This document shows positions 1 to 64,000 of a stretch of 64,000 nucleotides of DNA, piece by piece. Location: positions 1 to 64,000 of the forward strand of contig NZ_SSMQ01000064.1 of NCBI RefSeq assembly GCF_005144585.1. Direction: 5' to 3'. Every line of letters starts with the position of its first letter. Position 1 is the first letter of the stretch. Origin of the DNA: Polyangium fumosum (lineage in GTDB: Bacteria > Myxococcota_A > Polyangia > Polyangiales > Polyangiaceae). The notes below the pieces were generated by a model. That model was given only the letters and a program-made list of their open reading frames with translations, did no database searches and was not told the origin of the DNA. The translations under genes and the position numbers were made by a program.

Positions 1-150
1 GGTCCCGGTCTACGTACCCGAGGCACCGGTCTGCGCCACCCGAGCGGATGGGTCGACCCCTCGAGAAGCGAAAAAGTGTCACCCGAGGTCCCGGTCTGAA
101 GTGTCACCCAAGATTCCGGTTGCACAGGGTACTTACCCCACCACCCGACC

Positions 151-342
151 GCACGCCCCAGAGACACGTCCCCGTCCCTCCAAGGCACGGCCTCGTACCT
201 CCGGAGGCTCGACGGCACGCCCCAGAGACACGTCCCCGTTCCTCCCAGGCACGGCCTCGTACCTCCGGAGGGTCGACCGCACGCCCCAGAGACACGTCCC
301 CGTCCCTCCAAGGCACGGCCTCGTACCTCCGGAGGGTCGACG
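151..342. repeat. 64-bp tandem repeat, three copies
   Basis: Units begin at 151, 215 and 279, each opening with gcacgccccagagacacgt, so the spacing is exactly 64 bp twice. The units differ at only a few positions (for example tccctccaa versus tcctcccag). Because 64 is not a multiple of three, the reading frame rotates between units, which argues against coding. Function unknown. Confidence 0.85.
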
Positions 343-431
343 TCGTCTCTTCGGACACATGCCCCCGTCTCTCGCACCCACGTCCCCGTCGCCTTTGGGC
401 TCGGCCTCGAAGCTTGAAGACACGGCCTCCT

Positions 432-460
432 CGATGAACTGCGTATCGCGCAGTTCATCG
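432..460. repeat. 29-bp palindrome, isolated copy of a dispersed family
   Basis: Two 13-nt arms (CGATGAACTGCGT / GCGCAGTTCATCG, one mismatch) surround a 3-nt loop. The same palindrome recurs at 554, 35315, 35466 and 39118. At those sites it is joined to a row of GC-rich hairpins; this copy lacks that tail. Confidence 0.85.
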
Positions 461-553
461 AACCGACGCCAGCGAACCCCCCCATGGTCTTGCCACCGGC
501 CCGCGCGCCTGCCTCGGTTGGCAACGTCGCTGCCCGTCTTGACCGGGCCTGTT

Positions 554-659
554 CGATGAACTGCGCATCGCGCAGTTCATCGACCTCGGGTCCAGCCCCT
601 GGCTGGTCCGGGTGCAGGGGCGGATAGCCCCTGCTGGGGCCTGGGGCAAAGCCCCAGCG
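554..659 (+). repeat. Composite hairpin repeat element, copy 1
   Basis: The element starts with a perfect palindrome (554-582, 13-nt arms, loop ATC). Three further hairpins follow: CCAGC/GCTGG near 592-606, CAGGGGC/GCCCCTG near 615-633, and CTGGGGC/GCCCCAG ending near 658. The order palindrome then hairpins is repeated in the same orientation at 35466-35570 and in the opposite orientation at 35226-35343 and 39032-39146. It may act as a bidirectional terminator or be a mobile palindromic unit; both are inference. Confidence 0.8.
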
Positions 660-884
660 AAGCATGCGCGCGCGACGGAGCGATAGGAAGAATTCCCGGT
701 CGCCTGGGAGAAATTCCCTGCCAGGGCGTGGGCCCAGCGCGTGATGGGGGCCTCGTCTCGGGGTGGCACGCGTCCTGCTGTGTTTCTCGTCGCGGTCGCG
801 CTTCCTTCGGCCTTCGGCATTGCCGCTGCATGCCCCGCTCGAAGGACGTTTGGACGGACCCCACTTCGGAGTTGAACCAGCCTG

Positions 885-2240
885 ATGAAATCGTTTGTGA
901 CCCAATTGATTTCGGGCACATCGGCCCTTCCACGCGCGCGGCGGCGCACGCCCGTGCTGGCCGCGTTGCTGGCCATCATGCTCGCGGCCGGCGCGGCTGG
1001 CGCGGACGAGCGCCGCAGGATCGCGGGCGCCATCGGCGGCGCGGCGTCGTCCCCGGATGCCGCCGCGTTGCCCGCATTGGAAGCCTTTCCTTCCCTCGGG
1101 CGCGCCATGGCGCTCGCGCGTGAACGTGGCCCCGACGTCGTGCGTGCACGGGGAAGCGTGGGCGTCGCGCAGGCCTCGTATGCAGGCGCGCGGCTCTCGG
1201 CGCTCGACAACCCGTACCTGGAGGTCTTCGTGGACCGTGGCCTCCAGGGGGTGACGAAGGACGCGGCCGTGCAGGCGAACCTCTGGCTCCCGCTCGAAGT
1301 GTCCGGGCAGCGGGCCCGGAGGATCGACGAGGCGGATGCGCTCGTCGCCTGGCAAAAGACCCTGTTCGAGGTGACGCGGTTCTCCGCCGAGGGCGACGCT
1401 GTGCGGGCTTATGGGGCCGCGCTCGTGGCGGGGGCGCGGGTCCGCACGCTCGAAGGGATCGTGCGCGACGCCGGCGCGGAGGCGGAGGTGTATCGGCAGC
1501 GGCGCGAAGCCGGCGACGCGACGCTGCAGGAGGAGAAGCTCGCGAGCATGGAGCACGCGCGGTACCTGGTGATGTTGCAGGAGAGCCGCGCCGATCTCAC
1601 GCGCGCGCTCGTCGACCTCGCGCGCGCCACGGGGCGCATGTTCGAGCCGCCCGACAGCACGTCCGCCATGCCCCCCGTCCCGGGCGAGATGTACGGAGAA
1701 GCCGGCGCCGCGCGGCTCGCGGACACGTCGCCCCACGTCGCCGCCTCGACGCGCGAGGCGAGCTTTTACGCGCGGGCGGGGCAGCGCGCCGCGATCGAGG
1801 CCCACCCGCCTGTGAACCTGATCGTGACTGCGGGCCGCGGAGACCTGGGCGAGCCGCGCTTCGGTGGTGGCCTCTCGTGGACCTTCCCGGTCGCGCGGCG
1901 CAAGCAAGCCGAGGTGGCCCGCGCGGACGCCGAGCGGGCGCGCGCGCTCGCCGAGGCCGAGGTGAAGCGACGCCTCGTCGTGCAGGGCCTCTCGGGCCTC
2001 GAGCTCGAGCGCGCCGAGGTGCGCCGCGCCCGTGAGGTGATCGACACCGCCGCCCTGCCCGCGGCGCAAGCCTCCGCCGACGCGGCGATCGCCACGAAGG
2101 CCGCCGGCAAGGGGGAAATGCTCCTCGTGCTCACCACGCGCCGTGACCTCGAGCTTTTGCGATTGCGACGCCTGGAGCTCATCGCGCGTGAATGGTCGAT
2201 CCTCGGCGACATCGTCGCGTGGACGGGAGAATTGCCGTGA
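885..2240 (+). CDS. TolC-family outer-membrane efflux protein
   Basis: Outer-membrane channel component of a tripartite metal efflux pump. The 451-residue protein has an N-terminal signal (basic RARRR stretch, then a hydrophobic Ala/Leu core to about residue 42) and the long Ala/Glu/Arg-rich helices typical of TolC/CzcC proteins. It is the first gene of a three-gene operon. Its stop overlaps the GTG start of the adaptor gene by 4 bp (GTGA), which indicates translational coupling. The start was taken as the ATG before the signal sequence; there is no strong Shine-Dalgarno. Substrate is inferred from the pump gene downstream. Confidence 0.88.
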   Translation: MKSFVTQLISGTSALPRARRRTPVLAALLAIMLAAGAAGADERRRIAGAIGGAASSPDAAALPALEAFPSLGRAMALARERGPDVVRARGSVGVAQASYAGARLSALDNPYLEVFVDRGLQGVTKDAAVQANLWLPLEVSGQRARRIDEADALVAWQKTLFEVTRFSAEGDAVRAYGAALVAGARVRTLEGIVRDAGAEAEVYRQRREAGDATLQEEKLASMEHARYLVMLQESRADLTRALVDLARATGRMFEPPDSTSAMPPVPGEMYGEAGAARLADTSPHVAASTREASFYARAGQRAAIEAHPPVNLIVTAGRGDLGEPRFGGGLSWTFPVARRKQAEVARADAERARALAEAEVKRRLVVQGLSGLELERAEVRRAREVIDTAALPAAQASADAAIATKAAGKGEMLLVLTTRRDLELLRLRRLELIAREWSILGDIVAWTGELP

Positions 2241-3490
2241 CGAACGAGACGAACCCGATCGACGAGGCCTCGGAGATCCCGCTCCCCGCGGACGAGGGCC
2301 TCCCGGAGCGCGACACGCAATCCCCCCGAGCGTCCACGGAGCCGCCGAGGCCACGATGGGCGCGCTGGGGCATCGCCGCGGGCCTGTCCGCGCTTGCAAT
2401 CGCCGGCATGCTCGTGTGGCTGCGCGGAGGCGACGGTGAGGCCGATGTGCCCGTGACGAAGGCCGATGTCCCGCACGTCGAGGGCAAGGCCATCGTGTTC
2501 TCGAAGGCCTTTGGCGAACGCGCGGGCATCGAGACCGAGCCCGTGCGCCTCTCGCCGCTCGTGCCGCGGATCAAGGTCGTCGGCACCGTCGATTTCGACC
2601 CGGCGCACGTGGCCGCGGTGGGGACGCGGATCCCCGGGCTCGTCCGCTCGCTCGCGAAGGTCGAGGGCGAGCGCGTCAAGAAGGGGGACGTGCTCGCCGA
2701 CATCGAGAGCGCGGAGCTCGGCACGGCGCAGGCCAGCGTGGCCGTCGCCCATGCGCATCGCAAGGCCGCCTCGATCAACGAGAAACGCGAGCGTGAGCTC
2801 GCCGAGCGTGGTCTGTCGACGGCGCGCGAGCACGAGGTCGCGACCGCGACGCACGAGGAGCAACGTGCCGTCCTCGAAGCCGCGCGACAACGCGTGCACG
2901 CCATGAGCGGCTCCCCCGGCAGCCCGTTCGGCGTGTACATGCTGCGCGCGCCGCTCGAAGGGACCGTGGTCGAGCGGCACATCTTCGCGGGCCAATCCGT
3001 CGACGCCCACCTCGTCGCGTTCCGCGTCGCCAACCTCGACCATCTCTGGGTGGATCTCTCGGTGTTCGAGAGCAACGTCGACGCGATCCACAAGGACGAT
3101 CCGGTGGAGATCACGCGTGTGGGAGGCGAGCCGATCCCCGGCCGTGTCGCCCACGTCGGCGACGTCGTGGATCCCGTGACGCGCACGGCGGAGGTGCGGG
3201 TCGCGGTCTCGAACCAAGAACGAAAGCTCCGGCCGGGGCAATCCGTGACCGCGATCATCCAGGCCACCGGCCCTTCGCGCACGATGCTCACCGTGCCCAT
3301 CACGGCCGTCACGTACATCGACGGGCGGCCGACGGTGTTCCTCGCCGAGAGTCCCGATCGTGTCGTGCCGACGACGATCGAGCTCGGCCCGAACGACGGC
3401 ACGCACCAGGGCGTCACCGCGGGCCTCTCCGAGGGGCAGCTCGTGGTGAGCCGCGGCGTGTTTGCCCTGAAGAGCGAGCTTTACCGGTAA
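2237..3490 (+). CDS. RND efflux periplasmic adaptor (CusB/CzcB-like)
   Basis: Membrane-fusion protein linking the inner-membrane pump to the outer-membrane channel. The 417-residue product has a cytoplasmic acidic N-terminus and one membrane segment (WGIAAGLSALAIAGMLVWL, about 40-58). After that come a lipoyl/barrel-sandwich region with a helical hairpin (roughly 125-240) and beta-barrel domains. I chose GTG at 2237 because it overlaps the preceding stop as GTGA; an in-frame start at 2192 would overlap the upstream gene by nearly 50 bp. No His-rich metal-binding N-terminus is visible, so the metal cannot be named. Confidence 0.9.
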   Translation: MTNETNPIDEASEIPLPADEGLPERDTQSPRASTEPPRPRWARWGIAAGLSALAIAGMLVWLRGGDGEADVPVTKADVPHVEGKAIVFSKAFGERAGIETEPVRLSPLVPRIKVVGTVDFDPAHVAAVGTRIPGLVRSLAKVEGERVKKGDVLADIESAELGTAQASVAVAHAHRKAASINEKRERELAERGLSTAREHEVATATHEEQRAVLEAARQRVHAMSGSPGSPFGVYMLRAPLEGTVVERHIFAGQSVDAHLVAFRVANLDHLWVDLSVFESNVDAIHKDDPVEITRVGGEPIPGRVAHVGDVVDPVTRTAEVRVAVSNQERKLRPGQSVTAIIQATGPSRTMLTVPITAVTYIDGRPTVFLAESPDRVVPTTIELGPNDGTHQGVTAGLSEGQLVVSRGVFALKSELYR

Positions 3491-3494
3491 AACC

Positions 3495-6400
3495 ATGCTG
3501 TCACGTATCGTCCTTGCCTCGATTCGCCTGCGGGCATTGATGCTCGTCCTCTTCGCGTTGCTCCTCGGCGCGGGCGCCGTGGCCGTGCGCGCGCTCCCCA
3601 TCGACGCGATGCCGGACGTCTCGACGATCCAGGTCTCGGTGCTCACGAGCGCGTCGGGCCTCTCCGCCGTCGAGGTGGAGCGGACCGTGACCATTCCGGT
3701 CGAGAATGCGCTCAACGGTGTCCCCGGCGGCACCGAGCTGCGGAGCGTCTCGCGCGGCGGCCTTTCTGCCGTGACGGTGGTCTTCGCCGACGGCACGGAC
3801 GTGTGGTTCGCGCGCCAGCTCGTCCTGGAGCGCCTGCGCACCGTGGAGCGCGAGCTGCCGGCCTCGGCGGGCACGCCCGAGCTCGCCCCCGTCTCCTCGG
3901 GGCTCGGCGAGATCTTCCAGTTCGTCGTGCGCAGCTCGCAGCACTCGCCGATGCAGCTCCGGACGCTGCTCGACTGGGAGATCGTGCCCAAGCTCCGCGG
4001 CGTGCCCGGCGTGATCGAGGTCAACACGATGGGCGGGGAGCTCAAGCAGTTCCAGGTCGTCGTGGATCGGGCGCGCCTCAATGCCCAATCGATGAGCGTG
4101 CAGGATGTGATCGAGGCCCTCCGCACCGCCAATGTCAACGTGGGCGGGGGTTATGTCGAGCGGCGCGAGGAGTCGTTCACCGTGCGCGGGCAGGGCATGC
4201 TGCGCGACGAGCAAGACATCGCCAACGTGGTGCTGCGCGCGGACAGAGGCGGCGCGCCCGTGCTCGTCAAGCACGTCGCGGATGTGCAGATCGGCGCGGC
4301 GCTGCGTCATGGGGTCATCACCCACGGAGGCGAACGCGAGGCGGTGACGGGCATCGTGATGATGCTCCTCGGCGGCAACAGCCGCGAAGTGGTCGCCGCC
4401 GTCGGGGAGCGGGTGAAGGAAATCGAGGCGGAGCTACCGCCCGGCGCGTCGATCGAGGTCGTCTACGATCGCGCCGATTTCGTCGGCCGGACCATCAGCA
4501 CCGTGCTGAAGAACCTGGCCGAGGGGGTGATCGTCGTGACGATCGTGCTCGCGCTTTTCCTCGGCACGTTGCGCGGCGCGCTCGCGGTCGTCCTCGGGAT
4601 CCCCGCGGCCATGACGGTGGCGGTGCTCGGAATGCACGCTTTCGGCGTGACGGGTGATCTGATGTCCCTCGGCGCCATTGATTTCGGCTTCCTCGTGGAT
4701 GGGCCGATCGTGATGCTCGAAGCGGTCATCGCGGCCGTGGCGGGCCAAAAGCTCGCGGGGGACGCGCGGGCGCGGGCGTATGCCGAAGCCGCGCAGGGGG
4801 TGGCGCGACCGGTCGCCTTCGCCGTGGCCATCATCATGCTCGTTTACGTGCCGCTGCTTTTCCTCGAAGGCATCGAGGGGAAGATGTTCCGGCCGATGGC
4901 CCTGACCATGGCGTGCGCCCTCTTCGGCGCCCTCGTCTATTCGGTCCTCTTTTTCCCCGCGCTCCTCGTCACGCTGGTGCCGCCGGCCGAGGGCCATGGG
5001 CCGCGGTGGATGGAGTGGATCACGGCGCGGTACGAGCGGATCGTCGGACATGCCGTCGCGCTCCGATGGCCGCTGCTCGGCGCGTCGGCGGTGGCGTTCG
5101 TCGTGACGACCTTCTGGTTCGCCCGGGCCGGCGCGGAGTTCGTCCCCCGGATCTTCGAGGGCGATGCGGTGGTGACCATCCGTCGCGCGCCGAGCATCTC
5201 GCTCGACGAGGCGCGGCGGCTCGACCTCGTGACCGAGAAGGTGCTGCACGGCTTCCCCGAGGTCGTGAGCACGCTCGGCATGACCGGGCGCGCCGAGGTC
5301 GCCACCGATCCGGTGGGCAACGACAACACCGACATCCTCGTGCGGCTCCGCCCGACCGAGGAATGGAAGACGGCCCGCGATTTCGACGAGCTCTCCGAGG
5401 TCTTCAAGGAGGCAGTCGAGGCCCACGTGCCGGGGACGTTCGTCTCCGTCTCGCAGCCCATCGAGGACCGCACGAACGAGCTCATCAGCGGCTCGCGCGC
5501 GGACATCTCGATCAAGGTGGTCGGGAGCGACATCGAGGAGCTCGCCGCGCTCGGCGACCGGATCGGCGCGCGGGTGAAGGCGATCCAGGGCGCCGGCGAC
5601 GTGCGCGTCGAGCGCCTCCTCGGCCAGCCCGTGATCAGCGCTGTCGCGGATCGGGCGAGGATGGCGCGGTACGGCGTGCGGGTCGAGGACGCATTCACCG
5701 TGATCGCCGCGGCGCGCGAGGGCGTGCGCGTCGGCGACATCTACGAGGATCAGCGCAAGTTCGACCTGCGCGTGCTGAATCCTCCGTCCGAGCCTTCGGC
5801 GGCGGCGCTCGGCGAGCTGTTCGTCGAGACCTCGCGCGGTCTCCGCGTCCCGCTGCGGGAGGTGGTCACGCTCGCCGAGGGGGACGGACCAAGCTCGATC
5901 CGAAGGCAGGATCGCGAACGGACGGTGCGCGTCGACGTGAACCTGCGGGGACGCGACCTGGTCTCCTGGGTCGACGAAGCCAAGGTGGCTGTCGCGCGCG
6001 ACGTGCCGCTCCCGACGGGCTATCGCATTGCGTGGGGCGGGCAATTCGAGAATTTCGAGCGGGCGCAGAAGCGGCTCGCGCTGCTGGTGCCGGCCGTGGT
6101 GGTGCTCATCTTCGGCATGCTGCTCTGGATGTTCCAGAACGCGCGCCTCGCCCTGGCCGTCTTCATGATGGTGCCGCTCTCGCTCGTGGGCGGCATGCTG
6201 GGCCTGCTCGCGCGGGGTTTGCCCTTCAGCCTGTCCGCGGCGGTCGGGTTCATCGCGCTCGGCGGCGTGGCGGTGCTGAATGGGGTGGTGATCACCAGCG
6301 AGGTGCGCAGGCGTCTGTCTGCAGGCGAGGCGCTCGACGTGGCGGTCACGCGCGGCGCGACGGCGGTCGTGCGCGCGGTGCTCACGACGGCCGCGGTCGC

Positions 6401-6623
6401 GGCGCTCGGCTTCATGCCGATGGCGGTCGCAGAGAGCGCGGGCGCCGAGGTGCAGCGCCCGCTCGCCACGGTGGTGATTTTCGGGATGTTCTTCGGGACG
6501 ATCACGACGCTCGCCGTGCTCCCCGGCGTCCTCCGCGCCGCGCTCGCGGGCCAGCGCCTCGCCGCGCGCGCAGCGGAAGAGGGACAGGGCCGCGCGTATC
6601 CTCAAGAGGCCCTGGGATCGTGA
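3495..6623 (+). CDS. Heavy-metal efflux RND transporter (CzcA/CusA family)
   Basis: Proton-driven inner-membrane pump exporting heavy-metal cations through the adaptor and TolC-like partners. The 1042-residue length matches the HME-RND family. It has the duplicated layout of 12 membrane helices and two large periplasmic loops. The TM4 motif DFGFLVDGPIVMLEA keeps the three acidic residues of the CzcA proton relay (D396, D402, E409), although the usual DGAVV..EN is altered to DGPIV..EA. It starts 4 bp after the adaptor stop. Metal specificity (Co/Zn/Cd, Ni or Cu/Ag) is not decidable by eye. The gene ends facing a convergent lipoprotein gene 15 bp away. Confidence 0.93.
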   Translation: MLSRIVLASIRLRALMLVLFALLLGAGAVAVRALPIDAMPDVSTIQVSVLTSASGLSAVEVERTVTIPVENALNGVPGGTELRSVSRGGLSAVTVVFADGTDVWFARQLVLERLRTVERELPASAGTPELAPVSSGLGEIFQFVVRSSQHSPMQLRTLLDWEIVPKLRGVPGVIEVNTMGGELKQFQVVVDRARLNAQSMSVQDVIEALRTANVNVGGGYVERREESFTVRGQGMLRDEQDIANVVLRADRGGAPVLVKHVADVQIGAALRHGVITHGGEREAVTGIVMMLLGGNSREVVAAVGERVKEIEAELPPGASIEVVYDRADFVGRTISTVLKNLAEGVIVVTIVLALFLGTLRGALAVVLGIPAAMTVAVLGMHAFGVTGDLMSLGAIDFGFLVDGPIVMLEAVIAAVAGQKLAGDARARAYAEAAQGVARPVAFAVAIIMLVYVPLLFLEGIEGKMFRPMALTMACALFGALVYSVLFFPALLVTLVPPAEGHGPRWMEWITARYERIVGHAVALRWPLLGASAVAFVVTTFWFARAGAEFVPRIFEGDAVVTIRRAPSISLDEARRLDLVTEKVLHGFPEVVSTLGMTGRAEVATDPVGNDNTDILVRLRPTEEWKTARDFDELSEVFKEAVEAHVPGTFVSVSQPIEDRTNELISGSRADISIKVVGSDIEELAALGDRIGARVKAIQGAGDVRVERLLGQPVISAVADRARMARYGVRVEDAFTVIAAAREGVRVGDIYEDQRKFDLRVLNPPSEPSAAALGELFVETSRGLRVPLREVVTLAEGDGPSSIRRQDRERTVRVDVNLRGRDLVSWVDEAKVAVARDVPLPTGYRIAWGGQFENFERAQKRLALLVPAVVVLIFGMLLWMFQNARLALAVFMMVPLSLVGGMLGLLARGLPFSLSAAVGFIALGGVAVLNGVVITSEVRRRLSAGEALDVAVTRGATAVVRAVLTTAAVAALGFMPMAVAESAGAEVQRPLATVVIFGMFFGTITTLAVLPGVLRAALAGQRLAARAAEEGQGRAYPQEALGS

Positions 6624-6638
6624 GGAACGAGAGGGGCC

Positions 6639-6929
6639 TCAAAGGGGCGTGCAGCGGTCGTTCGCGCAGGCGTACCCGTCGAGGCAATCACGCCCGTCCT
6701 TGCAAGAGCGCTTGCAGAGGCCAGCGACGCACGTATTGCCCATCCCGCAGCTCGCATCGCTCACGCATTCGACACAGCGCCGTTCGAGGCAGTACTGGAA
6801 CGCCACGTTTTTGCCCTCGCAGTCGCCCTGGTTCGAGCACGGCACCGATTTCGGCTCGGGCACACAGGCGGCCCCTGCGACGATGATTCCAACGGAAACA
6901 ATGAACCAGCGTGTGAAGGAAGGTTTCAC
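6639..6929 (-). CDS. Small Cys-rich lipoprotein
   Basis: Secreted or surface lipoprotein of 96 residues, function unknown. The start is GTG at 6929 because a strong Shine-Dalgarno (GGAGGT) lies 7 nt upstream; a longer frame to 6971 lacks this. A hydrophobic signal (about 5-19) ends in a lipobox-like GAAC. The mature part is rich in paired cysteines (CSNQGDC, CLERRCVEC, CGMGNTCVAGLC, CKDGRDC), like the dickkopf/EB-like repeats common in myxobacterial lipoproteins. It is convergent with the RND operon and probably an independent unit. Confidence 0.75.
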   Translation of the reverse strand: MKPSFTRWFIVSVGIIVAGAACVPEPKSVPCSNQGDCEGKNVAFQYCLERRCVECVSDASCGMGNTCVAGLCKRSCKDGRDCLDGYACANDRCTPL

Positions 6930-7064
6930 GTAGAGCACCTCCAACCGCTCGTTCGAAAAAGCAGAGAGCATGCCACGGAGGGAGCGTGGGGATCCCGCAC
7001 GCGCGTGGGTGCCGCGGTGGGAATGTTTCCCGGCCAGACCGGAATGGCTCCGGCCCTGGACGCC

Positions 7065-7784
7065 TTACGCCCCCGCGTCGTCCGCGCTTCGATCCCGCAG
7101 CCGATACCCGACGCCCGGCTCCGTCACGAGCCATTTCGGCCGCGCCGGATTCGCCTCGATCTTCTTTCGCAGCTCGGCCATGTGCACGCGGACGTAATGC
7201 GGCTGGTTCGCATACGCCGGGCCCCAGACCTCTTTCAGGATGTGCTGGTGGGTCAGCACCTTCCCTGCGTTCTGCGCGAGCAGCACGAGGAGCTTGTATT
7301 CGATGGGCGTGAGGTGCACGTCCTGGCCGCCTTTTCGTACCTCCCGCCGCACGAGATCGATGCGCAGCTCGCCGATCTCGATCGTCTGCACCCCGCTCGA
7401 CGTCACGCCCGCGGCCGCGTGCCGGAGCGCGACCCGCATCCGCGCGAGCAGCTCGTTCACGCCGAAGGGTTTGGTCAGGTAATCGTCCGCCCCCGCGTCG
7501 AGTGCGGCCACTTTGTCGTCCTCGCGCCCCCGCGCCGAGATGACGATCACGGGCATCCGTCCCCATTCGCGGATCCGGCGCGTCAGATCGATTCCGTCGC
7601 CGTCCGGTAGACCGAGATCGAGGAGCAAAAGCTCCGGATTGTGCGTGCTCGCGAGCATGAGCGCCTCCGCGGAGGTGCCCGCTTCGAGCAGGCGATAGCC
7701 GTGCGACGTGAGCGTCGCGCGCATGAACCGGCGCATTTGAGGTTCGTCCTCGACGAGGAGGACGAGCGGGCGAAAGTCCGTCAT
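7065..7784 (-). CDS. kdpE: KdpE response regulator
   Basis: OmpR/PhoB-class transcription factor controlling the kdp operon. The 239-residue protein has a receiver domain with acidic pair E12/D13, phosphoacceptor D56 (LLLLDLGLPDGDG) and a conserved LTKPF lysine. A C-terminal winged-helix domain (about 130-230) contains LTPIEYKLL and VRVHMAELRKKIE. The ATG at 7784 overlaps the kdpD stop by 4 bp. It is the last gene of the kdp run. DNA-binding domains of this class bind direct repeats with about one helical turn of spacing, which fits the repeat at 16575-16594. Confidence 0.95.
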   Translation of the reverse strand: MTDFRPLVLLVEDEPQMRRFMRATLTSHGYRLLEAGTSAEALMLASTHNPELLLLDLGLPDGDGIDLTRRIREWGRMPVIVISARGREDDKVAALDAGADDYLTKPFGVNELLARMRVALRHAAAGVTSSGVQTIEIGELRIDLVRREVRKGGQDVHLTPIEYKLLVLLAQNAGKVLTHQHILKEVWGPAYANQPHYVRVHMAELRKKIEANPARPKWLVTEPGVGYRLRDRSADDAGA

Positions 7785-10486
7785 GGGCGCGCCTCCTCGA
7801 CGTGTGCAGCGACCTGCGGGGCGCCGCTGGGGATCGGCACGCGGATGCGAAAGTTCGCGCCGCCGGAGGCGCGATTCTCGGCCGCGATCGTGCCGCCGTG
7901 CGCCTCGACAATCGCCTTGCAGATCGCGAGCCCGAGCCCCGCGCCGACCGCGGTCGTATGCCCTCCGCGGTAAAACTTCTCGAAGATGCGCGACTCGCTC
8001 CCCGCGGCGAGCCCGGGGCCCGCGTCGGCCACCTCGACGACGACCCCGCCGGGCTCGCCGCGGGCGACGACCTCGATCGGCGACCCGGGCGGCGTGTAAC
8101 GCGCTGCATTCTCGAAGAGGTTGATGAACACCTGCTCGAAGAGTACGGGATCCACGGACAGGAGCGCTAACGCTTCCGGGAACGTGACGTTCACGGGCCG
8201 GTCCCCGAGCTTGCGTTCGAGCCGCGTCAGCGCGGAGCCGACGAGCTCTTCGAGTGGCACCCACGCGCGCTTCAGCGCGACCGGGCCGGCTTCGAGGCGC
8301 GTCATGTCGAGCAGGTTCGCGACCAGCCGTTCGAGCCGCTCGGCCTCCTCGCAGATCGAGTCGAGCAGCTCGGCGCGGGTGGTCTCGCCGAGGCCCCCGT
8401 CGTCGCGCAGCGCCGTGGCCGAGCCTGTGATCGCCGAGAGCGGCGTGCGAAGGTCGTGCGAGACCGCCGAGAGCAACGAGCTGCGCATCTCTTCCGTTTT
8501 CGCGCGCAGGGCCGCGCTGTTCGCCTCGCTCGTGAGCCGCACGCGCTCGAACGCGAACGCCGCCTGCCGGCAGAAAGCATCGAGGAACGCGCGTTGCTCG
8601 GCCCCGAGCGGTGTCGCGCTCTTCGGCGCGAGCACGAGCACGCCGAGCGGCGCGCCTCGCACGGAGAGCGGCGCGCATACGACCTTCGATCCCGGGAGCG
8701 TGTCCGTGCCCAAGCCCGAAGGACGCGCGTGCTCGAAAGCCCAGCGGGCGACCGCGAGATCGGCCGTATCGAGGGACGCCGCGGCCGGGGCGACGGCGAC
8801 CGCCTGAAGCGCGCCGTCGGCCCTGGATTGCAGCACGTGCGCCGCTGCTTCGAAGACCTGCTCGGCGTGGCCCGCGACGGCCGAGGCGACGGCCCCGGTA
8901 TCGTCCGCCGCCGCGAGATCCCGGCTGAGATCGTAAAGCGCGGCGGTCTGCGCCTCGCGATGCCGCGCGTCTTGCTCCTGCCGCCGGATGCGGGCCGTCA
9001 GCGCGCTGAGGAGCAGGCCGACGCCGAGCATCATGGCGAACGTCAGCAGGTACTTCGCGTCGGCCACGTCGAACGTGTGGAAGGGCGGGACGAAGAAGAA
9101 ATCGTAACAAGCCACCGCCAGGATCGACGCGAGGATCGAGGGGCCTCGCCCGAAGCGCACGGCCGCGAGCATGACGCAGAGCACGTAAAGCACTTCGAGA
9201 TCGGGGACGGGGTAGATCGCGCGCACGGCCGCCGCGAGCACGGTGGTGGCCGCGACGAGCAGCACGGCCGACCCATACATCACGGGCCGCGCCGACTCCT
9301 TCGGCAGCTCCGGCGGCGCCGGCGCCGTCTCGGCGCTCTCGCTGCCGCTGATGACGAGCACGTCCACGTCCCCGCTGCCACGCACGACCTCGTCGAGAAG
9401 CGAGCCACGGAGCCGGTCGCGGAGGCGAGAATGGGTCGGCTTGCCGATGATGATCCGCGTGACGTTGTGCTTGCGCGCGTAGCGCAGGAGCGCCTCGGAG
9501 ATGCTCGCGCCCGAGAGCCGCGTCACGGCGCCGCCGAGCGTCTCTGCGAGGCGCAAATGGGCTTCGAGCCGCGCCCGATCGGCCTCGCTCGGCGCCTTCG
9601 CCGCGGGCGACGCGACGTACGCGGCGACCCACGGCGCGCGCAGGCCCGCGGCCATCCGCGCCGCCGCGCGCAGGAGCCGGCCCGAGCTCGGCGCAGGGCT
9701 GATGCACACGAGGATCCGCTCGCCGGCCGGCCAGGGCGTGATCACCCCGTGCTGCTCGCGATACTCGCGCATGTCCACGTCGACGCGCTCCGCCGTCCGC
9801 CGCAGCGCGAGCTCGCGCAGCGCGAGCAGGTTGCCGCGCTGGAAGAAATGCGCGGCCGCGCGTTTCGCCTGCTCCGGCAGATAGACCTTTCCTTCGCGCA
9901 GGCGCGCGAGCAGCTCCTCGGGCGCGATGTCGACGAGCTCGATCTCGTCGGCGCGATCGAGGATCGAATCGGGGATCGTCTCGCGCACCTGGATGCCCGT
10001 GATCTGCGCGACCACGTCGTTCAGGCTCTCGACGTGCTGCACGTTGACGGTCGTGAAGACGTCGATGCCCGCGTCGAGCAGCTCGAGCGCGTCTTGCCAG
10101 CGCTTCGCATGCCGGGATCCGTGGACGTTCGTGTGGGCGAGCTCGTCGAGCAGCAGCAGCCCGGGCCTCCGCGCGAGCGCGGCGTCGAGGTCGAGCTCGT
10201 CGAGGGCGCGCCCGCGATACTCCACCTTGCGCCGCGGCAGCACGTCGAGCCCTTCGAGCAGGGCTTCCGTCTCCGCGCGCCCGTGTGTCTCCACGATCCC
10301 GGCGACGACGTCGACCTTCTGTTCGATCGCCCGTTCGCGCGCGACCTGGAGCATGCGGTACGTCTTTCCGACGCCGGGGGCGAACCCGAAGAACACGCGG
10401 AGCCGCGCGCGGTGTTCGCGTCCCTCTTCGGCGTGCGCCCTCCGTACGAGCGCGTCGGGATCGGGTCGGCTGTCGGGATCGGTCAT
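7781..10486 (-). CDS. kdpD: KdpD potassium/turgor sensor histidine kinase
   Basis: Membrane sensor kinase that phosphorylates KdpE when potassium is limiting. At 901 residues it is close to E. coli KdpD (894). It has an N-terminal KdpD domain with Walker [10 protein letters not shown] (34-42) and [11 protein letters not shown], then a USP-like domain (about 255-375). Four membrane helices follow (about 400-500), then a GAF-like region, HisKA with phosphoacceptor H677 ([11 protein letters not shown]) and an HATPase domain with DAGPGL and GAGLGLAIC. It overlaps both kdpC and kdpE by 4 bp, so all three are translationally coupled. Confidence 0.96.
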
Positions 10487-11064
10487 GGATGGGCTTTCGC
10501 CTGATCGAGCGCGAGGTTCAGGCGTAACACGTTCACGCGTGGTTCGCCGAGGACGCCGAGGACACGGCCCTCCACGTGCGCGTCGACGAGGCCGCGGACG
10601 CGGGCCGGATCGAGCGCGCGGGCCCGCGCGACGCGGGCGACCTGGAAATGAGCGGCCGCCGGAGAAATGTGCGGGTCGAGGCCACTGCCCGAGGCCGTGA
10701 CGAGGTCGACCGGAAGGGGCGCGGCATGGCCCGGGTCTGCCTCGCGAAGCGCTGTGATGCGCGCCGCGACGGCGTCTCGGAGCGCTGGGTTCGTCGGCCC
10801 GAGGTTCGAGCCGCTCGACGCCGCCGCATTGTAGGGATGGCTCGGCGTCGCGGAAGGGCGACCCCAGAAGTACCGCGGATCCTCGAACGGCTGCCCGATC
10901 AGCTCGGAGCCGACGATTCTTCCCCCCTCATGGATCAGGCTGCCATTCGCGCGCGCCGGAAAGGCCGCTTGCGCGACGGCGGTGACGAGCAGCGGATACA
11001 CGACGCCCGTCAGGAGCGTGAATGCGGCGAGGAGCGTGATCGCGGGACGGAGGAGCGATTTCAT
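10483..11064 (-). CDS. kdpC: KdpC, potassium-transporting ATPase subunit C
   Basis: Single-span subunit that stabilises the KdpFABC complex and promotes ATP binding by KdpB. The 193-residue protein has one N-terminal helix (about 8-33, [24 protein letters not shown]). It carries the usual KdpC stretches [38 protein letters not shown] and [16 protein letters not shown]. It begins 12 bp after the kdpB stop and overlaps the kdpD start by 4 bp. Confidence 0.97.
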
Positions 11065-11076
11065 CGTCGATTCCTT

Positions 11077-13152
11077 TCAGCCAACGCCGAGGCCCGCGAG
11101 CACGAGGTCGATGAGCTTGATGCACGGGAACGGCAGCACCACGCCGCCGAGGCCATACACGAGCAAGTTCCGCCGGAGCAGCGCGGGCGCGGGCGCCGGG
11201 CGGTACCGGATGCCGCGGAGCGCGATGGGGACGAGCGCGATGATGACGAGCGCATTGAAGATCACGGCCGACAGGATGGCCGTGGCCGGCGAATGCAGCC
11301 GCATCACGTTCAGCGCGCCGAGCGCGGGGTAGGTCGCGGCGAACGCGGCCGGGATGATGGCGAAGTATTTGGACACGTCGTTCGCGATGCTGAACGTCGT
11401 CAGCGCGCCGCGCGTCATGAGCATCTGCTTTCCGATCTCCACGATGGCGAGCAGCTTCGTCGGGTTGGAGTCGAGATCCACCATGTTCCCCGCCTCCTTC
11501 GCGGCCTGCGTGCCCGTGTTCATCGCCACGGCCACGTCGGCCTGCGCGAGCGCGGGCGCATCGTTCGTCCCGTCGCCCGTCATCGCGACGAGGTGCCCTT
11601 CCTGCTGATACGAGCGAATCATCGCGAGCTTTTGCTCGGGCGTCGCCTCGGCGAGGAAATCGTCGACGCCGGCCTCGGCCGCGATCGCCGCGGCGGTGAG
11701 CGGGTTGTCGCCCGTGATCATCACCGTGCGAATGCCGATGTGGCGTAGCTCCGCGAATCGCTCCTGGATCCCGCCCTTCACGATGTCCTTGAGCTCGACC
11801 ACGCCGAGCACCCGCGCGCCGTCCGCGACGACGAGCGGCGTGGATCCCTGCTTCGCGACCTCGTCCACGAGCGCCTTCACCTCGGCCGGGACGCTTCCGC
11901 CCTGCGCCTCGACGAACTTCGTCACGGCGTCGGTCGCGCCCTTCCGGATGAGGCGCCCGTCGAGATCGACCCCGCTCATCCGCGTCTGCGCCGTGAATGG
12001 CACGAACGTCGCGCCGAGCGCGTGCACGTCCCGCGCCCGCAATGCAAAACGCTCCTTCGCCAGCACCACGATGCTGCGGCCCTCCGGCGTCTCGTCGGCG
12101 AGGGACGAGAGCTGCGCCGCGTCCGCGAGCTCGCCCTCCTTGATCCCAGGCGCGGGCAAGAAGGCTGTCGCTTGCCGATTGCCGAGCGTGATCGTGCCCG
12201 TCTTGTCGAGCAAGAGCACGGTCACGTCCCCGGCCGCCTCGACGGCGCGCCCCGAGGTCGCAATCACGTTCGCCTGGACCATTCGATCCATCCCCGCGAT
12301 GCCGATCGCGGAGAGCAGCCCGCCGATCGTCGTGGGAATGAGACATACGAGCAAGGCGCAGAGCACGGTGAGGCTCACGGGCGCGCCTTGCCCGGAGCTC
12401 GCGACGGCATATTTCGAGAAGGGCAAGAGCGTCACGGTCGCGAGCAAAAACACGATCGTGAGCGCCGCGAGCAGGATGTCGAGCGCGATCTCGTTCGGCG
12501 TCTTTTTCCGTTTGGCGCCCTCGACCATCGCGATCATGCGGTCGAGGAAGGTCTCGCCCGCGTTCTCCGTGATGCGCACGAGCAGCCAATCCGAGAGCAC
12601 GCGTGTCCCGCCCGTGACGGCGCTGCGGTCCCCGCCGCTCTCGCGAATGACGGGGGCGCTCTCGCCCGTGATGGCGCTCTCGTCGACCGAGGCGACCCCT
12701 TCGATCACCTCCCCATCGCTGGGCAGGGTATCTCCGGCTTCAACCAGCACGACGTCGCCGCGGCGGAGCGTCGAGGAATCGACCTCCTCGCGCCGCGCGT
12801 CGAGCCGCGGCGCGTCCAGGCGCTTCGCGTTCACGTTTTTCCGGGTCTTCCGGAGCGCGTCCGCTTGCGCCTTGCCACGCCCTTCGGCCATCGCTTCCGC
12901 GAAATTGGCGAAAAGGACGGTGAACCAGAGCCAGAGCGAAACGGCGAGGATGAAACCGGCGGGGGCCTCGCCGCGACCGGTGATCGCCGCGTGCAGGAAG
13001 AGCACCGTCGTGAAGGCGCTGCCGACCTCCACCACGAACATGACCGGGTTTTTGAGCATCCGCCGCGGATCGAGCTTGCGGAATGCGTCGACGGCCGCGC
13101 GGCCGACGATGGCGCGCTCGAAGAGCGGACGAGCCTGGGTTCGGGTCGTCAT
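11077..13152 (-). CDS. kdpB: KdpB, potassium-transporting P-type ATPase
   Basis: Catalytic ATPase subunit of KdpFABC. The chosen ATG at 13152 ([16 protein letters not shown]) gives 691 residues, matching the family at about 680; the frame continues upstream into kdpA but without a credible start. Motifs present are ITGESAPV in the A domain, phosphorylation loop [31 protein letters not shown] in the membrane, and [19 protein letters not shown]. The TGES serine, a site of inhibitory phosphorylation in E. coli KdpB, is conserved. It starts 13 bp after kdpA. Confidence 0.97.
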
Positions 13153-13165
13153 GAGGGGGCTCCAT

Positions 13166-14911
13166 TCACCTTGCAAACAGGGAGAGATGCTCGACCACCG
13201 GGCCGAGCGCGAGCGCCGGGACGAACGTGAGCGCACCGACGAGCAGAATCGTCCCGACGAGCAAGAGCACGAAGAGCGGCGTGTGTGTCGGCAACGTCCC
13301 CGCGCTCGGGGGGATCGATTTCTTCCGCGCGAGGGACGCGGCCATTGCCAGGACGGGGACGAGGACCCAATAACGGCCGATCAGCATGCAGAGGCCGATG
13401 GCCGTCGTGTAAAACATCCCGCTCACGGTGAGCCCGCCGAAGGCCGAGCCGTTGTTGTTCGCGCCGGACGAGAAGGCATACAGGATCTCGCTGAAGCCGT
13501 GGGCGCCGGGGTTGCCGAGGGGCGCCGTGCCCGCGGACGTCGCGCTCGCGAGGGCTGTGCCGACGAGCACCGCCGCGGCCGGGAGCAGGATGACGAGCGA
13601 GGCCATTTTCATCTCGAAGGCCTCGATCTTCTTGCCGAGGTACTCCGGCGTGCGCCCGACCATCAGGCCGGCGATGAACACGGCGATGACCGCATACATC
13701 AGCATCCCGTAGAGCCCCGAGCCCACGCCGCCGAACACGATCTCGCCGAGCTGCATGAGCCACATCGGCACGAGCCCGCCGAGCGGCGTGAAGCTGTCGT
13801 GCATCGCATTCACGGAGCCATTCGAGGCTGCCGTCGTCGCCGTCGCCCAGAGCGCGCTGTCGACGACGCCGAAGCGCGCCTCCTTGCCCTCCATGTTCCC
13901 GCCGGGCTGGAGCGCGCTCGCGCCCTGATCGACGCCGAGGCTCGAAAGGATGGGATTTCCGTGCTGCTCGGCCGCCACCGCGACGCAGAGCAGGGGCACG
14001 AAGATCACGAGCATCGCCGCGAAGACGGCAACGCCCTGTCGTTTGTCCTTCACCATTGCGCCGAACGTGAAGCAGAGCGCCGCGGGGACGAGCACGATCG
14101 AGATCACCTCCAGCAGGTTCGTGAGGGCGTTCGGGTTCTCGAACGGGTGCGCCGCGTTCACGTTGAAAAAGCCGCCGCCGTTCGTCCCGAGCTGCTTGAT
14201 GGCGATCTGCGAGGCCGCGGGCCCGAGCGCGAGGATCTGCCGGGCGACGCCGGTCCCGTCGCCGGAGGTCGTCGGGTCGAGCAGATCCGCGACGTGATGC
14301 GCGGCGAACGTCTGCACGACGCCCTGCGAAACGAGCAAAAGGGCGAGGACGAACGAGAGCGGCACGAGCACGTAGAGCGTGCTCCGTGTCAGGTCGACCC
14401 AGAAGTTGCCGATGCCCTCCGCCGTGCGCCGCGTGAACCCTCGTATCAATGCGACGAGGACGGCCATGCCCGTGCCCGCGGAGACGAAGTTCTGCACGGT
14501 GAGCCCGAGCATTTGCGTGAGGTGCGAGAGCGTCGTCTCGCCCGCATACGCTTGCCAGTTCGTATTGCTCGCGAAGCTCACCGCCGTGTTCCACGCGACC
14601 TCCGGCGCGACCGCGCCGAGCCCGGCCGGATTCACGGGCAGGAGGGCCTGGAATCGCTCGAGCCCGTACACCACGAGCAGGCCGAACAGGTTGAACAGGA
14701 GGACAGCCGCGGCATACCGAGGAAAGGACATGTCCTCGTCGACACGAATCCCTGCGGCGCGATAGAAGAGGCGCTCGACCGGCCCGAACACGCGCGCGGC
14801 GAGCTTCGTGTTCCCCTCGTACACGCGGGCCATGTACGATCCGAGCGGAACGGCGAGCGCGACGAGCACGAGCAGGAAAAGCCCGCACCGGAAGACGGCA
14901 TTCTCGATCAC
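13166..14911 (-). CDS. kdpA: KdpA, potassium channel-like subunit
   Basis: Potassium-selective translocation subunit of KdpFABC, 581 residues, about ten membrane helices. Selectivity-region motifs include the [20 protein letters not shown] stretch and [14 protein letters not shown]. The start is GTG at 14911 (M-I-E-N-A), which overlaps the kdpF stop as GTGA. The protein is slightly longer than E. coli KdpA (557), mostly in loops. Next gene kdpB begins 13 bp downstream. Confidence 0.96.
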
Positions 14912-15000
14912 GACAACTTCTCCGGATAGAGGAGCGCGAAGAGGAGGTAGCCGAAGAGAAGGGCGGCGAGCACGCCGCCGAGGCTCGTCAGGGTCGCCAT
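14908..15000 (-). CDS. kdpF: KdpF, small stabilising subunit
   Basis: Thirty-residue single-helix peptide beginning MATLTSLGGV and ending LYPEKLS. A GYLLFALLYPEKL tail is characteristic of KdpF (compare the LGYLVYALI-type end of E. coli KdpF). It stabilises the Kdp complex by packing against KdpA. Its stop codon overlaps the GTG of kdpA by 4 bp. It is too short for most automated callers. I translated it directly from the minus strand, and its position immediately before kdpA is the canonical one. Confidence 0.9.
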   Translation of the reverse strand: MATLTSLGGVLAALLFGYLLFALLYPEKLS

Positions 15001-15004
15001 GGCA

Positions 15005-15085
15005 TCAGACTTTCTCGCAGAGCCGCACGAGGCCCCACGACACGAGGAAAAACGCTGCGGTGATGGCCAGAAACACGGCGTCCAT
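15005..15085 (-). CDS. 26-residue membrane micropeptide upstream of kdpF
   Basis: Translation from ATG 15085 gives MDAVFLAITAAFFLVSWGLV followed by RLCEKV and a stop. A strong Shine-Dalgarno (GGGAGGAG) sits 6-7 nt upstream. The stop is 4 nt from the kdpF ATG, so the two are almost certainly translated together. It is one hydrophobic helix with a short basic/Cys tail. Function unknown; by position it may be an accessory to KdpFABC. I recall similar tiny frames next to kdpF in other phyla, but this needs a search. Confidence 0.75.
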   Translation of the reverse strand: MDAVFLAITAAFFLVSWGLVRLCEKV

Positions 15086-15088
15086 GGT

Positions 15089-15337
15089 TCAGCTCCTCCC
15101 GCGCCGTCCGCGGCTGCGGAGCCGCGTGATGCAGGGGCCGAACAGGCCCTTCAGCGCGAAGAACGACATCAACATGCCGACCGAGCCCACGGCGCCCCAG
15201 GGCCCCGGCCGGCCGGCGTCGTACACCACGAGCAAGAGCCCGATCCCGAGCCAGACCCAGAGCAGGCTCCTCTGCTCGGCGCGCCCGTCGGCATCCGGAT
15301 CGATTCCGGTCGTTTCATTTCGTCGGTAGGGGTTCAT
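15089..15337 (-). CDS. Small membrane protein in the kdp operon
   Basis: Eighty-two residues starting MNPYRRNETTG. Two hydrophobic segments (LLWVWLGIGLLLVVYDAG and GAVGSVGMLMSFFALKGLFG) are followed by a very basic tail. ATG 15337 lies 2 nt after the stop of the outer-membrane barrel gene, and the micropeptide follows within a few bases, so it belongs to the operon. I do not recognise a family. A longer frame from 15349 would overlap the upstream gene. Confidence 0.7.
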   Translation of the reverse strand: MNPYRRNETTGIDPDADGRAEQRSLLWVWLGIGLLLVVYDAGRPGPWGAVGSVGMLMSFFALKGLFGPCITRLRSRGRRGRS

Positions 15338-15339
15338 GG

Positions 15340-16521
15340 TCAAAACCACGTCGTCGCGCCGAGCGTGACGGTGTCCTCCGCAGGGCGGTTCGGCACGAAC
15401 GGCGTATCCACGCCATTCCCTTCAACGTCGCCGCCGAAATACATGTCCCCCGCCGCGTGATCGTGGCGGTATTCGAGCCGGAAGGAGGCTCGTTCGTGCG
15501 GGCGGAAGTCCGCCGTCGCCGTGCCGGACGCGACCCAGGAGACCGGCCAGAAGAGGGGCGCGGCCGTGCCCTCGGGGCTCTCCGGCACCCGCTCGTGGAA
15601 CGCGTCCCCGCGCGCCGCGAGGAAGAGCTTGTCCGAGACGCGGAAACGCGCATAAAGCGCGCCCGCGATCCAGGCGCTCGTGCCAAAACGGTTGGGCTCC
15701 GTCCCGCCATTGACGTGGGCGATGAACGAGAGCCGGTTCGTCGGGTGGAGCGTGGCGTGCACGTCCACGAGGTGCCGCCACGCGCGGCCCTCGGGGGCGC
15801 CGCGCGGGCGCTCCACGCCCGTGAAGTAGAGGAACGAGAGCGCGAGCTTTTCCGGCCGCGTGTACGTGACCTGCGCGGCGAGCGATTTCTCCTCGTTGTT
15901 GTCGACGACGCTGTTCCAGCCGTTGTAACAGGCGAGCGTCAAGGCCCACGCGTCGCTCAGCGGATACGTGACGCGCGCGCCGGTGTGGTAGAACGGAAGC
16001 CCAAAAAACAGGTTCGAGCGGGAGAAGTTCCAGTTATCGCGCACGGCCATCGCCTCGGGCCCGATCGGCGAGAGGAAGAGGCCGGCCTGGACGAGGAGCC
16101 CGCGCCCGACGTCGAAGCGATACCCGGTGTAGGCTTGCTGGACGTACTTCCAGAGCTCCGCGCCCGTGGCGTTCGTCCCGCTCGCGCCCGCGAGCGCCGG
16201 CTCGGCGAGGTAATACGTGCTCGGCGTGTGCCCCACCTGGAGCGTCACGAGGCCCGAGAGCCGCTGTACGTCCCAGGTCGCGGAGAGCGCGACGTTCGAG
16301 AGCGTGAACGTATTGTGTCGGTTGTCGAACCCTCGATAGTGCGTGATGCCATTCGAGGGGCGCTCGAAATTCCACTGGTAGAACGCCTCTGCATACCCGC
16401 CGAGCTGGAACGTGGCGGGGGGCGGGGCCTCGTCCGCGCGCGCCGCGGGGACGGAGCCGAGGAGCAGAACCGCCGCGCCGAGGACGACGCGAGGATCAGG
16501 GAGCATGCCGGCGAGCTGCAT
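15340..16521 (-). CDS. Outer-membrane beta-barrel (bbp2/OmpL-like), first gene of the kdp operon
   Basis: Predicted outer-membrane porin of 393 residues. It has a signal peptide (to about residue 30, ending VPAARADE), then alternating aromatic strands such as LGGYAEAFYQWNFERP and FDNRHNTFTLSNVALS, and a C-terminal phenylalanine (GATTWF) typical of outer-membrane proteins. The pattern resembles the putative porin family bbp2. It precedes the kdp genes with 2-bp spacing to the next frame, suggesting a role in ion passage across the outer membrane. A second ATG at 16506 also leaves a usable signal; I kept 16521. Confidence 0.8.
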   Translation of the reverse strand: MQLAGMLPDPRVVLGAAVLLLGSVPAARADEAPPPATFQLGGYAEAFYQWNFERPSNGITHYRGFDNRHNTFTLSNVALSATWDVQRLSGLVTLQVGHTPSTYYLAEPALAGASGTNATGAELWKYVQQAYTGYRFDVGRGLLVQAGLFLSPIGPEAMAVRDNWNFSRSNLFFGLPFYHTGARVTYPLSDAWALTLACYNGWNSVVDNNEEKSLAAQVTYTRPEKLALSFLYFTGVERPRGAPEGRAWRHLVDVHATLHPTNRLSFIAHVNGGTEPNRFGTSAWIAGALYARFRVSDKLFLAARGDAFHERVPESPEGTAAPLFWPVSWVASGTATADFRPHERASFRLEYRHDHAAGDMYFGGDVEGNGVDTPFVPNRPAEDTVTLGATTWF

Positions 16522-16574
16522 GCCCTATGTATACGGCGTTTCGTGTCAGGGGGACGTCAAGGTCCCGCGGCCCC

Positions 16575-16594
16575 GTATCAAGAAAGTATCAAGA
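16575..16594. promoter_or_regulatory. Tandem direct repeat, candidate KdpE box
   Basis: GTATCAAGA occurs at 16575-16583 and again at 16586-16594, identical and exactly 11 bp apart. It lies in the 123-bp gap between the divergent kdp operon and kup. OmpR/PhoB-family regulators such as KdpE bind direct half-sites at about 11-bp spacing. The repeat sits 54-73 bp upstream of the operon's first ATG. Assignment to KdpE is inference. Confidence 0.5.
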
Positions 16595-16644
16595 TTGCCC
16601 GGGTGACGTCGGGGACTGCCGGAATGGGGTTACCCTCGGGCCCC

Positions 16645-18582
16645 ATGACGATCGACCCCTCCCAAGTGCCATCTACGAGCGTGCATGCGCCGTCCGTGGC
16701 GCATGCAGCGCACGCCGCGCACGCGGCTCGCTGGCCGCTCCTCCTCGGCGCGCTCGGCGTCGTGTTCGGCGACATCGGCACGAGCCCCCTCTACGCCATC
16801 AAAGAGTGCTTCAGCCCCGCGAGCACGCACCGGGTCGACGCCACGCCGGAGAACGTCCTCGGCGTCCTCTCGCTCGTCTTCTGGTCCCTCTTGATGGTCG
16901 TGACGGTCAAGTACCTGACCTTCATCTTGAAAGCCGACAACCAAGGTTCGGGCGGCATCCTCGCGCTGCTCGCGCTCGTCCCCCCGCGCAAGGACGGCAG
17001 CGCCATTGCGGGTCCGCTCGTCCTCCTCGTCCTCTTCGGCGCGGCGCTTCTTTATGGGGACGGCGTCATCACGCCTGCCATCTCGGTGCTCTCCGCGGTG
17101 GAGGGGCTCGAGGTCGCGACGACGTCCCTCAAGCCGGCCGTCGTCCCGCTGACCGTCGTCGTCTTGCTCTCGCTCTTTTTCGTGCAGAAGCGCGGCACGG
17201 CGGGCATTGGCAACGTCTTTGGTCCGATCACGCTCGTCTGGTTCGTGACCATCGCGGCGCTCGGCGTCCGCTGGATCTGGATCGAGCCCTCGGTGCTCGC
17301 CGGGGTCGACCCGCGGCACGCCGTCGCGTTTTTCCTCGAGCACAAGACCCACGGCTTCTTGCTCCTCGGCGCCGTCGTCCTTTGCATCACCGGCGGCGAG
17401 GCGCTTTATGCCGACATGGGGCATTTCGGCCGCGGCCCGATCCGCACGGTCTGGTATGCGGTCGTCTGGCCGGCGTTGCTCCTCAATTACTTCGGCCAGG
17501 GCGCGTGCCTCCTCCGCAATCCCTCGGCGGCGGCGAACCCCTTTTATGCCCTCGTCCCCTCCTGGGCCCTCTATCCGACGGTCGCCATCGCCACCGCGGC
17601 CACGATCGTCGCCTCGCAGGCGCTCATCTCCGGCGCCTTCTCGCTCACGCAGCAGGCCGTGCAGCTCGGGTATTTCCCGCGCGTGACCATCATCCACACC
17701 TCGAAGGAGACCGAAGGCCAGATCTTCATCCCCGAGATCAACCGCGCCCTCTCTGTCGCGTGTGTCTTCCTCGTGCTCTGGTTCCAGAACTCGAGCGCGC
17801 TCGCCGCCGCGTACGGCATCGCCGTCACGGGCACGATGGGCATCACGACGGTCGTCTATTTCGTCGTCGTGACGCAGCGCTGGAAATGGCCGCTCTGGAA
17901 GGCGCTCCCGCCCGTCCTGCTCTTCCTCAGCATCGACCTCGCGTTCTTCGGCGCGAACGCGGCGAAGTTCTTCCACGGCGGCTGGTTCCCCATCGTGATG
18001 GGCGCCGCGATCTACGCCGTGATGACGACCTGGAAGACCGGCCGCCGCATCCTCGGCGAGTCCTTCAAGGCGAACCTCCTCCCGCTCGAATCGTTCCTGC
18101 GTGACGTGGAAGAAAAAAAGCCCCACCGCGTCTCGGGCACGGCCGTGTTCATGGCGTCGAACCCGCAGGGCACGCCGCCCGTGCTGCTCCACCATTTCAT
18201 CCACAACAAGATCCTCCACGAGCAGGTCGTGCTCCTCTCCGTGGTGAACGAGCGTGTCCCGGAGATCACGCCCGACGCGCGTGTCTCCGTGGACGACATG
18301 GGCCACGGGTTTTATCGGGTGACGGCGCGGTACGGCTTCATGCAGACGCCCCACGTGCCGAGCGTGCTCGCCGCTTGCAAGGACCACGGCCTCGACGTGG
18401 ACCTCAAGAACACGAGTTATTACCTCGGCCGCGAGACGCTCCTGCCGACGGGGAGATCACGCATGATGAAGTGGCGCAAGGACCTCTTCGCGTTCATCTC
18501 GCGCAATGCCCGCCCGGCGACGGCCTACTTCGGCCTGCCGCCGGGCCGGGTCGTCGAGCTGGGAATGCAGATCGATCTGTGA
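16645..18582 (+). CDS. kup: Kup low-affinity potassium/proton symporter
   Basis: Inner-membrane potassium uptake system, 645 residues against 622 in E. coli Kup. After a His/Ala-rich N-terminus come about twelve membrane helices, starting with GALGVVFGDIGTSPLYAIKE. Also present are the family stretches ADNQGSGGILALLAL, YGDGVITPAISVLSAVEGL, GGEALYADMGHFG and QALISGAFSLTQQAVQLGYFPR, plus a C-terminal cytoplasmic domain. ATG 16645 (MTIDPSQ) is preferred; an in-frame ATG at 16624 is the alternative, and neither has a clear Shine-Dalgarno. It is transcribed away from the kdp operon. Confidence 0.95.
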   Translation: MTIDPSQVPSTSVHAPSVAHAAHAAHAARWPLLLGALGVVFGDIGTSPLYAIKECFSPASTHRVDATPENVLGVLSLVFWSLLMVVTVKYLTFILKADNQGSGGILALLALVPPRKDGSAIAGPLVLLVLFGAALLYGDGVITPAISVLSAVEGLEVATTSLKPAVVPLTVVVLLSLFFVQKRGTAGIGNVFGPITLVWFVTIAALGVRWIWIEPSVLAGVDPRHAVAFFLEHKTHGFLLLGAVVLCITGGEALYADMGHFGRGPIRTVWYAVVWPALLLNYFGQGACLLRNPSAAANPFYALVPSWALYPTVAIATAATIVASQALISGAFSLTQQAVQLGYFPRVTIIHTSKETEGQIFIPEINRALSVACVFLVLWFQNSSALAAAYGIAVTGTMGITTVVYFVVVTQRWKWPLWKALPPVLLFLSIDLAFFGANAAKFFHGGWFPIVMGAAIYAVMTTWKTGRRILGESFKANLLPLESFLRDVEEKKPHRVSGTAVFMASNPQGTPPVLLHHFIHNKILHEQVVLLSVVNERVPEITPDARVSVDDMGHGFYRVTARYGFMQTPHVPSVLAACKDHGLDVDLKNTSYYLGRETLLPTGRSRMMKWRKDLFAFISRNARPATAYFGLPPGRVVELGMQIDL

Positions 18583-18595
18583 GGGGCGGGGCGCG

Positions 18596-18627
18596 GCGCT
18601 CGCGAACCCGGGTGGGCTCGCGAGCGC
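18596..18627. terminator. GC-rich hairpin between convergent genes
   Basis: Perfect 10-bp stem GCGCTCGCGA/TCGCGAGCGC around a 12-nt loop, 13 bp after the kup stop and 24 bp before the stop of the convergent propeller gene. There is no T-run, so intrinsic termination is not certain. The position suits a bidirectional transcription boundary. Confidence 0.5.
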
Positions 18628-18651
18628 GCGGCGGGGGAGGGGAGGGCGCGA

Positions 18652-21600
18652 TCAGTCGCTGGTCGTCACCAGGTTGTGCGTGTCGAGGTCGGCCTCATGA
18701 ATGCCGTAACGACCGCCCGGGATCAGCACCTCGTCGTCGTCGATGATCGGCCTGAGGTTCGAGCTGTTGTACGAATACATCGCCGGGAAGTAGGCCGTGG
18801 AGGTCGGCGTCGTCGGATCGTCCAGGTCCGCCATGAGAACGCCGCCGTACAGGTAGAAGAAGGCGCGGCGCTCGGCGGCGCCGAGCAAGATCGAGTATTG
18901 CGGGCGATTCACGTTCGACAGGACCTGGAACGTATCGCTATTGCCGCTCCTCGGCTTGAGGATGCTGAACAGTTGGGAGTGGCTCGGGTACCACACGAGG
19001 TCGTGCGTGACGACGGGCCTGTCGTCGTCGATGAACAGCTCGCGCACGATGCGGTTCGCGAACAGGTGCCGGTTCTCGAGCTCGGCCTTGTTGCTCTTGA
19101 GCTTCAGCCTCGAGACGGCGGTCTCGATGTACTGCGAGCCCCAGACCTGATCCCGCGTGAAGATCGTCGATCCATCCTTCGCGATGATCGTGCCGGGCAC
19201 GTTGATCCCCGCTTCGAGCTTCGGCTGCGCGGGCTTCTTCAGGTCGAGCTTCTTCAGGAAATATCGGGCATGCGACCGCGTGTCGCCCGCGACCTGCTCC
19301 GGCTTCTTGACGGTGATGTAGAGGTCGTCGTCGTGCCCGCTCATCGCGACGAACTCCTCGGCCGGCGCCGGCGTCACGTCGATCGCGGGCAGGATCGTCG
19401 GCTGCGAGGGGTTCGACAGGTTCACGAGCTTGACCTGGGCCTTTTGCCGGATGTGCTCCCCTTCATTCCCATACCAGGGGCCGTAGCAGTATTCATACGC
19501 GTCCGCCTGCTCCGGGGAGATCGGCGTGCAGGTCGTCTCCAGGTTCGTGATGACGCATTCGGCGAAGCCGCCGTTGCAGGAAGGCTGGCCGCCGTTGATC
19601 TTCGTGCAGGTCCGCCTGCCGGCGAGGAAGCAGCCCTGCTCGCCGTCGCAGGCCGAGTAGCTCGTGGGGTACCAGGTGCAGATGTCGAGCGTCACCGGTT
19701 CCGTGACCTGGCTCGTCTGGACGAATCCGAGGGTCTTCTTCCCGACGACGCCCGTGGTGTTGTAATAAGCAGACGCGTCGCTCGACAGCTCCGTCGTGAC
19801 GAGCTGCCCACGCTCGACCGGGTGCTTCGGGTTCGAGAGGTCCCAGACCTTGATGGTCGTCTCGTAGGTCGGGTAGGCAAGCCACTTGCCGGACACGGCG
19901 ACGAACAGATCGTCCACCTGGTAGTGCTGCGCGTTCGCCGGCACCTCGATCGTCGCCACGGGCGTGCCGGTGTCGACGGGCTGGTTGTTCCGGATGATGT
20001 CGACCTTGGCCTTGGCGCTCGGATCGTACCAGTACCAATAACTGTCGTCGTCCGGGCTGCGCAGGCGCGCGCGGTAATTGCCGTAGACCCAGACCTTCGT
20101 GTAATCCGGCGCCACGCTGAGCTCGCCGACCTTCTCGGGCGCGTCGAGGTTCGATTGATCCCAGATGCGGAGCTGCGTCTCGGAGAGGTTCGCCCCGTTC
20201 GTCGCGTCGAGCTTGAACGTGCGACGGACCGAATCGGGATGGTTCATGATGCCGCGACGCGTGATCGTCGATGCCGAGAACGTGAAGATCTGGACGGCGG
20301 ACTCGTAGGTCCAGTTGCTCCAGGTATCGTCCGTGTATTTGTAGCCGGCGAAGGGCAGGAGCACGAGGCCCGTCTCGATCTCGCCCGTCGGCGCCGCCAC
20401 GTTCACCGCGTTGTGGAGCACGCTGAACGCGCGGTGGTCCCAGCTCGCCTCGGACCAGTTCCAGCCGTTGTCATCACCTTGCACCTCTTTGCGCGCGAGC
20501 AGCGGGTTCGGGTTTTCGAGGTTCGTGATGTCGTAGAGGCTGACGGCGAGCTTGCGGCCGTTCTGATCGTCGACGCCGATGCCGACGAGGCGCGTGTTGT
20601 CGAACGCGGGCCGGAAGAAGTCGTTCCAGCCGGAGACGATGAACTCGCTCTTCTCCTCGGCGTGGCCGTTCGCGTCGATCGAGAAGGCGTGGAACGGATC
20701 GAAATTGCGGTACGTCACGGCGAACGCCCGATCGTCGAGGAAGACCGCGGCGAAGAGGTTCATGTCCGCGCCGAAGGGCACGGCGTCGACGGGCGTGACG
20801 TTGTCGAGGTTCGTCGCGTCGAACGTCTGGAGGTAGCTATGCTGGCCCCAGCCCCCTTGCGGGCCCGAGAAGACCCGGAGCTGGTCGTTCCGGTAGTCCA
20901 TGTGGAATTGCGACCGGATGTAGCCGTTGACGGTCACCTCGTCGCGCTGGACCATCGTGCCGCCGTTGTCGGAGATGTCGATGATCGCGACGTCGCTCTG
21001 ATGGTTCGACCACCAGTCCCTCTGGCGCGCCACGAGGAGCACCTCGTTGTCCGCGTGGATGGCCGAGACGTAGCCGCCGAGGGGCAGCTCGCTCTTCTCC
21101 GTCAAGCCCGTCGAGCCGACGTCGAAGCTCTTCACGGTGCTGCCCATGACCCATTCCCAGTCGCCCTGGGCGTTGATGAACCAGTCGTAATAACCTGACG
21201 CGATGAAGAGCGCGTCCTCGGTCGCGCCGTTTGCATAACGGCTCGTCTGGATGTTGCCCGGCACGGCGTGCTGCGAGAGCACGACGGGCTTCGACGGGTT
21301 CGAGATGTCGACGAGCAGGGCGGTGCTGCCCGAGAGTTGCTCGACTTCGAGGCTGTTCGGCTTGCCCTTGAAGCCGTTCCAGCCGTTCATCAAGAGGATC
21401 GCGCGGGTCCCGTCGACGTACATTTCGACCGGCACGCCGGCCACCTGGAGCTGGCCGACGACCTTGGGCGTGCTCACGTCACTGACGTCGATCACCTGCA
21501 AGCCGCGATACGCGTTGAGGTTCAGGAGGGTGCCATTGTTCATGACACGGTAGATGTCGCCCTCCTCGAGCTCCTGCTCCTCTTCCTCTTCTTCCTCCTC

Positions 21601-21822
21601 TTCTTCTTCCTCTTCTTCCTCCTCCTCGCCCCATAAGAACCGGTAGGTCGGGGCGTCGGCCGAGAGGAACGAGGTCGTCGCCTTTGCGGCCTCCTTGCTC
21701 TCGCCCGTGTTTTCTTCTCCATCCACCGTATTCGTGGCGCATCCCTGCCCAGCCACGAACAGGAGCGCGGTCAAGAGACCCGTCGTTCGTGCCGTGGGAC
21801 CACGATTCAAAAAGCTGCGCAT
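18652..21822 (-). CDS. Large beta-propeller-domain lipoprotein with poly-Glu tract
   Basis: Cell-surface lipoprotein of about 1056 residues. ATG 21822 (MRSFLNRG) is chosen over 21846 because a purine-rich GAAGGGA precedes it and it gives a proper lipoprotein signal ending in AGQGC. Soon after the lipid anchor is a run of about 17 glutamates, then repeated propeller blades (YRGLQVIDVSDVSTPKVVGQ, LLVDISNPSKPVVLSQ, IKVWDLSNPKHPVERGQ, KLVNLSNPSQPTIL) of the C-terminal beta-propeller (PF09826-like) type. A Cys-rich insertion (about residues 710-770, DICTWYPTSYSACDGEQGC onward) interrupts them. Ligand unknown. Confidence 0.85.
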   Translation of the reverse strand: MRSFLNRGPTARTTGLLTALLFVAGQGCATNTVDGEENTGESKEAAKATTSFLSADAPTYRFLWGEEEEEEEEEEEEEEEEEQELEEGDIYRVMNNGTLLNLNAYRGLQVIDVSDVSTPKVVGQLQVAGVPVEMYVDGTRAILLMNGWNGFKGKPNSLEVEQLSGSTALLVDISNPSKPVVLSQHAVPGNIQTSRYANGATEDALFIASGYYDWFINAQGDWEWVMGSTVKSFDVGSTGLTEKSELPLGGYVSAIHADNEVLLVARQRDWWSNHQSDVAIIDISDNGGTMVQRDEVTVNGYIRSQFHMDYRNDQLRVFSGPQGGWGQHSYLQTFDATNLDNVTPVDAVPFGADMNLFAAVFLDDRAFAVTYRNFDPFHAFSIDANGHAEEKSEFIVSGWNDFFRPAFDNTRLVGIGVDDQNGRKLAVSLYDITNLENPNPLLARKEVQGDDNGWNWSEASWDHRAFSVLHNAVNVAAPTGEIETGLVLLPFAGYKYTDDTWSNWTYESAVQIFTFSASTITRRGIMNHPDSVRRTFKLDATNGANLSETQLRIWDQSNLDAPEKVGELSVAPDYTKVWVYGNYRARLRSPDDDSYWYWYDPSAKAKVDIIRNNQPVDTGTPVATIEVPANAQHYQVDDLFVAVSGKWLAYPTYETTIKVWDLSNPKHPVERGQLVTTELSSDASAYYNTTGVVGKKTLGFVQTSQVTEPVTLDICTWYPTSYSACDGEQGCFLAGRRTCTKINGGQPSCNGGFAECVITNLETTCTPISPEQADAYEYCYGPWYGNEGEHIRQKAQVKLVNLSNPSQPTILPAIDVTPAPAEEFVAMSGHDDDLYITVKKPEQVAGDTRSHARYFLKKLDLKKPAQPKLEAGINVPGTIIAKDGSTIFTRDQVWGSQYIETAVSRLKLKSNKAELENRHLFANRIVRELFIDDDRPVVTHDLVWYPSHSQLFSILKPRSGNSDTFQVLSNVNRPQYSILLGAAERRAFFYLYGGVLMADLDDPTTPTSTAYFPAMYSYNSSNLRPIIDDDEVLIPGGRYGIHEADLDTHNLVTTSD

Positions 21823-22572
21823 CGATTCGTTCCCTTCTTCCTTCACACACGATGAAGGAATAAAAGCATTCTTACCTAACCGACGCCTCCGGGAGGGTCA
21901 AGGCGCTTACGTGCCACGTTTGCAGGGATCGATGTGCCACGATGTGACACACGTGGCTTTGAGCCCTGCGTCCATCTCGAAATTCCCCGGCGGTTCGTGC
22001 AGGTGTGAAAGAAAAAATCATCGCGGCGGGGTTGCGACGAGTTCGTGCTTCCTGTGCGTCGCTCCGGAATCGAGTGCGGTGATGCGACATGTGCGCGCGT
22101 GTCCTGAGGGCCGCTGCGGCCCGCGCGCGAGGGGGCGCGTGTCGGCTGCGCGGTCGGCCATGCATCGGCGCGAAGGCGGCCGGGACACGCGCACGGCGTG
22201 GGATGCCTCGGCGCAATGGGGGGTGGGACGGTGGGATCCGTGCGCTTGCGTCGATGCAAGGGCCGGCTGGACCCTGTCACGGCGATATTTGCGCGTGCGC
22301 AAGGGCTCCCGCGCCGCGGGCGCGACGTCCCTCGCGCACGTGCAAGGCACGTGGTGCAGATCGTTTGGCGTGTCTTGCGCGCGTGCAACACCCACCGAGC
22401 GGCTACCATCGGGCCCGTTGCGCGCGCGCACGGCGCGCCGTGCACCTGGCGGAAGGGTTGCCGCGTGCGCGTCCGCTTCTCCCTCCGGCCGTCCTCTGCG
22501 TTGACGCGCCTGGGCCGGGGACGCATTGAAGATGTGGGGGGCGCAGCCGCGACTGCGCCGGAAGGGGGAATC
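21823..22572. other. 750-bp intergenic region, no gene seen
   Basis: Between the divergent propeller and PDZ-like genes. Several open frames cross it on both strands but they are Arg/Ala/Pro-rich, overlap each other and have no recognisable domain or good start. The middle part (about 22080-22460) is very rich in CG and GCGCG steps. The right end has a GGGGGA Shine-Dalgarno for the next gene. Confidence 0.5.
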
Positions 22573-22968
22573 ATGCCGTTCATCAGGTCCATGACGTTCG
22601 CATTTGCGCTGGTCACCAGCAGCCTCCTCGGGATGCCGCCCGCGCCGGCGCGGGCTGACATCGTCATCCCCCTGAGCGCCCAGCTCCTCGGCGCCGAATT
22701 CGATACCCGCGCCAGGCCCGGCCGGGAGGGCGCTCGCATTCTCAAACTTCATTCCCTCAGCCCGCTCTTGCGAGCGCGCCTCGTGGGAGGTGGGACCTAC
22801 ATCGCCGAGGCGGGCGACATCATCACGTCCGTCAACGACCTGCGGGTCCTGAACGAGGCCGGGCTCGCCGAGAGGTTGCGCGGCATGTCCAGCGGCGACG
22901 AGGTGAGGCTGGGGATCGTGGACGTCCGCACGGGCAGGACCGTGCACGTATGGGTGAAGCTCGACTAG
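22573..22968 (+). CDS. Secreted PDZ-like protein
   Basis: A 131-residue exported protein. ATG 22573 follows a GAAGGGGGA Shine-Dalgarno. The signal peptide (RSMTFAFALVTSSLLGMPPA) ends near APARA. The mature part looks like one PDZ domain: strands ILKLHSLSPLL and GGTYIAEAGDIITSVND, helix NEAGLAERLRGMSSGDEV and end strand RTVHVWVKLD. PDZ domains bind C-terminal peptides; no protease domain is attached, so it may be a periplasmic adaptor. Function unknown. Confidence 0.65.
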   Translation: MPFIRSMTFAFALVTSSLLGMPPAPARADIVIPLSAQLLGAEFDTRARPGREGARILKLHSLSPLLRARLVGGGTYIAEAGDIITSVNDLRVLNEAGLAERLRGMSSGDEVRLGIVDVRTGRTVHVWVKLD

Positions 22969-23160
22969 AAACTAGAAGATGGAGCGCGGGGAGCGCCGGG
23001 GCGACATCGAGCTCTCCACCGAGCTGTTCGAGTTCCCGGGAACGGGGGGGGCGCGCGCGCCGGGGCCGTACGCGCCGGCCCCTCATGAGGGTGCGCGGCG
23101 GCAGGTCGGGGCGTGCCGGCCGCTCGACCGTGGCGACCCCGGATCCGAAGGACCGGAATC

Positions 23161-23226
23161 CGCTCCCGCTTCCGCTCCCGCTTCCGCTTCCGCTTCCGCT
23201 TCCGCTCCCGCTTCCGCTTCCGCTCC
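23161..23226. repeat. Hexanucleotide tandem repeat, 11 units
   Basis: Eleven back-to-back hexamers, each cgcttc or cgctcc. They lie just before the chosen start of the TPR-like gene. If read from an upstream ATG at 22979 they would encode an Ala-Ser/Ala-Pro run. Such tracts are slippage-prone, but because the unit is 6 bp, copy changes would keep frame. Confidence 0.9.
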
Positions 23227-23254
23227 CGTCCCCCCTCGACTACCTTCCCGCCCG

Positions 23255-24673
23255 ATGCAGCCGCTCCCCCCCGACGCCCTCCGCGAGGCCCTCTTCGACG
23301 CTGTCGACGAAGGCGACCTCGACCGCCTCTCCTCCCTCTGCGAGGCGCACGAGCAAGCCATCTGCGACGCCTTCCCCGGCTGGCGCACCCTCCCCGAACC
23401 GTTCCGCGAGGGCCCGCGGCTGCGCTGGTACATCCAGGGCATGACCTCCGTCGCGCAGCACATGGCCGCGATGCGAGGTCGCCCCGAGCTCTTCGCGGCC
23501 CTCACCACCGTCCCCGAGGGCACCCAGGTCCTCCTTCGGCGCCTCGAACAGGCCCTCGCCGACATCGACGCCCTCGCCGCGGAGGGCCGGTATGCCGAGG
23601 CCGAGACCATGGCCCGCGCCGCGCTCGCCGAGGCCGAGGGCTCCAAGGGCGGCCATCAGGCCATGCTCGTCGGCCGCCTCGGCGAATGCCTCTTTCACAC
23701 CGGCCGCGTCGCCGAGGCCCGCGCGCCTTTCGAGCAGACCCTCACCCTTTGTGAAGAGTCGGGCGACGACCAGGGCGCCCTCGCCGCCCTCTTCTCCCTC
23801 TTCGAGGTCCACCGGTACCTCGGCGAGACGGCCGAGGCCGCCGCCCGGGCCGAGCGAATTGCCTCCGTCCTCGATCGACTCGGCGACGCCGACGAGGCCC
23901 GCGCCTTCCGCCGCCGCGCCGAGCGTGTCCGGGCCGGCGAGCCCCGATGCCGCGTCGTCGCCCTCGTCGACGGCAAGCCCGCCGAGATCGACGAGCTCGG
24001 CGGCCTCCAGGGCTCCGTCCAGTTCATCTATGAGCGCAATCGGCCCGATCTCCGCGCCTCGTCCATTGCCACCGAGGAGGGCGAGCGCCTCGGCGCGGCC
24101 GGTGAGTTCGTCCGGGCGCTCGAAGCCTTCCGCCGCGGCGCCGTCGCTGATCGGCATGCCCCTTCGCCCGTCTACCAGGCCGGCGTCACGTGCCTCTTCA
24201 TGGGCCGCGCCGCCGAGGCCGCGGAGCTCTTCCGCAAAACGGAAGAGCTCGCCCCGGGCTGGTTCCGCTGCCGCGCCTACCGCCTCCTCGCCGAACGGAT
24301 CGCCGCAGGCGCCCTCGAACCGGCGGTCTTCGCCCTCGTCTCCGACTTCGACCGCCCCGACCTCGACCCGGCGGAAAAAGCCCGACGCGCCCGGGAGGCC
24401 CTCGCGAAGGCCGACCTCGGCTTGCTCCACGTCGGGCTCGGCGACGCCCTCGCGGCCCAGCGAAAACCGCTCGAAGCGCGCGCCGCCTACCGCCGTGGCC
24501 TCGACGTCGCCGAGGAGCCCGACGTCCGCACCCAGCTCCTCGTCAAGCTCGGCAACCTCGTCGACGACCCCGCCGAGCGCATGCGCCTCTACCAGGACGC
24601 CGTCGTCCTCGACGGAAACCTCCTCTTTGCCGCCGTCGCCCGCCTCTCGCTCGCGTCGCTTCCTTCTGCCTGA
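23255..24673 (+). CDS. TPR-like repeat protein
   Basis: A 472-residue, probably cytoplasmic protein made of helical Ala/Glu/Arg-rich repeats resembling tetratricopeptides, e.g. ALAAEGRYAEAETMARAALA, GRVAEARAPFEQTLTLCEES and GLGDALAAQRKPLEARAAYR. Such proteins usually scaffold protein complexes. Start ATG 23255 (MQPLPPDALREAL) is where conserved-looking sequence begins. The frame is open back to 22979, where an Ala-Ser/Ala-Pro hexamer tract would be included, so the start is uncertain. No partner is evident from the neighbours. Confidence 0.65.
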   Translation: MQPLPPDALREALFDAVDEGDLDRLSSLCEAHEQAICDAFPGWRTLPEPFREGPRLRWYIQGMTSVAQHMAAMRGRPELFAALTTVPEGTQVLLRRLEQALADIDALAAEGRYAEAETMARAALAEAEGSKGGHQAMLVGRLGECLFHTGRVAEARAPFEQTLTLCEESGDDQGALAALFSLFEVHRYLGETAEAAARAERIASVLDRLGDADEARAFRRRAERVRAGEPRCRVVALVDGKPAEIDELGGLQGSVQFIYERNRPDLRASSIATEEGERLGAAGEFVRALEAFRRGAVADRHAPSPVYQAGVTCLFMGRAAEAAELFRKTEELAPGWFRCRAYRLLAERIAAGALEPAVFALVSDFDRPDLDPAEKARRAREALAKADLGLLHVGLGDALAAQRKPLEARAAYRRGLDVAEEPDVRTQLLVKLGNLVDDPAERMRLYQDAVVLDGNLLFAAVARLSLASLPSA

Positions 24674-24823
24674 CCGCTGAAAGATCCCGCCCCCGAAGCG
24701 CGTTTGTCGTTCGTTCGACGCTCGGGGCTTCTCGCAAAACTTTTTTCGCCGGCCGCTGTCACAGAAGAACCGCCCGCCCCGATACCCGGGTTGAACCGCT
24801 CGTCGCACCAGGAGGAGGTTTCG

Positions 24824-25483
24824 ATGCTCACCATCAAGGGTCTCGCCGTTCGTTTCGCCCTCGGTCTCGCTGCCCTCGCCGCCATTCCGGCCGTCTCGAA
24901 CGACGCGGCGGCGTGTGGCGACGTCTTCATTCCCGAGATCGACCACCGCATCCAGGGCCTCGCGAGCGCCGAGAAGACCATGCGTGATGGCAAGATCGTG
25001 GCCTCGGCCCAGTCGATCGTGCGCATGTTCCCTGAGATCCGCAGCATCAACCCGGGCAAGGACGGCATGCTCCAGCGCGCCCAGCGCACCCTCGCGGTCG
25101 CCCTCGTCCGCACCGACGGCGGCATCGACCTCGACCCGACCTGGCGGGGCAAGACGACCGAGCAGCGCGCCAAGAACGTCGCGTGGGCCGTCGCGGCCCT
25201 CGAGCGGCTGCGCGAGCAGCGCAAGAACGATCCTTCCGTCGACACGGATCTCGGCGAGGCGCTCGCCAAGGTCGAGGGCCGCAAGGACGAGGCGCGCAGC
25301 TTGCTCCAGGGCCTCGCGGACCGCGACCTCATGGCCAGCCCGCAGGGCTACGCGGCCCTCGGCCGCCTCCAGCACGAGGCCGGCAATACGACCGCCCGCG
25401 ACGCCGCCGTCCAGCGCTGCAACACGATGGCCAAGGACAGCTCCGTCTGCCAGGTGCCCACGAACTCGGGGGGCCAGAGCTAG
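24824..25483 (+). CDS. Exported TPR-like protein
   Basis: A 219-residue protein with an excellent Shine-Dalgarno (GGAGGAGG, 6 nt before ATG 24824). The signal peptide (VRFALGLAALAAIPAVSNDAAA) precedes a helical domain with repeat-like segments (HRIQGLASAEKTMRDGKIVASAQSIV, KDEARSLLQGLADRDLMASP, YAALGRLQHEAGNTTARDAA). The cytochrome genes follow 22 bp downstream, so it may be part of that operon. No family recognised. Confidence 0.65.
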   Translation: MLTIKGLAVRFALGLAALAAIPAVSNDAAACGDVFIPEIDHRIQGLASAEKTMRDGKIVASAQSIVRMFPEIRSINPGKDGMLQRAQRTLAVALVRTDGGIDLDPTWRGKTTEQRAKNVAWAVAALERLREQRKNDPSVDTDLGEALAKVEGRKDEARSLLQGLADRDLMASPQGYAALGRLQHEAGNTTARDAAVQRCNTMAKDSSVCQVPTNSGGQS

Positions 25484-25505
25484 GCCCATCGAAGGGATTT
25501 CCTCC

Positions 25506-26774
25506 GTGCCCCGCGCGCTCGTCCTTGTCAGTCTAGTCCTCCTCCTTCTCGGCTGTCGCAAGGACGAGCGCGCGGAGGCACCTCCTGCCGCTCCCTCCGC
25601 GCGTTCGAGCTCCACGACCCTCGCGGCGTCCGCCCCGAGCCCCGAGCCGCCGCTTGGCGACGCCGAAAAAGGGAAAACCCTCGTCGCCAAGTTCCAGTGC
25701 AACCGCTGTCACGAGGGCACCGGCTTCGAAAAACCCGCGCTCGACCAGGATTGCGTCCGCTGCCACCAGGAGATTCACGCCGGCACGTACCAGGCCTCGG
25801 CGACCTCGCTCGCGAAGTGGCAAAAGAGCATCGTCCATTTCCGCGAGACGCCGTCGCTCGCCAACATCGGCGGCCGATTGCGCCGCGGCTTCCTCGAAAA
25901 ATTCCTCCTCGAACCACACGACGTCCGCCCGCACCTCGACACGACGATGCCGCGCCTCGCGATCACCCCGGAGGAGGCGCGTGACGTCGCCGCGTGGCTC
26001 ACGTCCTCGGCGACGCCGGCCCCGGCGGTCGCGCTCGAAGGCGCGAGCGTCGAAAAGGGAAGCGCGCTCTTCGAGGCGAAGGGCTGCCGCCAGTGCCACG
26101 AATACACCGGCGCCCCGCGCGCCGCGCTCCCGGCGGGCGTGGCCGATCTCGAAGGCAAGGGCGAGCGTATGGCCCGCGCGCTCGCGCCGGATCTGCGGTA
26201 CGTCCGGGAGCGCATGGCCCCGGGCGAGCTCGTCCGCTGGCTCGACGACCCGAAGGCGCAGAAGCCCGACACGCTCATGCCGAAGACGCCGCTCACGCCC
26301 GACGAGCAGCGCGACCTTTCCGCCTTCCTTTTGCGCGCCGACCTCGCGCCCAAGGTGGCCAAGATCATCCCGCCGCGCCTGCCCGTGCTCGACCGCAAGG
26401 TGACGTACGACGAGGTCAGCCGCCGCGTCTTCCGCAACACCTGCTGGCATTGCCACGCCGAACCGGATTACGCGATCGGCGACGGCGGGCCTGGCAATAC
26501 GGGCGGCTTTGGCTATCGGCCCCGCGGCCTGAACCTCGCCGAGTACGAGGGCATCCAGGCGGGGTACGTCGACGACAAGGGCGAACGCCGCAGCATCTTC
26601 TCGCCGATGCCCGACGGCACGCCGCGCCTCGTGTATGCCATGCTCGCCCGGTACCGCGAAGAGGCGGGACAAACCGATCCGGTCGTCCGCGGAATGCCGC
26701 TCGCGCTCCCGCCCGTCACGCCCGAGGACATCCAGCTCGTCGAGACCTGGATCGCGCAGGGCCGGCCGCAATAA
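25506..26774 (+). CDS. Tetraheme c-type cytochrome lipoprotein
   Basis: Exported electron carrier of 422 residues with a lipobox (LLLLGC17). Four CxxCH heme motifs: CNRCH (65-69), CVRCH (83-87), CRQCH (194-198) and CWHCH (313-317). The arrangement suggests fused cytochrome c domains. The GTG start at 25506 comes from the signal-peptide fit and an AAGGGA Shine-Dalgarno. It is followed 107 bp later by a monoheme lipoprotein, so the pair may form a periplasmic or outer-membrane electron-transfer chain. Redox partner not identifiable here. Confidence 0.85.
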   Translation: MPRALVLVSLVLLLLGCRKDERAEAPPAAPSARSSSTTLAASAPSPEPPLGDAEKGKTLVAKFQCNRCHEGTGFEKPALDQDCVRCHQEIHAGTYQASATSLAKWQKSIVHFRETPSLANIGGRLRRGFLEKFLLEPHDVRPHLDTTMPRLAITPEEARDVAAWLTSSATPAPAVALEGASVEKGSALFEAKGCRQCHEYTGAPRAALPAGVADLEGKGERMARALAPDLRYVRERMAPGELVRWLDDPKAQKPDTLMPKTPLTPDEQRDLSAFLLRADLAPKVAKIIPPRLPVLDRKVTYDEVSRRVFRNTCWHCHAEPDYAIGDGGPGNTGGFGYRPRGLNLAEYEGIQAGYVDDKGERRSIFSPMPDGTPRLVYAMLARYREEAGQTDPVVRGMPLALPPVTPEDIQLVETWIAQGRPQ

Positions 26775-26881
26775 CCCCCGACGTCAGGGGCCTCCGCCCG
26801 TGCACCTCGCGCACGGACGGACGGGCGCCACGCTTGCATGGGGCCGACGCGGAGCCGTGGGCTCTGGGGAGGGGTTCATCC

Positions 26882-27451
26882 ATGCAGTGGCGGCATTTCA
26901 TCACGATCGGATTCGTGGGGCTCCTCCTCTCCTGCACGTCCGAGGACATGGGAACCGGAGACCCCGGAGAGGCGCCCGTGCCGCTCGACCCGCGGGTCGT
27001 GATCGGGCTGCGATTCGCCCCCGTGCCGCTGAACCTGGAGAGCGCGGATCGGGCTCAGGTCGGGCTCGGGAGTTATTTCGTCAACGCCGCGTCCGCGTGT
27101 GTCGATTGCCATAGCTGCCCGACCTATCGCCCCGGCGCGTCCCCGTTCACCGGCGGACGCGGCCGCCTCTCGGCTGCGACGTACCTCGCGGGCGGCGTGC
27201 CTTTCGGGCAGAACCTGAAGGCGCCGAGCCTCGCGCCCGACGCGAAGGGCTTGCCCGGCGGGCTCACGCGCGAGCAATTCATGTCGGTCATGCGCACGGG
27301 GAGGGATCCCAAGGACCCGAATCGAACGCTCCAGGTCATGCCCTGGGCCCTTTACCGGATCATGGCCGACGAGGACCTCCTCGCCATGTACGAATACCTG
27401 CGCGCCATTCCGCCCGCGCAGCCCGGCGCGTGCACCGGCCCGGGGCAATGA
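26882..27451 (+). CDS. Monoheme cytochrome c lipoprotein
   Basis: A 189-residue lipoprotein with lipobox LLLSC (Cys18) and one heme motif CVDCH (73-77). Downstream residues (MRTGRDP, LQVMPWALYRIMADEDLLAMYEYLRAIPP) resemble the Met-ligand and C-terminal helix of class I cytochrome c domains found in thiol- or alcohol-dehydrogenase-associated cytochromes. It lies on the same strand as the tetraheme gene. The 3' end is only 3 bp from the convergent VOC gene. Confidence 0.8.
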   Translation: MQWRHFITIGFVGLLLSCTSEDMGTGDPGEAPVPLDPRVVIGLRFAPVPLNLESADRAQVGLGSYFVNAASACVDCHSCPTYRPGASPFTGGRGRLSAATYLAGGVPFGQNLKAPSLAPDAKGLPGGLTREQFMSVMRTGRDPKDPNRTLQVMPWALYRIMADEDLLAMYEYLRAIPPAQPGACTGPGQ

Positions 27452-27454
27452 ACG

Positions 27455-27823
27455 TCAGCTCGGTGTGTGCTCCAGAAGCTCGATGCGATTGCCGAACGGA
27501 TCCTCCACGAAGACCCGCGCGATGCCGTCGATCGGCGGGCCGTCGGCGACCGTCACGCCCGCGGCCCGCAGGCCCTCGACGAGCGCGGCGAGCCCCTCCA
27601 CGCGCAGGCCCGGGTGCGCCTTGCGCGCCGGCTGAAACTCCGCCTCCACCCCGAGGTGGATCTTCACGGCGCCCGCCTCGAACCACGCGCCGCCGCGCTT
27701 GGCCATGTCCGCCGGCTTCGGCACCTCCGCGAGCCCGAGGAGCTTTCCGTAAAACACGCGCGCCTCGTCCTCGCGCCCCGCGGGCATGGCGAGCTGCACG
27801 TGATCGATGGCTACGATGGGCAT
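27455..27823 (-). CDS. VOC (glyoxalase/bleomycin-resistance fold) protein
   Basis: A 122-residue single-domain vicinal-oxygen-chelate protein: IDHVQLAMPAGREDEARVFY at the N-terminus, a KIHLGV strand in the middle, and VEDPFGNRIELLEH at the C-terminus carrying the family's metal-ligand glutamate. H8 and E118 are candidate metal ligands. Substrate unknown. It is the last gene of a minus-strand run with the unknown 254-residue protein and the PhyH-type dioxygenase, spaced 21 and 8 bp. Confidence 0.85.
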   Translation of the reverse strand: MPIVAIDHVQLAMPAGREDEARVFYGKLLGLAEVPKPADMAKRGGAWFEAGAVKIHLGVEAEFQPARKAHPGLRVEGLAALVEGLRAAGVTVADGPPIDGIARVFVEDPFGNRIELLEHTPS

Positions 27824-27844
27824 GAAAGGGTCCCTCCCTCGTCC

Positions 27845-28609
27845 TCAGCTTGGATTCGGCTCCCCGAGGTGCCGCGGAAACTCCTTCACCGTGAGGAGAT
27901 GCCGCGCCGCCGACATCGGATCCGTCGGCAGCCTGCAAAAGTATCGCATCGAGGTCCGCAGCGATCCGAACGTGCGCTCGCGATCCTCCCAGTGGGCGCT
28001 CCCTTCCACGTTCGCGCGCAGGGGAGGGGGCGCGGCCGGATCTTTGCGGAAGACACGCACATACGCGAGCAGCCGCCCGTGGTATTCGGGCTCCTCCACG
28101 ATGGCCGCGATCGCCTCGCCTCGCGGGTGCGTCCCCGCGATCATCGATTCGACCTGCCGTTCGAGCTCCGCGAGCCCGTCGTCCCACATCGTGAGCAGCT
28201 CCAGGTCGTAGCGCGGATTCGCGTGCACGACCTGCATCAGGTGGCCAATCACGTTGTCCCGGGTGCTGAAGAACCCGACCGGATCGGCGAGCGAGGCTGG
28301 CTCTTCGAGGAAACGCAGGATCTGGTGGAACGTGTAATCGATCCCGAGGGTCTCGTAATACTCGGACGACGCGGGCGAGATCCAGAACCGCAGCATGTCG
28401 ATCGAGCCCACGACGAGCTGGATCCGCGTCGGCGCCGCGTCGAGGACCCCCGCTTGAAGGAGGCGCGCGAGCCGCGCGTCGAGCTCGCGCCCATCGCCGT
28501 AGCCCGCCAGCATCCTCCCAAACCGGGCCATTTTCCCGGCCAGCGCCGCCGGGCTCCCCGCCGCGCGTGCGAGGAGCTGGAGGGACGAGTCCGTGCGTCG
28601 CGGCGTCAC
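27845..28609 (-). CDS. Conserved-looking hypothetical protein
   Basis: A 254-residue soluble protein of unknown function, with no signal peptide or membrane helix. Aromatic and acidic helical stretches are visible (YYETLGIDYTFHQILRFLEE, NPRYDLELLTMWDDGLAELE, EEPEYHGRLLAYVRVFRKD). It sits between a PhyH-type dioxygenase (8 bp upstream) and a VOC protein (21 bp downstream), so it probably works in the same oxidative pathway. Confidence 0.6.
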   Translation of the reverse strand: MTPRRTDSSLQLLARAAGSPAALAGKMARFGRMLAGYGDGRELDARLARLLQAGVLDAAPTRIQLVVGSIDMLRFWISPASSEYYETLGIDYTFHQILRFLEEPASLADPVGFFSTRDNVIGHLMQVVHANPRYDLELLTMWDDGLAELERQVESMIAGTHPRGEAIAAIVEEPEYHGRLLAYVRVFRKDPAAPPPLRANVEGSAHWEDRERTFGSLRTSMRYFCRLPTDPMSAARHLLTVKEFPRHLGEPNPS

Positions 28610-28617
28610 GTGTTGCC

Positions 28618-29502
28618 TCAGAACCGCGCGAATCGCCGGAGCCGGAAGTACACCGGCGTCGGGCTGTTCTCGTCCTTCAGCTTCTCCGGCCCCTCCATCA
28701 AGGGCACGTACATCACGCGCCGCTGGCTCGCGTCACCCGTCGCGCTCGCCTCCGCGACCCGATGCCAGATGCGGCCGTCGTGGATCGTCAGATCCCCCGC
28801 CTCGGCCACGAGCGCATACTCGGCCGGATCCGCGTCCGTATCCATGAAATGCGCCTTCCGCGTCAGCATCGGCCAGAGCCCTTGCTGGTGCGAGAACGGA
28901 ATCAGCCGCACGCCGCCCTTCTCGATGGGCGAATCGTCCAGGTAAAACCCGACGTTCAGGTACCGCCGCGGCATCTCGAAATAGAAGAGGTCCCGCAAGC
29001 TGTCCGTGTGCCAGCCGAGCCGCTTGTAGCTCGACCCCTCCTCGCGGCGGTAATGGTTGATGACGAGCCCATCCCGCTCCCGCTCGCCGATCCGATACCC
29101 GGGCCCCGCGATCTCCAGGATCGCCTTGAAGCGAGGATCCTGCAGGAACGCGTGCAGCCGCTCGCCGAAGGTCGACGAGAAGCACATGCGCTGCACGAAG
29201 CCGCGGCCGTCCTTGCGCTTGCCGAGGATGAGCGGCACGCCGTTGATGACCGTCCGCCCCTCGGCGACGAGGCGCGCGTCGATGGCCTCGACCTCCTCGA
29301 CGAGCTTCGCGACCTCGGCGCGCGGCAGGAAGCTCTTGAAGCGGATGAAGCCGAACGTGTCGAGGAACTCCACCTGCTCCGGCGTCAGCCGCTCGCCGAG
29401 CTCGAAGCGCGGCATGTCGATGCAGCGGTTCATCGGCGGCAGCGCAGCCGCGCTCGTCGGTTTCGCCGGTGCCTCGGGAGCCTCGAAGGTCGTCGTGGTC
29501 AT
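28618..29502 (-). CDS. Phytanoyl-CoA dioxygenase-family oxygenase
   Basis: Fe(II)/2-oxoglutarate-dependent oxygenase, 294 residues. The HxD iron motif is in GWHTDSLRDLFYFEMP (H near 165, D near 167), and the distal histidine is in TIHDGRIWHRV (near 247). A basic residue for 2-oxoglutarate follows in QRRVMYVP. Substrate unknown; the family includes tailoring enzymes of secondary metabolism. First gene of a three-gene unit with the hypothetical protein and VOC protein. Confidence 0.85.
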   Translation of the reverse strand: MTTTTFEAPEAPAKPTSAAALPPMNRCIDMPRFELGERLTPEQVEFLDTFGFIRFKSFLPRAEVAKLVEEVEAIDARLVAEGRTVINGVPLILGKRKDGRGFVQRMCFSSTFGERLHAFLQDPRFKAILEIAGPGYRIGERERDGLVINHYRREEGSSYKRLGWHTDSLRDLFYFEMPRRYLNVGFYLDDSPIEKGGVRLIPFSHQQGLWPMLTRKAHFMDTDADPAEYALVAEAGDLTIHDGRIWHRVAEASATGDASQRRVMYVPLMEGPEKLKDENSPTPVYFRLRRFARF

Positions 29503-29582
29503 GGTCTCGGCTTTTTACCAAATTTCCGCCGCGAAGCCGCCCGCTCCCGTGTCACGAATCGGCCATCGTCCGGTTTGATGCT

Positions 29583-30647
29583 CTACGGCGCCGGCGGCGG
29601 GTCCGGGATGTCCGGCGGCGCCTCGTCCGCGGCGACGATCCGACCGACGATGTTCCCTTCGCCCTTGCCGCTCGCGGACGTGCCGAGGAGCACCGTGTCC
29701 GCCGCCAGCGTGCCCGTGCCGCGCAGCACGCCGTCCGCGCCCGGGGCGAACTCGGCCGTGAGCGTCACGTTGCGCAGCGTGACCGGCGGGATCTGCACGA
29801 CGATGTCCGTCGGCGCCGTGGCGAACACGGCCTTGCCACCGGGCTGGTCCACGGCGCAGCCCTCGATCGTGAACGAGTATCCGGTCGGCGGCGTGCCATA
29901 CGGCACGTAATCCGAGTGCTCGTCCACCGTGCCCGCGCGCTCGGATTGCGCGACGCACTGGGGCATGGGCAGGAGCCGGCAGACTTCGCCGGTCCCGCAC
30001 GACATCGGACACACCTGGGTCTTGTCGCGATCGGCGTTCGTGGCCTGCCCGCGCACGCGCCCCGTCTCCGGGTCGACGTAAAACGCGGCCCAGAGCTGGA
30101 CCTGCGTCTGCAGCGGCTTCTCGATGTCCGCGAGCAGGAAGTACTTCCCGGTCGGGAAGACCGTCGAGGGTTTGTCGCACTCGAGCTTGAACTTGTAGCC
30201 GAAGAGCAGGCGCTTGCGGGTCTTCGTGACGTGGCCCTCGGCATCCGCGAGGCCCGCCTCGATCACGAGCGCGAGCTTCGGGCCCACGGGCAGCGGCGCG
30301 CTCGGCTTGATCACGAGCGTCGCATTGCTGTCCACGAGCTCGGCCGTGCCGCCCTCCGTGAGGCTCGTCGTGAACGAGAAGAACTCCTCGGGCGTGCTCT
30401 CGGGATCGTCGTCCTCGTCGAAGAGGTTGCCCTCGACGTCGGTCTCCAGGCGGAGGATCGAGACGTCGAGCGTCGTGGGATCCACGGGCTCGGAGAAGGC
30501 GAGGACGATCGGCGCCGTCGCGTCTTCGAGCACGCCGTCCTCGGCGTCGATGATACGCGGCTGCGGGGGGCCATCGTAGAGCTCGCAACCAGCGCCGAGC
30601 GAGGCCGCGAGGGAGAGCAAGAGGAGCGAAAGAGGAAGACGTCGCAT
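29583..30647 (-). CDS. Lipoprotein with bacterial Ig-like domain
   Basis: A 354-residue lipoprotein with signal LPLSLLLLSLAASLGAGC (lipobox AGC, Cys21). It is followed by a Big_5-type Ig-like domain (IVLAFSEPVDPTTLDVSIL, LVIKPSAPLPVGPKLALVI). The C-terminal half has four cysteines (CPMSCGTGEVC) and a ligand-like beta domain. It starts 18 bp after the stop of the outer-membrane barrel gene, suggesting co-transcription and a shared surface role. Confidence 0.75.
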   Translation of the reverse strand: MRRLPLSLLLLSLAASLGAGCELYDGPPQPRIIDAEDGVLEDATAPIVLAFSEPVDPTTLDVSILRLETDVEGNLFDEDDDPESTPEEFFSFTTSLTEGGTAELVDSNATLVIKPSAPLPVGPKLALVIEAGLADAEGHVTKTRKRLLFGYKFKLECDKPSTVFPTGKYFLLADIEKPLQTQVQLWAAFYVDPETGRVRGQATNADRDKTQVCPMSCGTGEVCRLLPMPQCVAQSERAGTVDEHSDYVPYGTPPTGYSFTIEGCAVDQPGGKAVFATAPTDIVVQIPPVTLRNVTLTAEFAPGADGVLRGTGTLAADTVLLGTSASGKGEGNIVGRIVAADEAPPDIPDPPPAP

Positions 30648-30665
30648 GTCCGTGCTCCGCGAGAC

Positions 30666-32330
30666 CTAGAAGAAGAAGGTGGTGCGGCCCTGGACGAGGA
30701 CGCTGCGCACGGCGTAGCCGTCCTCGTTTCGCAGAGCGTCGCCGGGGAAGAGCACCGCGCCCTCGAGGTCGAAGAGGAAGTGATCGAGGTAGCGATACGA
30801 GATGCGCCCGTCGAGCTCGGTGCCCCAGTACTGACCGGGCTTGCCGCCGGCGAAGTTCACGAGGTCGTCCTCGATCGTGAGGCCGTCGCGAGCGAGGAGG
30901 GAGTTGACCGGATCGACGACGGGCTCGGCCGCGAACGCGAAGAGCACGCCGCCGCGCAGCGTGAGGCCGCGGACGGGGCGGATGTCGAACTGCGGGAAGA
31001 GCGCGAGCGCGTTCGTGAAGGCGCCGCGGTTGTAGACCGAGTCCGAGGGAAAACTCGGGGCGCCGAGGCGGTTCAAGAGCTCGGTGCCCGCGGCCGCGAC
31101 GCGCGCGGTCTGGAACGCGACGACGTGCTCGAAGAGCAAGAGGCCCACGTTCGCGTCCTCGGCGAAGACGAACTGCGTGAGCGGCGTGCGGTTGTTCGGA
31201 TCGGCGTCGCCCGAGGCGTAATCGAACTCGAGGTACGCGGTGTAAAGGGGCCGGTCGTAGCGCACGACGGCGCGCGCGCCGCCTTGCAGGATGCGCTGAT
31301 CGACGACGGGATCGTTCGAGATGTAGCTGTTCGCCTGGGCGATCTCGCGGGTCGATCCGACGTTCATCGCGGCCTCGGCGGTGACGTGGAAGTCGCCGAA
31401 GCGAGACGTCGCCTTCAGGCCGAAGCTGTTGATGCTGGAGCTGTTCGCGTCGTCCCAGCGATGCACGTAGTAGCCGCCGACGAAGAGGTCGCGGGCGGGG
31501 CCGAGCTTCGGCGCGAGGAAACGCACGGCCACGTCGACCTGCTGCACGTCGTCGGCGAAGAGCTGCACGCTGTCGGTGACCCACCGATCGTAGGCGAGGG
31601 CGAGGATGACCCCGCGGTTCTCCGAGGTGTCGCGCTCCTCCTTGGGCTTGAAGGCTTCGAGCGGCTTCGTCGCGAAGAGGACACGGTCGACGAGGTTGCC
31701 CTGGCGGCTGAAGCCGAAGCGGTTCGTCCGTCCGTCGCCGTCCGCGGCCTGGATGCCGGTGCCGTTGTTCGCGGACTGGCGGCCCACGCGGAGCAAGCCG
31801 ATCGGGAGCACGACGTCGCCGTAGGCCTTGCGGAACCGGATCTGCTCCTGCGAGCAGAGCGTGTAGCCGTAGTCGTCGGCGTTCAAAGGGTCGGTGCCGC
31901 GCAGGCCCACGCAGGGCGTCGTGACGTTGGGGCTGCGCGCGTTGATGTTCGTCCCGAAGTTCGGCTTGGGGCCGGAGGCGAGCGTGCCGTTGTCGCCCCA
32001 GAGCACGCCGTCGAGCATGTCGGCCGAGGCGTAGAGGCGCACCTTGTCGAGGTAGTCGACGCCGATGTCGAGGCGCAGGCGGTGCTCGATCCAGCTCACG
32101 CGCCGGTTCGACTCGCTGTTCACCGCGATCGGGTTCACGTAGAGCAAGTTCGCGCGGTACTCGGCGCCGGCGCGGAAGCCGAACTTGTCGAGCGCATACC
32201 GCGTCCCCTGGCCCTTCGGATCCGGATCCGACCACGCCTCCGTTTGCGCGTGCGCGTCGCCCGTACAGAGCACGAGCGAGAGGGCGAGGGCCGAAGGGAG
32301 GGAGGCGAGGAGGGCAGCGGGCGTTCGCAT
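30666..32330 (-). CDS. Outer-membrane beta-barrel protein
   Basis: A 554-residue predicted porin-like protein. ATG 32330 (MRTPAALLASLPSALALSLV) gives a clean signal peptide ending AHAQ. The mature part alternates aromatic beta strands with turns, e.g. FRAGAEYRANLLYVN, HRLRLDIGVDYLDKVRLYAS and RDLFVGGYYVHRWDD, and ends in aromatic residues (GRTTFFF), an outer-membrane assembly signal. It is downstream of the kinase-sensor gene and upstream of the Ig-like lipoprotein. Substrate unknown. Confidence 0.75.
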   Translation of the reverse strand: MRTPAALLASLPSALALSLVLCTGDAHAQTEAWSDPDPKGQGTRYALDKFGFRAGAEYRANLLYVNPIAVNSESNRRVSWIEHRLRLDIGVDYLDKVRLYASADMLDGVLWGDNGTLASGPKPNFGTNINARSPNVTTPCVGLRGTDPLNADDYGYTLCSQEQIRFRKAYGDVVLPIGLLRVGRQSANNGTGIQAADGDGRTNRFGFSRQGNLVDRVLFATKPLEAFKPKEERDTSENRGVILALAYDRWVTDSVQLFADDVQQVDVAVRFLAPKLGPARDLFVGGYYVHRWDDANSSSINSFGLKATSRFGDFHVTAEAAMNVGSTREIAQANSYISNDPVVDQRILQGGARAVVRYDRPLYTAYLEFDYASGDADPNNRTPLTQFVFAEDANVGLLLFEHVVAFQTARVAAAGTELLNRLGAPSFPSDSVYNRGAFTNALALFPQFDIRPVRGLTLRGGVLFAFAAEPVVDPVNSLLARDGLTIEDDLVNFAGGKPGQYWGTELDGRISYRYLDHFLFDLEGAVLFPGDALRNEDGYAVRSVLVQGRTTFFF

Positions 32331-32393
32331 GGCGCGGGGGGATCCGCACGGTATCCGCACTCGGCCCGCGCGCGCAACGGCTTGCCGCATCCG

Positions 32394-35105
32394 TCAGGGG
32401 CAGCGCATCGCGCCTTCGAGCTTGCCGGTCTTCGCGCGGTAGACGAGGCCCGACTCGGCCGCGATACGTCGCTTCGGATCGAGGCAATACACGGCAAAAT
32501 CGACCGTGGCGTCGCCGGTCTCCGGATCGAAGTCGAGCGAGGTCTGCGAGCCCGTGAGGTCGATATTTTTACCGCCGCGCAGGACCCTGATCGCCGAGTA
32601 AATCCCGCCCTGGCCGACCTCGACCGGCTCGCCCGGGGGCACGAGGCGGCGCACGGCGCGCGCGAGGCCGCGGCCCGTGATCGGCTCGTCGCCGAGCGCG
32701 AGCGCGGCGTACGCGACGGCGTAAAACGCGTCGTACGGGGCGCTCGTCGAGTCGTACGGCGTGACCTTGTCCGGGAAGATCTCGTTGTGGTGCACGACGA
32801 ACTTCGCGAGCGCGGGGTTCATCGCGGCGTCGACGCTGAGCAGCCGGCGCGAGGCGTCGGGGCGCTCGGCGACGAGCTTGAGGAAGTCGTCGGACCCGAG
32901 CGAGCCCGACATGACGTAATGCGGCCGGAAGAAGAGGCTCTTCGGCCAGCGCCGTTCGAGCTCGACGAGGAACTGCGCGCCCGCGCCGGCCTCGAAGACG
33001 ACGTGCGGCGCAAACGTGCCGATCGACGTGATCAAGCTCGCGACAGCGTCCCCCGTCTGCGAACCGGCGAGCTCGTCCTTCACCACGAACTGGCGCAGGT
33101 CGTCGCCGTTCTCGGCGGCGCTCTTGCCGTTCCAGCGCAAGACCGAGAGGAGCTGGTCCGCGTGGCTCACGCCGGACGCATTGTCCACGCGGACGATGGC
33201 CACGCGCAGCGGCTCGCCGGGGCGGAGGATCCCGGGGCGCCTGCGAATCTCCGGTTCGAGCACATGTTCGAGGAACGCGGCCTTCGCGCCCGTCGACATG
33301 GTCGCGCTCGAGGTCACGCGCAAGACGAGGCGCGGATCGTCCGGCGCATGCGCGATGTCCGTGAGCATGGAGGCGGTGTTCGAGGCGAGCGCGAGCACGC
33401 CCTTCGGCAGGAAGTACGCCTGCGCGAGGTCGAGGACCTCCTTGCTACGCGCAAAGCCGAGGACCGCAGGGACACCGACGTCGTCGACGAGGTGCGACGC
33501 CGCGCGCTCGGCCGCCTCGGTGTCATCGCAGAGGACGATCCCGATCGGGCGAGGCTTGCCCGCGCCGCTCGCAGGCGGCAAGCCGCCCGTGAGGCCCGCA
33601 AAATCACGGCGGGCGAGGTCCACGGCGCGCGCCGCTTGCCGGCCGTACGTCGTGCCCTTCTTCTCGTCGTGCGGGTACATCGCGCCGATCCAGATCGTGC
33701 CGTCGTTCTCAACGTCGCCCGCCTCGGCGAGGACGCGGCACTGATCGGTCTCGAGCGTGACGCAAGCGCCGCGATCCTTGCGGCAGATGGCATGCTTGTC
33801 CCCACCCGGGGGCATGCAGTCGGCGTTCGTGACGCAGGCACTCCGCGGCGTCGGAGGCGGCGGGGCCTCGGTCGGCGCGGTGCGGCTGGCCCGCGCGACG
33901 AAGAGGACGACGAGCGTGGCGATCATGCCGAACCCCGCCGACATCATGAGCAGGGCCCGCGCCCGGGAAGGGCGCTCCTCGGTCGGGCTCGACGAGAGAG
34001 GCTCACTCACCGTGTTCTGCGGCGCGCCGTCGACAGGCGCAGCCGCCGGCGCGAGCGAGGGCGGGCGCGGCGTGCCCTCCTGTCCAGGAGGCACATCAAG
34101 CACCGTCTCGACGAGCTCAGCCCGCGGTCGCGAAGCGACGACGCGCCCCGAAGCAGGCTGAAGCGAGATACGCCCCGACGACGAAGGCGCAAACGCGAGA
34201 GAACTGCCGCTGTTGCGAGGAACGACGGAGAGAGGCTCGCCATACACCACGATGTGAGCCGAGCCGATCGCATCCCGCATCTCACGCGCATCCTCGAACC
34301 TGTCATGGCGCGAGTAAGCAAGGGCCTGGTCGATGACGCGGGCCACATCACGCGGAGCCTCGGGCGCGACATCCATGAGGCGCGGCGCAGGCTTGGTCGC
34401 CGTGCTCGTGAGGAGCTCCGTCGCGCGGCTCGCATCGTGCACGAGCCTGCCCGTGAGGAGCGTGAACATGGTCGCGCCCGCAGCCCAGAGGTCGGTGCGC
34501 GCATCGATGGCGCCCCGATCCCCAAGCGCCTGCTCAGGCGGCATGTACGCAGGGGTGCCCGCGACGCCGCCGGGCCCGCCCTCCTCGTCGGCGACGACCC
34601 GCGCGATGCCAAAGTCGAGGATCTTGAGGGTGCCGTCCGACGTGACGAACACGTTCTCCGGCTTGATGTCGCGATGCACGATGCCCTTGTCATGGGCCGC
34701 CGCAAGCGCATCGCAGAGCGCATGCCCGATGACGAGGACCTCACGGCAAGCAATCTTGCCGCCCGCGCGTCTCCGCCGCTGGTCGAGGGTCTCGCCCTCG
34801 AGCAACTCCATCACGAGGAAAGGGCACCCATCATCCGAGACGTCGTCATCAAGGACGCGCACAGCCCCCGGGTGCTCGATCGAGTTCGCGACGTACCCTT
34901 CACGAACGAAGCGATCCCGCTGGGTAACGCTGGCCGAGAGCTCCGGATGAAGGATCTTGACCGCCACCCGATGGCCGTTGCGATGAACCGCGAGGTACAC
35001 CGTCGCCATCCCACCCACACCAAGCACACGCTCGATGCGGTACTTGTCCCGGAGCGTTCTGCCGACACGACGTTCGGCGTGCTCTCGGGCGGAAGGCGGG
35101 GGCAT
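32394..35105 (-). CDS. Transmembrane Ser/Thr kinase with periplasmic-binding-protein-like sensor
   Basis: A 903-residue receptor-type kinase. The N-terminal Hanks kinase is intact: GVGGMATVYLAV glycine loop, K50 (VAVKIL), HRDIKPEN (144-151), DFGIARV (164-170) and GTPAYMPPEQ. One membrane helix (about 384-404) separates it from an extracytoplasmic region of about 480 residues. That region looks like a type I periplasmic binding fold of the LivJ class (IWIGAMYPHDEKKGTTYGRQ, RPIGIVLCDDTEAAERAASH, KGVLALASNTASM, FFRPHYVMSGSLGSDDFLK). Inference: extracellular amino acid or related ligand modulates kinase activity. Operon-like with the barrel and Ig-like genes downstream. Confidence 0.88.
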   Translation of the reverse strand: MPPPSAREHAERRVGRTLRDKYRIERVLGVGGMATVYLAVHRNGHRVAVKILHPELSASVTQRDRFVREGYVANSIEHPGAVRVLDDDVSDDGCPFLVMELLEGETLDQRRRRAGGKIACREVLVIGHALCDALAAAHDKGIVHRDIKPENVFVTSDGTLKILDFGIARVVADEEGGPGGVAGTPAYMPPEQALGDRGAIDARTDLWAAGATMFTLLTGRLVHDASRATELLTSTATKPAPRLMDVAPEAPRDVARVIDQALAYSRHDRFEDAREMRDAIGSAHIVVYGEPLSVVPRNSGSSLAFAPSSSGRISLQPASGRVVASRPRAELVETVLDVPPGQEGTPRPPSLAPAAAPVDGAPQNTVSEPLSSSPTEERPSRARALLMMSAGFGMIATLVVLFVARASRTAPTEAPPPPTPRSACVTNADCMPPGGDKHAICRKDRGACVTLETDQCRVLAEAGDVENDGTIWIGAMYPHDEKKGTTYGRQAARAVDLARRDFAGLTGGLPPASGAGKPRPIGIVLCDDTEAAERAASHLVDDVGVPAVLGFARSKEVLDLAQAYFLPKGVLALASNTASMLTDIAHAPDDPRLVLRVTSSATMSTGAKAAFLEHVLEPEIRRRPGILRPGEPLRVAIVRVDNASGVSHADQLLSVLRWNGKSAAENGDDLRQFVVKDELAGSQTGDAVASLITSIGTFAPHVVFEAGAGAQFLVELERRWPKSLFFRPHYVMSGSLGSDDFLKLVAERPDASRRLLSVDAAMNPALAKFVVHHNEIFPDKVTPYDSTSAPYDAFYAVAYAALALGDEPITGRGLARAVRRLVPPGEPVEVGQGGIYSAIRVLRGGKNIDLTGSQTSLDFDPETGDATVDFAVYCLDPKRRIAAESGLVYRAKTGKLEGAMRCP

Positions 35106-35225
35106 GGCGGAAAGGAGGATACCCGATCAGGGAATTTCCGGAACGGGAGGTTCGCCGCGATGCGCTACGTCGGTCCCGGCAAGCGGTTCTCCGCCTCACC
35201 AGGCCGGGGCTGGGGCGTCGCGCCG

Positions 35226-35343
35226 GGGCTGGGGCGTCGCGCCGGGGCGCTGCCCCGGACCCCGCGGGGGCTGTCCGCCCCTCGACCCGGACCAGGCACG
35301 GCCTGGACCGAGGGGGAAGAACTGCGCGATGCGCAGTTCTTCC
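35226..35343 (-). repeat. Composite hairpin repeat element, copy 3 (inverted orientation)
   Basis: Same element as at 554-659 but reverse-complemented: the hairpins come first, then the palindrome GGAAGAACTGCGC/GCGCAGTTCTTCC (35315-35343). A 19-bp unit (ggggctggggcgtcgcgcc) is duplicated in tandem at its left edge, starting near 35206. It lies between the kinase gene's start and the next copy. Confidence 0.85.
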
Positions 35344-35465
35344 CACGAGCCGGTGGCAAGACCACGGGGGTGGGTTTCAAGCCGGCGACGGGCACGCTGC
35401 CCGTTGAGCCCGCAGCGCCGCTGTCTTGGTTGGCAGGGTCGTGGAGGGTCTTGACCCCGGCTGTT

Positions 35466-35570
35466 CGATGAACTGCGCGGAGCGCAGTTCATCGTCCTGG
35501 GTCCAGCGCCTCGCTGGTCCGGGTCCCGGGGCGGACAGCCCCGGGTGGGGCCTGGGGCAAAGCCCCAGCG
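35466..35570 (+). repeat. Composite hairpin repeat element, copy 2
   Basis: Palindrome CGATGAACTGCGC/GCGCAGTTCATCG (35466-35494, loop GGA) followed by CCAGCG/CGCTGG, CGGGGC/GCCCCG and TGGGGC/GCCCCA hairpins. It ends 10 bp before the stop codon of the Mrr-like gene. The spacer between copies 3 and 2 shares short segments (TTGGTTGGCA, GTCTTGACC) with the spacer at 461-553, so the larger arrangement is duplicated too. Confidence 0.85.
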
Positions 35571-35579
35571 CGGCGCCCA

Positions 35580-36932
35580 TCAAGCAAGCTCGAGCAGGGT
35601 GTCCACGACCATCCATTTCGTGGTGCCGCTGGGTTTGCCTCGCTGGCATTTTGCGCTTGGGACCATGCGCCGCAGACAGGAGACGATGCTTTGGGCGATG
35701 GGCTCGACGACGGCGCCGATCATTTCCTGGGGGAGCTCGACGCGGATCAGGTGAATGCCGCTGCCGCGGTTCTGGTGGGCCACCTTGGTTCCGGCGATTT
35801 GGCGTTCGAGCTCCGGGAGACGTTGCAGCTCGTCGTAGATGCGATCCGTGACGGCTGTGTGTTCCCTTGGTTCGGGGGTGGGTGTGCTTGCGCGGAGGAG
35901 GTCGATGAGCGCCTCGCGGACTGTCATTCGGGCTTTGCCGAGGTACTTCATCACGAGCTCGATGAGCTCGCCCCTCGCGATCACGCGAATGTCGAGGCCG
36001 AGTCGGCCTTCGAGGGCGGCGCACTTTTCCTCGAATCCGTTGCTCGTCGCTTCGGCGGTCGTCACGATCACGCCTGCGTCGATCTTGTGCAGCTCCTTGG
36101 CTTGCTCGATTTGATCGAGCGTGCGCTCGTCGTCGTGCAGCCCGTCGTTTTGCTTGATCTGGACGGCGACTTTGTATTCGAGGCCCAGCGGATCGCGCGT
36201 GTAGACGATGAGATCCGTGCCTCTCTCGCCGGCGCCGCCCCAATGCTCGACGCGCCCGCCCTCGTAGATGCACATGAACAGGTGATGCACGAGGTGCGCG
36301 AGCTCGTTGCCCTTGTACTTCGTCAGGATGTGCTTCCACGCCGCGTCGCGGACCGCCGTGAAGAACCCTTCGGCTTTTTGCGTCTCCGGGTCCGGCGTCC
36401 ACGTATCCTTGCCGGACTCGATCGCGTGGACGAGCGCCTCCACCGTGGAGCCGAGCGCGTCGATCGACCACATCCTCGACGGGTTTCGCATCGTCGCGCG
36501 CAGCTCTGCGTCGACGTGCGTGTTCTCCGCCTCCACGCTGGCGACCTTCCCGGCGGGCGTGCGGATGGGATCCACGGCGATGATATGGCCGTAATCGGGG
36601 CCCTCCCGCCCGGGCGCCACGATGGGCGCGTACTCGTATGCGCCCTTCACGCGTGCGAGGGCCCATCGGCCTTGATCGAGCAGGTTTGGCAGGATGAGCA
36701 CGTTGCCTGGCTTCAGGCCGTCGGGCTCGGTGTCGAGCAGGCGCCGGTTTCGCCAGACGCTCGCTTCCTCCTCGCTCAGCTTTTTTCCTGCGCGCACCTG
36801 GTCGCGCAGGAGCCGCAGATCGTGCTCGCGTCGCCACCCGAAGCCCTGGCGCAGGCGGCCCTGCTCGAGCTCGCGGGTGAGGAACGCGCGCTGCGTGCGA
36901 TCGGTGCGAAGGACGAGGTAGCGGCGGGGCAT
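35580..36932 (-). CDS. Mrr-like restriction endonuclease
   Basis: A 450-residue protein with a central Mrr_cat (PD-(D/E)xK) fold. Helix NELAHLVHHLFMCIYEGG (209-226) leads into RVEHWGGAGERGTDLIVY with D240, then the VAVQIKQ strand with the Q258-x-K260 signature, and ends with AGVIVTTAEATSNGFEEKC. Mrr enzymes cut foreign, often methylated, DNA. The N-terminal 130 residues (LKPGNVLILPNLLDQGRWALARV..DYGHIIAVD) may be a DNA- or modification-reading domain of PUA/EVE type; that is a guess. No methyltransferase is adjacent, which fits a modification-dependent enzyme. It is flanked downstream by two hairpin elements. Confidence 0.8.
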   Translation of the reverse strand: MPRRYLVLRTDRTQRAFLTRELEQGRLRQGFGWRREHDLRLLRDQVRAGKKLSEEEASVWRNRRLLDTEPDGLKPGNVLILPNLLDQGRWALARVKGAYEYAPIVAPGREGPDYGHIIAVDPIRTPAGKVASVEAENTHVDAELRATMRNPSRMWSIDALGSTVEALVHAIESGKDTWTPDPETQKAEGFFTAVRDAAWKHILTKYKGNELAHLVHHLFMCIYEGGRVEHWGGAGERGTDLIVYTRDPLGLEYKVAVQIKQNDGLHDDERTLDQIEQAKELHKIDAGVIVTTAEATSNGFEEKCAALEGRLGLDIRVIARGELIELVMKYLGKARMTVREALIDLLRASTPTPEPREHTAVTDRIYDELQRLPELERQIAGTKVAHQNRGSGIHLIRVELPQEMIGAVVEPIAQSIVSCLRRMVPSAKCQRGKPSGTTKWMVVDTLLELA

Positions 36933-37054
36933 GGGGAGAACCGAGGCTCGGTGAGCGGGATGGGGATCCCGGTGAGCGTCTGCCCTTTGACGTTACCATG
37001 CGTGCCGGTGCGGGTGGGACGGCTTGTCACGCGGGATGGGTTCGCCGTCGACCC

Positions 37055-37819
37055 TCAAGCGCGCGCGCGGGCTCGGTGCTCGCGGAACAGGCGCGCCCCG
37101 AACTTTCCTGCGGGCAGCTCTTGCCAGGCGCGTATGTGCGCGGCGGGCTCCTGCGGCAGCATCTCGATCGGGAAGAGCGGCGCGCCGTACTCCGGCGGGG
37201 CCAGGACCACCGCCGCGAGGCTCGCGAAGGTGATGTCCGCCATCGTGAGCGCGTCGCCCACCAGGAACGATCGACCGTCCTCGATCTTCTTGCCGACCTC
37301 GGCGAACATCGCCTCGATCTTGCGGAGCGAGCGCGCGGCGCCCTCGGGCGTGATGCGCATGGCCTTGCGCATCACCGGGCGGACCACGGGGAAGAACAAG
37401 GGGAGCAGGCGTTTCTCCAGCGCCGGCGCGTGTTGCTTGTTCGAGAGGTGGAGCACGAGGTCGCGATCCGGCAGCATGTGGAAGTACATCCATCGCCGGG
37501 TGTGCGGCCCGAAATGCTCGTCGAAGTGCTCTTCGAGCGTCTCGACCTCCCGGCGCTCGGCGTCGTTCGTCCCGTAGAGCCGCGCCCCCGGCGCTCTTCG
37601 ATCGGCCCACTTCGCGATGTCCGTCGAGTCGTTGATCGCGCCCTCGTCCGTGATGAGCGCAGGCACGCTGCGATACCCGCCCGCGCGGCGCACGGCGAGC
37701 ATGTGGAATGCGGGCAGGTGCCCGGACTCGCGGTAGGGGATGCCCGCGTGATCGAGCGTCCACCGCGCCTTCTCGCAGTAGTGGCTGAACGTGATCGTCA
37801 CGAGCTGGGGGGGTTGCAT
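37055..37819 (-). CDS. Glutathione S-transferase-like protein
   Basis: A 254-residue protein with the thioredoxin-fold N-terminus of GSTs. ITFSHYCEKARWTLDHAGIPY has a Ser/Cys active-site neighbourhood, SVPALITDEGAINDSTDI contains the cis-Pro and glutathione-binding Asp-Ser-Thr, and the C-terminal helical domain has FLVGDALTMADITFASL with the N-capping Asp. Starts at 37819 or 37840 are both possible; the shorter is used here. It diverges from the ferritin-like gene with only 27 bp between start codons, so their promoters must overlap the coding ends. Confidence 0.82.
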   Translation of the reverse strand: MQPPQLVTITFSHYCEKARWTLDHAGIPYRESGHLPAFHMLAVRRAGGYRSVPALITDEGAINDSTDIAKWADRRAPGARLYGTNDAERREVETLEEHFDEHFGPHTRRWMYFHMLPDRDLVLHLSNKQHAPALEKRLLPLFFPVVRPVMRKAMRITPEGAARSLRKIEAMFAEVGKKIEDGRSFLVGDALTMADITFASLAAVVLAPPEYGAPLFPIEMLPQEPAAHIRAWQELPAGKFGARLFREHRARARA

Positions 37820-37846
37820 GCGCGCTTCGTCATGTATCATGCGCCC

Positions 37847-39031
37847 ATGGACAGCTCGCTTATCTTTCGGAGAACACTCGTATACCGCGTCGCGGCCACG
37901 CTCGGCGTCACGCTCGCCGCGCCTGTCGCGTTCGTCGGCTGCGGCGCCAAGGTCGTCGTCGACAGCGAGTCCACGGGCGCAGGCGGCGCAGGCGGCGCAG
38001 GCGGCACGAGCAGCACGAACTCGACGACGGACGCGACGTCGAGCTCCACGGGCACGACGGCGTGCGAGGGCACGGGACCGCTCACGTCGTTCCTCGCCTG
38101 CTTCCCTTCGACGGGCCTGACCTGCCCCCCGACGAACGAGGCCCACGGCGCCATCGCGGAGAGCCTCGACATCTGCTCCTGCCTGCACTCGGTCGACGCC
38201 GGCCCGAAGCCCGATCCGAGCGGCAATGGCTTCTGCTGTTACGACACCACGATCGAGACCACGTGCGCCATCGGGCGACCGCTCCGCGCCGAGGACGGCC
38301 CCGCCGTCGCGCCCGTCGAGGCCACGCGGCGAGGTTGGTCCGACGAGCCACTCGCGCCCAACGTCGAAGGCCTCTCCGCCGAAGCACGCGAGGTGCTCGC
38401 CGAGCGCTGGATCCGCGACGGCCTCTTCGAGCACGCCTCGGTCGCCGCCTTCTCGCGCCTCGCCCTCGTGCTGCTCGCGCACGGGGCCGACGAATCCCTC
38501 GTCCGGGCCGCACACGAAGCCGCGCTCGACGAGGTACGGCACGCCCGGCTCTCCCTCTCGCTGGCAGCCGCCTACCGCGGCGCGCCCGTCGCACCCCGAG
38601 GTTTGCCCGAGGCGCTCTCCCTCCCACTCGACGAGGGCCTCCGGGAGCTCGCAGTCTCCACCGTGATCGAGGGCGCCGTGGGCGAGACGCTCGCAGCCGT
38701 GCTCGCAGCCGAGCAAGCCGAGCGCGCATCAGACCCCGCCGTGCGCCGCGTCCTCGCAAGCATCGCAGAGGACGAAGCGCGCCACGCAGAACTCGCATTC
38801 CGCATCATCTCCTTCACGATCGCCGCAGGCGGGGCCCCCGTGCGCGACGCCGTCGCGCGAGCGTTTCGCGACGCCGCGGGCCGCCTGCCGCCGCCGCCCG
38901 CGGAGCCGCAGCTCGCGCCCGCCGTGGCTGCGGCGCATGGCCACGTGCCCTGCGCGGACGCCCGTGCCGCGTTCGTCCGGGCAATGGACGAGGTCGTCAT
39001 GCCGCTCGGCCGCGCGCTCGTGGAAGCGTGA
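37847..39031 (+). CDS. Ferritin-like-domain lipoprotein
   Basis: A 394-residue exported protein. The signal and lipobox (VAFVGC) are followed by a Gly/Ala and Ser/Thr linker (GAGGAGGAGGTSST). A Cys-rich segment comes next (CEGTGPL..CFPSTGLTC..CSCLHS..GFCCYD..TTCAIG), then a four-helix ferritin-like domain (about 180-394). Probable di-metal ligands are in FEHASVAAFSR, ALDEVRHARLS, EGAVGETLAA and AEDEARHAELAFR. An envelope-anchored iron or redox role is likely. Starts at 37832 (MYHAPM) or 37847 are in the same frame. A composite hairpin repeat begins at the stop codon. Confidence 0.8.
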   Translation: MDSSLIFRRTLVYRVAATLGVTLAAPVAFVGCGAKVVVDSESTGAGGAGGAGGTSSTNSTTDATSSSTGTTACEGTGPLTSFLACFPSTGLTCPPTNEAHGAIAESLDICSCLHSVDAGPKPDPSGNGFCCYDTTIETTCAIGRPLRAEDGPAVAPVEATRRGWSDEPLAPNVEGLSAEAREVLAERWIRDGLFEHASVAAFSRLALVLLAHGADESLVRAAHEAALDEVRHARLSLSLAAAYRGAPVAPRGLPEALSLPLDEGLRELAVSTVIEGAVGETLAAVLAAEQAERASDPAVRRVLASIAEDEARHAELAFRIISFTIAAGGAPVRDAVARAFRDAAGRLPPPPAEPQLAPAVAAAHGHVPCADARAAFVRAMDEVVMPLGRALVEA

Positions 39032-39146
39032 GGCGTCGCGCCGGGGCGCTGCCCCGGTCCCCGCGGGGGGCTGTCCGCCTCCTCGACCCCGGACCAGGCA
39101 CGGCCTGGACCGAAAGTGGAAGAACTGCGCGGTGCGCAGTTCATCG
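39032..39146 (-). repeat. Composite hairpin repeat element, copy 4 (inverted orientation)
   Basis: It starts directly after the TGA of the ferritin-like gene. Hairpins CGGGGC/GCCCCG and CCAGGC/GCCTGG precede the palindrome GGAAGAACTGCGC/GCGCAGTTCATCG (39118-39146), which has two mismatches at the outer stem. Position right after a stop suggests transcription termination or mRNA 3'-end protection. Confidence 0.85.
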
Positions 39147-39483
39147 ACCCCGGGTCCGGTAGTGGCTAGATCCGGCCACAAGGCGAAAGTGGCGGGACAT
39201 TCGCCCGGCCACTATCTCCGGGCTCGTTGTCTGGAAAGAGGGAGAACTGCCCGCGCTCGTCGGCCAGGGGTCCGGCGTACGCGGCCTCCGCGGGAGCGGG
39301 CGTCGCGGGCCTGGGGAGATGGGACATCATGCCGCGCGTGACCTTCGCCCTTGCCCCCGCCGACCAGGCGCAGGAAGCCGCACCCGTTGGGAGTTCCCGC
39401 GGCGGGCTTTCCGGCTTCCCTGGTCGTGGGAAGGCAGTAGACTTACCGGCACGCTTGGACTAGAGCGCTCGTTCAGCATCGCT
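39147..39483. other. Gap before the PIN/AAA+ operon
   Basis: No convincing gene. It contains a nested inverted repeat (39156-39226) in which ccggccac/gtggcggg pair around aaggcgaaa and the outer tagtggc/gccacta arms match. The remainder should hold the promoter of the three-gene operon, but I could not assign -35/-10 boxes. Base composition begins to fall in GC towards the operon. Confidence 0.4.
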
Positions 39484-39834
39484 ATGGCCTCTTCTCCTCT
39501 TCGTCTATCCCTCATCGAGCCCTCCGGCCAGTCTCGTTCTCGGCTTCTACGCGGACTGGATTCGGAGATGCCCGTGCCCGTGCCCGAGTGGGTCAAAACG
39601 CATGTTCAGGCCAAGGAATGGCAAGGGGAACGGCTTGCCATCGAAGGCTTGTCTCGTGCCGCGGAAGAACTTGAGGGGCAGCTTCCTCGAATGGAAAGGT
39701 TGGATTTGATGCGTTGGCTATGGAACGAGAATGAGGTGGCGGTGGACATCGATCCTGCGCTGCTCTTTCTCGTCCTGGCTAGGGATCTGCGTGATCTCGG
39801 CATTGGTGGCGATCTGGAGATCGGGGGACTTTGA
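39484..39834 (+). CDS. Small protein, first gene of the PIN/AAA+ operon
   Basis: A 116-residue soluble, acidic, mostly helical protein (MASSPLRLSLIEPSG start). Segments RLAIEGLSRAAEELEGQLPR and LDLMRWLWNENEVAVDIDP suggest an alpha-helical interaction domain. No family recognised. The stop lies 3 nt before the ATG of the PIN gene, so the two are co-translated. Its composition is less GC-rich than the flanking chromosome, like the two genes after it. It may be a toxin-neutralising or adaptor component, but that is only inference from position. Confidence 0.6.
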   Translation: MASSPLRLSLIEPSGQSRSRLLRGLDSEMPVPVPEWVKTHVQAKEWQGERLAIEGLSRAAEELEGQLPRMERLDLMRWLWNENEVAVDIDPALLFLVLARDLRDLGIGGDLEIGGL

Positions 39835-39837
39835 ACG

Positions 39838-41850
39838 ATGCAAGGCGATTCAGAGGGTCCGATTGACGCATTGAGGGGCACGTTCCGCATTGGCTCCCGG
39901 GTGAAGCGAGGGGCGAGGGAGGACTGGCTCGAACTCGGTACTCTTCGTGTCTTCCCATCGCGGGCGGGCGATCAGGACGTGGCAAATGGGCAGTGGGTAT
40001 TGTCCATTGCGGCGGATCGGGACGGTAATCACCGCGAACGATTTTTTATCGAGGTGGCGAGCCGCTTGGGGCTACTACCCGTGCGCTTTACTCAATCTTT
40101 CGAAGAAATTCTTCGTAGAGATAACCCTCTTTGCATTGTCGCTGATACGAATACGCTGTATCATGGCACGCTGGCCCAAGCGCTTCGTGTGCGTGAGGGT
40201 CGAGCGACCCATGTGGCCATCGCAGATGTCGCGATGATGGAGATGCAACGGCAGAGGGAGAGGGCATGGACTCCCTCCGGAAGCGGGAAGAAGCAACAAG
40301 CAGAAGGCACCTCGGCGATACCCGAAGCATCGGCGAATGAGCCATCCATTAACGAGCACTGGTCAAGGGCCGCGGACCGTTCCCGGTTTCTTGCAACCGG
40401 CGGGCGAACGCTCGAGAGACTGCGCAAGGCTGGCCACGTCGTGCATGTGGCACGGCCGCAAGCTGCCATGGTACGGTATTTCGGCGGTAGCCGAGATACC
40501 GCGGACGAGGACGATGGGGGAGGAGATGGGGATACCGTAGGGAGTAACCTTTTACGGGATCGTCTCATTCTGGAAGCTGCGTTTCAGCAGCGGATCAATC
40601 TTCCGGGCGTCCAGCTCGTGCTTCTCACGGATGACGCTCTTCTCGCAGAACAGGCGAAGATAGAAGGCTTGACGGTAGGATTTGGCTGGCTAACCAACAC
40701 GATTCGGCCGCGCTTTCTGACGTCTCCGTATATCGATCCACGCACGTTGGAGCTGAAGCACGTTCCTCTTCGTGATTTCATCGACGAACTCGTGTGGTCG
40801 TGCTCCGTCCTGACACTTCAGCGAGAGAACGAGGGAAATCTCCTCGTGGGCCGTGTGCCCGAAGAGAGGCGCGAGCGCGTATTGGCCGCCATGGGCGAGC
40901 AAGGGTTCAAGGTCCGGTGGAGCAACCAGAGCACGAATGAGATCTGGGAGCCAAGTATCTTCAGCGCTGACTCTGTAAGAACTGAACGTACGGAGGAACA
41001 TTCACTTGCCAAAGGTGGTACCGTCGCAACGGTGCCGAAAAAATCGCCATCTGCGTTGAGGCTCCTCGAAAGAGTCCTTTTATGGCTGGCGGGCGCGGAA
41101 TCGGTGGCAAGCAAAGGATGGAAAGCTGAAGAAGGACAGGTGACGGACGCCTACCTGGAGGCGCTTGGCTGGTTGGCGGCTCAAGAAGGAGAGAAGGCTT
41201 TAACGGAACGCGGCCGGGCTCTCGCTTCCCGTTGGCAGCGCTTGGACCCCAAGAACGTTCAGGGCTGGGTCGATTGGATGTTGGATGCAGGGGCAGATCT
41301 CGATCGACTCGCTCCGGTGCGTGCTACCTTGAGAGTGGTGGAGACGCAGCCCGGAATTACGGATACGAGGCTCGCAAAGCTGACCGGAGATTCCGACCGC
41401 ACCTTGAGCGCTCAGATGAACCTCGCTGCTGCGTTCGGCCGTGCCATTCGGCTCAGCGCAAAGAATTGGACGGGGGCGTCATGGACAGATGAGGACGCAG
41501 AGCAAGCCATCCTTCGAGGAATCGAAACGTCCGAGGCAGCGTCATCCTCGGGGCTTCGTTCGGTCCTCGCGGCGCGCCTGTTTACGTCCTTTCTGCCGGA
41601 GAAGCCTATGTCACTGCCGGTCTTTCGTGCTGCGCTCAATCGTCTACGAGGTGCGGGGCGCCTTCGATTCACCGGCTCATCGCCTGAGGAAGTCGGCGTG
41701 AAGATTCGGGTACTCGAGCCCATGCGGGAAGACCCTTACGTGGCGGTTCGAGAAGTCGATCTCGGACGTGGTGACTTTCTTCTACCCGGAGTTCCATGCG
41801 TCGTGGTTGAGCCCGCCGACAGCCCTCGTACGAAACAGGAGGGAGCATGA
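39838..41850 (+). CDS. PIN-domain nuclease with C-terminal winged helices
   Basis: A 670-residue protein. A PIN-type ribonuclease fold spans about 97-283: D103 in CIVADTNTLYHG, E135 in MMEMQRQ, D241 in RDRLILEAA and D265/D266 in VLLTDDALLAEQAKIEGL form the expected acidic metal site. A Gly/Asp-rich loop (about 214-236) interrupts it. The C-terminal half has several winged-helix-like segments (QVTDAYLEALGWLAAQEGEKALTER, QPGITDTRLAKLTGDSDRTLSAQM, MSLPVFRAALNRLRGAGRLRF). The last codons overlap the ATPase start as ATGA. It is not a typical VapC (about 130 residues), and I know no named system with this architecture. Confidence 0.75.
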   Translation: MQGDSEGPIDALRGTFRIGSRVKRGAREDWLELGTLRVFPSRAGDQDVANGQWVLSIAADRDGNHRERFFIEVASRLGLLPVRFTQSFEEILRRDNPLCIVADTNTLYHGTLAQALRVREGRATHVAIADVAMMEMQRQRERAWTPSGSGKKQQAEGTSAIPEASANEPSINEHWSRAADRSRFLATGGRTLERLRKAGHVVHVARPQAAMVRYFGGSRDTADEDDGGGDGDTVGSNLLRDRLILEAAFQQRINLPGVQLVLLTDDALLAEQAKIEGLTVGFGWLTNTIRPRFLTSPYIDPRTLELKHVPLRDFIDELVWSCSVLTLQRENEGNLLVGRVPEERRERVLAAMGEQGFKVRWSNQSTNEIWEPSIFSADSVRTERTEEHSLAKGGTVATVPKKSPSALRLLERVLLWLAGAESVASKGWKAEEGQVTDAYLEALGWLAAQEGEKALTERGRALASRWQRLDPKNVQGWVDWMLDAGADLDRLAPVRATLRVVETQPGITDTRLAKLTGDSDRTLSAQMNLAAAFGRAIRLSAKNWTGASWTDEDAEQAILRGIETSEAASSSGLRSVLAARLFTSFLPEKPMSLPVFRAALNRLRGAGRLRFTGSSPEEVGVKIRVLEPMREDPYVAVREVDLGRGDFLLPGVPCVVVEPADSPRTKQEGA

Positions 41851-43010
41851 GCCTCATCAAAGACCTCATGGGTCGAGGGGGAGACGACAATCCGTACGAA
41901 CGTCTGGGGTATACGACGAATCCGTTTCCCCGGCAGGGTGAAGTGCGGCCTGACGTTTTCGTGGAGCGCCCGGAGCTCGATGCGCTTCAGAAGGATCTGG
42001 CCTCGTTTCTCAAAGGCAGATCGCAGGGTGCTGTCTGGGCGTTGTCTGGGGGACAAGGGCTCGGAAAAAGCAATTTCTTGCATCACCTAGAGCACGTGCT
42101 CAGGGAGTTCGAGGCGACGGGGGCCATCGAACGTACGGCATACCATTTGGTGCCAAGCAGGTCGCTCACGCCTTCGCGAATCGCCGAAGAAATACTCAAC
42201 GCCATCGGCCCGGCCCGAATCGCGCGTCTGCTCGAAGAGCGGCGCGACTTCCCGGCGACATACCAGAATACCGATTTCGGCAGATTTTGGCAGGGCGTAC
42301 TTCGCCGCAACGAGCTCTATCCAGATCTTGCCGCCGAGATTCACGCCCAGTTCCTCATCCGTTGGATCAGTGGGCATCAAACGTACAAGAGCGAGCGCGA
42401 TCGATATGCCATCATCGCACGGGAGAAGTTGCCCCCTGCGGTGGCGCTCCCCTATTTGCGCGGCCTTGTCGATATGCTTCAGGCGGACGGGCAGCTCGAC
42501 CGGATCATCCTGCTGCTCGACGAATTCGAAGACATTCAACTCCTCAGGACGTCGGAGCGCACCGATTACGTGCAGACGCTCAAAGGCCTCTTGAATACGT
42601 TCAATTGGCAAGTACTCTACGTTATCGTCGCCGGAGCACCTGCCGCGTTCGAGGTGATCGCCACGTCCTATCCATCGCTTGCAAGCCGTTGGCGCGGGCG
42701 CGTCGCCGAGTTGCTGCCTGTACAGGATCCACATGCCGCTGTGGAGCTCGCCACCGCGTACAAGAAAACTGCAATGATCTCCAGAGACGCGCAACTGGGA
42801 GAACTCCACCCGACGGATCACGAGGTAGAAAAAGCGTTCATCGAGCTGTTCAACAAATCGCCTGGGAATGTTACCCAGCGAGACCTTTTGACCTCGCTTC
42901 ATGATCAGGTCGAGCAACTTGCGAACGAGCAGAGCCCTCCGCCGACGGGATTGCCTGTGCATCGAGTATCCATGCGGAGGCCGCCGGGCAGGGCTCCCAA
43001 GGTGCGGTAG
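41847..43010 (+). CDS. AAA+/ORC-like ATPase of the PIN operon
   Basis: A 387-residue P-loop ATPase. The N-terminus YTTNPFPRQGEVRPDVFVER resembles the entry segment of ORC1/Cdc6- and ExeA-type AAA+ proteins. Walker A is SGGQGLGKSN (67-76), Walker B IILLLDEFEDI (220-230), a sensor-1-like strand YVIVAGAP (258-265), and possible arginine finger SRWRGR (280-285). The C-terminus is a helical lid (PTDHEVEKAFIELFNKSPGNVTQRDLL). The start overlaps the PIN gene stop (ATGA), so stoichiometric production with the nuclease is likely. Inference: it senses DNA or protein and licenses the PIN enzyme. Confidence 0.78.
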   Translation: MSLIKDLMGRGGDDNPYERLGYTTNPFPRQGEVRPDVFVERPELDALQKDLASFLKGRSQGAVWALSGGQGLGKSNFLHHLEHVLREFEATGAIERTAYHLVPSRSLTPSRIAEEILNAIGPARIARLLEERRDFPATYQNTDFGRFWQGVLRRNELYPDLAAEIHAQFLIRWISGHQTYKSERDRYAIIAREKLPPAVALPYLRGLVDMLQADGQLDRIILLLDEFEDIQLLRTSERTDYVQTLKGLLNTFNWQVLYVIVAGAPAAFEVIATSYPSLASRWRGRVAELLPVQDPHAAVELATAYKKTAMISRDAQLGELHPTDHEVEKAFIELFNKSPGNVTQRDLLTSLHDQVEQLANEQSPPPTGLPVHRVSMRRPPGRAPKVR

Positions 43011-43389
43011 CCGCCGCGCCTGCCGGTAGTGGGGCATGTATCCAAGGTGCCTCATTGGGGGCACCAATGCACCAATACCAGCCCGCCAACCGTTGTTTGA
43101 CCGGAACCCGTACGGCCGCTCGGTGCGGATGGGGCAAGCAGAGCTCGGGAGCCAGTCAAGGCGGGATCCTGGCGTTTTGTGGGGCAGTCCGCGATGCTGG
43201 AGGCCCGGCTCGACGTCGCCGTGCCGGCCCCTTCGTCCTCTCCCAAGCCCCCCTGGTCGAAGTCCGGGGTGAAACCCCGGCGCTACGTCACCGAGGAACA
43301 CCGTCCCGGGCATTGCAGCATCGCTCGCGCGGCCGTGACCTTCGCCCCTTCCGTACCGCTCCACCTCGCACTACCCTTCCCACGCCCGT
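43011..43389. other. Intergenic region after the PIN/AAA+ operon
   Basis: No gene seen. It holds a small inverted repeat CATTGG/CCAATG (around 43054-43070) just after the ATPase gene, and the CCGGGGT/ACCCCGG hairpin listed separately. A 10-bp string ccggtagtgg at 43023-43032 also occurs at 39156-39165 on the other side of the operon. The right end is the leader of the ABC transporter operon. Confidence 0.4.
43264..43280. terminator. Short perfect hairpin
   Basis: Stem CCGGGGT/ACCCCGG (7 bp) with a GAA triloop, about 250 bp after the AAA+ gene and 110 bp before the ABC transporter gene. No T-run follows, so termination is only a possibility. Confidence 0.3.
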
Positions 43390-44934
43390 ATGGCTGAGCC
43401 CGATCGTGCGTCCGCTCCGGTCGTCCGCATGGAGCACATCTCCAAGCGGTTTGGCCGGGCGACCGTCCTTGACGGGGTCTCGCTCGACCTCCATGCCGGC
43501 GAGGTCCACGCGCTCCTCGGGGAGAATGGCGCGGGCAAGAGCACCCTGCTCAAGATCCTCGCCGGCGTGCACACGGATCACGGCGGCTCGATTCTCCTTG
43601 ATGGCAGGCCGGTCCGTCCTCGCTCCCCGGCGCATGCGGGCGCGCTCGGGATCGCTGTCATTCATCAGGAGCTCTCGCTCCTGCCGGCGCTCTCGATTGC
43701 GGAGAACCTCTTCGTCGAGCGACCTCTTGGTTGGTTTGGCTTCATCGATCGCCGGCAAGAGCGGGCCCGCGCCGCGCGGATCCTCGCCGAGGTCGGCCTT
43801 GATCTCGATCCCGACCTGCTCGTCGAGCGCCTCTCGCTCCCCGAGCGACAGCTCGTCGAAATCGCGCGGGCCCTCGGCCGCGGCGCGCGTGTGCTCATCA
43901 TGGACGAGCCCACGAGCGCGCTTGCGGGGCCTGCGATCGACCGCCTCTTTGAGCTCATTGCCGGCCTCCGGGCGCGCGGCGTCGCCCTCGTGTATGTCTC
44001 GCACCGCATGGAGGAGATCGAGCGGATCGCCGATCGCCTCACGGTCCTGCGCGACGGCCGCGTCGTTGGCTCTGCGCGCGTGGGCGAGATTCCGCTCGAT
44101 CAGGTCGTCACGTGGATGCTCGGCCCGCGGCATGCGCCGGCCGACGTTTTGCCGGTCTCGCCCTCGGCGCGGGACGAGCGCCTCGCGGTCGAGGATTTTT
44201 CCGTCGATTCGGCCGACGGCGAACGGCGCCTCGTCGATCGGGCTTCGTTCGTGGTGTCCGCGGGCGAGATCGTCGGGCTCTTCGGCCTCTCGGGCGCGGG
44301 CGCGAGTGAGCTCTTGCTCGGGCTCTCCGGGGCGCTCGGCGCGCGCGCGCGGGCCAGAGCCGTGCGAATCTCGTCCGTGCCCGTTCGAATCGGCTCGCCA
44401 CGCGAGGCGAGGGCGCTCGGCGTCGCGTTCGTCCCCGCGGACCGGACCACCATGGGCCTCGTGCCTGGCATGACGGCCGAGCACAATGGGACCCTCGTCG
44501 TGCTCCCGGCGCTCTCGCCGCTCGGATGGTTGCGCCCTGCGCGCGAGCGCCGCGCGGCCCTCGCCATGGCGGCGGACGTTGGCCTCCGGCCCGAGGCCCT
44601 CGCCATGGACGCCGCCACGCTCTCGGGCGGCAACCAGCAAAAGGTCGTCCTCGGGAAATGGCTGCTCGAGGCGCCCCGCGTCCTTCTTTGCGACGAACCC
44701 ACACGGGGCGTCGACATCGGCGCCAAGGCCGAGATCCACGCGAAGATCCGCGCCCTCGCCGCCGCGGGCGCGGCCGTCCTCGTGGCGGGCTCGGATGCGC
44801 GGGAGATCGCCGCGCTCGCGGACCACGTCCTCGTGCTCCGACGTGGCCGGATCGCGGCCGACGTCGCGCGCGCCGAAGCGACCCCGGCCGCGCTGCTCGC
44901 CCTCGCCATGGGCCACGATGAGGCCCGCGCATGA
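43390..44934 (+). CDS. Sugar ABC transporter ATP-binding protein (RbsA/MglA-like)
   Basis: A 514-residue double ABC ATPase of the carbohydrate-uptake class 2 family. The first domain has Walker A GENGAGKST, signature LSLPERQLVEIARAL and Walker B VLIMDEPTSAL. The second has a degenerate P-loop (FGLSGAGASELLLGLSG, lacking GKS), signature LSGGNQQKVVLGKWL and Walker B VLLCDEPTRGVDIG. Degeneration of one P-loop is usual in this family. It overlaps the permease gene by 4 bp (ATGA). The substrate is probably a monosaccharide or similar polyol; the exact one is not visible. Confidence 0.93.
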   Translation: MAEPDRASAPVVRMEHISKRFGRATVLDGVSLDLHAGEVHALLGENGAGKSTLLKILAGVHTDHGGSILLDGRPVRPRSPAHAGALGIAVIHQELSLLPALSIAENLFVERPLGWFGFIDRRQERARAARILAEVGLDLDPDLLVERLSLPERQLVEIARALGRGARVLIMDEPTSALAGPAIDRLFELIAGLRARGVALVYVSHRMEEIERIADRLTVLRDGRVVGSARVGEIPLDQVVTWMLGPRHAPADVLPVSPSARDERLAVEDFSVDSADGERRLVDRASFVVSAGEIVGLFGLSGAGASELLLGLSGALGARARARAVRISSVPVRIGSPREARALGVAFVPADRTTMGLVPGMTAEHNGTLVVLPALSPLGWLRPARERRAALAMAADVGLRPEALAMDAATLSGGNQQKVVLGKWLLEAPRVLLCDEPTRGVDIGAKAEIHAKIRALAAAGAAVLVAGSDAREIAALADHVLVLRRGRIAADVARAEATPAALLALAMGHDEARA

Positions 44935-45956
44935 GCGAAACCCCCCAACACCTCGAAACGCCCGCCCCGCGTTCCCCTGGAAAACCCGCCGCGTGGCACC
45001 ACGCCCCGCTCGCGCGTGCCCTGGTTTCCCTCGCGCTCGTCCTCGCCCTCGGCGTGATCTTCCCCGCCGAAGGCGCCTTCTTTCGCCTCGGCACGCACCA
45101 GGGCGCGCTCCGGCAGGCCTCCGTCGTCGGGATCCTCGCTTGTGGCCTGCTCCCCGTGATCCTCGCGGGCGGGATCGATCTCTCCGTCGGCAGCGTCCTC
45201 GGCCTCTCGGCCGTCGTCGCCGCGAAACTCAGCATTCACGCGGGCGAGCCGGCCTGGCTCTCGGTGCTCCTCGTCCTCGGAATGGGCGCCGCGTGTGGGG
45301 CGGCTTCGGGCTCGGTCGTTGCGTTTGCCCGCGTGCAGCCTTTCGTCGCGACGCTCGCGATGATGGTCTTCGCCCGGGGCCTCGCAAAAACGACGAGCGG
45401 AGGCACGAAAGTCGCGACGGCCGTCCCCGGGCCGGACGGCGTCCTCCGTTATGTCGAGGTCCCGCCGCTCTTTCGCGCGCTCGACGCCCAGGTCTTCGGC
45501 GGCAACGTCGCCGCCGTCACGCTCGTCTTCCTCGCCATGGCCGCGATCGTGGGCGTCGTATGCGCCCGCCACCGGCTCGGCCGGTATCTTTATGCGGTCG
45601 GGGGAAACGAGGAGGCCGCGCGTTTGTCCGGGGTCCCCGTGCGCGCCACGAAGATCCTCGCCTACGTGATCTCCGGCGTCTGCGCGGCCGCCGCGGGCAT
45701 TTGCCAGGCCGCGCAGGAGCAGCAGGGCGACCCCGAGGCCGGCGTCACCTACGAGCTCACGGCCATCGCGATGGTCGTCATCGGCGGCACGAGCCTCAAA
45801 GGCGGCCGCGGGGGGATGGGGCTCACGCTGCTCGGCGTGCTCACCATCGGGTACCTCGACAAGATCCTCAGCATCAATGCCGTGCCGGAGGCGAGCCGGC
45901 TCATGCTCACGGGCGCCATCGTGATCGTCGCGGCGGTGGCCCAGAAAAACGCTTGA
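44931..45956 (+). CDS. Sugar ABC transporter permease (RbsC-like)
   Basis: A 341-residue inner-membrane permease with about eight to ten helices (BPD_transp_2 family). Characteristic stretches are LLPVILAGGIDLSVGSVLGLS, VQPFVATLAMMVFARGLA, YLYAVGGNEEAARLSGVPV and VVIGGTSLKGGRGGMGLTLLGV. ATG 44931 overlaps the ATPase stop. The substrate-binding lipoprotein gene follows 36 bp later, completing a three-gene importer. Confidence 0.93.
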   Translation: MSETPQHLETPAPRSPGKPAAWHHAPLARALVSLALVLALGVIFPAEGAFFRLGTHQGALRQASVVGILACGLLPVILAGGIDLSVGSVLGLSAVVAAKLSIHAGEPAWLSVLLVLGMGAACGAASGSVVAFARVQPFVATLAMMVFARGLAKTTSGGTKVATAVPGPDGVLRYVEVPPLFRALDAQVFGGNVAAVTLVFLAMAAIVGVVCARHRLGRYLYAVGGNEEAARLSGVPVRATKILAYVISGVCAAAAGICQAAQEQQGDPEAGVTYELTAIAMVVIGGTSLKGGRGGMGLTLLGVLTIGYLDKILSINAVPEASRLMLTGAIVIVAAVAQKNA

Positions 45957-45992
45957 GGGGCGCGCGGAGGGCCGCCCGGAGGTCACAAGGAA

Positions 45993-46943
45993 ATGTCGTT
46001 GGATGGGCCTTTCTTTTCACGTCGCGCGGTTCTCCTCACGCCCCTCGTCCTCGCCGCGGGCTGCGAGCGCGAGCCGAAGGGACCCAAAAAGGCCCGGTTC
46101 GTGATCGGGATGTCGCAATGCAACCTCGGCGAGCCCTGGCGCGTGCAGATGAACGCCGACATCGCGGCCGCGGCCAAGGAGCACCCCGGCATCGAGGTCG
46201 TCTTCAAGGACGCGCAAAACGACACGCTCAAGCAGCGGGCGCACGTGGAAGAGCTCGTCGCGGCGAAGGTCGACGTGCTCTTCGTGAGCCCCAAGGAGGC
46301 CCAGCCGCTCACCGAGCCGATCGGCAAAGCGTTTGATGCGGGCCTGCCTGTCCTCGTGCTCGATCGGGCCGTGCTCGGGGAGCGGTACACGACGTTCATC
46401 GGCGCGGACAACAAGAAGATTGGCCGCGCGGCGGGCGAATGGACCAAAAAGGTGCTCGGCGGCAAGGGCAAGGTCGTCGAGCTGAAGGGGCTCATGACGT
46501 CGACGCCGGGGCAGGACCGGAGCGCGGGGTTCCGCGAGGCGCTCGCGGGGTCCGAGATCGAGATCGCGTTCGAGGCCGACATGAAATGGCTCGAACCCGA
46601 GGCGCGCAAGGAGATGGATTCGGCGCTCGCGCGGCTGCCGAAGATCGACCTCGTCTACGCGCACAACGATCCGGGCGCGCACGGCGCCTACCTCGCGGCG
46701 CGGGCGGCGGGCCGCGAGAAGGAGATGAAGTTCGTGGGGATCGACGCGTTGCCCCACGAGGGCGTGAGCTACGTGGAGCAGGGGATCCTGGACGCGACGT
46801 TCCAGTATCCGACGGGCGGGCGCGAGGCGGTGGACACGGCGCTGCGGATCTTGAAGGGGGAGTCCGTGCCGAAGACGATCACGCTGGGATCACGCCGGTT
46901 CACGAAGGACGACGTGAAGAAGGGCGGCGAGCGCATCGAGTGA
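45993..46943 (+). CDS. Sugar-binding lipoprotein (RbsB-like)
   Basis: A 316-residue extracytoplasmic binding protein for the ABC importer. The signal VLLTPLVLAAGC has a lipobox, so it is membrane-tethered rather than free. The type I periplasmic fold shows FVIGMSQCNLGEPWRVQMN, VDVLFVSPKEAQPLTEPI, LPVLVLDRAVLGERYTTFIG, TPGQDRSAGFREAL and IDLVYAHNDPGAHGAYLAA. It lies 36 bp after the permease. The operon order ATPase, permease, binding protein has no repressor or catabolic enzyme next to it, so the sugar is not deducible. Confidence 0.92.
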   Translation: MSLDGPFFSRRAVLLTPLVLAAGCEREPKGPKKARFVIGMSQCNLGEPWRVQMNADIAAAAKEHPGIEVVFKDAQNDTLKQRAHVEELVAAKVDVLFVSPKEAQPLTEPIGKAFDAGLPVLVLDRAVLGERYTTFIGADNKKIGRAAGEWTKKVLGGKGKVVELKGLMTSTPGQDRSAGFREALAGSEIEIAFEADMKWLEPEARKEMDSALARLPKIDLVYAHNDPGAHGAYLAARAAGREKEMKFVGIDALPHEGVSYVEQGILDATFQYPTGGREAVDTALRILKGESVPKTITLGSRRFTKDDVKKGGERIE

Positions 46944-46999
46944 CGCCGCGGGGGGCGGGGGTGGGGCGCGGGGATCACGCGTGCCTTCCCATGCCCGCC

Positions 47000-47455
47000 G
47001 GGCTCGTCGGCAACGGCTGGGGGCTCCGTCGGCATGCTCGCCGCGCTTGTCGGCAACGGCTGGGGGCTTTGTCGACAGGGTCGCCGTGGTTGCCGGCGAC
47101 GGTCGGGGACTTCGTCGACATGCTCGCTGAGCTTGCCGGCAACGGCTGGGGGCTTTGTCGACAGGGTCGCCGGGCTTGCCGGCATCGGCTGGGGTCTTTG
47201 TCGGCAGGGTCGCCGGGCTTGCTGGCAACGGCTGGGGGCTTTGTCGACAGGGTCGCCGTGGTTGCCGGCATCGGCTGGGGTCTTTGTCGAGATGCTCGCC
47301 GCGCTTGCCGGCAACGGCTGGGGTCTTTGTCGAGATGCTCGCCGCGCTTGCCGGCAACGGCTGGGGGCTTTGTCGACATGCTCGCCGTGGTTGCCGGCAA
47401 CGGTCGGGGTCGTTGTCGACGTGCTCGCCGCGCTTGTCGGCAACGGCTGGGGGCC
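47000..47455. repeat. 43-bp tandem repeat array, 11 units
   Basis: The core caacggctgg, or its variants catcggctgg, cgacggtcgg and caacggtcgg, begins at 47011, 47054, 47097, 47140, 47183, 47226, 47269, 47312, 47355, 47398 and 47441. That is exactly 43 bp every time. Units vary in discrete blocks (tttgtcgac/tttgtcgag, agggtcgcc/atgctcgcc, gtggtt/cgcgctt/gggctt). Since 43 is not a multiple of three, the open frames through it are artefacts. No unique spacers, so not CRISPR. It lies after the ABC transporter operon. Confidence 0.95.
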
Positions 47456-47466
47456 GGGCATTCGAG

Positions 47467-47527
47467 TGTGACGCCCGCGGGACACTGTCACACCCGCATG
47501 ACGGACCTCTGTCACGCCCGCATGACA
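47467..47527. promoter_or_regulatory. Three related 17-bp boxes, possible operator
   Basis: Related 17-mers at 47467 (tgtgacgcccgcgggac), 47486 (tgtcacacccgcatgac) and 47510 (tgtcacgcccgcatgac). The last extends to TGTCA-N8-TGACA, a dyad of the kind bound by dimeric regulators. They sit 175-235 bp upstream of the small secreted protein gene. Function inferred only. Confidence 0.35.
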
Positions 47528-47701
47528 GGCGTCGGAAACACGTACACATCATGGGGCGGGCGTTTTCGTCGCCTCGGCAAAATCGCCAGAGCGCTCCTTC
47601 GGCGGGTGCGGCACGGGGCGTGCTTCATCACGAGAAAGGCAGCGCGGCGGCGAGGTTCGCCTCACCAAGAAACAACGCTTTGCTGCCCCGGAGGTTACGC
47701 C

Positions 47702-47941
47702 ATGTCCATCTACGCTCACGCTCGCAGAATCGTCCTCGCAACGCTCGCGCTTGGCGCCATTGGGTTCGCTGTGGTGCCATTGAATGCTCAGCCGCTCCCC
47801 TTTACCTCCTGCTGCTACACAAATGAGGCGGGCGGATTGACCTGCCGGCCGAAGGGCACGAACGAGACGGACTCGTGCATCGGCGAAGCCTACCCCATCA
47901 AGGCCAATTGCGATTCTTGGGGAACCTGCACGAAGCTGTAG
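47702..47941 (+). CDS. Small secreted Cys-containing protein
   Basis: A 79-residue exported protein with Shine-Dalgarno GGAGG 7 nt before ATG 47702. The signal peptide (RIVLATLALGAIGFAVVPLN) ends near NAQ. The mature 50 residues carry six cysteines (TSCCYTNEAGGLTCRP, DSCIGEAY, NCDSWGTCTKL), suggesting disulfides. Unknown function. It is downstream of the 43-bp array and the 17-bp boxes, and convergent with the lipoprotein gene that ends at 47967. Confidence 0.7.
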   Translation: MSIYAHARRIVLATLALGAIGFAVVPLNAQPLPFTSCCYTNEAGGLTCRPKGTNETDSCIGEAYPIKANCDSWGTCTKL

Positions 47942-47966
47942 GCTCCAGACCGAGATCTTCCAATCG

Positions 47967-49025
47967 TCACGGACGAGAGAGCGCCCGCGCCGTGTCCTCG
48001 ATCGTGTGTGTCTCCTCTCCGACCGTGAGCGCCCGTTCGTCGAGCGACCAGGGCCCCTCCCGCGGGATTCGCCCATAGCGGCCTGTCCGGGGCTCCGCGA
48101 CGAGGAGCTCCCATACGCCGTCGCCGACGTGGCGGTCGGCCGCGACCAGGTCGCCCGCGCAGGCGACCCGGCCGAGGCTGGGTTGCCGGAGCTTGGTCAC
48201 GCCCGTCGAGACAAAAACCCAGCTCGAAGCGCCTCTGTCCGTGTCGTGGACGATCACCCCATGATCGGTCGTGTACACCTCGCGCGGGCCGCACTGCGCG
48301 ACCTGCTTCAACCCATGATGGTTATGGGCATGGTATGCGAGCAGCGCATAAGGCGCGGCCTGCGGGAGGTCCTCGGTCGGCTTCAAGGAGGATGCGAGGG
48401 AGCGATACGCGGGATCCGAGAGCACGACCACCTGGCTCGGGGGCAACGCCGGAGGGCCGGGAGACCAGACCGGCGTGTACTTGCCGGTCTGGGCGAAGGG
48501 CGGGCGGGCCGGACCGGGCACGTGGAGGTGGTGGTCGAGCAGTCGATGGAAAGAGCCGTCGATCGTCCCGCCGCCCGAAGCGCCGAGCTGCCGCAGATGC
48601 GCGCGACCGTAAAGCAGGTCAATGACCCCCTCGACCAGGCGGGGGCGAGCGCCGATCGCCGGCGGCAGCGCCGTCAACGCCAGGAAATGGCCGAACGACG
48701 AGCTCGTGTCGATCGTGGACGCCGGTCCACCGCAGGGAGACTCGATCTTCAGGACAACGCCCCCGGAGCCGCTGCCACCTTGATCCTGCGCTTCCCAGCA
48801 GTCCTCGGCGCCGTCGCCGTCGAGATCGGCCCGTCCGCTGGAAGAAGGCTCATCGGCGGCGAGCTTGCCGGAGAAGAGCGTCGCCGGGCTTGGTGAAACA
48901 GCCGGGGTCGCGCTGACAGCGGCAAGCGCGGGCGGACCGTCGCGGGGGGGCTCCCGGCAGGCCGCTGCGCAGAGGACCAGCGCGGGGAGGATGGACGCTT
49001 CGAGGCTCTTTTGGGCTCGGCTCAT
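47967..49025 (-). CDS. Hypothetical lipoprotein
   Basis: A 352-residue lipoprotein. ATG 49025 (MSRAQKSLEASILPALVLCAAAC) gives a signal with lipobox AAC. The frame extends upstream to 49421, but that part has no signal-like start. Near the N-terminus is one calcium-type motif RADLDGDGAEDCW, followed by a beta-rich domain (VVVLSDPAYRSLASSLK, PREVYTTDHGVIVHDTDRGA). No family recognised. Confidence 0.65.
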   Translation of the reverse strand: MSRAQKSLEASILPALVLCAAACREPPRDGPPALAAVSATPAVSPSPATLFSGKLAADEPSSSGRADLDGDGAEDCWEAQDQGGSGSGGVVLKIESPCGGPASTIDTSSSFGHFLALTALPPAIGARPRLVEGVIDLLYGRAHLRQLGASGGGTIDGSFHRLLDHHLHVPGPARPPFAQTGKYTPVWSPGPPALPPSQVVVLSDPAYRSLASSLKPTEDLPQAAPYALLAYHAHNHHGLKQVAQCGPREVYTTDHGVIVHDTDRGASSWVFVSTGVTKLRQPSLGRVACAGDLVAADRHVGDGVWELLVAEPRTGRYGRIPREGPWSLDERALTVGEETHTIEDTARALSRP

Positions 49026-49419
49026 GAAGTCTCTGGCTCGGTCGCCGCGTGTGATCGAGGCGGGAGCGAGGGCGCCTACGGTGACAAGGGGGGCGGCCGC
49101 TGTCCAGAGCCCCGCGCCCCCCACGCTTGCTTTGGTGATCTTTTTCAATATGGATGGCGCCATTCCGGCGAAAGCGCGACGCAAGCCGTGGGCGTGGCTT
49201 CTGCGGCATGGGTTCGCCCTCCGAATTTCGACCCTCGCGAGTGCAGGATTTCCGTTGCGGTGGTACATGCTCCGCGTGGCCATCTCAAAAGAGAAAATGC
49301 AGAGCTGGGCGATGCGGATGATCGAAGAGGCTCGCCCGCCGTCGCGGACAATGACTGCTGTTGATGACTTGCTCGCGTTACGTAGCTTCTTCCAAGGGGA
49401 CCGGACGATCTTGTTCGGC
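49026..49419. other. Gap between divergent hypothetical genes
   Basis: Open in several frames but with no recognisable protein. It is less GC-rich near 49130-49350 (for example ctttttcaatatgg). It should contain promoters for both flanking genes. No clear repeats. Confidence 0.35.
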
Positions 49420-50175
49420 ATGAAGACGACGCCCGACGCGTTCGAAGATCCGAGCGCGCTCGTCGAGGAGGCGCTCGACGTGCTTCGCGAATGGTTCGAT
49501 CACTTCGGCGAGATCGGCGATGCGGAAGAGCAGGCACGGCTCTACCACCGACTCCAGTACCTGATCGACATCCCCGAGCCCGAGCTCGTGCGCCAGGAAC
49601 GCGCGGCCAACGAGGCGCGCGAATCCGCGAAGCGCGATGCATTGAGCGTCCTGCCACGACCGCTCGCCGCGGTCGCCGCGGTCTCTCCGTCCCTCGCGGC
49701 CGCGCTGCAAAACCCCCAGGGCGAACGTGTCGAGGACTTCTTCGTCGAATACGGGAAAGCGCTGACGCCCAAGGGCAACACGTCGCTCGACATGTCGAAC
49801 TTCGATTGGCTGGGCGCCGATCCCGACTGGGACGAGCTCGTCGGCTCCCGATTCGACGCGCCGTTTTTCCCCATCGCCGGAGCGGATGGCGACTACGTCG
49901 GCGTGCTCGTCTTCTTCGAGGCTCCGGACGACGACGCCGTCGTCCTCTACTATTCGCACGAAGAAGGCTTCTTCTTCATGGCCGAGAGCCTTCAGCACTG
50001 GAATGCGATGTGCGACGCGGCCTCGGTCGGCGGTCGTGGCGTGAAGAAGCAGGTCGACCGCGCCCGCGGCCGCGGACCGCGTTGGAAGATCGACGGCGCT
50101 CTTCCGCCGAACGCCTATGGCGATGCGCTCGCGCGGGCGGAGGTGATCCTCGAACGCCTCCGCGGCGACGGCTGA
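49420..50175 (+). CDS. Hypothetical protein, possible SMI1/KNR4-like
   Basis: A 251-residue soluble protein beginning MKTTPDAFEDPSALVEEALD. The N-terminal half is helical (LREWFDHFGEIGDAEEQARL). The C-terminal half is beta-rich with FDAPFFPIAGADGDYVGVLVFF and AVVLYYSHEEGFFFMAESL, faintly like SUKH/SMI1 domains that act in immunity to toxins. The start is uncertain because the frame extends to 48865. Downstream genes are on the opposite strand. Confidence 0.5.
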   Translation: MKTTPDAFEDPSALVEEALDVLREWFDHFGEIGDAEEQARLYHRLQYLIDIPEPELVRQERAANEARESAKRDALSVLPRPLAAVAAVSPSLAAALQNPQGERVEDFFVEYGKALTPKGNTSLDMSNFDWLGADPDWDELVGSRFDAPFFPIAGADGDYVGVLVFFEAPDDDAVVLYYSHEEGFFFMAESLQHWNAMCDAASVGGRGVKKQVDRARGRGPRWKIDGALPPNAYGDALARAEVILERLRGDG

Positions 50176-50235
50176 GGCGCGAACGCTCACGTCTCCAGGA
50201 AGCTGGTCACGCTCGCCTGACGCCGCAGGCCGGAT

Positions 50236-50442
50236 TTAGCCGCGCGGCGCCGTCACGAGCTTCGTGCCGCAGAACGGGCAGAAAGCGATCGCGGGGCCAT
50301 ATGTCCGCTGATACCCCCCCATGCCGGACGAGCCCTGCTCGAGATCGGCGAGCCAGAAGCCCTGTGCATCTTCGCGCACGAATCTGTAGTTGCGTGCGTC
50401 GGCAAAGGCTTTGCACGAGCATCCCGTCACGTTCTTCGTCAC
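50236..50442 (-). CDS. Small zinc-ribbon-like protein
   Basis: Sixty-eight residues (MTKNVTGCSCKAFADARNY start, GTG read as Met). CSC near the N-terminus and CPFCGTKL near the C-terminus look like a split zinc-binding site. The GTG at 50442 has a good Shine-Dalgarno (GAGAGGTG) and lies 12 nt after the stop of the preceding gene. An ATG at 50466 would overlap that gene by 13 bp. Co-transcribed with the 393-residue protein; function unknown. Confidence 0.6.
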   Translation of the reverse strand: MTKNVTGCSCKAFADARNYRFVREDAQGFWLADLEQGSSGMGGYQRTYGPAIAFCPFCGTKLVTAPRG

Positions 50443-50453
50443 CGTTTCACCTC

Positions 50454-51635
<1,182 letters not shown>

Positions 51636-51714
51636 GTCCCCCTGACGCAGACGATACGCGATGAGCCTCTGCGGCGCGTGCTGCGACGAGTCGTGATCGA
51701 GCGCGGGGCCCACG

Positions 51715-51874
51715 CTAGAACATCGATCGGTTTGACAACCGCTCGATGTTCTAGCTCTTTTGTCCCGAGGGGGACGCCTCGCGTCCCCCTCTCGCCCGGG
51801 CAAAGCCCGGTCGATTCACCCCCCGAGGCGAGCTCGCTTCGCGATCTCGCAGAGCGCCGAACGGGTCGGCGCTC
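51715..51874. repeat. Cluster of four hairpins
   Basis: In order: an 18-bp stem with one mismatch (51715-51732 with 51737-51754, CTAGAACATCGATCGGTT arm, loop TGAC) followed by ctcttttg; an 11-bp stem GAGGGGGACGC/GCGTCCCCCTC (51767-51791); CCGGGC/GCCCGG around AAA (51796-51810); GAGCGCCGA/TCGGCGCTC (51852-51874). It lies 80 bp upstream of the HEAT-like gene start. It may be a terminator cluster or a non-autonomous mobile element. Confidence 0.75.
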
Positions 51875-51995
51875 TAGGAAGCGGGAGATCGAGGCGCGGC
51901 GAGCGGCCGGGGATGGGCGAAACGTCCGCATACACGAAGGGTTCGCCGTCGACGCACGCGAGCGGCGTGCGTGGCGTCTCGTCGGTTGTATCCAT
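51816..51995 (-). CDS. Doubtful small ORF
   Basis: A possible 59-residue peptide (MDTTDETPRTPLACVDGEPF start) between the hairpin cluster and the FG-GAP gene. Composition is protein-like in part, but it has no Shine-Dalgarno and runs through the 51852-51874 hairpin. It could equally be non-coding leader. The surrounding 51636-52322 has no other candidate. Confidence 0.18.
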   Translation of the reverse strand: MDTTDETPRTPLACVDGEPFVYADVSPIPGRSPRLDLPLPRAPTRSALCEIAKRARLGG

Positions 51996-52348
51996 CGGTC
52001 CTCTCATCGGCTCGCTCACGAACGGCTCGTTCCGCGCCCCAGGCGCGGGCGTTCCATTCTGCTCGAAACGACGGTGCCGGCTTCGCGCTTGGCGCAGGTC
52101 GCGAGGCGGCGGAGCTTCCATGCGGGGGTGGTTGCCATCGAGGGGATCCTTTTCAGAAAGGTGCGGCTCGAAGGAAAGCCGGAGGGATCGGGGAAGGTCA
52201 AGGTGGCTGACTCCGGCGGGGCAGGGGGCCTGCTTCGCCCCGAGGATGCTTGCCATTGATAAGGTCGCCGGCCGCGTCTACGCGTCGAGCTTCGCCATCT
52301 TCAACATGATCAAGGAATCCGTATGAATCGAGCTTCCCGCTTGCTCTG

Positions 52349-54139
52349 GTGTGCTTCGGTTTTCTCGCCAATTCACTCGGTTGTGAGCTCATCGCCGCGG
52401 TCGATCGGAGCCAAATCGAGAACTCGGGTGGCGCCGGCGGAGCGACGAGCGCCTCGTCCTCCAGCAGCAGCGGCACCGGCGGCAGCGGCGGCATCGGCGG
52501 CGGCAGCGTGGAATGCATGGTCCCGGCCGACTGTCCCGGCATGGACGACGCCTGCCAGACCCGCACCTGCGCGCAGGGGAAGTGCGGCCTCGACTTCGCC
52601 CCGGCCGACACCGCGCTGCCCGCGCAGACTGCAGGGGACTGCAAGAAAGCCGTGTGCGACGGCAACGGCGCCACCATCTCCCAGAACGACGACACCGATC
52701 TGCCCGACGACAGCAAGCCCTGCACCGACGACGTATGCACGGCCGGCGTCCCCTCCAACCCGAACAAGGCCCAGGGCACAACTTGTGGTGCTGGCCTCGT
52801 GTGCGACGCGAACGGCGCCTGCATCGGCTGCAACACCGCGGCCGATTGTCCCGGCACGGACGACGAATGCAAGGTGCGCACGTGCACCGCAGGCATGTGT
52901 GGTGCGGCGTTCACCGCGGCGAACACCCCGGTGGCAGCGCAGACCGCGGGCGACTGCGTGACAGCGGTGTGTGATGGCAGTGGCAACATCATCGCCACCC
53001 CCACCGACACCGATCTCCCGCCCGACGATAACAACGCCTGCACCGACGAAGTCTGCACGGCCGGCGTGCCGAGCTACCCGAACAAGGCCGACAACACGGG
53101 CTGCGACGACGGCAACGCGTGCACCGTGGCGGATACCTGCCAGGCCGGCGCCTGCACGAGCGGAGCCCCGATGGTGTGCACCGCGCTCGATCAATGCCAT
53201 GCGGCCGGCACCTGCGACACGAGCACGGGGATGTGCTCGAACCCCGTGCAGGCCGACGGCTTCGCGTGCAGCGACGGCGACGGCTGCACCACGGGCGACA
53301 CCTGCCAGAACGCTGTTTGCACCGCGGGCCCTCCGCTCGTCTGCGGCACGGGCACGAGCTGCGTCAATGGAGCGTGCGTCTACCCGGCCTGCACCGGGAC
53401 GAACCAGTTCACCGGGTCGACCTTGCCCGCTGGCACGTCTCCCCGATCGATCGCGGCGCTCGATCTGAATGGCGACGGCAAGACCGACCTCGCCACCGCG
53501 AACTTCGGCGCGACCAGCGCGAGCGTGTTCCTTGGCAATGGCGACGGCACCTTCGCCGCCAAGACCGACTTCCCCGTGGGCGGGGGCCCCGGCGTTGTCG
53601 TGGCGATGGACCTGAATGGCGACGGCATGCCCGACCTCGCCATCCCGACCCAGGCTGACGCGGGCGTCAATGTCCTGCTCAACACGGGGAACGGTACCTT
53701 CGGCGCCAAGGTCAACTACCCCACGGGCGCAACGGCCTTCTCGGTCGCAGCGCTGGACCTGAACGGCGACGGCATGCCCGACCTCGCTGTTACAAACGCG
53801 AGCGCGAACACGGTGAGCGTGCTTCTCAACAACGGCGACGGCACCTTCGCCGCCAAGGTCGACTATCCCGCGGGTGCAGGACCGGCCGGCGTCGTGGCGC
53901 GGGATTTCAATGGCGACAACAAGCTCGATCTCGCCGTCTCGAGCGTTTCCACCTCCACCGTGGGCCTGTTTCTCAACAACGGCGACGGCACCTTCGCCGC
54001 CAGGGTCAACTACCCCACGGGCGCTCTCTCCTACAGCCTCGTGGCGTCCGATCTGAACGGCGACAGCATGCCCGACCTCGCGACAGCGAACGCGAGCGGC
54101 AACTCCGTGAGCGTGTTGCTCACGACGTGCGTCCCGTAG
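52349..54139 (+). CDS. FG-GAP/VCBS-repeat lipoprotein, signal peptide apparently frameshifted
   Basis: Surface protein of 596 residues as read from GTG 52349. A Gly/Ser linker is followed by about 300 residues of Cys-rich repeats (ADCPGMDDACQTRTC, TDDVCTAGVPS, CTVADTCQAGACTSG). At least five FG-GAP blades follow, each with a calcium motif such as LDLNGDGKTDLA or RDFNGDNKLDLA. The GTG start leaves a truncated signal (CFGFLANSLGC). An ATG at 52323 in another frame encodes MNRASRLL; joining it with one extra base near 52345-52349 would give a full lipoprotein signal. So there is a 1-nt deletion, a sequencing error, or translational slippage. Confidence 0.75.
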   Translation: MCFGFLANSLGCELIAAVDRSQIENSGGAGGATSASSSSSSGTGGSGGIGGGSVECMVPADCPGMDDACQTRTCAQGKCGLDFAPADTALPAQTAGDCKKAVCDGNGATISQNDDTDLPDDSKPCTDDVCTAGVPSNPNKAQGTTCGAGLVCDANGACIGCNTAADCPGTDDECKVRTCTAGMCGAAFTAANTPVAAQTAGDCVTAVCDGSGNIIATPTDTDLPPDDNNACTDEVCTAGVPSYPNKADNTGCDDGNACTVADTCQAGACTSGAPMVCTALDQCHAAGTCDTSTGMCSNPVQADGFACSDGDGCTTGDTCQNAVCTAGPPLVCGTGTSCVNGACVYPACTGTNQFTGSTLPAGTSPRSIAALDLNGDGKTDLATANFGATSASVFLGNGDGTFAAKTDFPVGGGPGVVVAMDLNGDGMPDLAIPTQADAGVNVLLNTGNGTFGAKVNYPTGATAFSVAALDLNGDGMPDLAVTNASANTVSVLLNNGDGTFAAKVDYPAGAGPAGVVARDFNGDNKLDLAVSSVSTSTVGLFLNNGDGTFAARVNYPTGALSYSLVASDLNGDSMPDLATANASGNSVSVLLTTCVP

Positions 54140-54579
54140 GACGGCCGGCTCCATCTCCCGCGTTGCGTCGTCGGCATTGAACCGCAGACGCTCGACCGCA
54201 TGGATCACGTCGTCGCCACGCTCGTGCGCCGCGGGAAGGGTTGGGCGTGAAGGGGGGGCGGGCCGTCCTTCGTGGGCGGCCTGCGCCAAAGGCCTATCGT
54301 CGTGTGAGGTGGTGGAGCGTGGCGATGACGTGATCGCGCGTGTCGTCGAGCTCGGGATTGACTCGGTCGATAGAGCCTCGAGCATCATCCCCGAAGTTCG
54401 TCGTGGATCACGCAAGCGGCATGAGCATCCAGCCGAAGGAACCGTGGAGGAGGTCGAGCAGGGGCTCCTGCTCGCTCCGAGACACGCGTCGGCGCCGCAG
54501 CCTGGCGGCATCGGGCGCGCCGCCGGATTGGGGGGCTGTTCCGAAAAACGGGTTAACGAAATCGACTGAACAGCAAGCA
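54140..54579. other. Gap after the FG-GAP gene, possible gene remnants
   Basis: No intact gene recognised. Short coding-like pieces exist on the plus strand (LDRMDHVVATLVRRGKGWA near 54190-54247; VVERGDDVIARVVELGIDSVDRA near 54307-54375), but they are in different frames and separated. They may be debris of a decayed gene. The composition is more mixed than the flanks. Confidence 0.3.
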
Positions 54580-56205
54580 TCATCGTCGACGGTTCGAGTC
54601 CTCCGCGATCACCTCCATGCGGCGCATCATCTCCATGTCTTCATGCTCGAGAATGTGGCAGTGCCACACGAATTCCCCGGTGTAGCGGCCGAATCGGACA
54701 GCGAAGCGGGTAACCTCGCCTGGATTGGCCCGAACGGTATCCTTCATGCCGCGCTCGTTCTCGGCCGCCGGGACGGCCGGTCCGGTAAAGACCAGCTCAC
54801 CTGCCGACCGGAATCGCTCGACGTCGAAGGGCTGGCGGTCGAGGATGAGGAATCGAACGAGGTGAAGGTGAATCGGGTGGGTGTCCACGGTCGTGTTGAT
54901 CAACCGCCAGATCTCGACCGTTCCCAACCGCGGCTTTTCGGTGGTGGCGTCACCCCAATGAAGCGGCAGCGGGCGCCCGTGCATGTCTCGGATGCCAAGC
55001 AGTGACATCTGCCGGCCCATGTGATCCTTTTGCTGGTCCAGAATGAGATCTCGAGACCGCACGACATCCCTGAGCCGCGGAAAAGGGCCCGCCGGAAGAT
55101 CCCGCGGGATCCGACTCCGATCCCGACCGGACCGCGGGAGGGTCACCCGGAACTGCATCACGACGCGGGTGTGTCGAGCAGGAGGGGTCCCTGTTGGAAA
55201 GGGAGTGGGGGCGTCGTTGGTCATGGTGACAGTGGCCCCCTCGAGCCCCGTGAAGTCGATGATGACATCGGCACGCTCGGCAGGCGCCAGCAGGATTTCC
55301 TTTACGGCAACCGCTCGCTTCAGGTAACCGCCGTCGCCCCCGATCTGGATCATGCTGATCGCTGGCTTCAGCATGAGGTTGTAGAAGCGTGCGTTCGCGC
55401 CGTTCAGCAAGCGGAAGCGATACCGCCGCGGCTCCACCTCGAGGAATGGCCAGACCTTGCCGTTCACCAGATTGGTGTTGCCGAAGAACTCAGGCGGGAT
55501 CGTCGCTGGATATTGGAGCGAGCCGTCTCTGTTGAACGAACGGTCCTGGATCAGCAGTGGTAGCTCGAAGGGGCCGGAAGGAAGGTCCAGCCGCGCATCG
55601 TTTTCATCCCGCAAGAGGTAAAAGCCAGCCAGTCCGGCGTATATGTTCAGTCGCGTGATTCCCATCGCGTGGTCGTGGTACCAAAGTGTCGTGGGCCGCT
55701 GTCGGTTGGGGTACCGGAAGAGGTTGGTCGTGAACATAGGGCCGTGGGTCGTCAGGCGGGGGGTGAACCATGCCTCGGGATGGCCGTCGGCCTCCGCTGG
55801 TAGCTCGCCGTCATGGAGATGGACGACCGTCCGTACTTGCGGCAGGTAAGTGGCGGCCCCGTGGACGGATGTGTCTATGGGCAAGAGGTGGGTGATTGGC
55901 AGCTCACTCAGATACCGTACCAGGATGGGTTGGCGAACGCGGGCCTCGATGGTGGGGCCGGGATACTGCCCTTCGTACCCCCAGACCGTGGTCGGGGGGA
56001 AGTCGCGGTGGAGTTGCTGCTCGACCTGCCGCATGGTGATCTGAAAGAGGGGTACTCCCTTCTGGTGGCCGACCGGCTGGAGCGTCTCGGGAATCGGAAC
56101 AGGGTCTACGAACTTTGGAACCGTATCAGGCCTGGATGGCGCTACTCGTGATGAGGCATTGAACGGTTTGTGAACGTGTGGGGTGCGACCCTTGCCACAT
56201 GTCAT
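54580..56205 (-). CDS. Multicopper oxidase, CotA/bilirubin-oxidase type
   Basis: A 541-residue copper oxidase oxidising phenolics, bilirubin or metals with O2 reduction to water. Copper motifs: HLHDG (129-133), WYHDHA (175-180), HPIHLHLVRF (about 443-452) and WHCHILEHEDMEMM (about 512-525), the last with the axial Met of a type 1 site. ATG 56205 follows AGGAGA 9 nt upstream; a GTG at 56226 is the alternative. No signal or Tat peptide is visible, so like Bacillus CotA it may act in the cytoplasm or spore coat. It stands alone, beside genes for metal transport. Confidence 0.9.
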   Translation of the reverse strand: MTCGKGRTPHVHKPFNASSRVAPSRPDTVPKFVDPVPIPETLQPVGHQKGVPLFQITMRQVEQQLHRDFPPTTVWGYEGQYPGPTIEARVRQPILVRYLSELPITHLLPIDTSVHGAATYLPQVRTVVHLHDGELPAEADGHPEAWFTPRLTTHGPMFTTNLFRYPNRQRPTTLWYHDHAMGITRLNIYAGLAGFYLLRDENDARLDLPSGPFELPLLIQDRSFNRDGSLQYPATIPPEFFGNTNLVNGKVWPFLEVEPRRYRFRLLNGANARFYNLMLKPAISMIQIGGDGGYLKRAVAVKEILLAPAERADVIIDFTGLEGATVTMTNDAPTPFPTGTPPARHTRVVMQFRVTLPRSGRDRSRIPRDLPAGPFPRLRDVVRSRDLILDQQKDHMGRQMSLLGIRDMHGRPLPLHWGDATTEKPRLGTVEIWRLINTTVDTHPIHLHLVRFLILDRQPFDVERFRSAGELVFTGPAVPAAENERGMKDTVRANPGEVTRFAVRFGRYTGEFVWHCHILEHEDMEMMRRMEVIAEDSNRRR

Positions 56206-56585
56206 GATTACCTGTCTCCTCTCCACATCTAGCTGGACGGGAGGCAGCAGCTATGCCGGATACAATCGAGCCGTCTATGCTCAGTCCCAGGACGGGGTAG
56301 GATCGCCTTCCGAATCCGAATGACCAAGCATTGCTCGAACGAACGCAAGTGTTTGGTATACCAGCGCAGGCACGCGTAGAGGGCTTCACTGAGATATTTT
56401 GCAGGCCTTGGCATGCGTGCGGATGGCAGTGCTCACTTAAATGACATTTTTCTAGCCGAGTGCTCGCTTGACGTTGAACGCGCGCAACGACATGAGATCG
56501 CCCGGACGGCGTGTCGGGCGCGTGGTGGCTCATGCCCCCGTATCATTGCCGCGGATTCTCATTTCGTGTGGCAGGAGGGAGGACG
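56206..56585. other. Gap with relatively AT-rich segment
   Basis: No gene found. Around 56380-56470 the sequence is clearly more AT-rich than the flanks (aaatgacatttttctagc), which suggests promoter activity or foreign DNA. The right end carries a strong Shine-Dalgarno (GGAGGGAGGA) for the next gene. Confidence 0.4.
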
Positions 56586-56912
56586 ATGACGACACGGTGT
56601 GCTCGAGCGGGGGCCCTCGCCTGGATGGGCAGCGTGCTGATCGGGATCGGCATCTTGCTCTCCATTCTCCAGTGGGCCTTGACGGCCTACCTGGTGCTCC
56701 ACGGACGCGGAGGCGAAATCGAAAGCGGTGTCCTTCCTCGAACGCTCGACGTGAATGCCCCAATCGGCGGGGGCAAGTGCATCACGATCAGCTACCCAGG
56801 CCTGGTCCTCGCGGCCCTCGGCACCATTCATCATGTCGCGGCCGAGTGCCTGTGGACGCGATGGGGATCGCGCGTCGTGCGGCGTGTATCGAAAGCACGG
56901 CGCTGCTCGTAG
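56586..56912 (+). CDS. Small two-helix membrane protein
   Basis: A 108-residue membrane protein starting at ATG 56586 after GGAGGGAGGA. The first helix is MGSVLIGIGILLSILQWALTAYLVL, the second CITISYPGLVLAALGTIHHVAAECL, with a basic C-terminus (RVVRRVSKARRCS). The His pair and Cys in helix 2 may bind metal. It lies 239 bp before the P1B ATPase on the same strand. Family unknown. Confidence 0.6.
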   Translation: MTTRCARAGALAWMGSVLIGIGILLSILQWALTAYLVLHGRGGEIESGVLPRTLDVNAPIGGGKCITISYPGLVLAALGTIHHVAAECLWTRWGSRVVRRVSKARRCS

Positions 56913-57151
56913 GCCAATGGCGTCGAGCGCGAGGTCCCGTTATGATTGTCGCCGTCAGCCCTCGAGCGAGCTCCTGCTGTCCCCGCGCCGAAGAGGCCGG
57001 CTGCGGCAATTGCAAGAACTTCACTGCGTTCCGCAGACGCTCGCCCATGGCTCGCCTTGGTCCAGTAAGTGCATATACGATATGCGCCAGGATGAACAGC
57101 GGCAGGACCTAGGGAGGGAAGCCATGCAAGCCATGCGCGGGCGGTGATCAC
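56913..57151. other. Short gap with a possible CxxC fragment
   Basis: A plus-strand frame from ATG 56942 reads EEAGCGNCKNFTAFRR, like the start of a small CxxC protein, then degrades and stops at 57112. It could be a fragment or chance. The end of the gap contains the gtgatcac/GTG region used as the start of the ATPase. Confidence 0.25.
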
Positions 57152-59449
57152 GTGCGCAAGCACGTCCACTCGCAGTGGCAGTTGGCTCTCCTCGGGCTCG
57201 CCCTCGTTGGCTTGGCTGCAGGTAGCATTCTGCATCTCGCAAGGGTCGGCGATGCGGACCGGTGGGTATGGGCTGGTGTCACCGGTATCGTTCTCATCTG
57301 GACGTTTTCCTCTGTCGTGAGGGGATTGCTCCGAGGAGAAACGGGAGTCGATCTCATCGCCGTCTTGGCGATGGCAGGCGCACTCGTCCTCGGCGAATAC
57401 CTCGCGGGCGCCATCATCGCGGTCATGCTCACAGGCGGCGCTGCACTCGAGCGGTTTGCTGTCGCCCGAGCACGACGCGAGCTGAGCGCCCTGCTCGAGC
57501 GCGCTCCGCATACAGCACATCGCCGAGCGGGTGTCGACATCGTCGATGTCGACATCGACGATGTCGTGCTCGGCGACGTCCTCGTCGTCAAGCCGGGTGA
57601 GGTTGTTCCGGCGGACGGCATCGTCAGCTTGGGAACCGCGATTCTCGACGAGTCGGCGCTGACCGGTGAATCCAAACCCGTGCAGATCGACACCGGGTCC
57701 CCTGTACGCAGCGGCGGCACGAACGCGGGCAGCCCGTTCGAGCTGCGCGTAACTGCGCCCACGGCCCAAAGTACCTATGCCGGCATCATTCGCCTGGTCA
57801 GGGCAGCGGAGGCATCAAAGGCGCCGTTCGTGCGACTCGCGGATCGATACGCGCTCGCCTTCCTGGGTCTTACCGTTACGCTCGCGGCGCTCGCGTGGAT
57901 CGCCGGGGAAAGCCCGACCCGCGCACTCACCGTGCTCGTTGTCGCAACGCCGTGCCCACTCATCCTGGCCGCGCCGGCAGCCATCATCGCCGGCGTGTCG
58001 CGCGCGGCGAGGCACGGCATCATCGTCAAAGGCGGCGGTCCGCTCGAGACGCTCGCACGTGCCACGGTGCTGCTGCTGGACAAGACCGGGACCGTGACCT
58101 CGGCGCGTCCGCAGGTCGTGGCGGTGGAAACCTTCGGAGCCATCTCCTCCGATGATGTCGTCAGGTACGCCGCGTCCATCGAGCAGGTCTCGGTCCATCC
58201 ATACGCGCCCGCGATTCTTGCGGAGGCGCGGAGCCGGAGCGTCGAGCTGAGCTTCCCCGTCGACGTGCGCGAGCAGATGGGCACGGGAATCGGAGGAAAC
58301 GTGGACGGCCGACGCGTGGCCGTGGGACAGCTCGGTTTCGTGGCTCCGAGTGCACCGCGCACGCCGGAGCTTCGGTCGATCGAACTGCGTACCGCGGTTG
58401 AGGGCTCGTCGAGCGTATACGTTTCGATCGACGGCTCGCTCGCAGGCGTGCTGCTCCTCCAGGACCCGATCCGGCCGGAAGCGCCGCGTGTCCTCCGCGC
58501 GCTTCGCGCCGCTGGCATTCGGCGCATTCACATGGTGACGGGGGATCATCCCGACGTCGCGGAGCTCGTCGGCGACGCCCTCGGCGTGGACCGCGTCTTT
58601 GCGGAGCGAGCGCCGGAGGAGAAGGTCGAGGTTATCAAGCTGGTACGTGCCGAGGGCCTCACGGTGATGGTCGGCGACGGCATCAACGACGCCCCGGCGC
58701 TCGCGCTCGCCGACATTGGAGTGGCGATGGGAGCGCGCGGCGCCACGGCCGCCTCCGAAGCAGCGGACGTCGTCCTCACAGCGGACCGGCTCGAAGGGCT
58801 TCTCCTCACGACGCGGATCGCGCAGCGTACTCGGCGCATCGCGCTGGAAAGCGTCTTCGTAGGGATGGGGCTCTCGCTCGTCGCGATGGTGTTCGCCGCC
58901 GCGGGATGCATCACGCCGGTCGCCGGAGCCGTACTCCAGGAGGGCATCGACGTCCTGGTGATTTTGAATGCGCTTCGCGCGCTTGGCGACGGTGGCCCGC
59001 TCATCATGTCAAGGCGCGGTGACGTCAAGGGCCTCGCGCAGGGGCTTGCCTCGGCGCACCGCTCGCTGCGTCCACACGTCGGCGATCTCGCCGCGCTGGC
59101 CGCGCGCCTCGACTCGCTGCCAGCGCGGGAGGCGCGTGCACAGCTCGAGCGGATTCGTGACATGTTCGAGAAGGAGCTGCTGCCCCACGAGCGAGAGGAG
59201 CAGCAGACGGCCTATCCACTCCTCGGCAAACTGCTGAAGGAGGAGGACCCGACCGGCCCGTTGATCCAGACGCATCACGAGATCCGGCGGCTCACGCGGC
59301 TCTTCGGTCGTCTGGTCGCTCAGCTTCCTGCGGAGGGCCCCAGGCTGGAGGATCTCCGAGACCTGCGCCGCGTGCTCTACGGCCTCCACGCCATCCTCAC
59401 GCTGCACTTCGCTCAGGAGGAGGAGCTGTACAGCCTGTTTGAAGGCTGA
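57152..59449 (+). CDS. P1B heavy-metal ATPase fused to a hemerythrin domain (P1B-5-like)
   Basis: A 765-residue metal-exporting P-type ATPase. It has no N-terminal HMA domain; membrane helices begin at about residue 10. A-domain TGES (171-174), membrane motif TPCPL (266-270), phosphorylation loop DKTGT (310-314), GDGINDAPALA, and a membrane QEGID (596-600) are all present. TPCPL plus QEGID and a C-terminal hemerythrin-like domain (about 625-765; PHVGDL, LLPHEREEQQ, THHEIRRL, HAILTLHFAQEEELY) match what is described for P1B-5 (Ni/Fe/Co) ATPases. The di-iron domain may sense iron or oxygen. GTG start at 57152. Confidence 0.85.
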   Translation: MRKHVHSQWQLALLGLALVGLAAGSILHLARVGDADRWVWAGVTGIVLIWTFSSVVRGLLRGETGVDLIAVLAMAGALVLGEYLAGAIIAVMLTGGAALERFAVARARRELSALLERAPHTAHRRAGVDIVDVDIDDVVLGDVLVVKPGEVVPADGIVSLGTAILDESALTGESKPVQIDTGSPVRSGGTNAGSPFELRVTAPTAQSTYAGIIRLVRAAEASKAPFVRLADRYALAFLGLTVTLAALAWIAGESPTRALTVLVVATPCPLILAAPAAIIAGVSRAARHGIIVKGGGPLETLARATVLLLDKTGTVTSARPQVVAVETFGAISSDDVVRYAASIEQVSVHPYAPAILAEARSRSVELSFPVDVREQMGTGIGGNVDGRRVAVGQLGFVAPSAPRTPELRSIELRTAVEGSSSVYVSIDGSLAGVLLLQDPIRPEAPRVLRALRAAGIRRIHMVTGDHPDVAELVGDALGVDRVFAERAPEEKVEVIKLVRAEGLTVMVGDGINDAPALALADIGVAMGARGATAASEAADVVLTADRLEGLLLTTRIAQRTRRIALESVFVGMGLSLVAMVFAAAGCITPVAGAVLQEGIDVLVILNALRALGDGGPLIMSRRGDVKGLAQGLASAHRSLRPHVGDLAALAARLDSLPAREARAQLERIRDMFEKELLPHEREEQQTAYPLLGKLLKEEDPTGPLIQTHHEIRRLTRLFGRLVAQLPAEGPRLEDLRDLRRVLYGLHAILTLHFAQEEELYSLFEG

Positions 59450-59584
59450 TGAGCTTTCGATGCCGAGACACGTCACGCGGGCCCTTCATGGCCAAGGCCG
59501 CCCGGAGCGTGCCAGCACGAGCCGGAGTGGCTGCCGCGAGGGTGCGGAGGCGAGGGCAAAGCGCCCGCGACTCGGGACACCTTT

Positions 59585-61828
59585 CTATGCCGCCAGCGCA
59601 GATTGCTCCGCCGGAAACCATAGCCGGAAGGTCGAGCCCTGGCCCGGCGTGCTCTCCACGGCAATGGTGCCGCCGTGCGCCTCCATCAGCCCCTTGGCGA
59701 TGTAGAGGCCGAGGCCCAGCCCCGTGTTCTTCTCACGCGCCCGCGCGGCCTGAAAGAAGCGATCGAACAGCCTGCCAAGATCCGCCGCCGAGATGCCCGG
59801 GCCGCGGTCCTCGACCGTCAGCGCCGCGCCTCCCGCCTCCGCACGGAGGGTCACCCGGATCGGCGAGCCGGCGTCGGAGTACTTGGCGGCGTTGTCGAGC
59901 AGGTTCGTGAGGATCTGCGCCAGCCGGGCCGGATCGACGAAGACCTCGGGCACACAACCCTCCACATCGAGGGTCACCGGGTGCTGCCCGAGGGTCGGCT
60001 CGATTTCAGCGAGCAACGAGCGCGTCTCCTCCTCCAGCGACACGGGCTTTCGATCGAGCGATAGCCGCCCGACCTCGATGCGAGACGCATCGAGCAGGTC
60101 CTGCGTCATGCGCGAGATCCGGCAGCCGATTTGGAGCAAACGTTGGAGTTGCGGCACCGGCACCACGACCGAATCACCATCGGGTTTTGCGAGCAGCTTC
60201 TTTAAAAGCAACATCATGGCCGCGACGGGGTTGCGGAGATCGTGAGCGATGACGGCTGCGAACTCGTCTCGCAGGCGGTCCATCTCGCGGTGGGCCTCCT
60301 GCGTGCTCTCGACTTGCTGGGCGTAGGCGATGGCCAGCGCTGATTGCGTGGCGAAGAGCCGGACCAGACGCTCGTCCTCCTCCGTGAACTCGGCGCCACC
60401 ATCCTTGTCACAAAGGTAGAAATTCCCGAATACCTTCTGCCCGATGAGCAGCGGGACGCCCAGGAAGGACGTCATCGCGGGGTGGTGCGCGGGGAAGCCG
60501 ACCGATCGCGGATCGGCGTGGATGTCCGCGACCCGGCTGGGCTGCGGGTCTTGGATGAGCGCGCCCAAGAGCCCTCGGCCCTGTGGTAAGTGGCCGATGT
60601 CACGGGCGACCTTTTCGGAGACGCCCACGTAGACGAAGTCGGAAAGGCCGGTGCCCTCGGCGTCGAGCACCCCCAGGGCGCCATAACGGGCGCGGGTCAG
60701 CTCGCAGGCCTGCTCCACCAGGCGGCACAGCAGTTCGCGCAGGGGCATGGCGGCCTCGATGGTCATGGCCATGTCGCGGAGCAAGCGCAGCCTTCGGGCC
60801 TCGCGGCGCTCGGCGTCGCGCTGCCGGGCTTGCCGCAGCCCGAGAGCACAGGCGCCCGCCACGCCCCGGAGCAGGCGGCGCTCGAGCGAACTGAGCTTCC
60901 CCGGCTGCCGCCGCGCGAGCCCTAGCACCCCGACAAGCTCGCCCCCTACGCTCAGGGGGAACGCCACCACTGCGTGGAGCCCCAGCTCGAGCAGGCGCAG
61001 GGTGCCACGGAAGGCGCCCTCCGGCAGCTCCTCGATGCGAGCGATCTCCTGGATGTCCCCGGTCTCGGCTGCCAGCGCCGCGACCGTGCTCGCCAAATTC
61101 ATATTCAAATCTTGCGCGAATGCCTCGGGAACCCCGACCGAGGCGACCAGCCTGAGACGTTCACCGCCCCCGGTGGCGATGAGAAACGCGGCGTCGGCGC
61201 GAACGGCGGCAGCTACCTCGTCGAGCAGCCCATGGGCCAGGGTCGAGGGCTCGTCCGCGCTGAGAAGCGCGGCGCCGATGCTGGCCACGAGGTCGGCGAG
61301 CCGGACCGCGAAGGGCTCGTCGGCGACGTTTTCGAACGCGAGCAGCGCCTCGCCGGCCGACGCGCGGCAGCGCACCAGGAGCAGGAGGCGGCGAGCGGTT
61401 TGTCGATCGTACCAGACTTCCTCGTCGCAGAAGGACTCGCCGTGGAGGGCGCGACGCCACGGCAACTCTTTCTCGGCGAGGACCGCCTGGGTTCCGAGCC
61501 GGGATATCTCGAAGCGCTCCGACAGCCGTTCCGGGGTCGGTGACTCCATCTCCAGGAGCTCGCGCAAGGACGCGCTCGCCTGGACCTCACCCGTGCTGGT
61601 CAGCCTCATCATTGGCCAGGGGAGCAAGGATTCCACGATCATGCAGAAGGTATTGGTACGCCCGAGGGCAACCGTCGAGGTCACCGCGGTTGCAGTCGAC
61701 GCGCGCATCACGATCGGCAACGCGAGGTCGAGCGGCGGCTCCGCTGGGTCGCGCTCGGCAGGAAGTTTCTTCGGATCGGACAAAGCTCGCCTCTCCCGGC
61801 TGCGATTCGCCGACGAGGCCCCGCGCAT
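59585..61828 (-). CDS. GAF-domain sensor histidine kinase
   Basis: A 747-residue cytoplasmic kinase without membrane helices. It has a PAS-like N-terminus, then two GAF domains (about 185-340 and 360-510; the second contains ARYGALGVLD and TSFLGVPLLIGQKVFGNFYL). A HisKA region carries H529 in VIAHDLRNPVAAMM, and the HATPase has LTNLLDNAAKYS, EDRGPGIS and GLGLGLYIAKGLM. The start may be a TTG at 61783 after GGGAGAGG rather than ATG 61828. It is 11 bp downstream of the other kinase gene; no receiver or response regulator is adjacent. Confidence 0.85.
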   Translation of the reverse strand: MRGASSANRSRERRALSDPKKLPAERDPAEPPLDLALPIVMRASTATAVTSTVALGRTNTFCMIVESLLPWPMMRLTSTGEVQASASLRELLEMESPTPERLSERFEISRLGTQAVLAEKELPWRRALHGESFCDEEVWYDRQTARRLLLLVRCRASAGEALLAFENVADEPFAVRLADLVASIGAALLSADEPSTLAHGLLDEVAAAVRADAAFLIATGGGERLRLVASVGVPEAFAQDLNMNLASTVAALAAETGDIQEIARIEELPEGAFRGTLRLLELGLHAVVAFPLSVGGELVGVLGLARRQPGKLSSLERRLLRGVAGACALGLRQARQRDAERREARRLRLLRDMAMTIEAAMPLRELLCRLVEQACELTRARYGALGVLDAEGTGLSDFVYVGVSEKVARDIGHLPQGRGLLGALIQDPQPSRVADIHADPRSVGFPAHHPAMTSFLGVPLLIGQKVFGNFYLCDKDGGAEFTEEDERLVRLFATQSALAIAYAQQVESTQEAHREMDRLRDEFAAVIAHDLRNPVAAMMLLLKKLLAKPDGDSVVVPVPQLQRLLQIGCRISRMTQDLLDASRIEVGRLSLDRKPVSLEEETRSLLAEIEPTLGQHPVTLDVEGCVPEVFVDPARLAQILTNLLDNAAKYSDAGSPIRVTLRAEAGGAALTVEDRGPGISAADLGRLFDRFFQAARAREKNTGLGLGLYIAKGLMEAHGGTIAVESTPGQGSTFRLWFPAEQSALAA

Positions 61829-61839
61829 CCTGCTGGCGA

Positions 61840-63504
61840 CTACGTACGGTCCCGCGGCCGCTCGATGGGGATCGTGAACGAGAACGCTGTTCCCACGCCG
61901 AGCTGGCTGTCGACGAAGATCTGCCCCCCGTGCCCCTCCACGATGCCTTTGACGATGTACAGGCCGAGCCCCGTGCCCGCGCCGCGCACCGCCCGCGGCC
62001 GCCAGTAGCGATCGAAGAGTCGTGGCAGATTCTCGGGCGTGATACCCGCGCCCGTGTCGGTGACGGAGAATCGCACGAACGCACCGTCGAGCGCGATGGC
62101 GAGCGTCACCTCGCCGCCCTTGGCCGTGAACTTCAACGCATTGCCAATGAGGTTCGAGAGCGCCTGGGCAAGGCGACCGCGATCACACGGAACTCGCAGG
62201 GAATACCCCAGCGGGCGGACGTGGAGCCGTAGTTCCTTCTGCTCTGCGAGCGGCGCGTGGACCTCCGCGATCTCGGCGATGATCGCGTCGACCTCGTACG
62301 GGGCCATCTCGAGCGTCAAGGTGTTCGCCTCGATGATCGCTGCGTCGAGGAGGTTTTGGAGCATCTGTATCGCGTACTCCGTGGTGGCCTTCAGCTTCTG
62401 CGCTCTCTCGCGGATCCGTTGCCCTGCGTCGCCTTCGGGAGCCATCCGCGAAATCGACGCCGCGCCCAGCGAGAGCGCCGAAAGCGGGTTCCTGAGATCA
62501 TGCGCTGCGATGGCCAGCGCCTCCTCCCGCGCGAGCCGCGCCCGCTGCTCCGCCTCGTAAAGGCGCGCGCGCTCGAGGGCCTGCGCGCAATGCTGGGCGA
62601 GCGTCATCATGTATTCCCGATCCTCGCTGGTGATCTCGCAATTTTCGAGGTAGGTGATACCAAGCGCTCCGAGAACCCGCTCGCCAACCGTCATGGGAAC
62701 GGCCACCCAGGTCCTGGCCCAGTTTTGCGTGGGTATCTCCGGGTAGGCATCGCGGAACACCTCGCGCGACTCGAAGACCAGAAGCTGTCCGGTGCGGATG
62801 CAGTCGGCAGATGGAAGGCGCGCGGAGGGAGGAAAGCGACGCAAGGGCTCGATCAGCTCCTGCGGGTATCCGGGGGCGAGGAGGACGTCGACCATGCCGT
62901 TCTCCTCTTGGAGCGCGACGTAACCCGCATCGGCATAGAGCGCTGCGAGCCCTTGCGTGAGCACGACGTCCGCTACCTGCGTGGGCGTCAAGGCACGCGA
63001 AAGCTCGGATGTGATGATCTGAAGGCGTGCCATCCGCGCTTCGGCGAGCTCGACCCGGATGCGTGCAGCACGTTCGCCGGCGAGGGCTCTCTCCCGTGCC
63101 TCTTCGACGCGCTTGTGGCGATCGATATCGAACATGATCTCGATGATGTAAAGCGGCGCCCTCGAACGCCCGCGGACGAGCGAGCGCGTGACGGCGACCC
63201 AGAAGGATGAGCCGTCCCGTCGTAGCAAGCGCTCCTCGTGCGTGGAGGATTGGATGACGCCGTCGCGCATCGCCTGGAGGTGCTGGCGGGCGGCCTCCCT
63301 GTCGTCCGGGTGCCGTATGTCTCCCGCGGGGTGCCCCGTGAGCTCATCGAGGCCAAGGCCGAGGGACTCGCAGAGCCTCGGGTTCGCCCGGAGCAACGCG
63401 CCATCCAGGGAGACGTGGGCCATACCGAGAGCGGCCTGGTCGAACGTCGCGCCGGGCCGCTCGTCCACCTCGAAACCCACGACCCTTTCATCGGCGCTCC
63501 CCAC
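61840..63504 (-). CDS. PAS-GAF sensor histidine kinase
   Basis: A 554-residue cytoplasmic kinase: PAS domain (about 20-130, ending YIIEIMFDIDRHKRVEEA), GAF domain (about 165-315), HisKA with H335 in AIAAHDLRNPLSAL, and an HATPase with SNLIGNALKFT, TDTGAGIT and GTGLGLYIVKGIVEGHGG. It is the first gene of a two-kinase unit. PAS/GAF sensing of small molecules, redox or light is possible; nothing in the sequence picks one. A divergent sigma54-activator gene begins 210 bp away. Confidence 0.87.
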   Translation of the reverse strand: MGSADERVVGFEVDERPGATFDQAALGMAHVSLDGALLRANPRLCESLGLGLDELTGHPAGDIRHPDDREAARQHLQAMRDGVIQSSTHEERLLRRDGSSFWVAVTRSLVRGRSRAPLYIIEIMFDIDRHKRVEEARERALAGERAARIRVELAEARMARLQIITSELSRALTPTQVADVVLTQGLAALYADAGYVALQEENGMVDVLLAPGYPQELIEPLRRFPPSARLPSADCIRTGQLLVFESREVFRDAYPEIPTQNWARTWVAVPMTVGERVLGALGITYLENCEITSEDREYMMTLAQHCAQALERARLYEAEQRARLAREEALAIAAHDLRNPLSALSLGAASISRMAPEGDAGQRIRERAQKLKATTEYAIQMLQNLLDAAIIEANTLTLEMAPYEVDAIIAEIAEVHAPLAEQKELRLHVRPLGYSLRVPCDRGRLAQALSNLIGNALKFTAKGGEVTLAIALDGAFVRFSVTDTGAGITPENLPRLFDRYWRPRAVRGAGTGLGLYIVKGIVEGHGGQIFVDSQLGVGTAFSFTIPIERPRDRT

Positions 63505-63715
63505 GACACCCCCCTACTGCCGCCGTTTGCCTCGTTTCACGTTACGTAAGGTCATGCCATGGCCGAGCGTGCCATGAAACCGAGCGCGGAAATTCGACGA
63601 ATTGATGGACAACAACCCGCGGATTGCCCTTACACTCCTCTTCGCCCACACATAGCCTACACCAAACGAGGGCGGGGGATAGCGTCGAAGCTGCCGCTCG
63701 GCATCAGGGGGGATC

Positions 63716-64000
63716 ATGGCAACGGCGTCACCACACGCAGTGCTCGAGGCAGGGCGTCTCTACCGGTCCACAGGGGCCGTTTCCACGTCGCTTTTGCGGC
63801 CTCATGTCTTTCGATCCTGGGAGCGCTCGCACCTCGGCAAGGCCGACCCGAAACGTCCAAGGGCCGAAGCACTTGGCTCGCTCGAAACCGATCGCCTGCG
63901 AGGGCGGCACGAGGCGCTCATTCGCGCCGCGCAGCCCTACATGCGGGCGCTCTCCCGCGCCTCGGGTGGCGAGCGCCATGCAGCCATGCTGGGAGACGCT
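63716..64000 (+). CDS. N-terminus of an AcoR-type sigma54-dependent activator (cut by window end)
   Basis: Only the first 95 codons are inside the window, with no stop. ATG 63716 follows a GGGGGGA Shine-Dalgarno. Residues 33 onward (VFRSWERSHLGKADPKRPRA, LRGRHEALIRAAQPYMRALS, GGERHAAMLGDA) match the N-terminal sensory region of AcoR-like Fis-family regulators, which have a GAF domain, an AAA+ sigma54-activating domain and an HTH downstream. Those later domains are expected but not visible. It may regulate the adjacent kinases or a target outside the window. Confidence 0.75.
   Translation, partial: MATASPHAVLEAGRLYRSTGAVSTSLLRPHVFRSWERSHLGKADPKRPRAEALGSLETDRLRGRHEALIRAAQPYMRALSRASGGERHAAMLGDA

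Follow-up and report, generated by a model that had tools for sequence, protein, structure and literature searches.

A clade-specific mosaic of inverted, non-identical hairpin arrays behind gene ends in Polyangium

The 64,000-nucleotide stretch of Polyangium fumosum DNA analysed here (contig NZ_SSMQ01000064.1; hereafter the window) contains a composite hairpin that recurs near the ends of genes, and the question it raises is whether this is a mobile palindrome of the REP/BIME kind, a transcription terminator, or a structure of RNA 3' ends. A sequence-only reading had listed four such composites, at 554-659, 35226-35343, 35466-35570 and 39032-39146, together with a lone palindrome at 432-460, and every one of these is present. 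With up to three mismatches allowed, the core GAACTGCGCNNNGCGCAGTTC is found at five sites of the window, where 0.10 would be expected, and none of 100 shuffles reaches five, while Rfam gave no match above the gathering score in the window. Of the two stop codons said to adjoin the copies, TGA at 39029-39031 is indeed followed directly by the fourth copy, whereas the stop placed 10 bp from the second had been assigned to the wrong copy: it lies at 35580-35582, ends a minus-strand gene, and is adjacent to the third-listed copy at 35466-35570.

The second and third copies are two inverted halves of one unit of about 345 bp. Conservation falls about 11-14 bases beyond the GGGG of the outermost hairpin, which sets the limits of this unit at about 35233-35577 (give or take a few bases) and makes the two copies a single object. 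In general, a half of about 105 nt comprises, from its outer end inward, three GC-rich hairpins, H3 (consensus GCYGGGGCnnnGCCCCRG or GCCGGGGTTTCACCCCGG), H2 (consensus GGGGCTGTCCGCCCC) and H1 (CCAG..CTGG with a variable inner stem), followed by a 29-bp palindrome, P, the arms of which are usually GAACTGCGC. Full units consist of two inverted halves with a centre between them that mostly measures 80-120 bp; they contain no gene and show the conserved sequence GGCGYNGCG at their outer ends. One and the same H3-H2-H1 chain carries palindromes of at least four families (GAACTGCGC, GAAACCGCGC, GCATCGACC and CGACAGCGCGC), and the modules are thus exchangeable. In the window unit, the left half is of the beta type and lies on the plus strand (35241-35346: H3 35241-35258, H2 35266-35281, H1 35287-35309, P 35312-35346), a centre of about 119 bp (35347-35465) separates both palindromes, and the right half, of the alpha type, runs H3-H2-H1-P on the minus strand (35466-35569). 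Its 90-nt arms are 78% complementary, the fold z-score of 35215-35590 is -12.3, and a covariance model of H3-H2-H1 matches at 35241-35309 (73.5 bits) and 35500-35569 (77.4 bits), both sequences being themselves part of the model's training set. A tandem duplication of about 19 bp of the left half's outer end can be read from the sequence at 35213-35232 on the plus strand. The copy behind the stop at 39029-39031 is a single degraded half (39040-39145, plus strand; 62.9 bits, itself in the model) whose palindrome is a hybrid, with a left arm of beta type (GGAAGAAC) and a right arm of alpha type (GTTCATCG); to judge by these arms, it looks as if a deletion had joined both palindromes of a full unit. 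The first copy is an alpha half (551-658, minus strand; 84.7 bits, likewise in the model), and the palindrome at 432-460, one mismatch from the core, is probably the remnant of its partner, so that the two would represent a unit without outer hairpins on one side.

Further copies, for which the sequence-only reading had proposed to search the genome and its relatives, are abundant. The palindrome core has 248 exact sites in the 12.98-Mb, 201-contig P. fumosum genome (reversed-pattern control, 0) and occurs in all six Polyangium genomes at 37-480 sites each, five of them having at least 177 and one having 37, against a single site in one genome among 177 from the rest of the order. A pattern for the H1 hairpin gives 58-394 matches in each of the six genomes and one or two matches in 3 of the 177 outside the genus, its reversed control giving single matches in 7 of all 183. 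The covariance model matched both of the two Polyangium genomes drawn and none of 94 others in a survey that scored at most 52 candidates per genome under stricter filters. In a scan of named genomes (at least 97 stretches), 75 of the 80 loci listed were from Polyangium, the other five having one site each in unrelated organisms; P. fumosum itself possibly fell outside this listing. In 1.262 Mb of P. fumosum sequence the model finds 86 modules, or roughly 900 per genome provided that this sample is representative, with a density as uneven as one module in 220 kb of contig C11 and 15 in 120 kb of contig C66. A search demanding the order of H3/H2-like bases, H1 and P, which counts halves of that order only, returned 84 halves from 1.26 Mb, of which the one at C11, 78183 is probably a chance match; a stricter parse kept 82 of the 84, made up of 33 full units plus 16 single halves. 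Plasmid and phage collections contained no similar DNA. Among the literature matches listed, which covered few subscription papers, there was no description of the element under Polyangium or myxobacterial palindromic repeats, and none of those listed concerned pseudoknotted interspersed bacterial repeats; the passages of PMC3696898 that match repeat terms concern CRISPR and a reference title. The element is real, abundant, structured and, within the order searched, restricted to Polyangium.

The two halves of a unit are seldom of one kind. Thirty of the 33 P. fumosum units join an alpha to a beta half, two involve other families, and one joins two alpha halves across a 551-bp spacer; in the relatives, 65 of 70 units join an alpha to a non-alpha half. 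In all sequence examined, from P. fumosum and relatives, there are 136 distinct facing pairs of halves, and the palindrome arms differ between the halves in 131. In the five pairs whose arms are identical, the spacers measure 396, 551, 660, 1075 and 1164 bp, whereas a spacer of more than 300 bp occurs in only 2 of the 131 pairs with different arms; three loci had been chosen for their long spacers, and without them the figures are four identical pairs, at 396 bp or more, and none of 129 different pairs beyond 300 bp. Between the halves of the 1164-bp pair lies a reading frame with a hydrolase domain, and these halves are probably separate. The pattern fits a loss of close perfect inverted repeats, by which the available part of PMC3733652 proposes to account for REP heterodimers; the same part describes the avoidance of identical halves as having no obvious explanation and proposes hairpin cleavage.

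Compensatory stem changes, on which the sequence-only reading had staked its proposal, are likewise present. When 44 diverse halves are aligned to a structure that includes a helix crossing between H2 and H1, 95.2% of cells are paired, against 86.5% in shuffles, and two-sided changes are found at 19 of 38 pairs; neither value is reached in any of 500 shuffles. Further pair types show no excess in these 44 halves (28 versus 28.9 in shuffles), and pairing falls to 32-46% when the partner is slid by one to three columns. In the crossing helix, the H2 loop (TCC, TTC or CGC) pairs with the bases before CCAG (GGA, GAA or GCG); in the left half of the window unit these are TCC at 35274-35276 and GGA at 35289-35291 on the plus strand, the pairing being predicted from covariation. 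The helix is matched in 253 of 254 halves (205, 47 and 1 for the three combinations, with one unmatched) and, in a second parse of an overlapping sample, in all 239 halves parsed of 244. In an initial parse of the H2 loop, 16 of 244 halves could not be parsed and one row failed to match, and the tighter parses leave either 5 of 244 unparsed or one mismatch among 254. In 40 of 124 distinct units, TCC is found in one half and TTC in the other, which shows that the constraint acts within the half, and GAA disrupts an alternative extension of H1 that GGA would allow (A opposite C), while the crossing pair persists. Nearly all of the variation in the crossing helix derives from one C-to-T/G-to-A change, and the halves share ancestry. 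Two-sided changes come with almost no one-sided intermediates and may therefore stem from a handful of ancestral events that were copied blockwise, not from continuing selection.

Mismatches in the palindromes bear on how individual copies may decay. In 283 halves, collected from sites with no more than three departures from the core, palindrome positions form Watson-Crick pairs of several types in 3576 of 3679 cases, and the remainder comprises 20 G-U, 20 A-C and 63 other mismatches. Selection on a sense-strand RNA should leave more G-U than A-C, so that equal numbers give no sign of it; this comparison of strands is based on 40 mismatches. The pattern suggests that copies decay without a strand-specific constraint and that new copies stem from well-paired templates.

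Random placement relative to genes, which would have spoken against the earlier proposal, is not what is seen: the copies lie mostly behind stop codons and are enriched between convergent genes. Of the 81 outer ends in P. fumosum that remain once contig edges without a neighbouring gene are left out, 61 face a gene 3' end (44% expected from random intergenic points), 52 lie within 40 bp of one (7% expected), and a single one lies within 40 bp of a 5' end (10% expected). Among the relatives, 138 of 167 outer ends face a 3' end, 117 of them within 40 bp, and 4 are near a 5' end. The occupied gaps in P. fumosum are convergent in 25 cases, tandem in 16 and divergent in 4, where free bases predict 7.4, 23.6 and 14.0; the corresponding counts for the relatives are 56, 21 and 5 against 13.4, 50.7 and 17.9, in a sample biased in its densities because the loci (L060-L139) were chosen for carrying the palindrome. 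The five of these 80 loci that are not Polyangium were dropped before units, positions, gaps and pairs were counted in the relatives. Apart from the element itself, occupied convergent gaps have medians of 54.5 bp (24 gaps, P. fumosum) and 37.5 bp (56 gaps, relatives), and empty ones 33 and 34 bp, respectively. Because convergent gaps are short, insertion into them by itself lies close to stops, which explains much of the closeness. Under length-weighted random insertion, however, longer gaps should be preferred (the null median distance is 217 bp). In P. fumosum 12 of 15 single halves, and in the relatives 21 of 31, have H3 directed toward a gene 3' end. Genes were called by a purpose-written codon-usage caller and not a published one; as it missed a minus-strand gene at 36993-37763 and extended the gene ending at 39031 across it, its starts are unreliable and its stops better. 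Of 251 halves, 16 have an outer sequence with TCTCAT upstream of H3, which in some of them reads TGAGCATGGGTCTCAT. A fixed TGA target is not supported, TGAGC being found at 16.3% of 184 element-associated gene ends versus 13.3% of 1446 others. TAG stops are over-represented behind element-associated genes (31.5% versus 18.0%).

Between species, orthologous intergenic sites vary as to whether the element is there, which subtype it belongs to and which way it points. Seven P. fumosum units on contig C22 were compared with those relatives, among genomes G148-G152, whose flanks aligned. At 107587 all five carry the element, in another subtype or the opposite orientation in G148, G149 and G151, in similar form in G150 and as one half in G152, while the element at 111949 is common to P. 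fumosum and G148, the other four being empty. At 133753, G148 has a single half of another palindrome family and the other four have none; at 135035 there is none in G149 or G152 and a single half in G150, the visible sequence of G148 and G151 being the ends of longer unrelated stretches. At 138136 a lone H3-like hairpin occurs in G148 and nothing in G151 or G152, at 147355 a full unit of another subtype occurs in G151 and none in G148, G149 or G152, and at 129059 there is none in the stretches examined of G148 and G150. For the window unit at 35233, G148 has a unit of matching type and orientation, G151 one of opposite orientation, G150 an expanded alpha-alpha unit and G149 none, and G152 has other genes at that place. 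At 39032 no unit is present in the examined stretches of G148 and G149, and its place is taken in G150 and G151 by full units that belong to other subtypes; at 551 the stretch examined of G148 has none. No precise empty site was found in these species comparisons.

Two of the proposals made from the sequence, that the array is a transcription terminator or an RNA 3'-end structure, come together in the strongest alternative, namely a bidirectional 3'-end RNA element (terminator, RNA-stability element or insulator) selected for its function between convergent genes. Its position within 40 bp of gene 3' ends, the enrichment of convergent gaps, the orientation of single halves with H3 toward the 3' end and a crossing helix that marks a folded single strand would all suit such a role, as would the unrelated hairpins that occupy the orthologous site in some relatives. 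Canonical intrinsic termination can be set aside for the region around the window unit, as 34500-40000 contains no T-tract terminator where shuffles have a mean of 2.9, and the RNA reading in general is at odds with the parity of G-U and A-C mismatches, with the relatives that are without the element at many orthologous sites, and with its presence in only 25 of 161 convergent gene pairs of P. fumosum. This alternative is considered rather unlikely.

The other proposal, a REP/BIME-like repeat, stands as far as high copy number, extragenic inverted dimers of palindromes, location at gene 3' ends, two-sided changes and differences between species are concerned, and fails on the RAYT gene with which it had been linked. 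The Y1 transposase profile PF01797, positive in E. coli and four other control genomes, has matches in three of the six Polyangium genomes and none in G148, G149 and G150, genomes with 177, 183 and 431 copies; the RAYT profile NF047646 is above its cut-off in none of the six, with weak sub-cut-off matches in three. The P. fumosum match to PF01797 is a 142-aa IS200-like TnpA, those of G151 and G152 include a second full-length domain (G152), fragments and sub-threshold matches, and no unit occurs within the approximately 1-1.5 kb of flank examined around these Y1-type matches. Within 8 nt of the palindrome foot, GTAG is found in 1 and CGTC in 2 of 239 halves; in the 12 bases before the GGGG of H3, CGTC occurs in 49 and GTAG in 23 of 251. 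A genuine REP/REPIN family mobilised by a RAYT (Y1 HUH) transposase would agree in anatomy, copy number, inverted dimers and location with the REPs in the part of PMC3733652 available, but the genomes without PF01797, the Y1 matches without units and the scarcity of both tags make it highly unlikely. Nine facing pairs of halves 430-5000 bp apart, those present in the sequence examined, were also searched with Pfam for an autonomous partner, and none contains a match to a transposase; four have a coding-like frame, of which one has no Pfam match, one a sub-cut-off match to Tox-REase-9, one a haloacid-dehalogenase hydrolase and one a sub-cut-off beta-propeller repeat. Least probable of all is a MITE descended from a DDE insertion sequence. 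The long imperfect terminal inverted repeats, the conserved outer end and the genus-wide amplification would suit it, but these nine pairs yielded no Pfam match to a transposase, and in 102 units target-site duplications of 2-9 bp were no more frequent than under shuffled pairing, whichever boundary was tested (offsets 6-17, the boundary being set to within a few bases).

Since no enzyme, target duplication, empty site or autonomous relative was found, the case for movement comes from the differences between species, part of which recombination between copies could produce. The reading we prefer, and hold to be somewhat more probable than all others together, is a non-autonomous, gene-free, BIME-like mosaic DNA element that would be spread or shuffled through a folded single strand and tolerated at gene 3' ends. 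As DNA, copies would spread, or be swapped through recombination, by way of a folded single strand that a putative enzyme recognises, and such a route would account both for the near-perfect stems of most copies and for the lack of strand preference at decayed positions. Insertions would survive where they are least harmful, in the short gaps between gene ends, and identical halves lying close together would disappear, given the long perfect inverted repeat that they make up. Transcription from either side would meet a strong series of hairpins after the stop, and the array may serve as an RNA hairpin barrier at gene ends, a candidate role in which it could protect or define both 3' ends. A more far-reaching version, that of a new class of non-autonomous bacterial mobile element whose ends, pseudoknotted hairpin arrays in ssDNA or RNA, are recognised by a non-RAYT enzyme, with an obligatory alpha/beta heterodimer and a simultaneous use as exchangeable 3'-end cassettes for Polyangium genes, is put forward tentatively, as a possibility with the chances against it.

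The family provides a large natural data set on why bacterial inverted dimers so often avoid identical halves and how REP-like repeats spread without RAYT. The crossing helix is a sign, open to testing, that it is not the DNA palindrome alone that matters but also a folded single strand, and the occurrence of close heterodimers alongside only wide homodimers lays the hairpin-cleavage (SbcCD-type) explanation open to a direct laboratory test.

Among known systems, REPINs consist of two inverted palindromes around a spacer that replicate as a unit, are small and are tied to RAYT; the Polyangium unit shares the inverted palindromes and the spacer, but is much larger and has no RAYT tie. The BIMEs of E. 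coli, a species that has RAYT, are mosaics of alternating, non-identical palindromes (the Y and Z REPs) in opposite orientation, and the Polyangium element follows the same mosaic plan with different sequences and modules. More than about 100 extragenic copies of a short palindrome and an alternation of palindromes with spacers characterise the REP/BIME group, and P. fumosum has 248 of the former and 33 full units in 1.262 Mb; the tetranucleotide at the stem-loop foot that defines the GTAG and CGTC REP superfamilies is all but absent, and no cognate RAYT gene of the kind that REPIN/RAYT systems have was found. The closest description found in the literature is that of REPs and BIMEs by Di Nocera et al. 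2013 (PMC3733652), in the available part of which REPs are high-copy extragenic palindromes in inverted dimers, many families preferring heterodimers, with two-sided stem variants and a location between convergent and unidirectional genes, most convergent REPs of the two species plotted lying within 20 bp of both 3' ends. Copy number, extragenic inverted dimers, heterodimer preference, convergent location and two-sided variants are the same in Polyangium. The REP units described there are 20-40 bp stem-loops tagged with GTAG or CGTC, whereas the Polyangium half is a chain of four hairpins of about 105 nt with a crossing helix, no foot tags and no RAYT found. CGTC REPs, too, are reported in the same part as being without a dedicated transposase. 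Frequent GT pairing is taken there as a sign of RNA use, in contrast to the equal G-U and A-C counts of Polyangium (PMC3733652, same part). Membership in the REP/RAYT system is thus not supported, but kinship in kind with BIMEs is.

Some single halves of the repeat carry, on the usual H3-H2-H1 chain of hairpins, a different palindrome of the form TGCATCGACCGC..GCGGTCGATGCA, examples in the Polyangium fumosum genome lying at L204:12721-12823, at L041:9516-9619 and near position 7848 of L207. In an ordered-module search of 1.26 Mb of sequence from this genome, all six such halves were single and none belonged to a full unit, and these halves form a second family.

The gene ends next to units differ from other gene ends in their stop codons, with TAG over-represented (31.5% of 184 unit-adjacent ends vs 18.0% of 1446 others) and TAA depleted (3.3% vs 9.8% of the same sets). 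Among the neighbours of the window copies, products assigned by Pfam include an outer membrane efflux protein (885-2240), a protein kinase (32394-35105), an Mrr-like restriction endonuclease (35580-36932) and a Rubrerythrin-like protein (37847-39031); the gene at 36993-37763 had no Pfam match. The window also holds three tandem repeats with a 64-bp spacing that are 93-99% alike, to the left of the first copy (146-342), a tandem array of 10 copies in register at a 43-bp spacing (46910-47511) and another tandem array of 4 copies at a 147-bp spacing (53426-54089).

Within the related genome G148, the repeat seems to be dense in the origin-opposite half of contig C1 (13,235,919 bp), on which dnaA lies at 11.65 Mb and its antipode, if the contig is circular, near 5.0 Mb. 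The 170 matches to the H1 hairpin search pattern on this contig include 6 before 3.3 Mb and 69 at 5.0-6.32 Mb, the last 70 lying beyond 6.32 Mb, and the best-scoring unit matches all fall within 3.1-9.5 Mb. On P. fumosum contigs C3, C4, C7, C16, C21, C32 and C54, palindromes occur no more than a few hundred bases from the ends, and the repeat may therefore disrupt short-read assemblies.

At the site orthologous to P. fumosum C22:147355, an unrelated hairpin of the CCCCTCTCCC..GGGAGAGGGG type replaces the unit in both G148 and G152, another Polyangium genome, as if different hairpins were in competition for the intergenic spaces between converging gene 3' ends.
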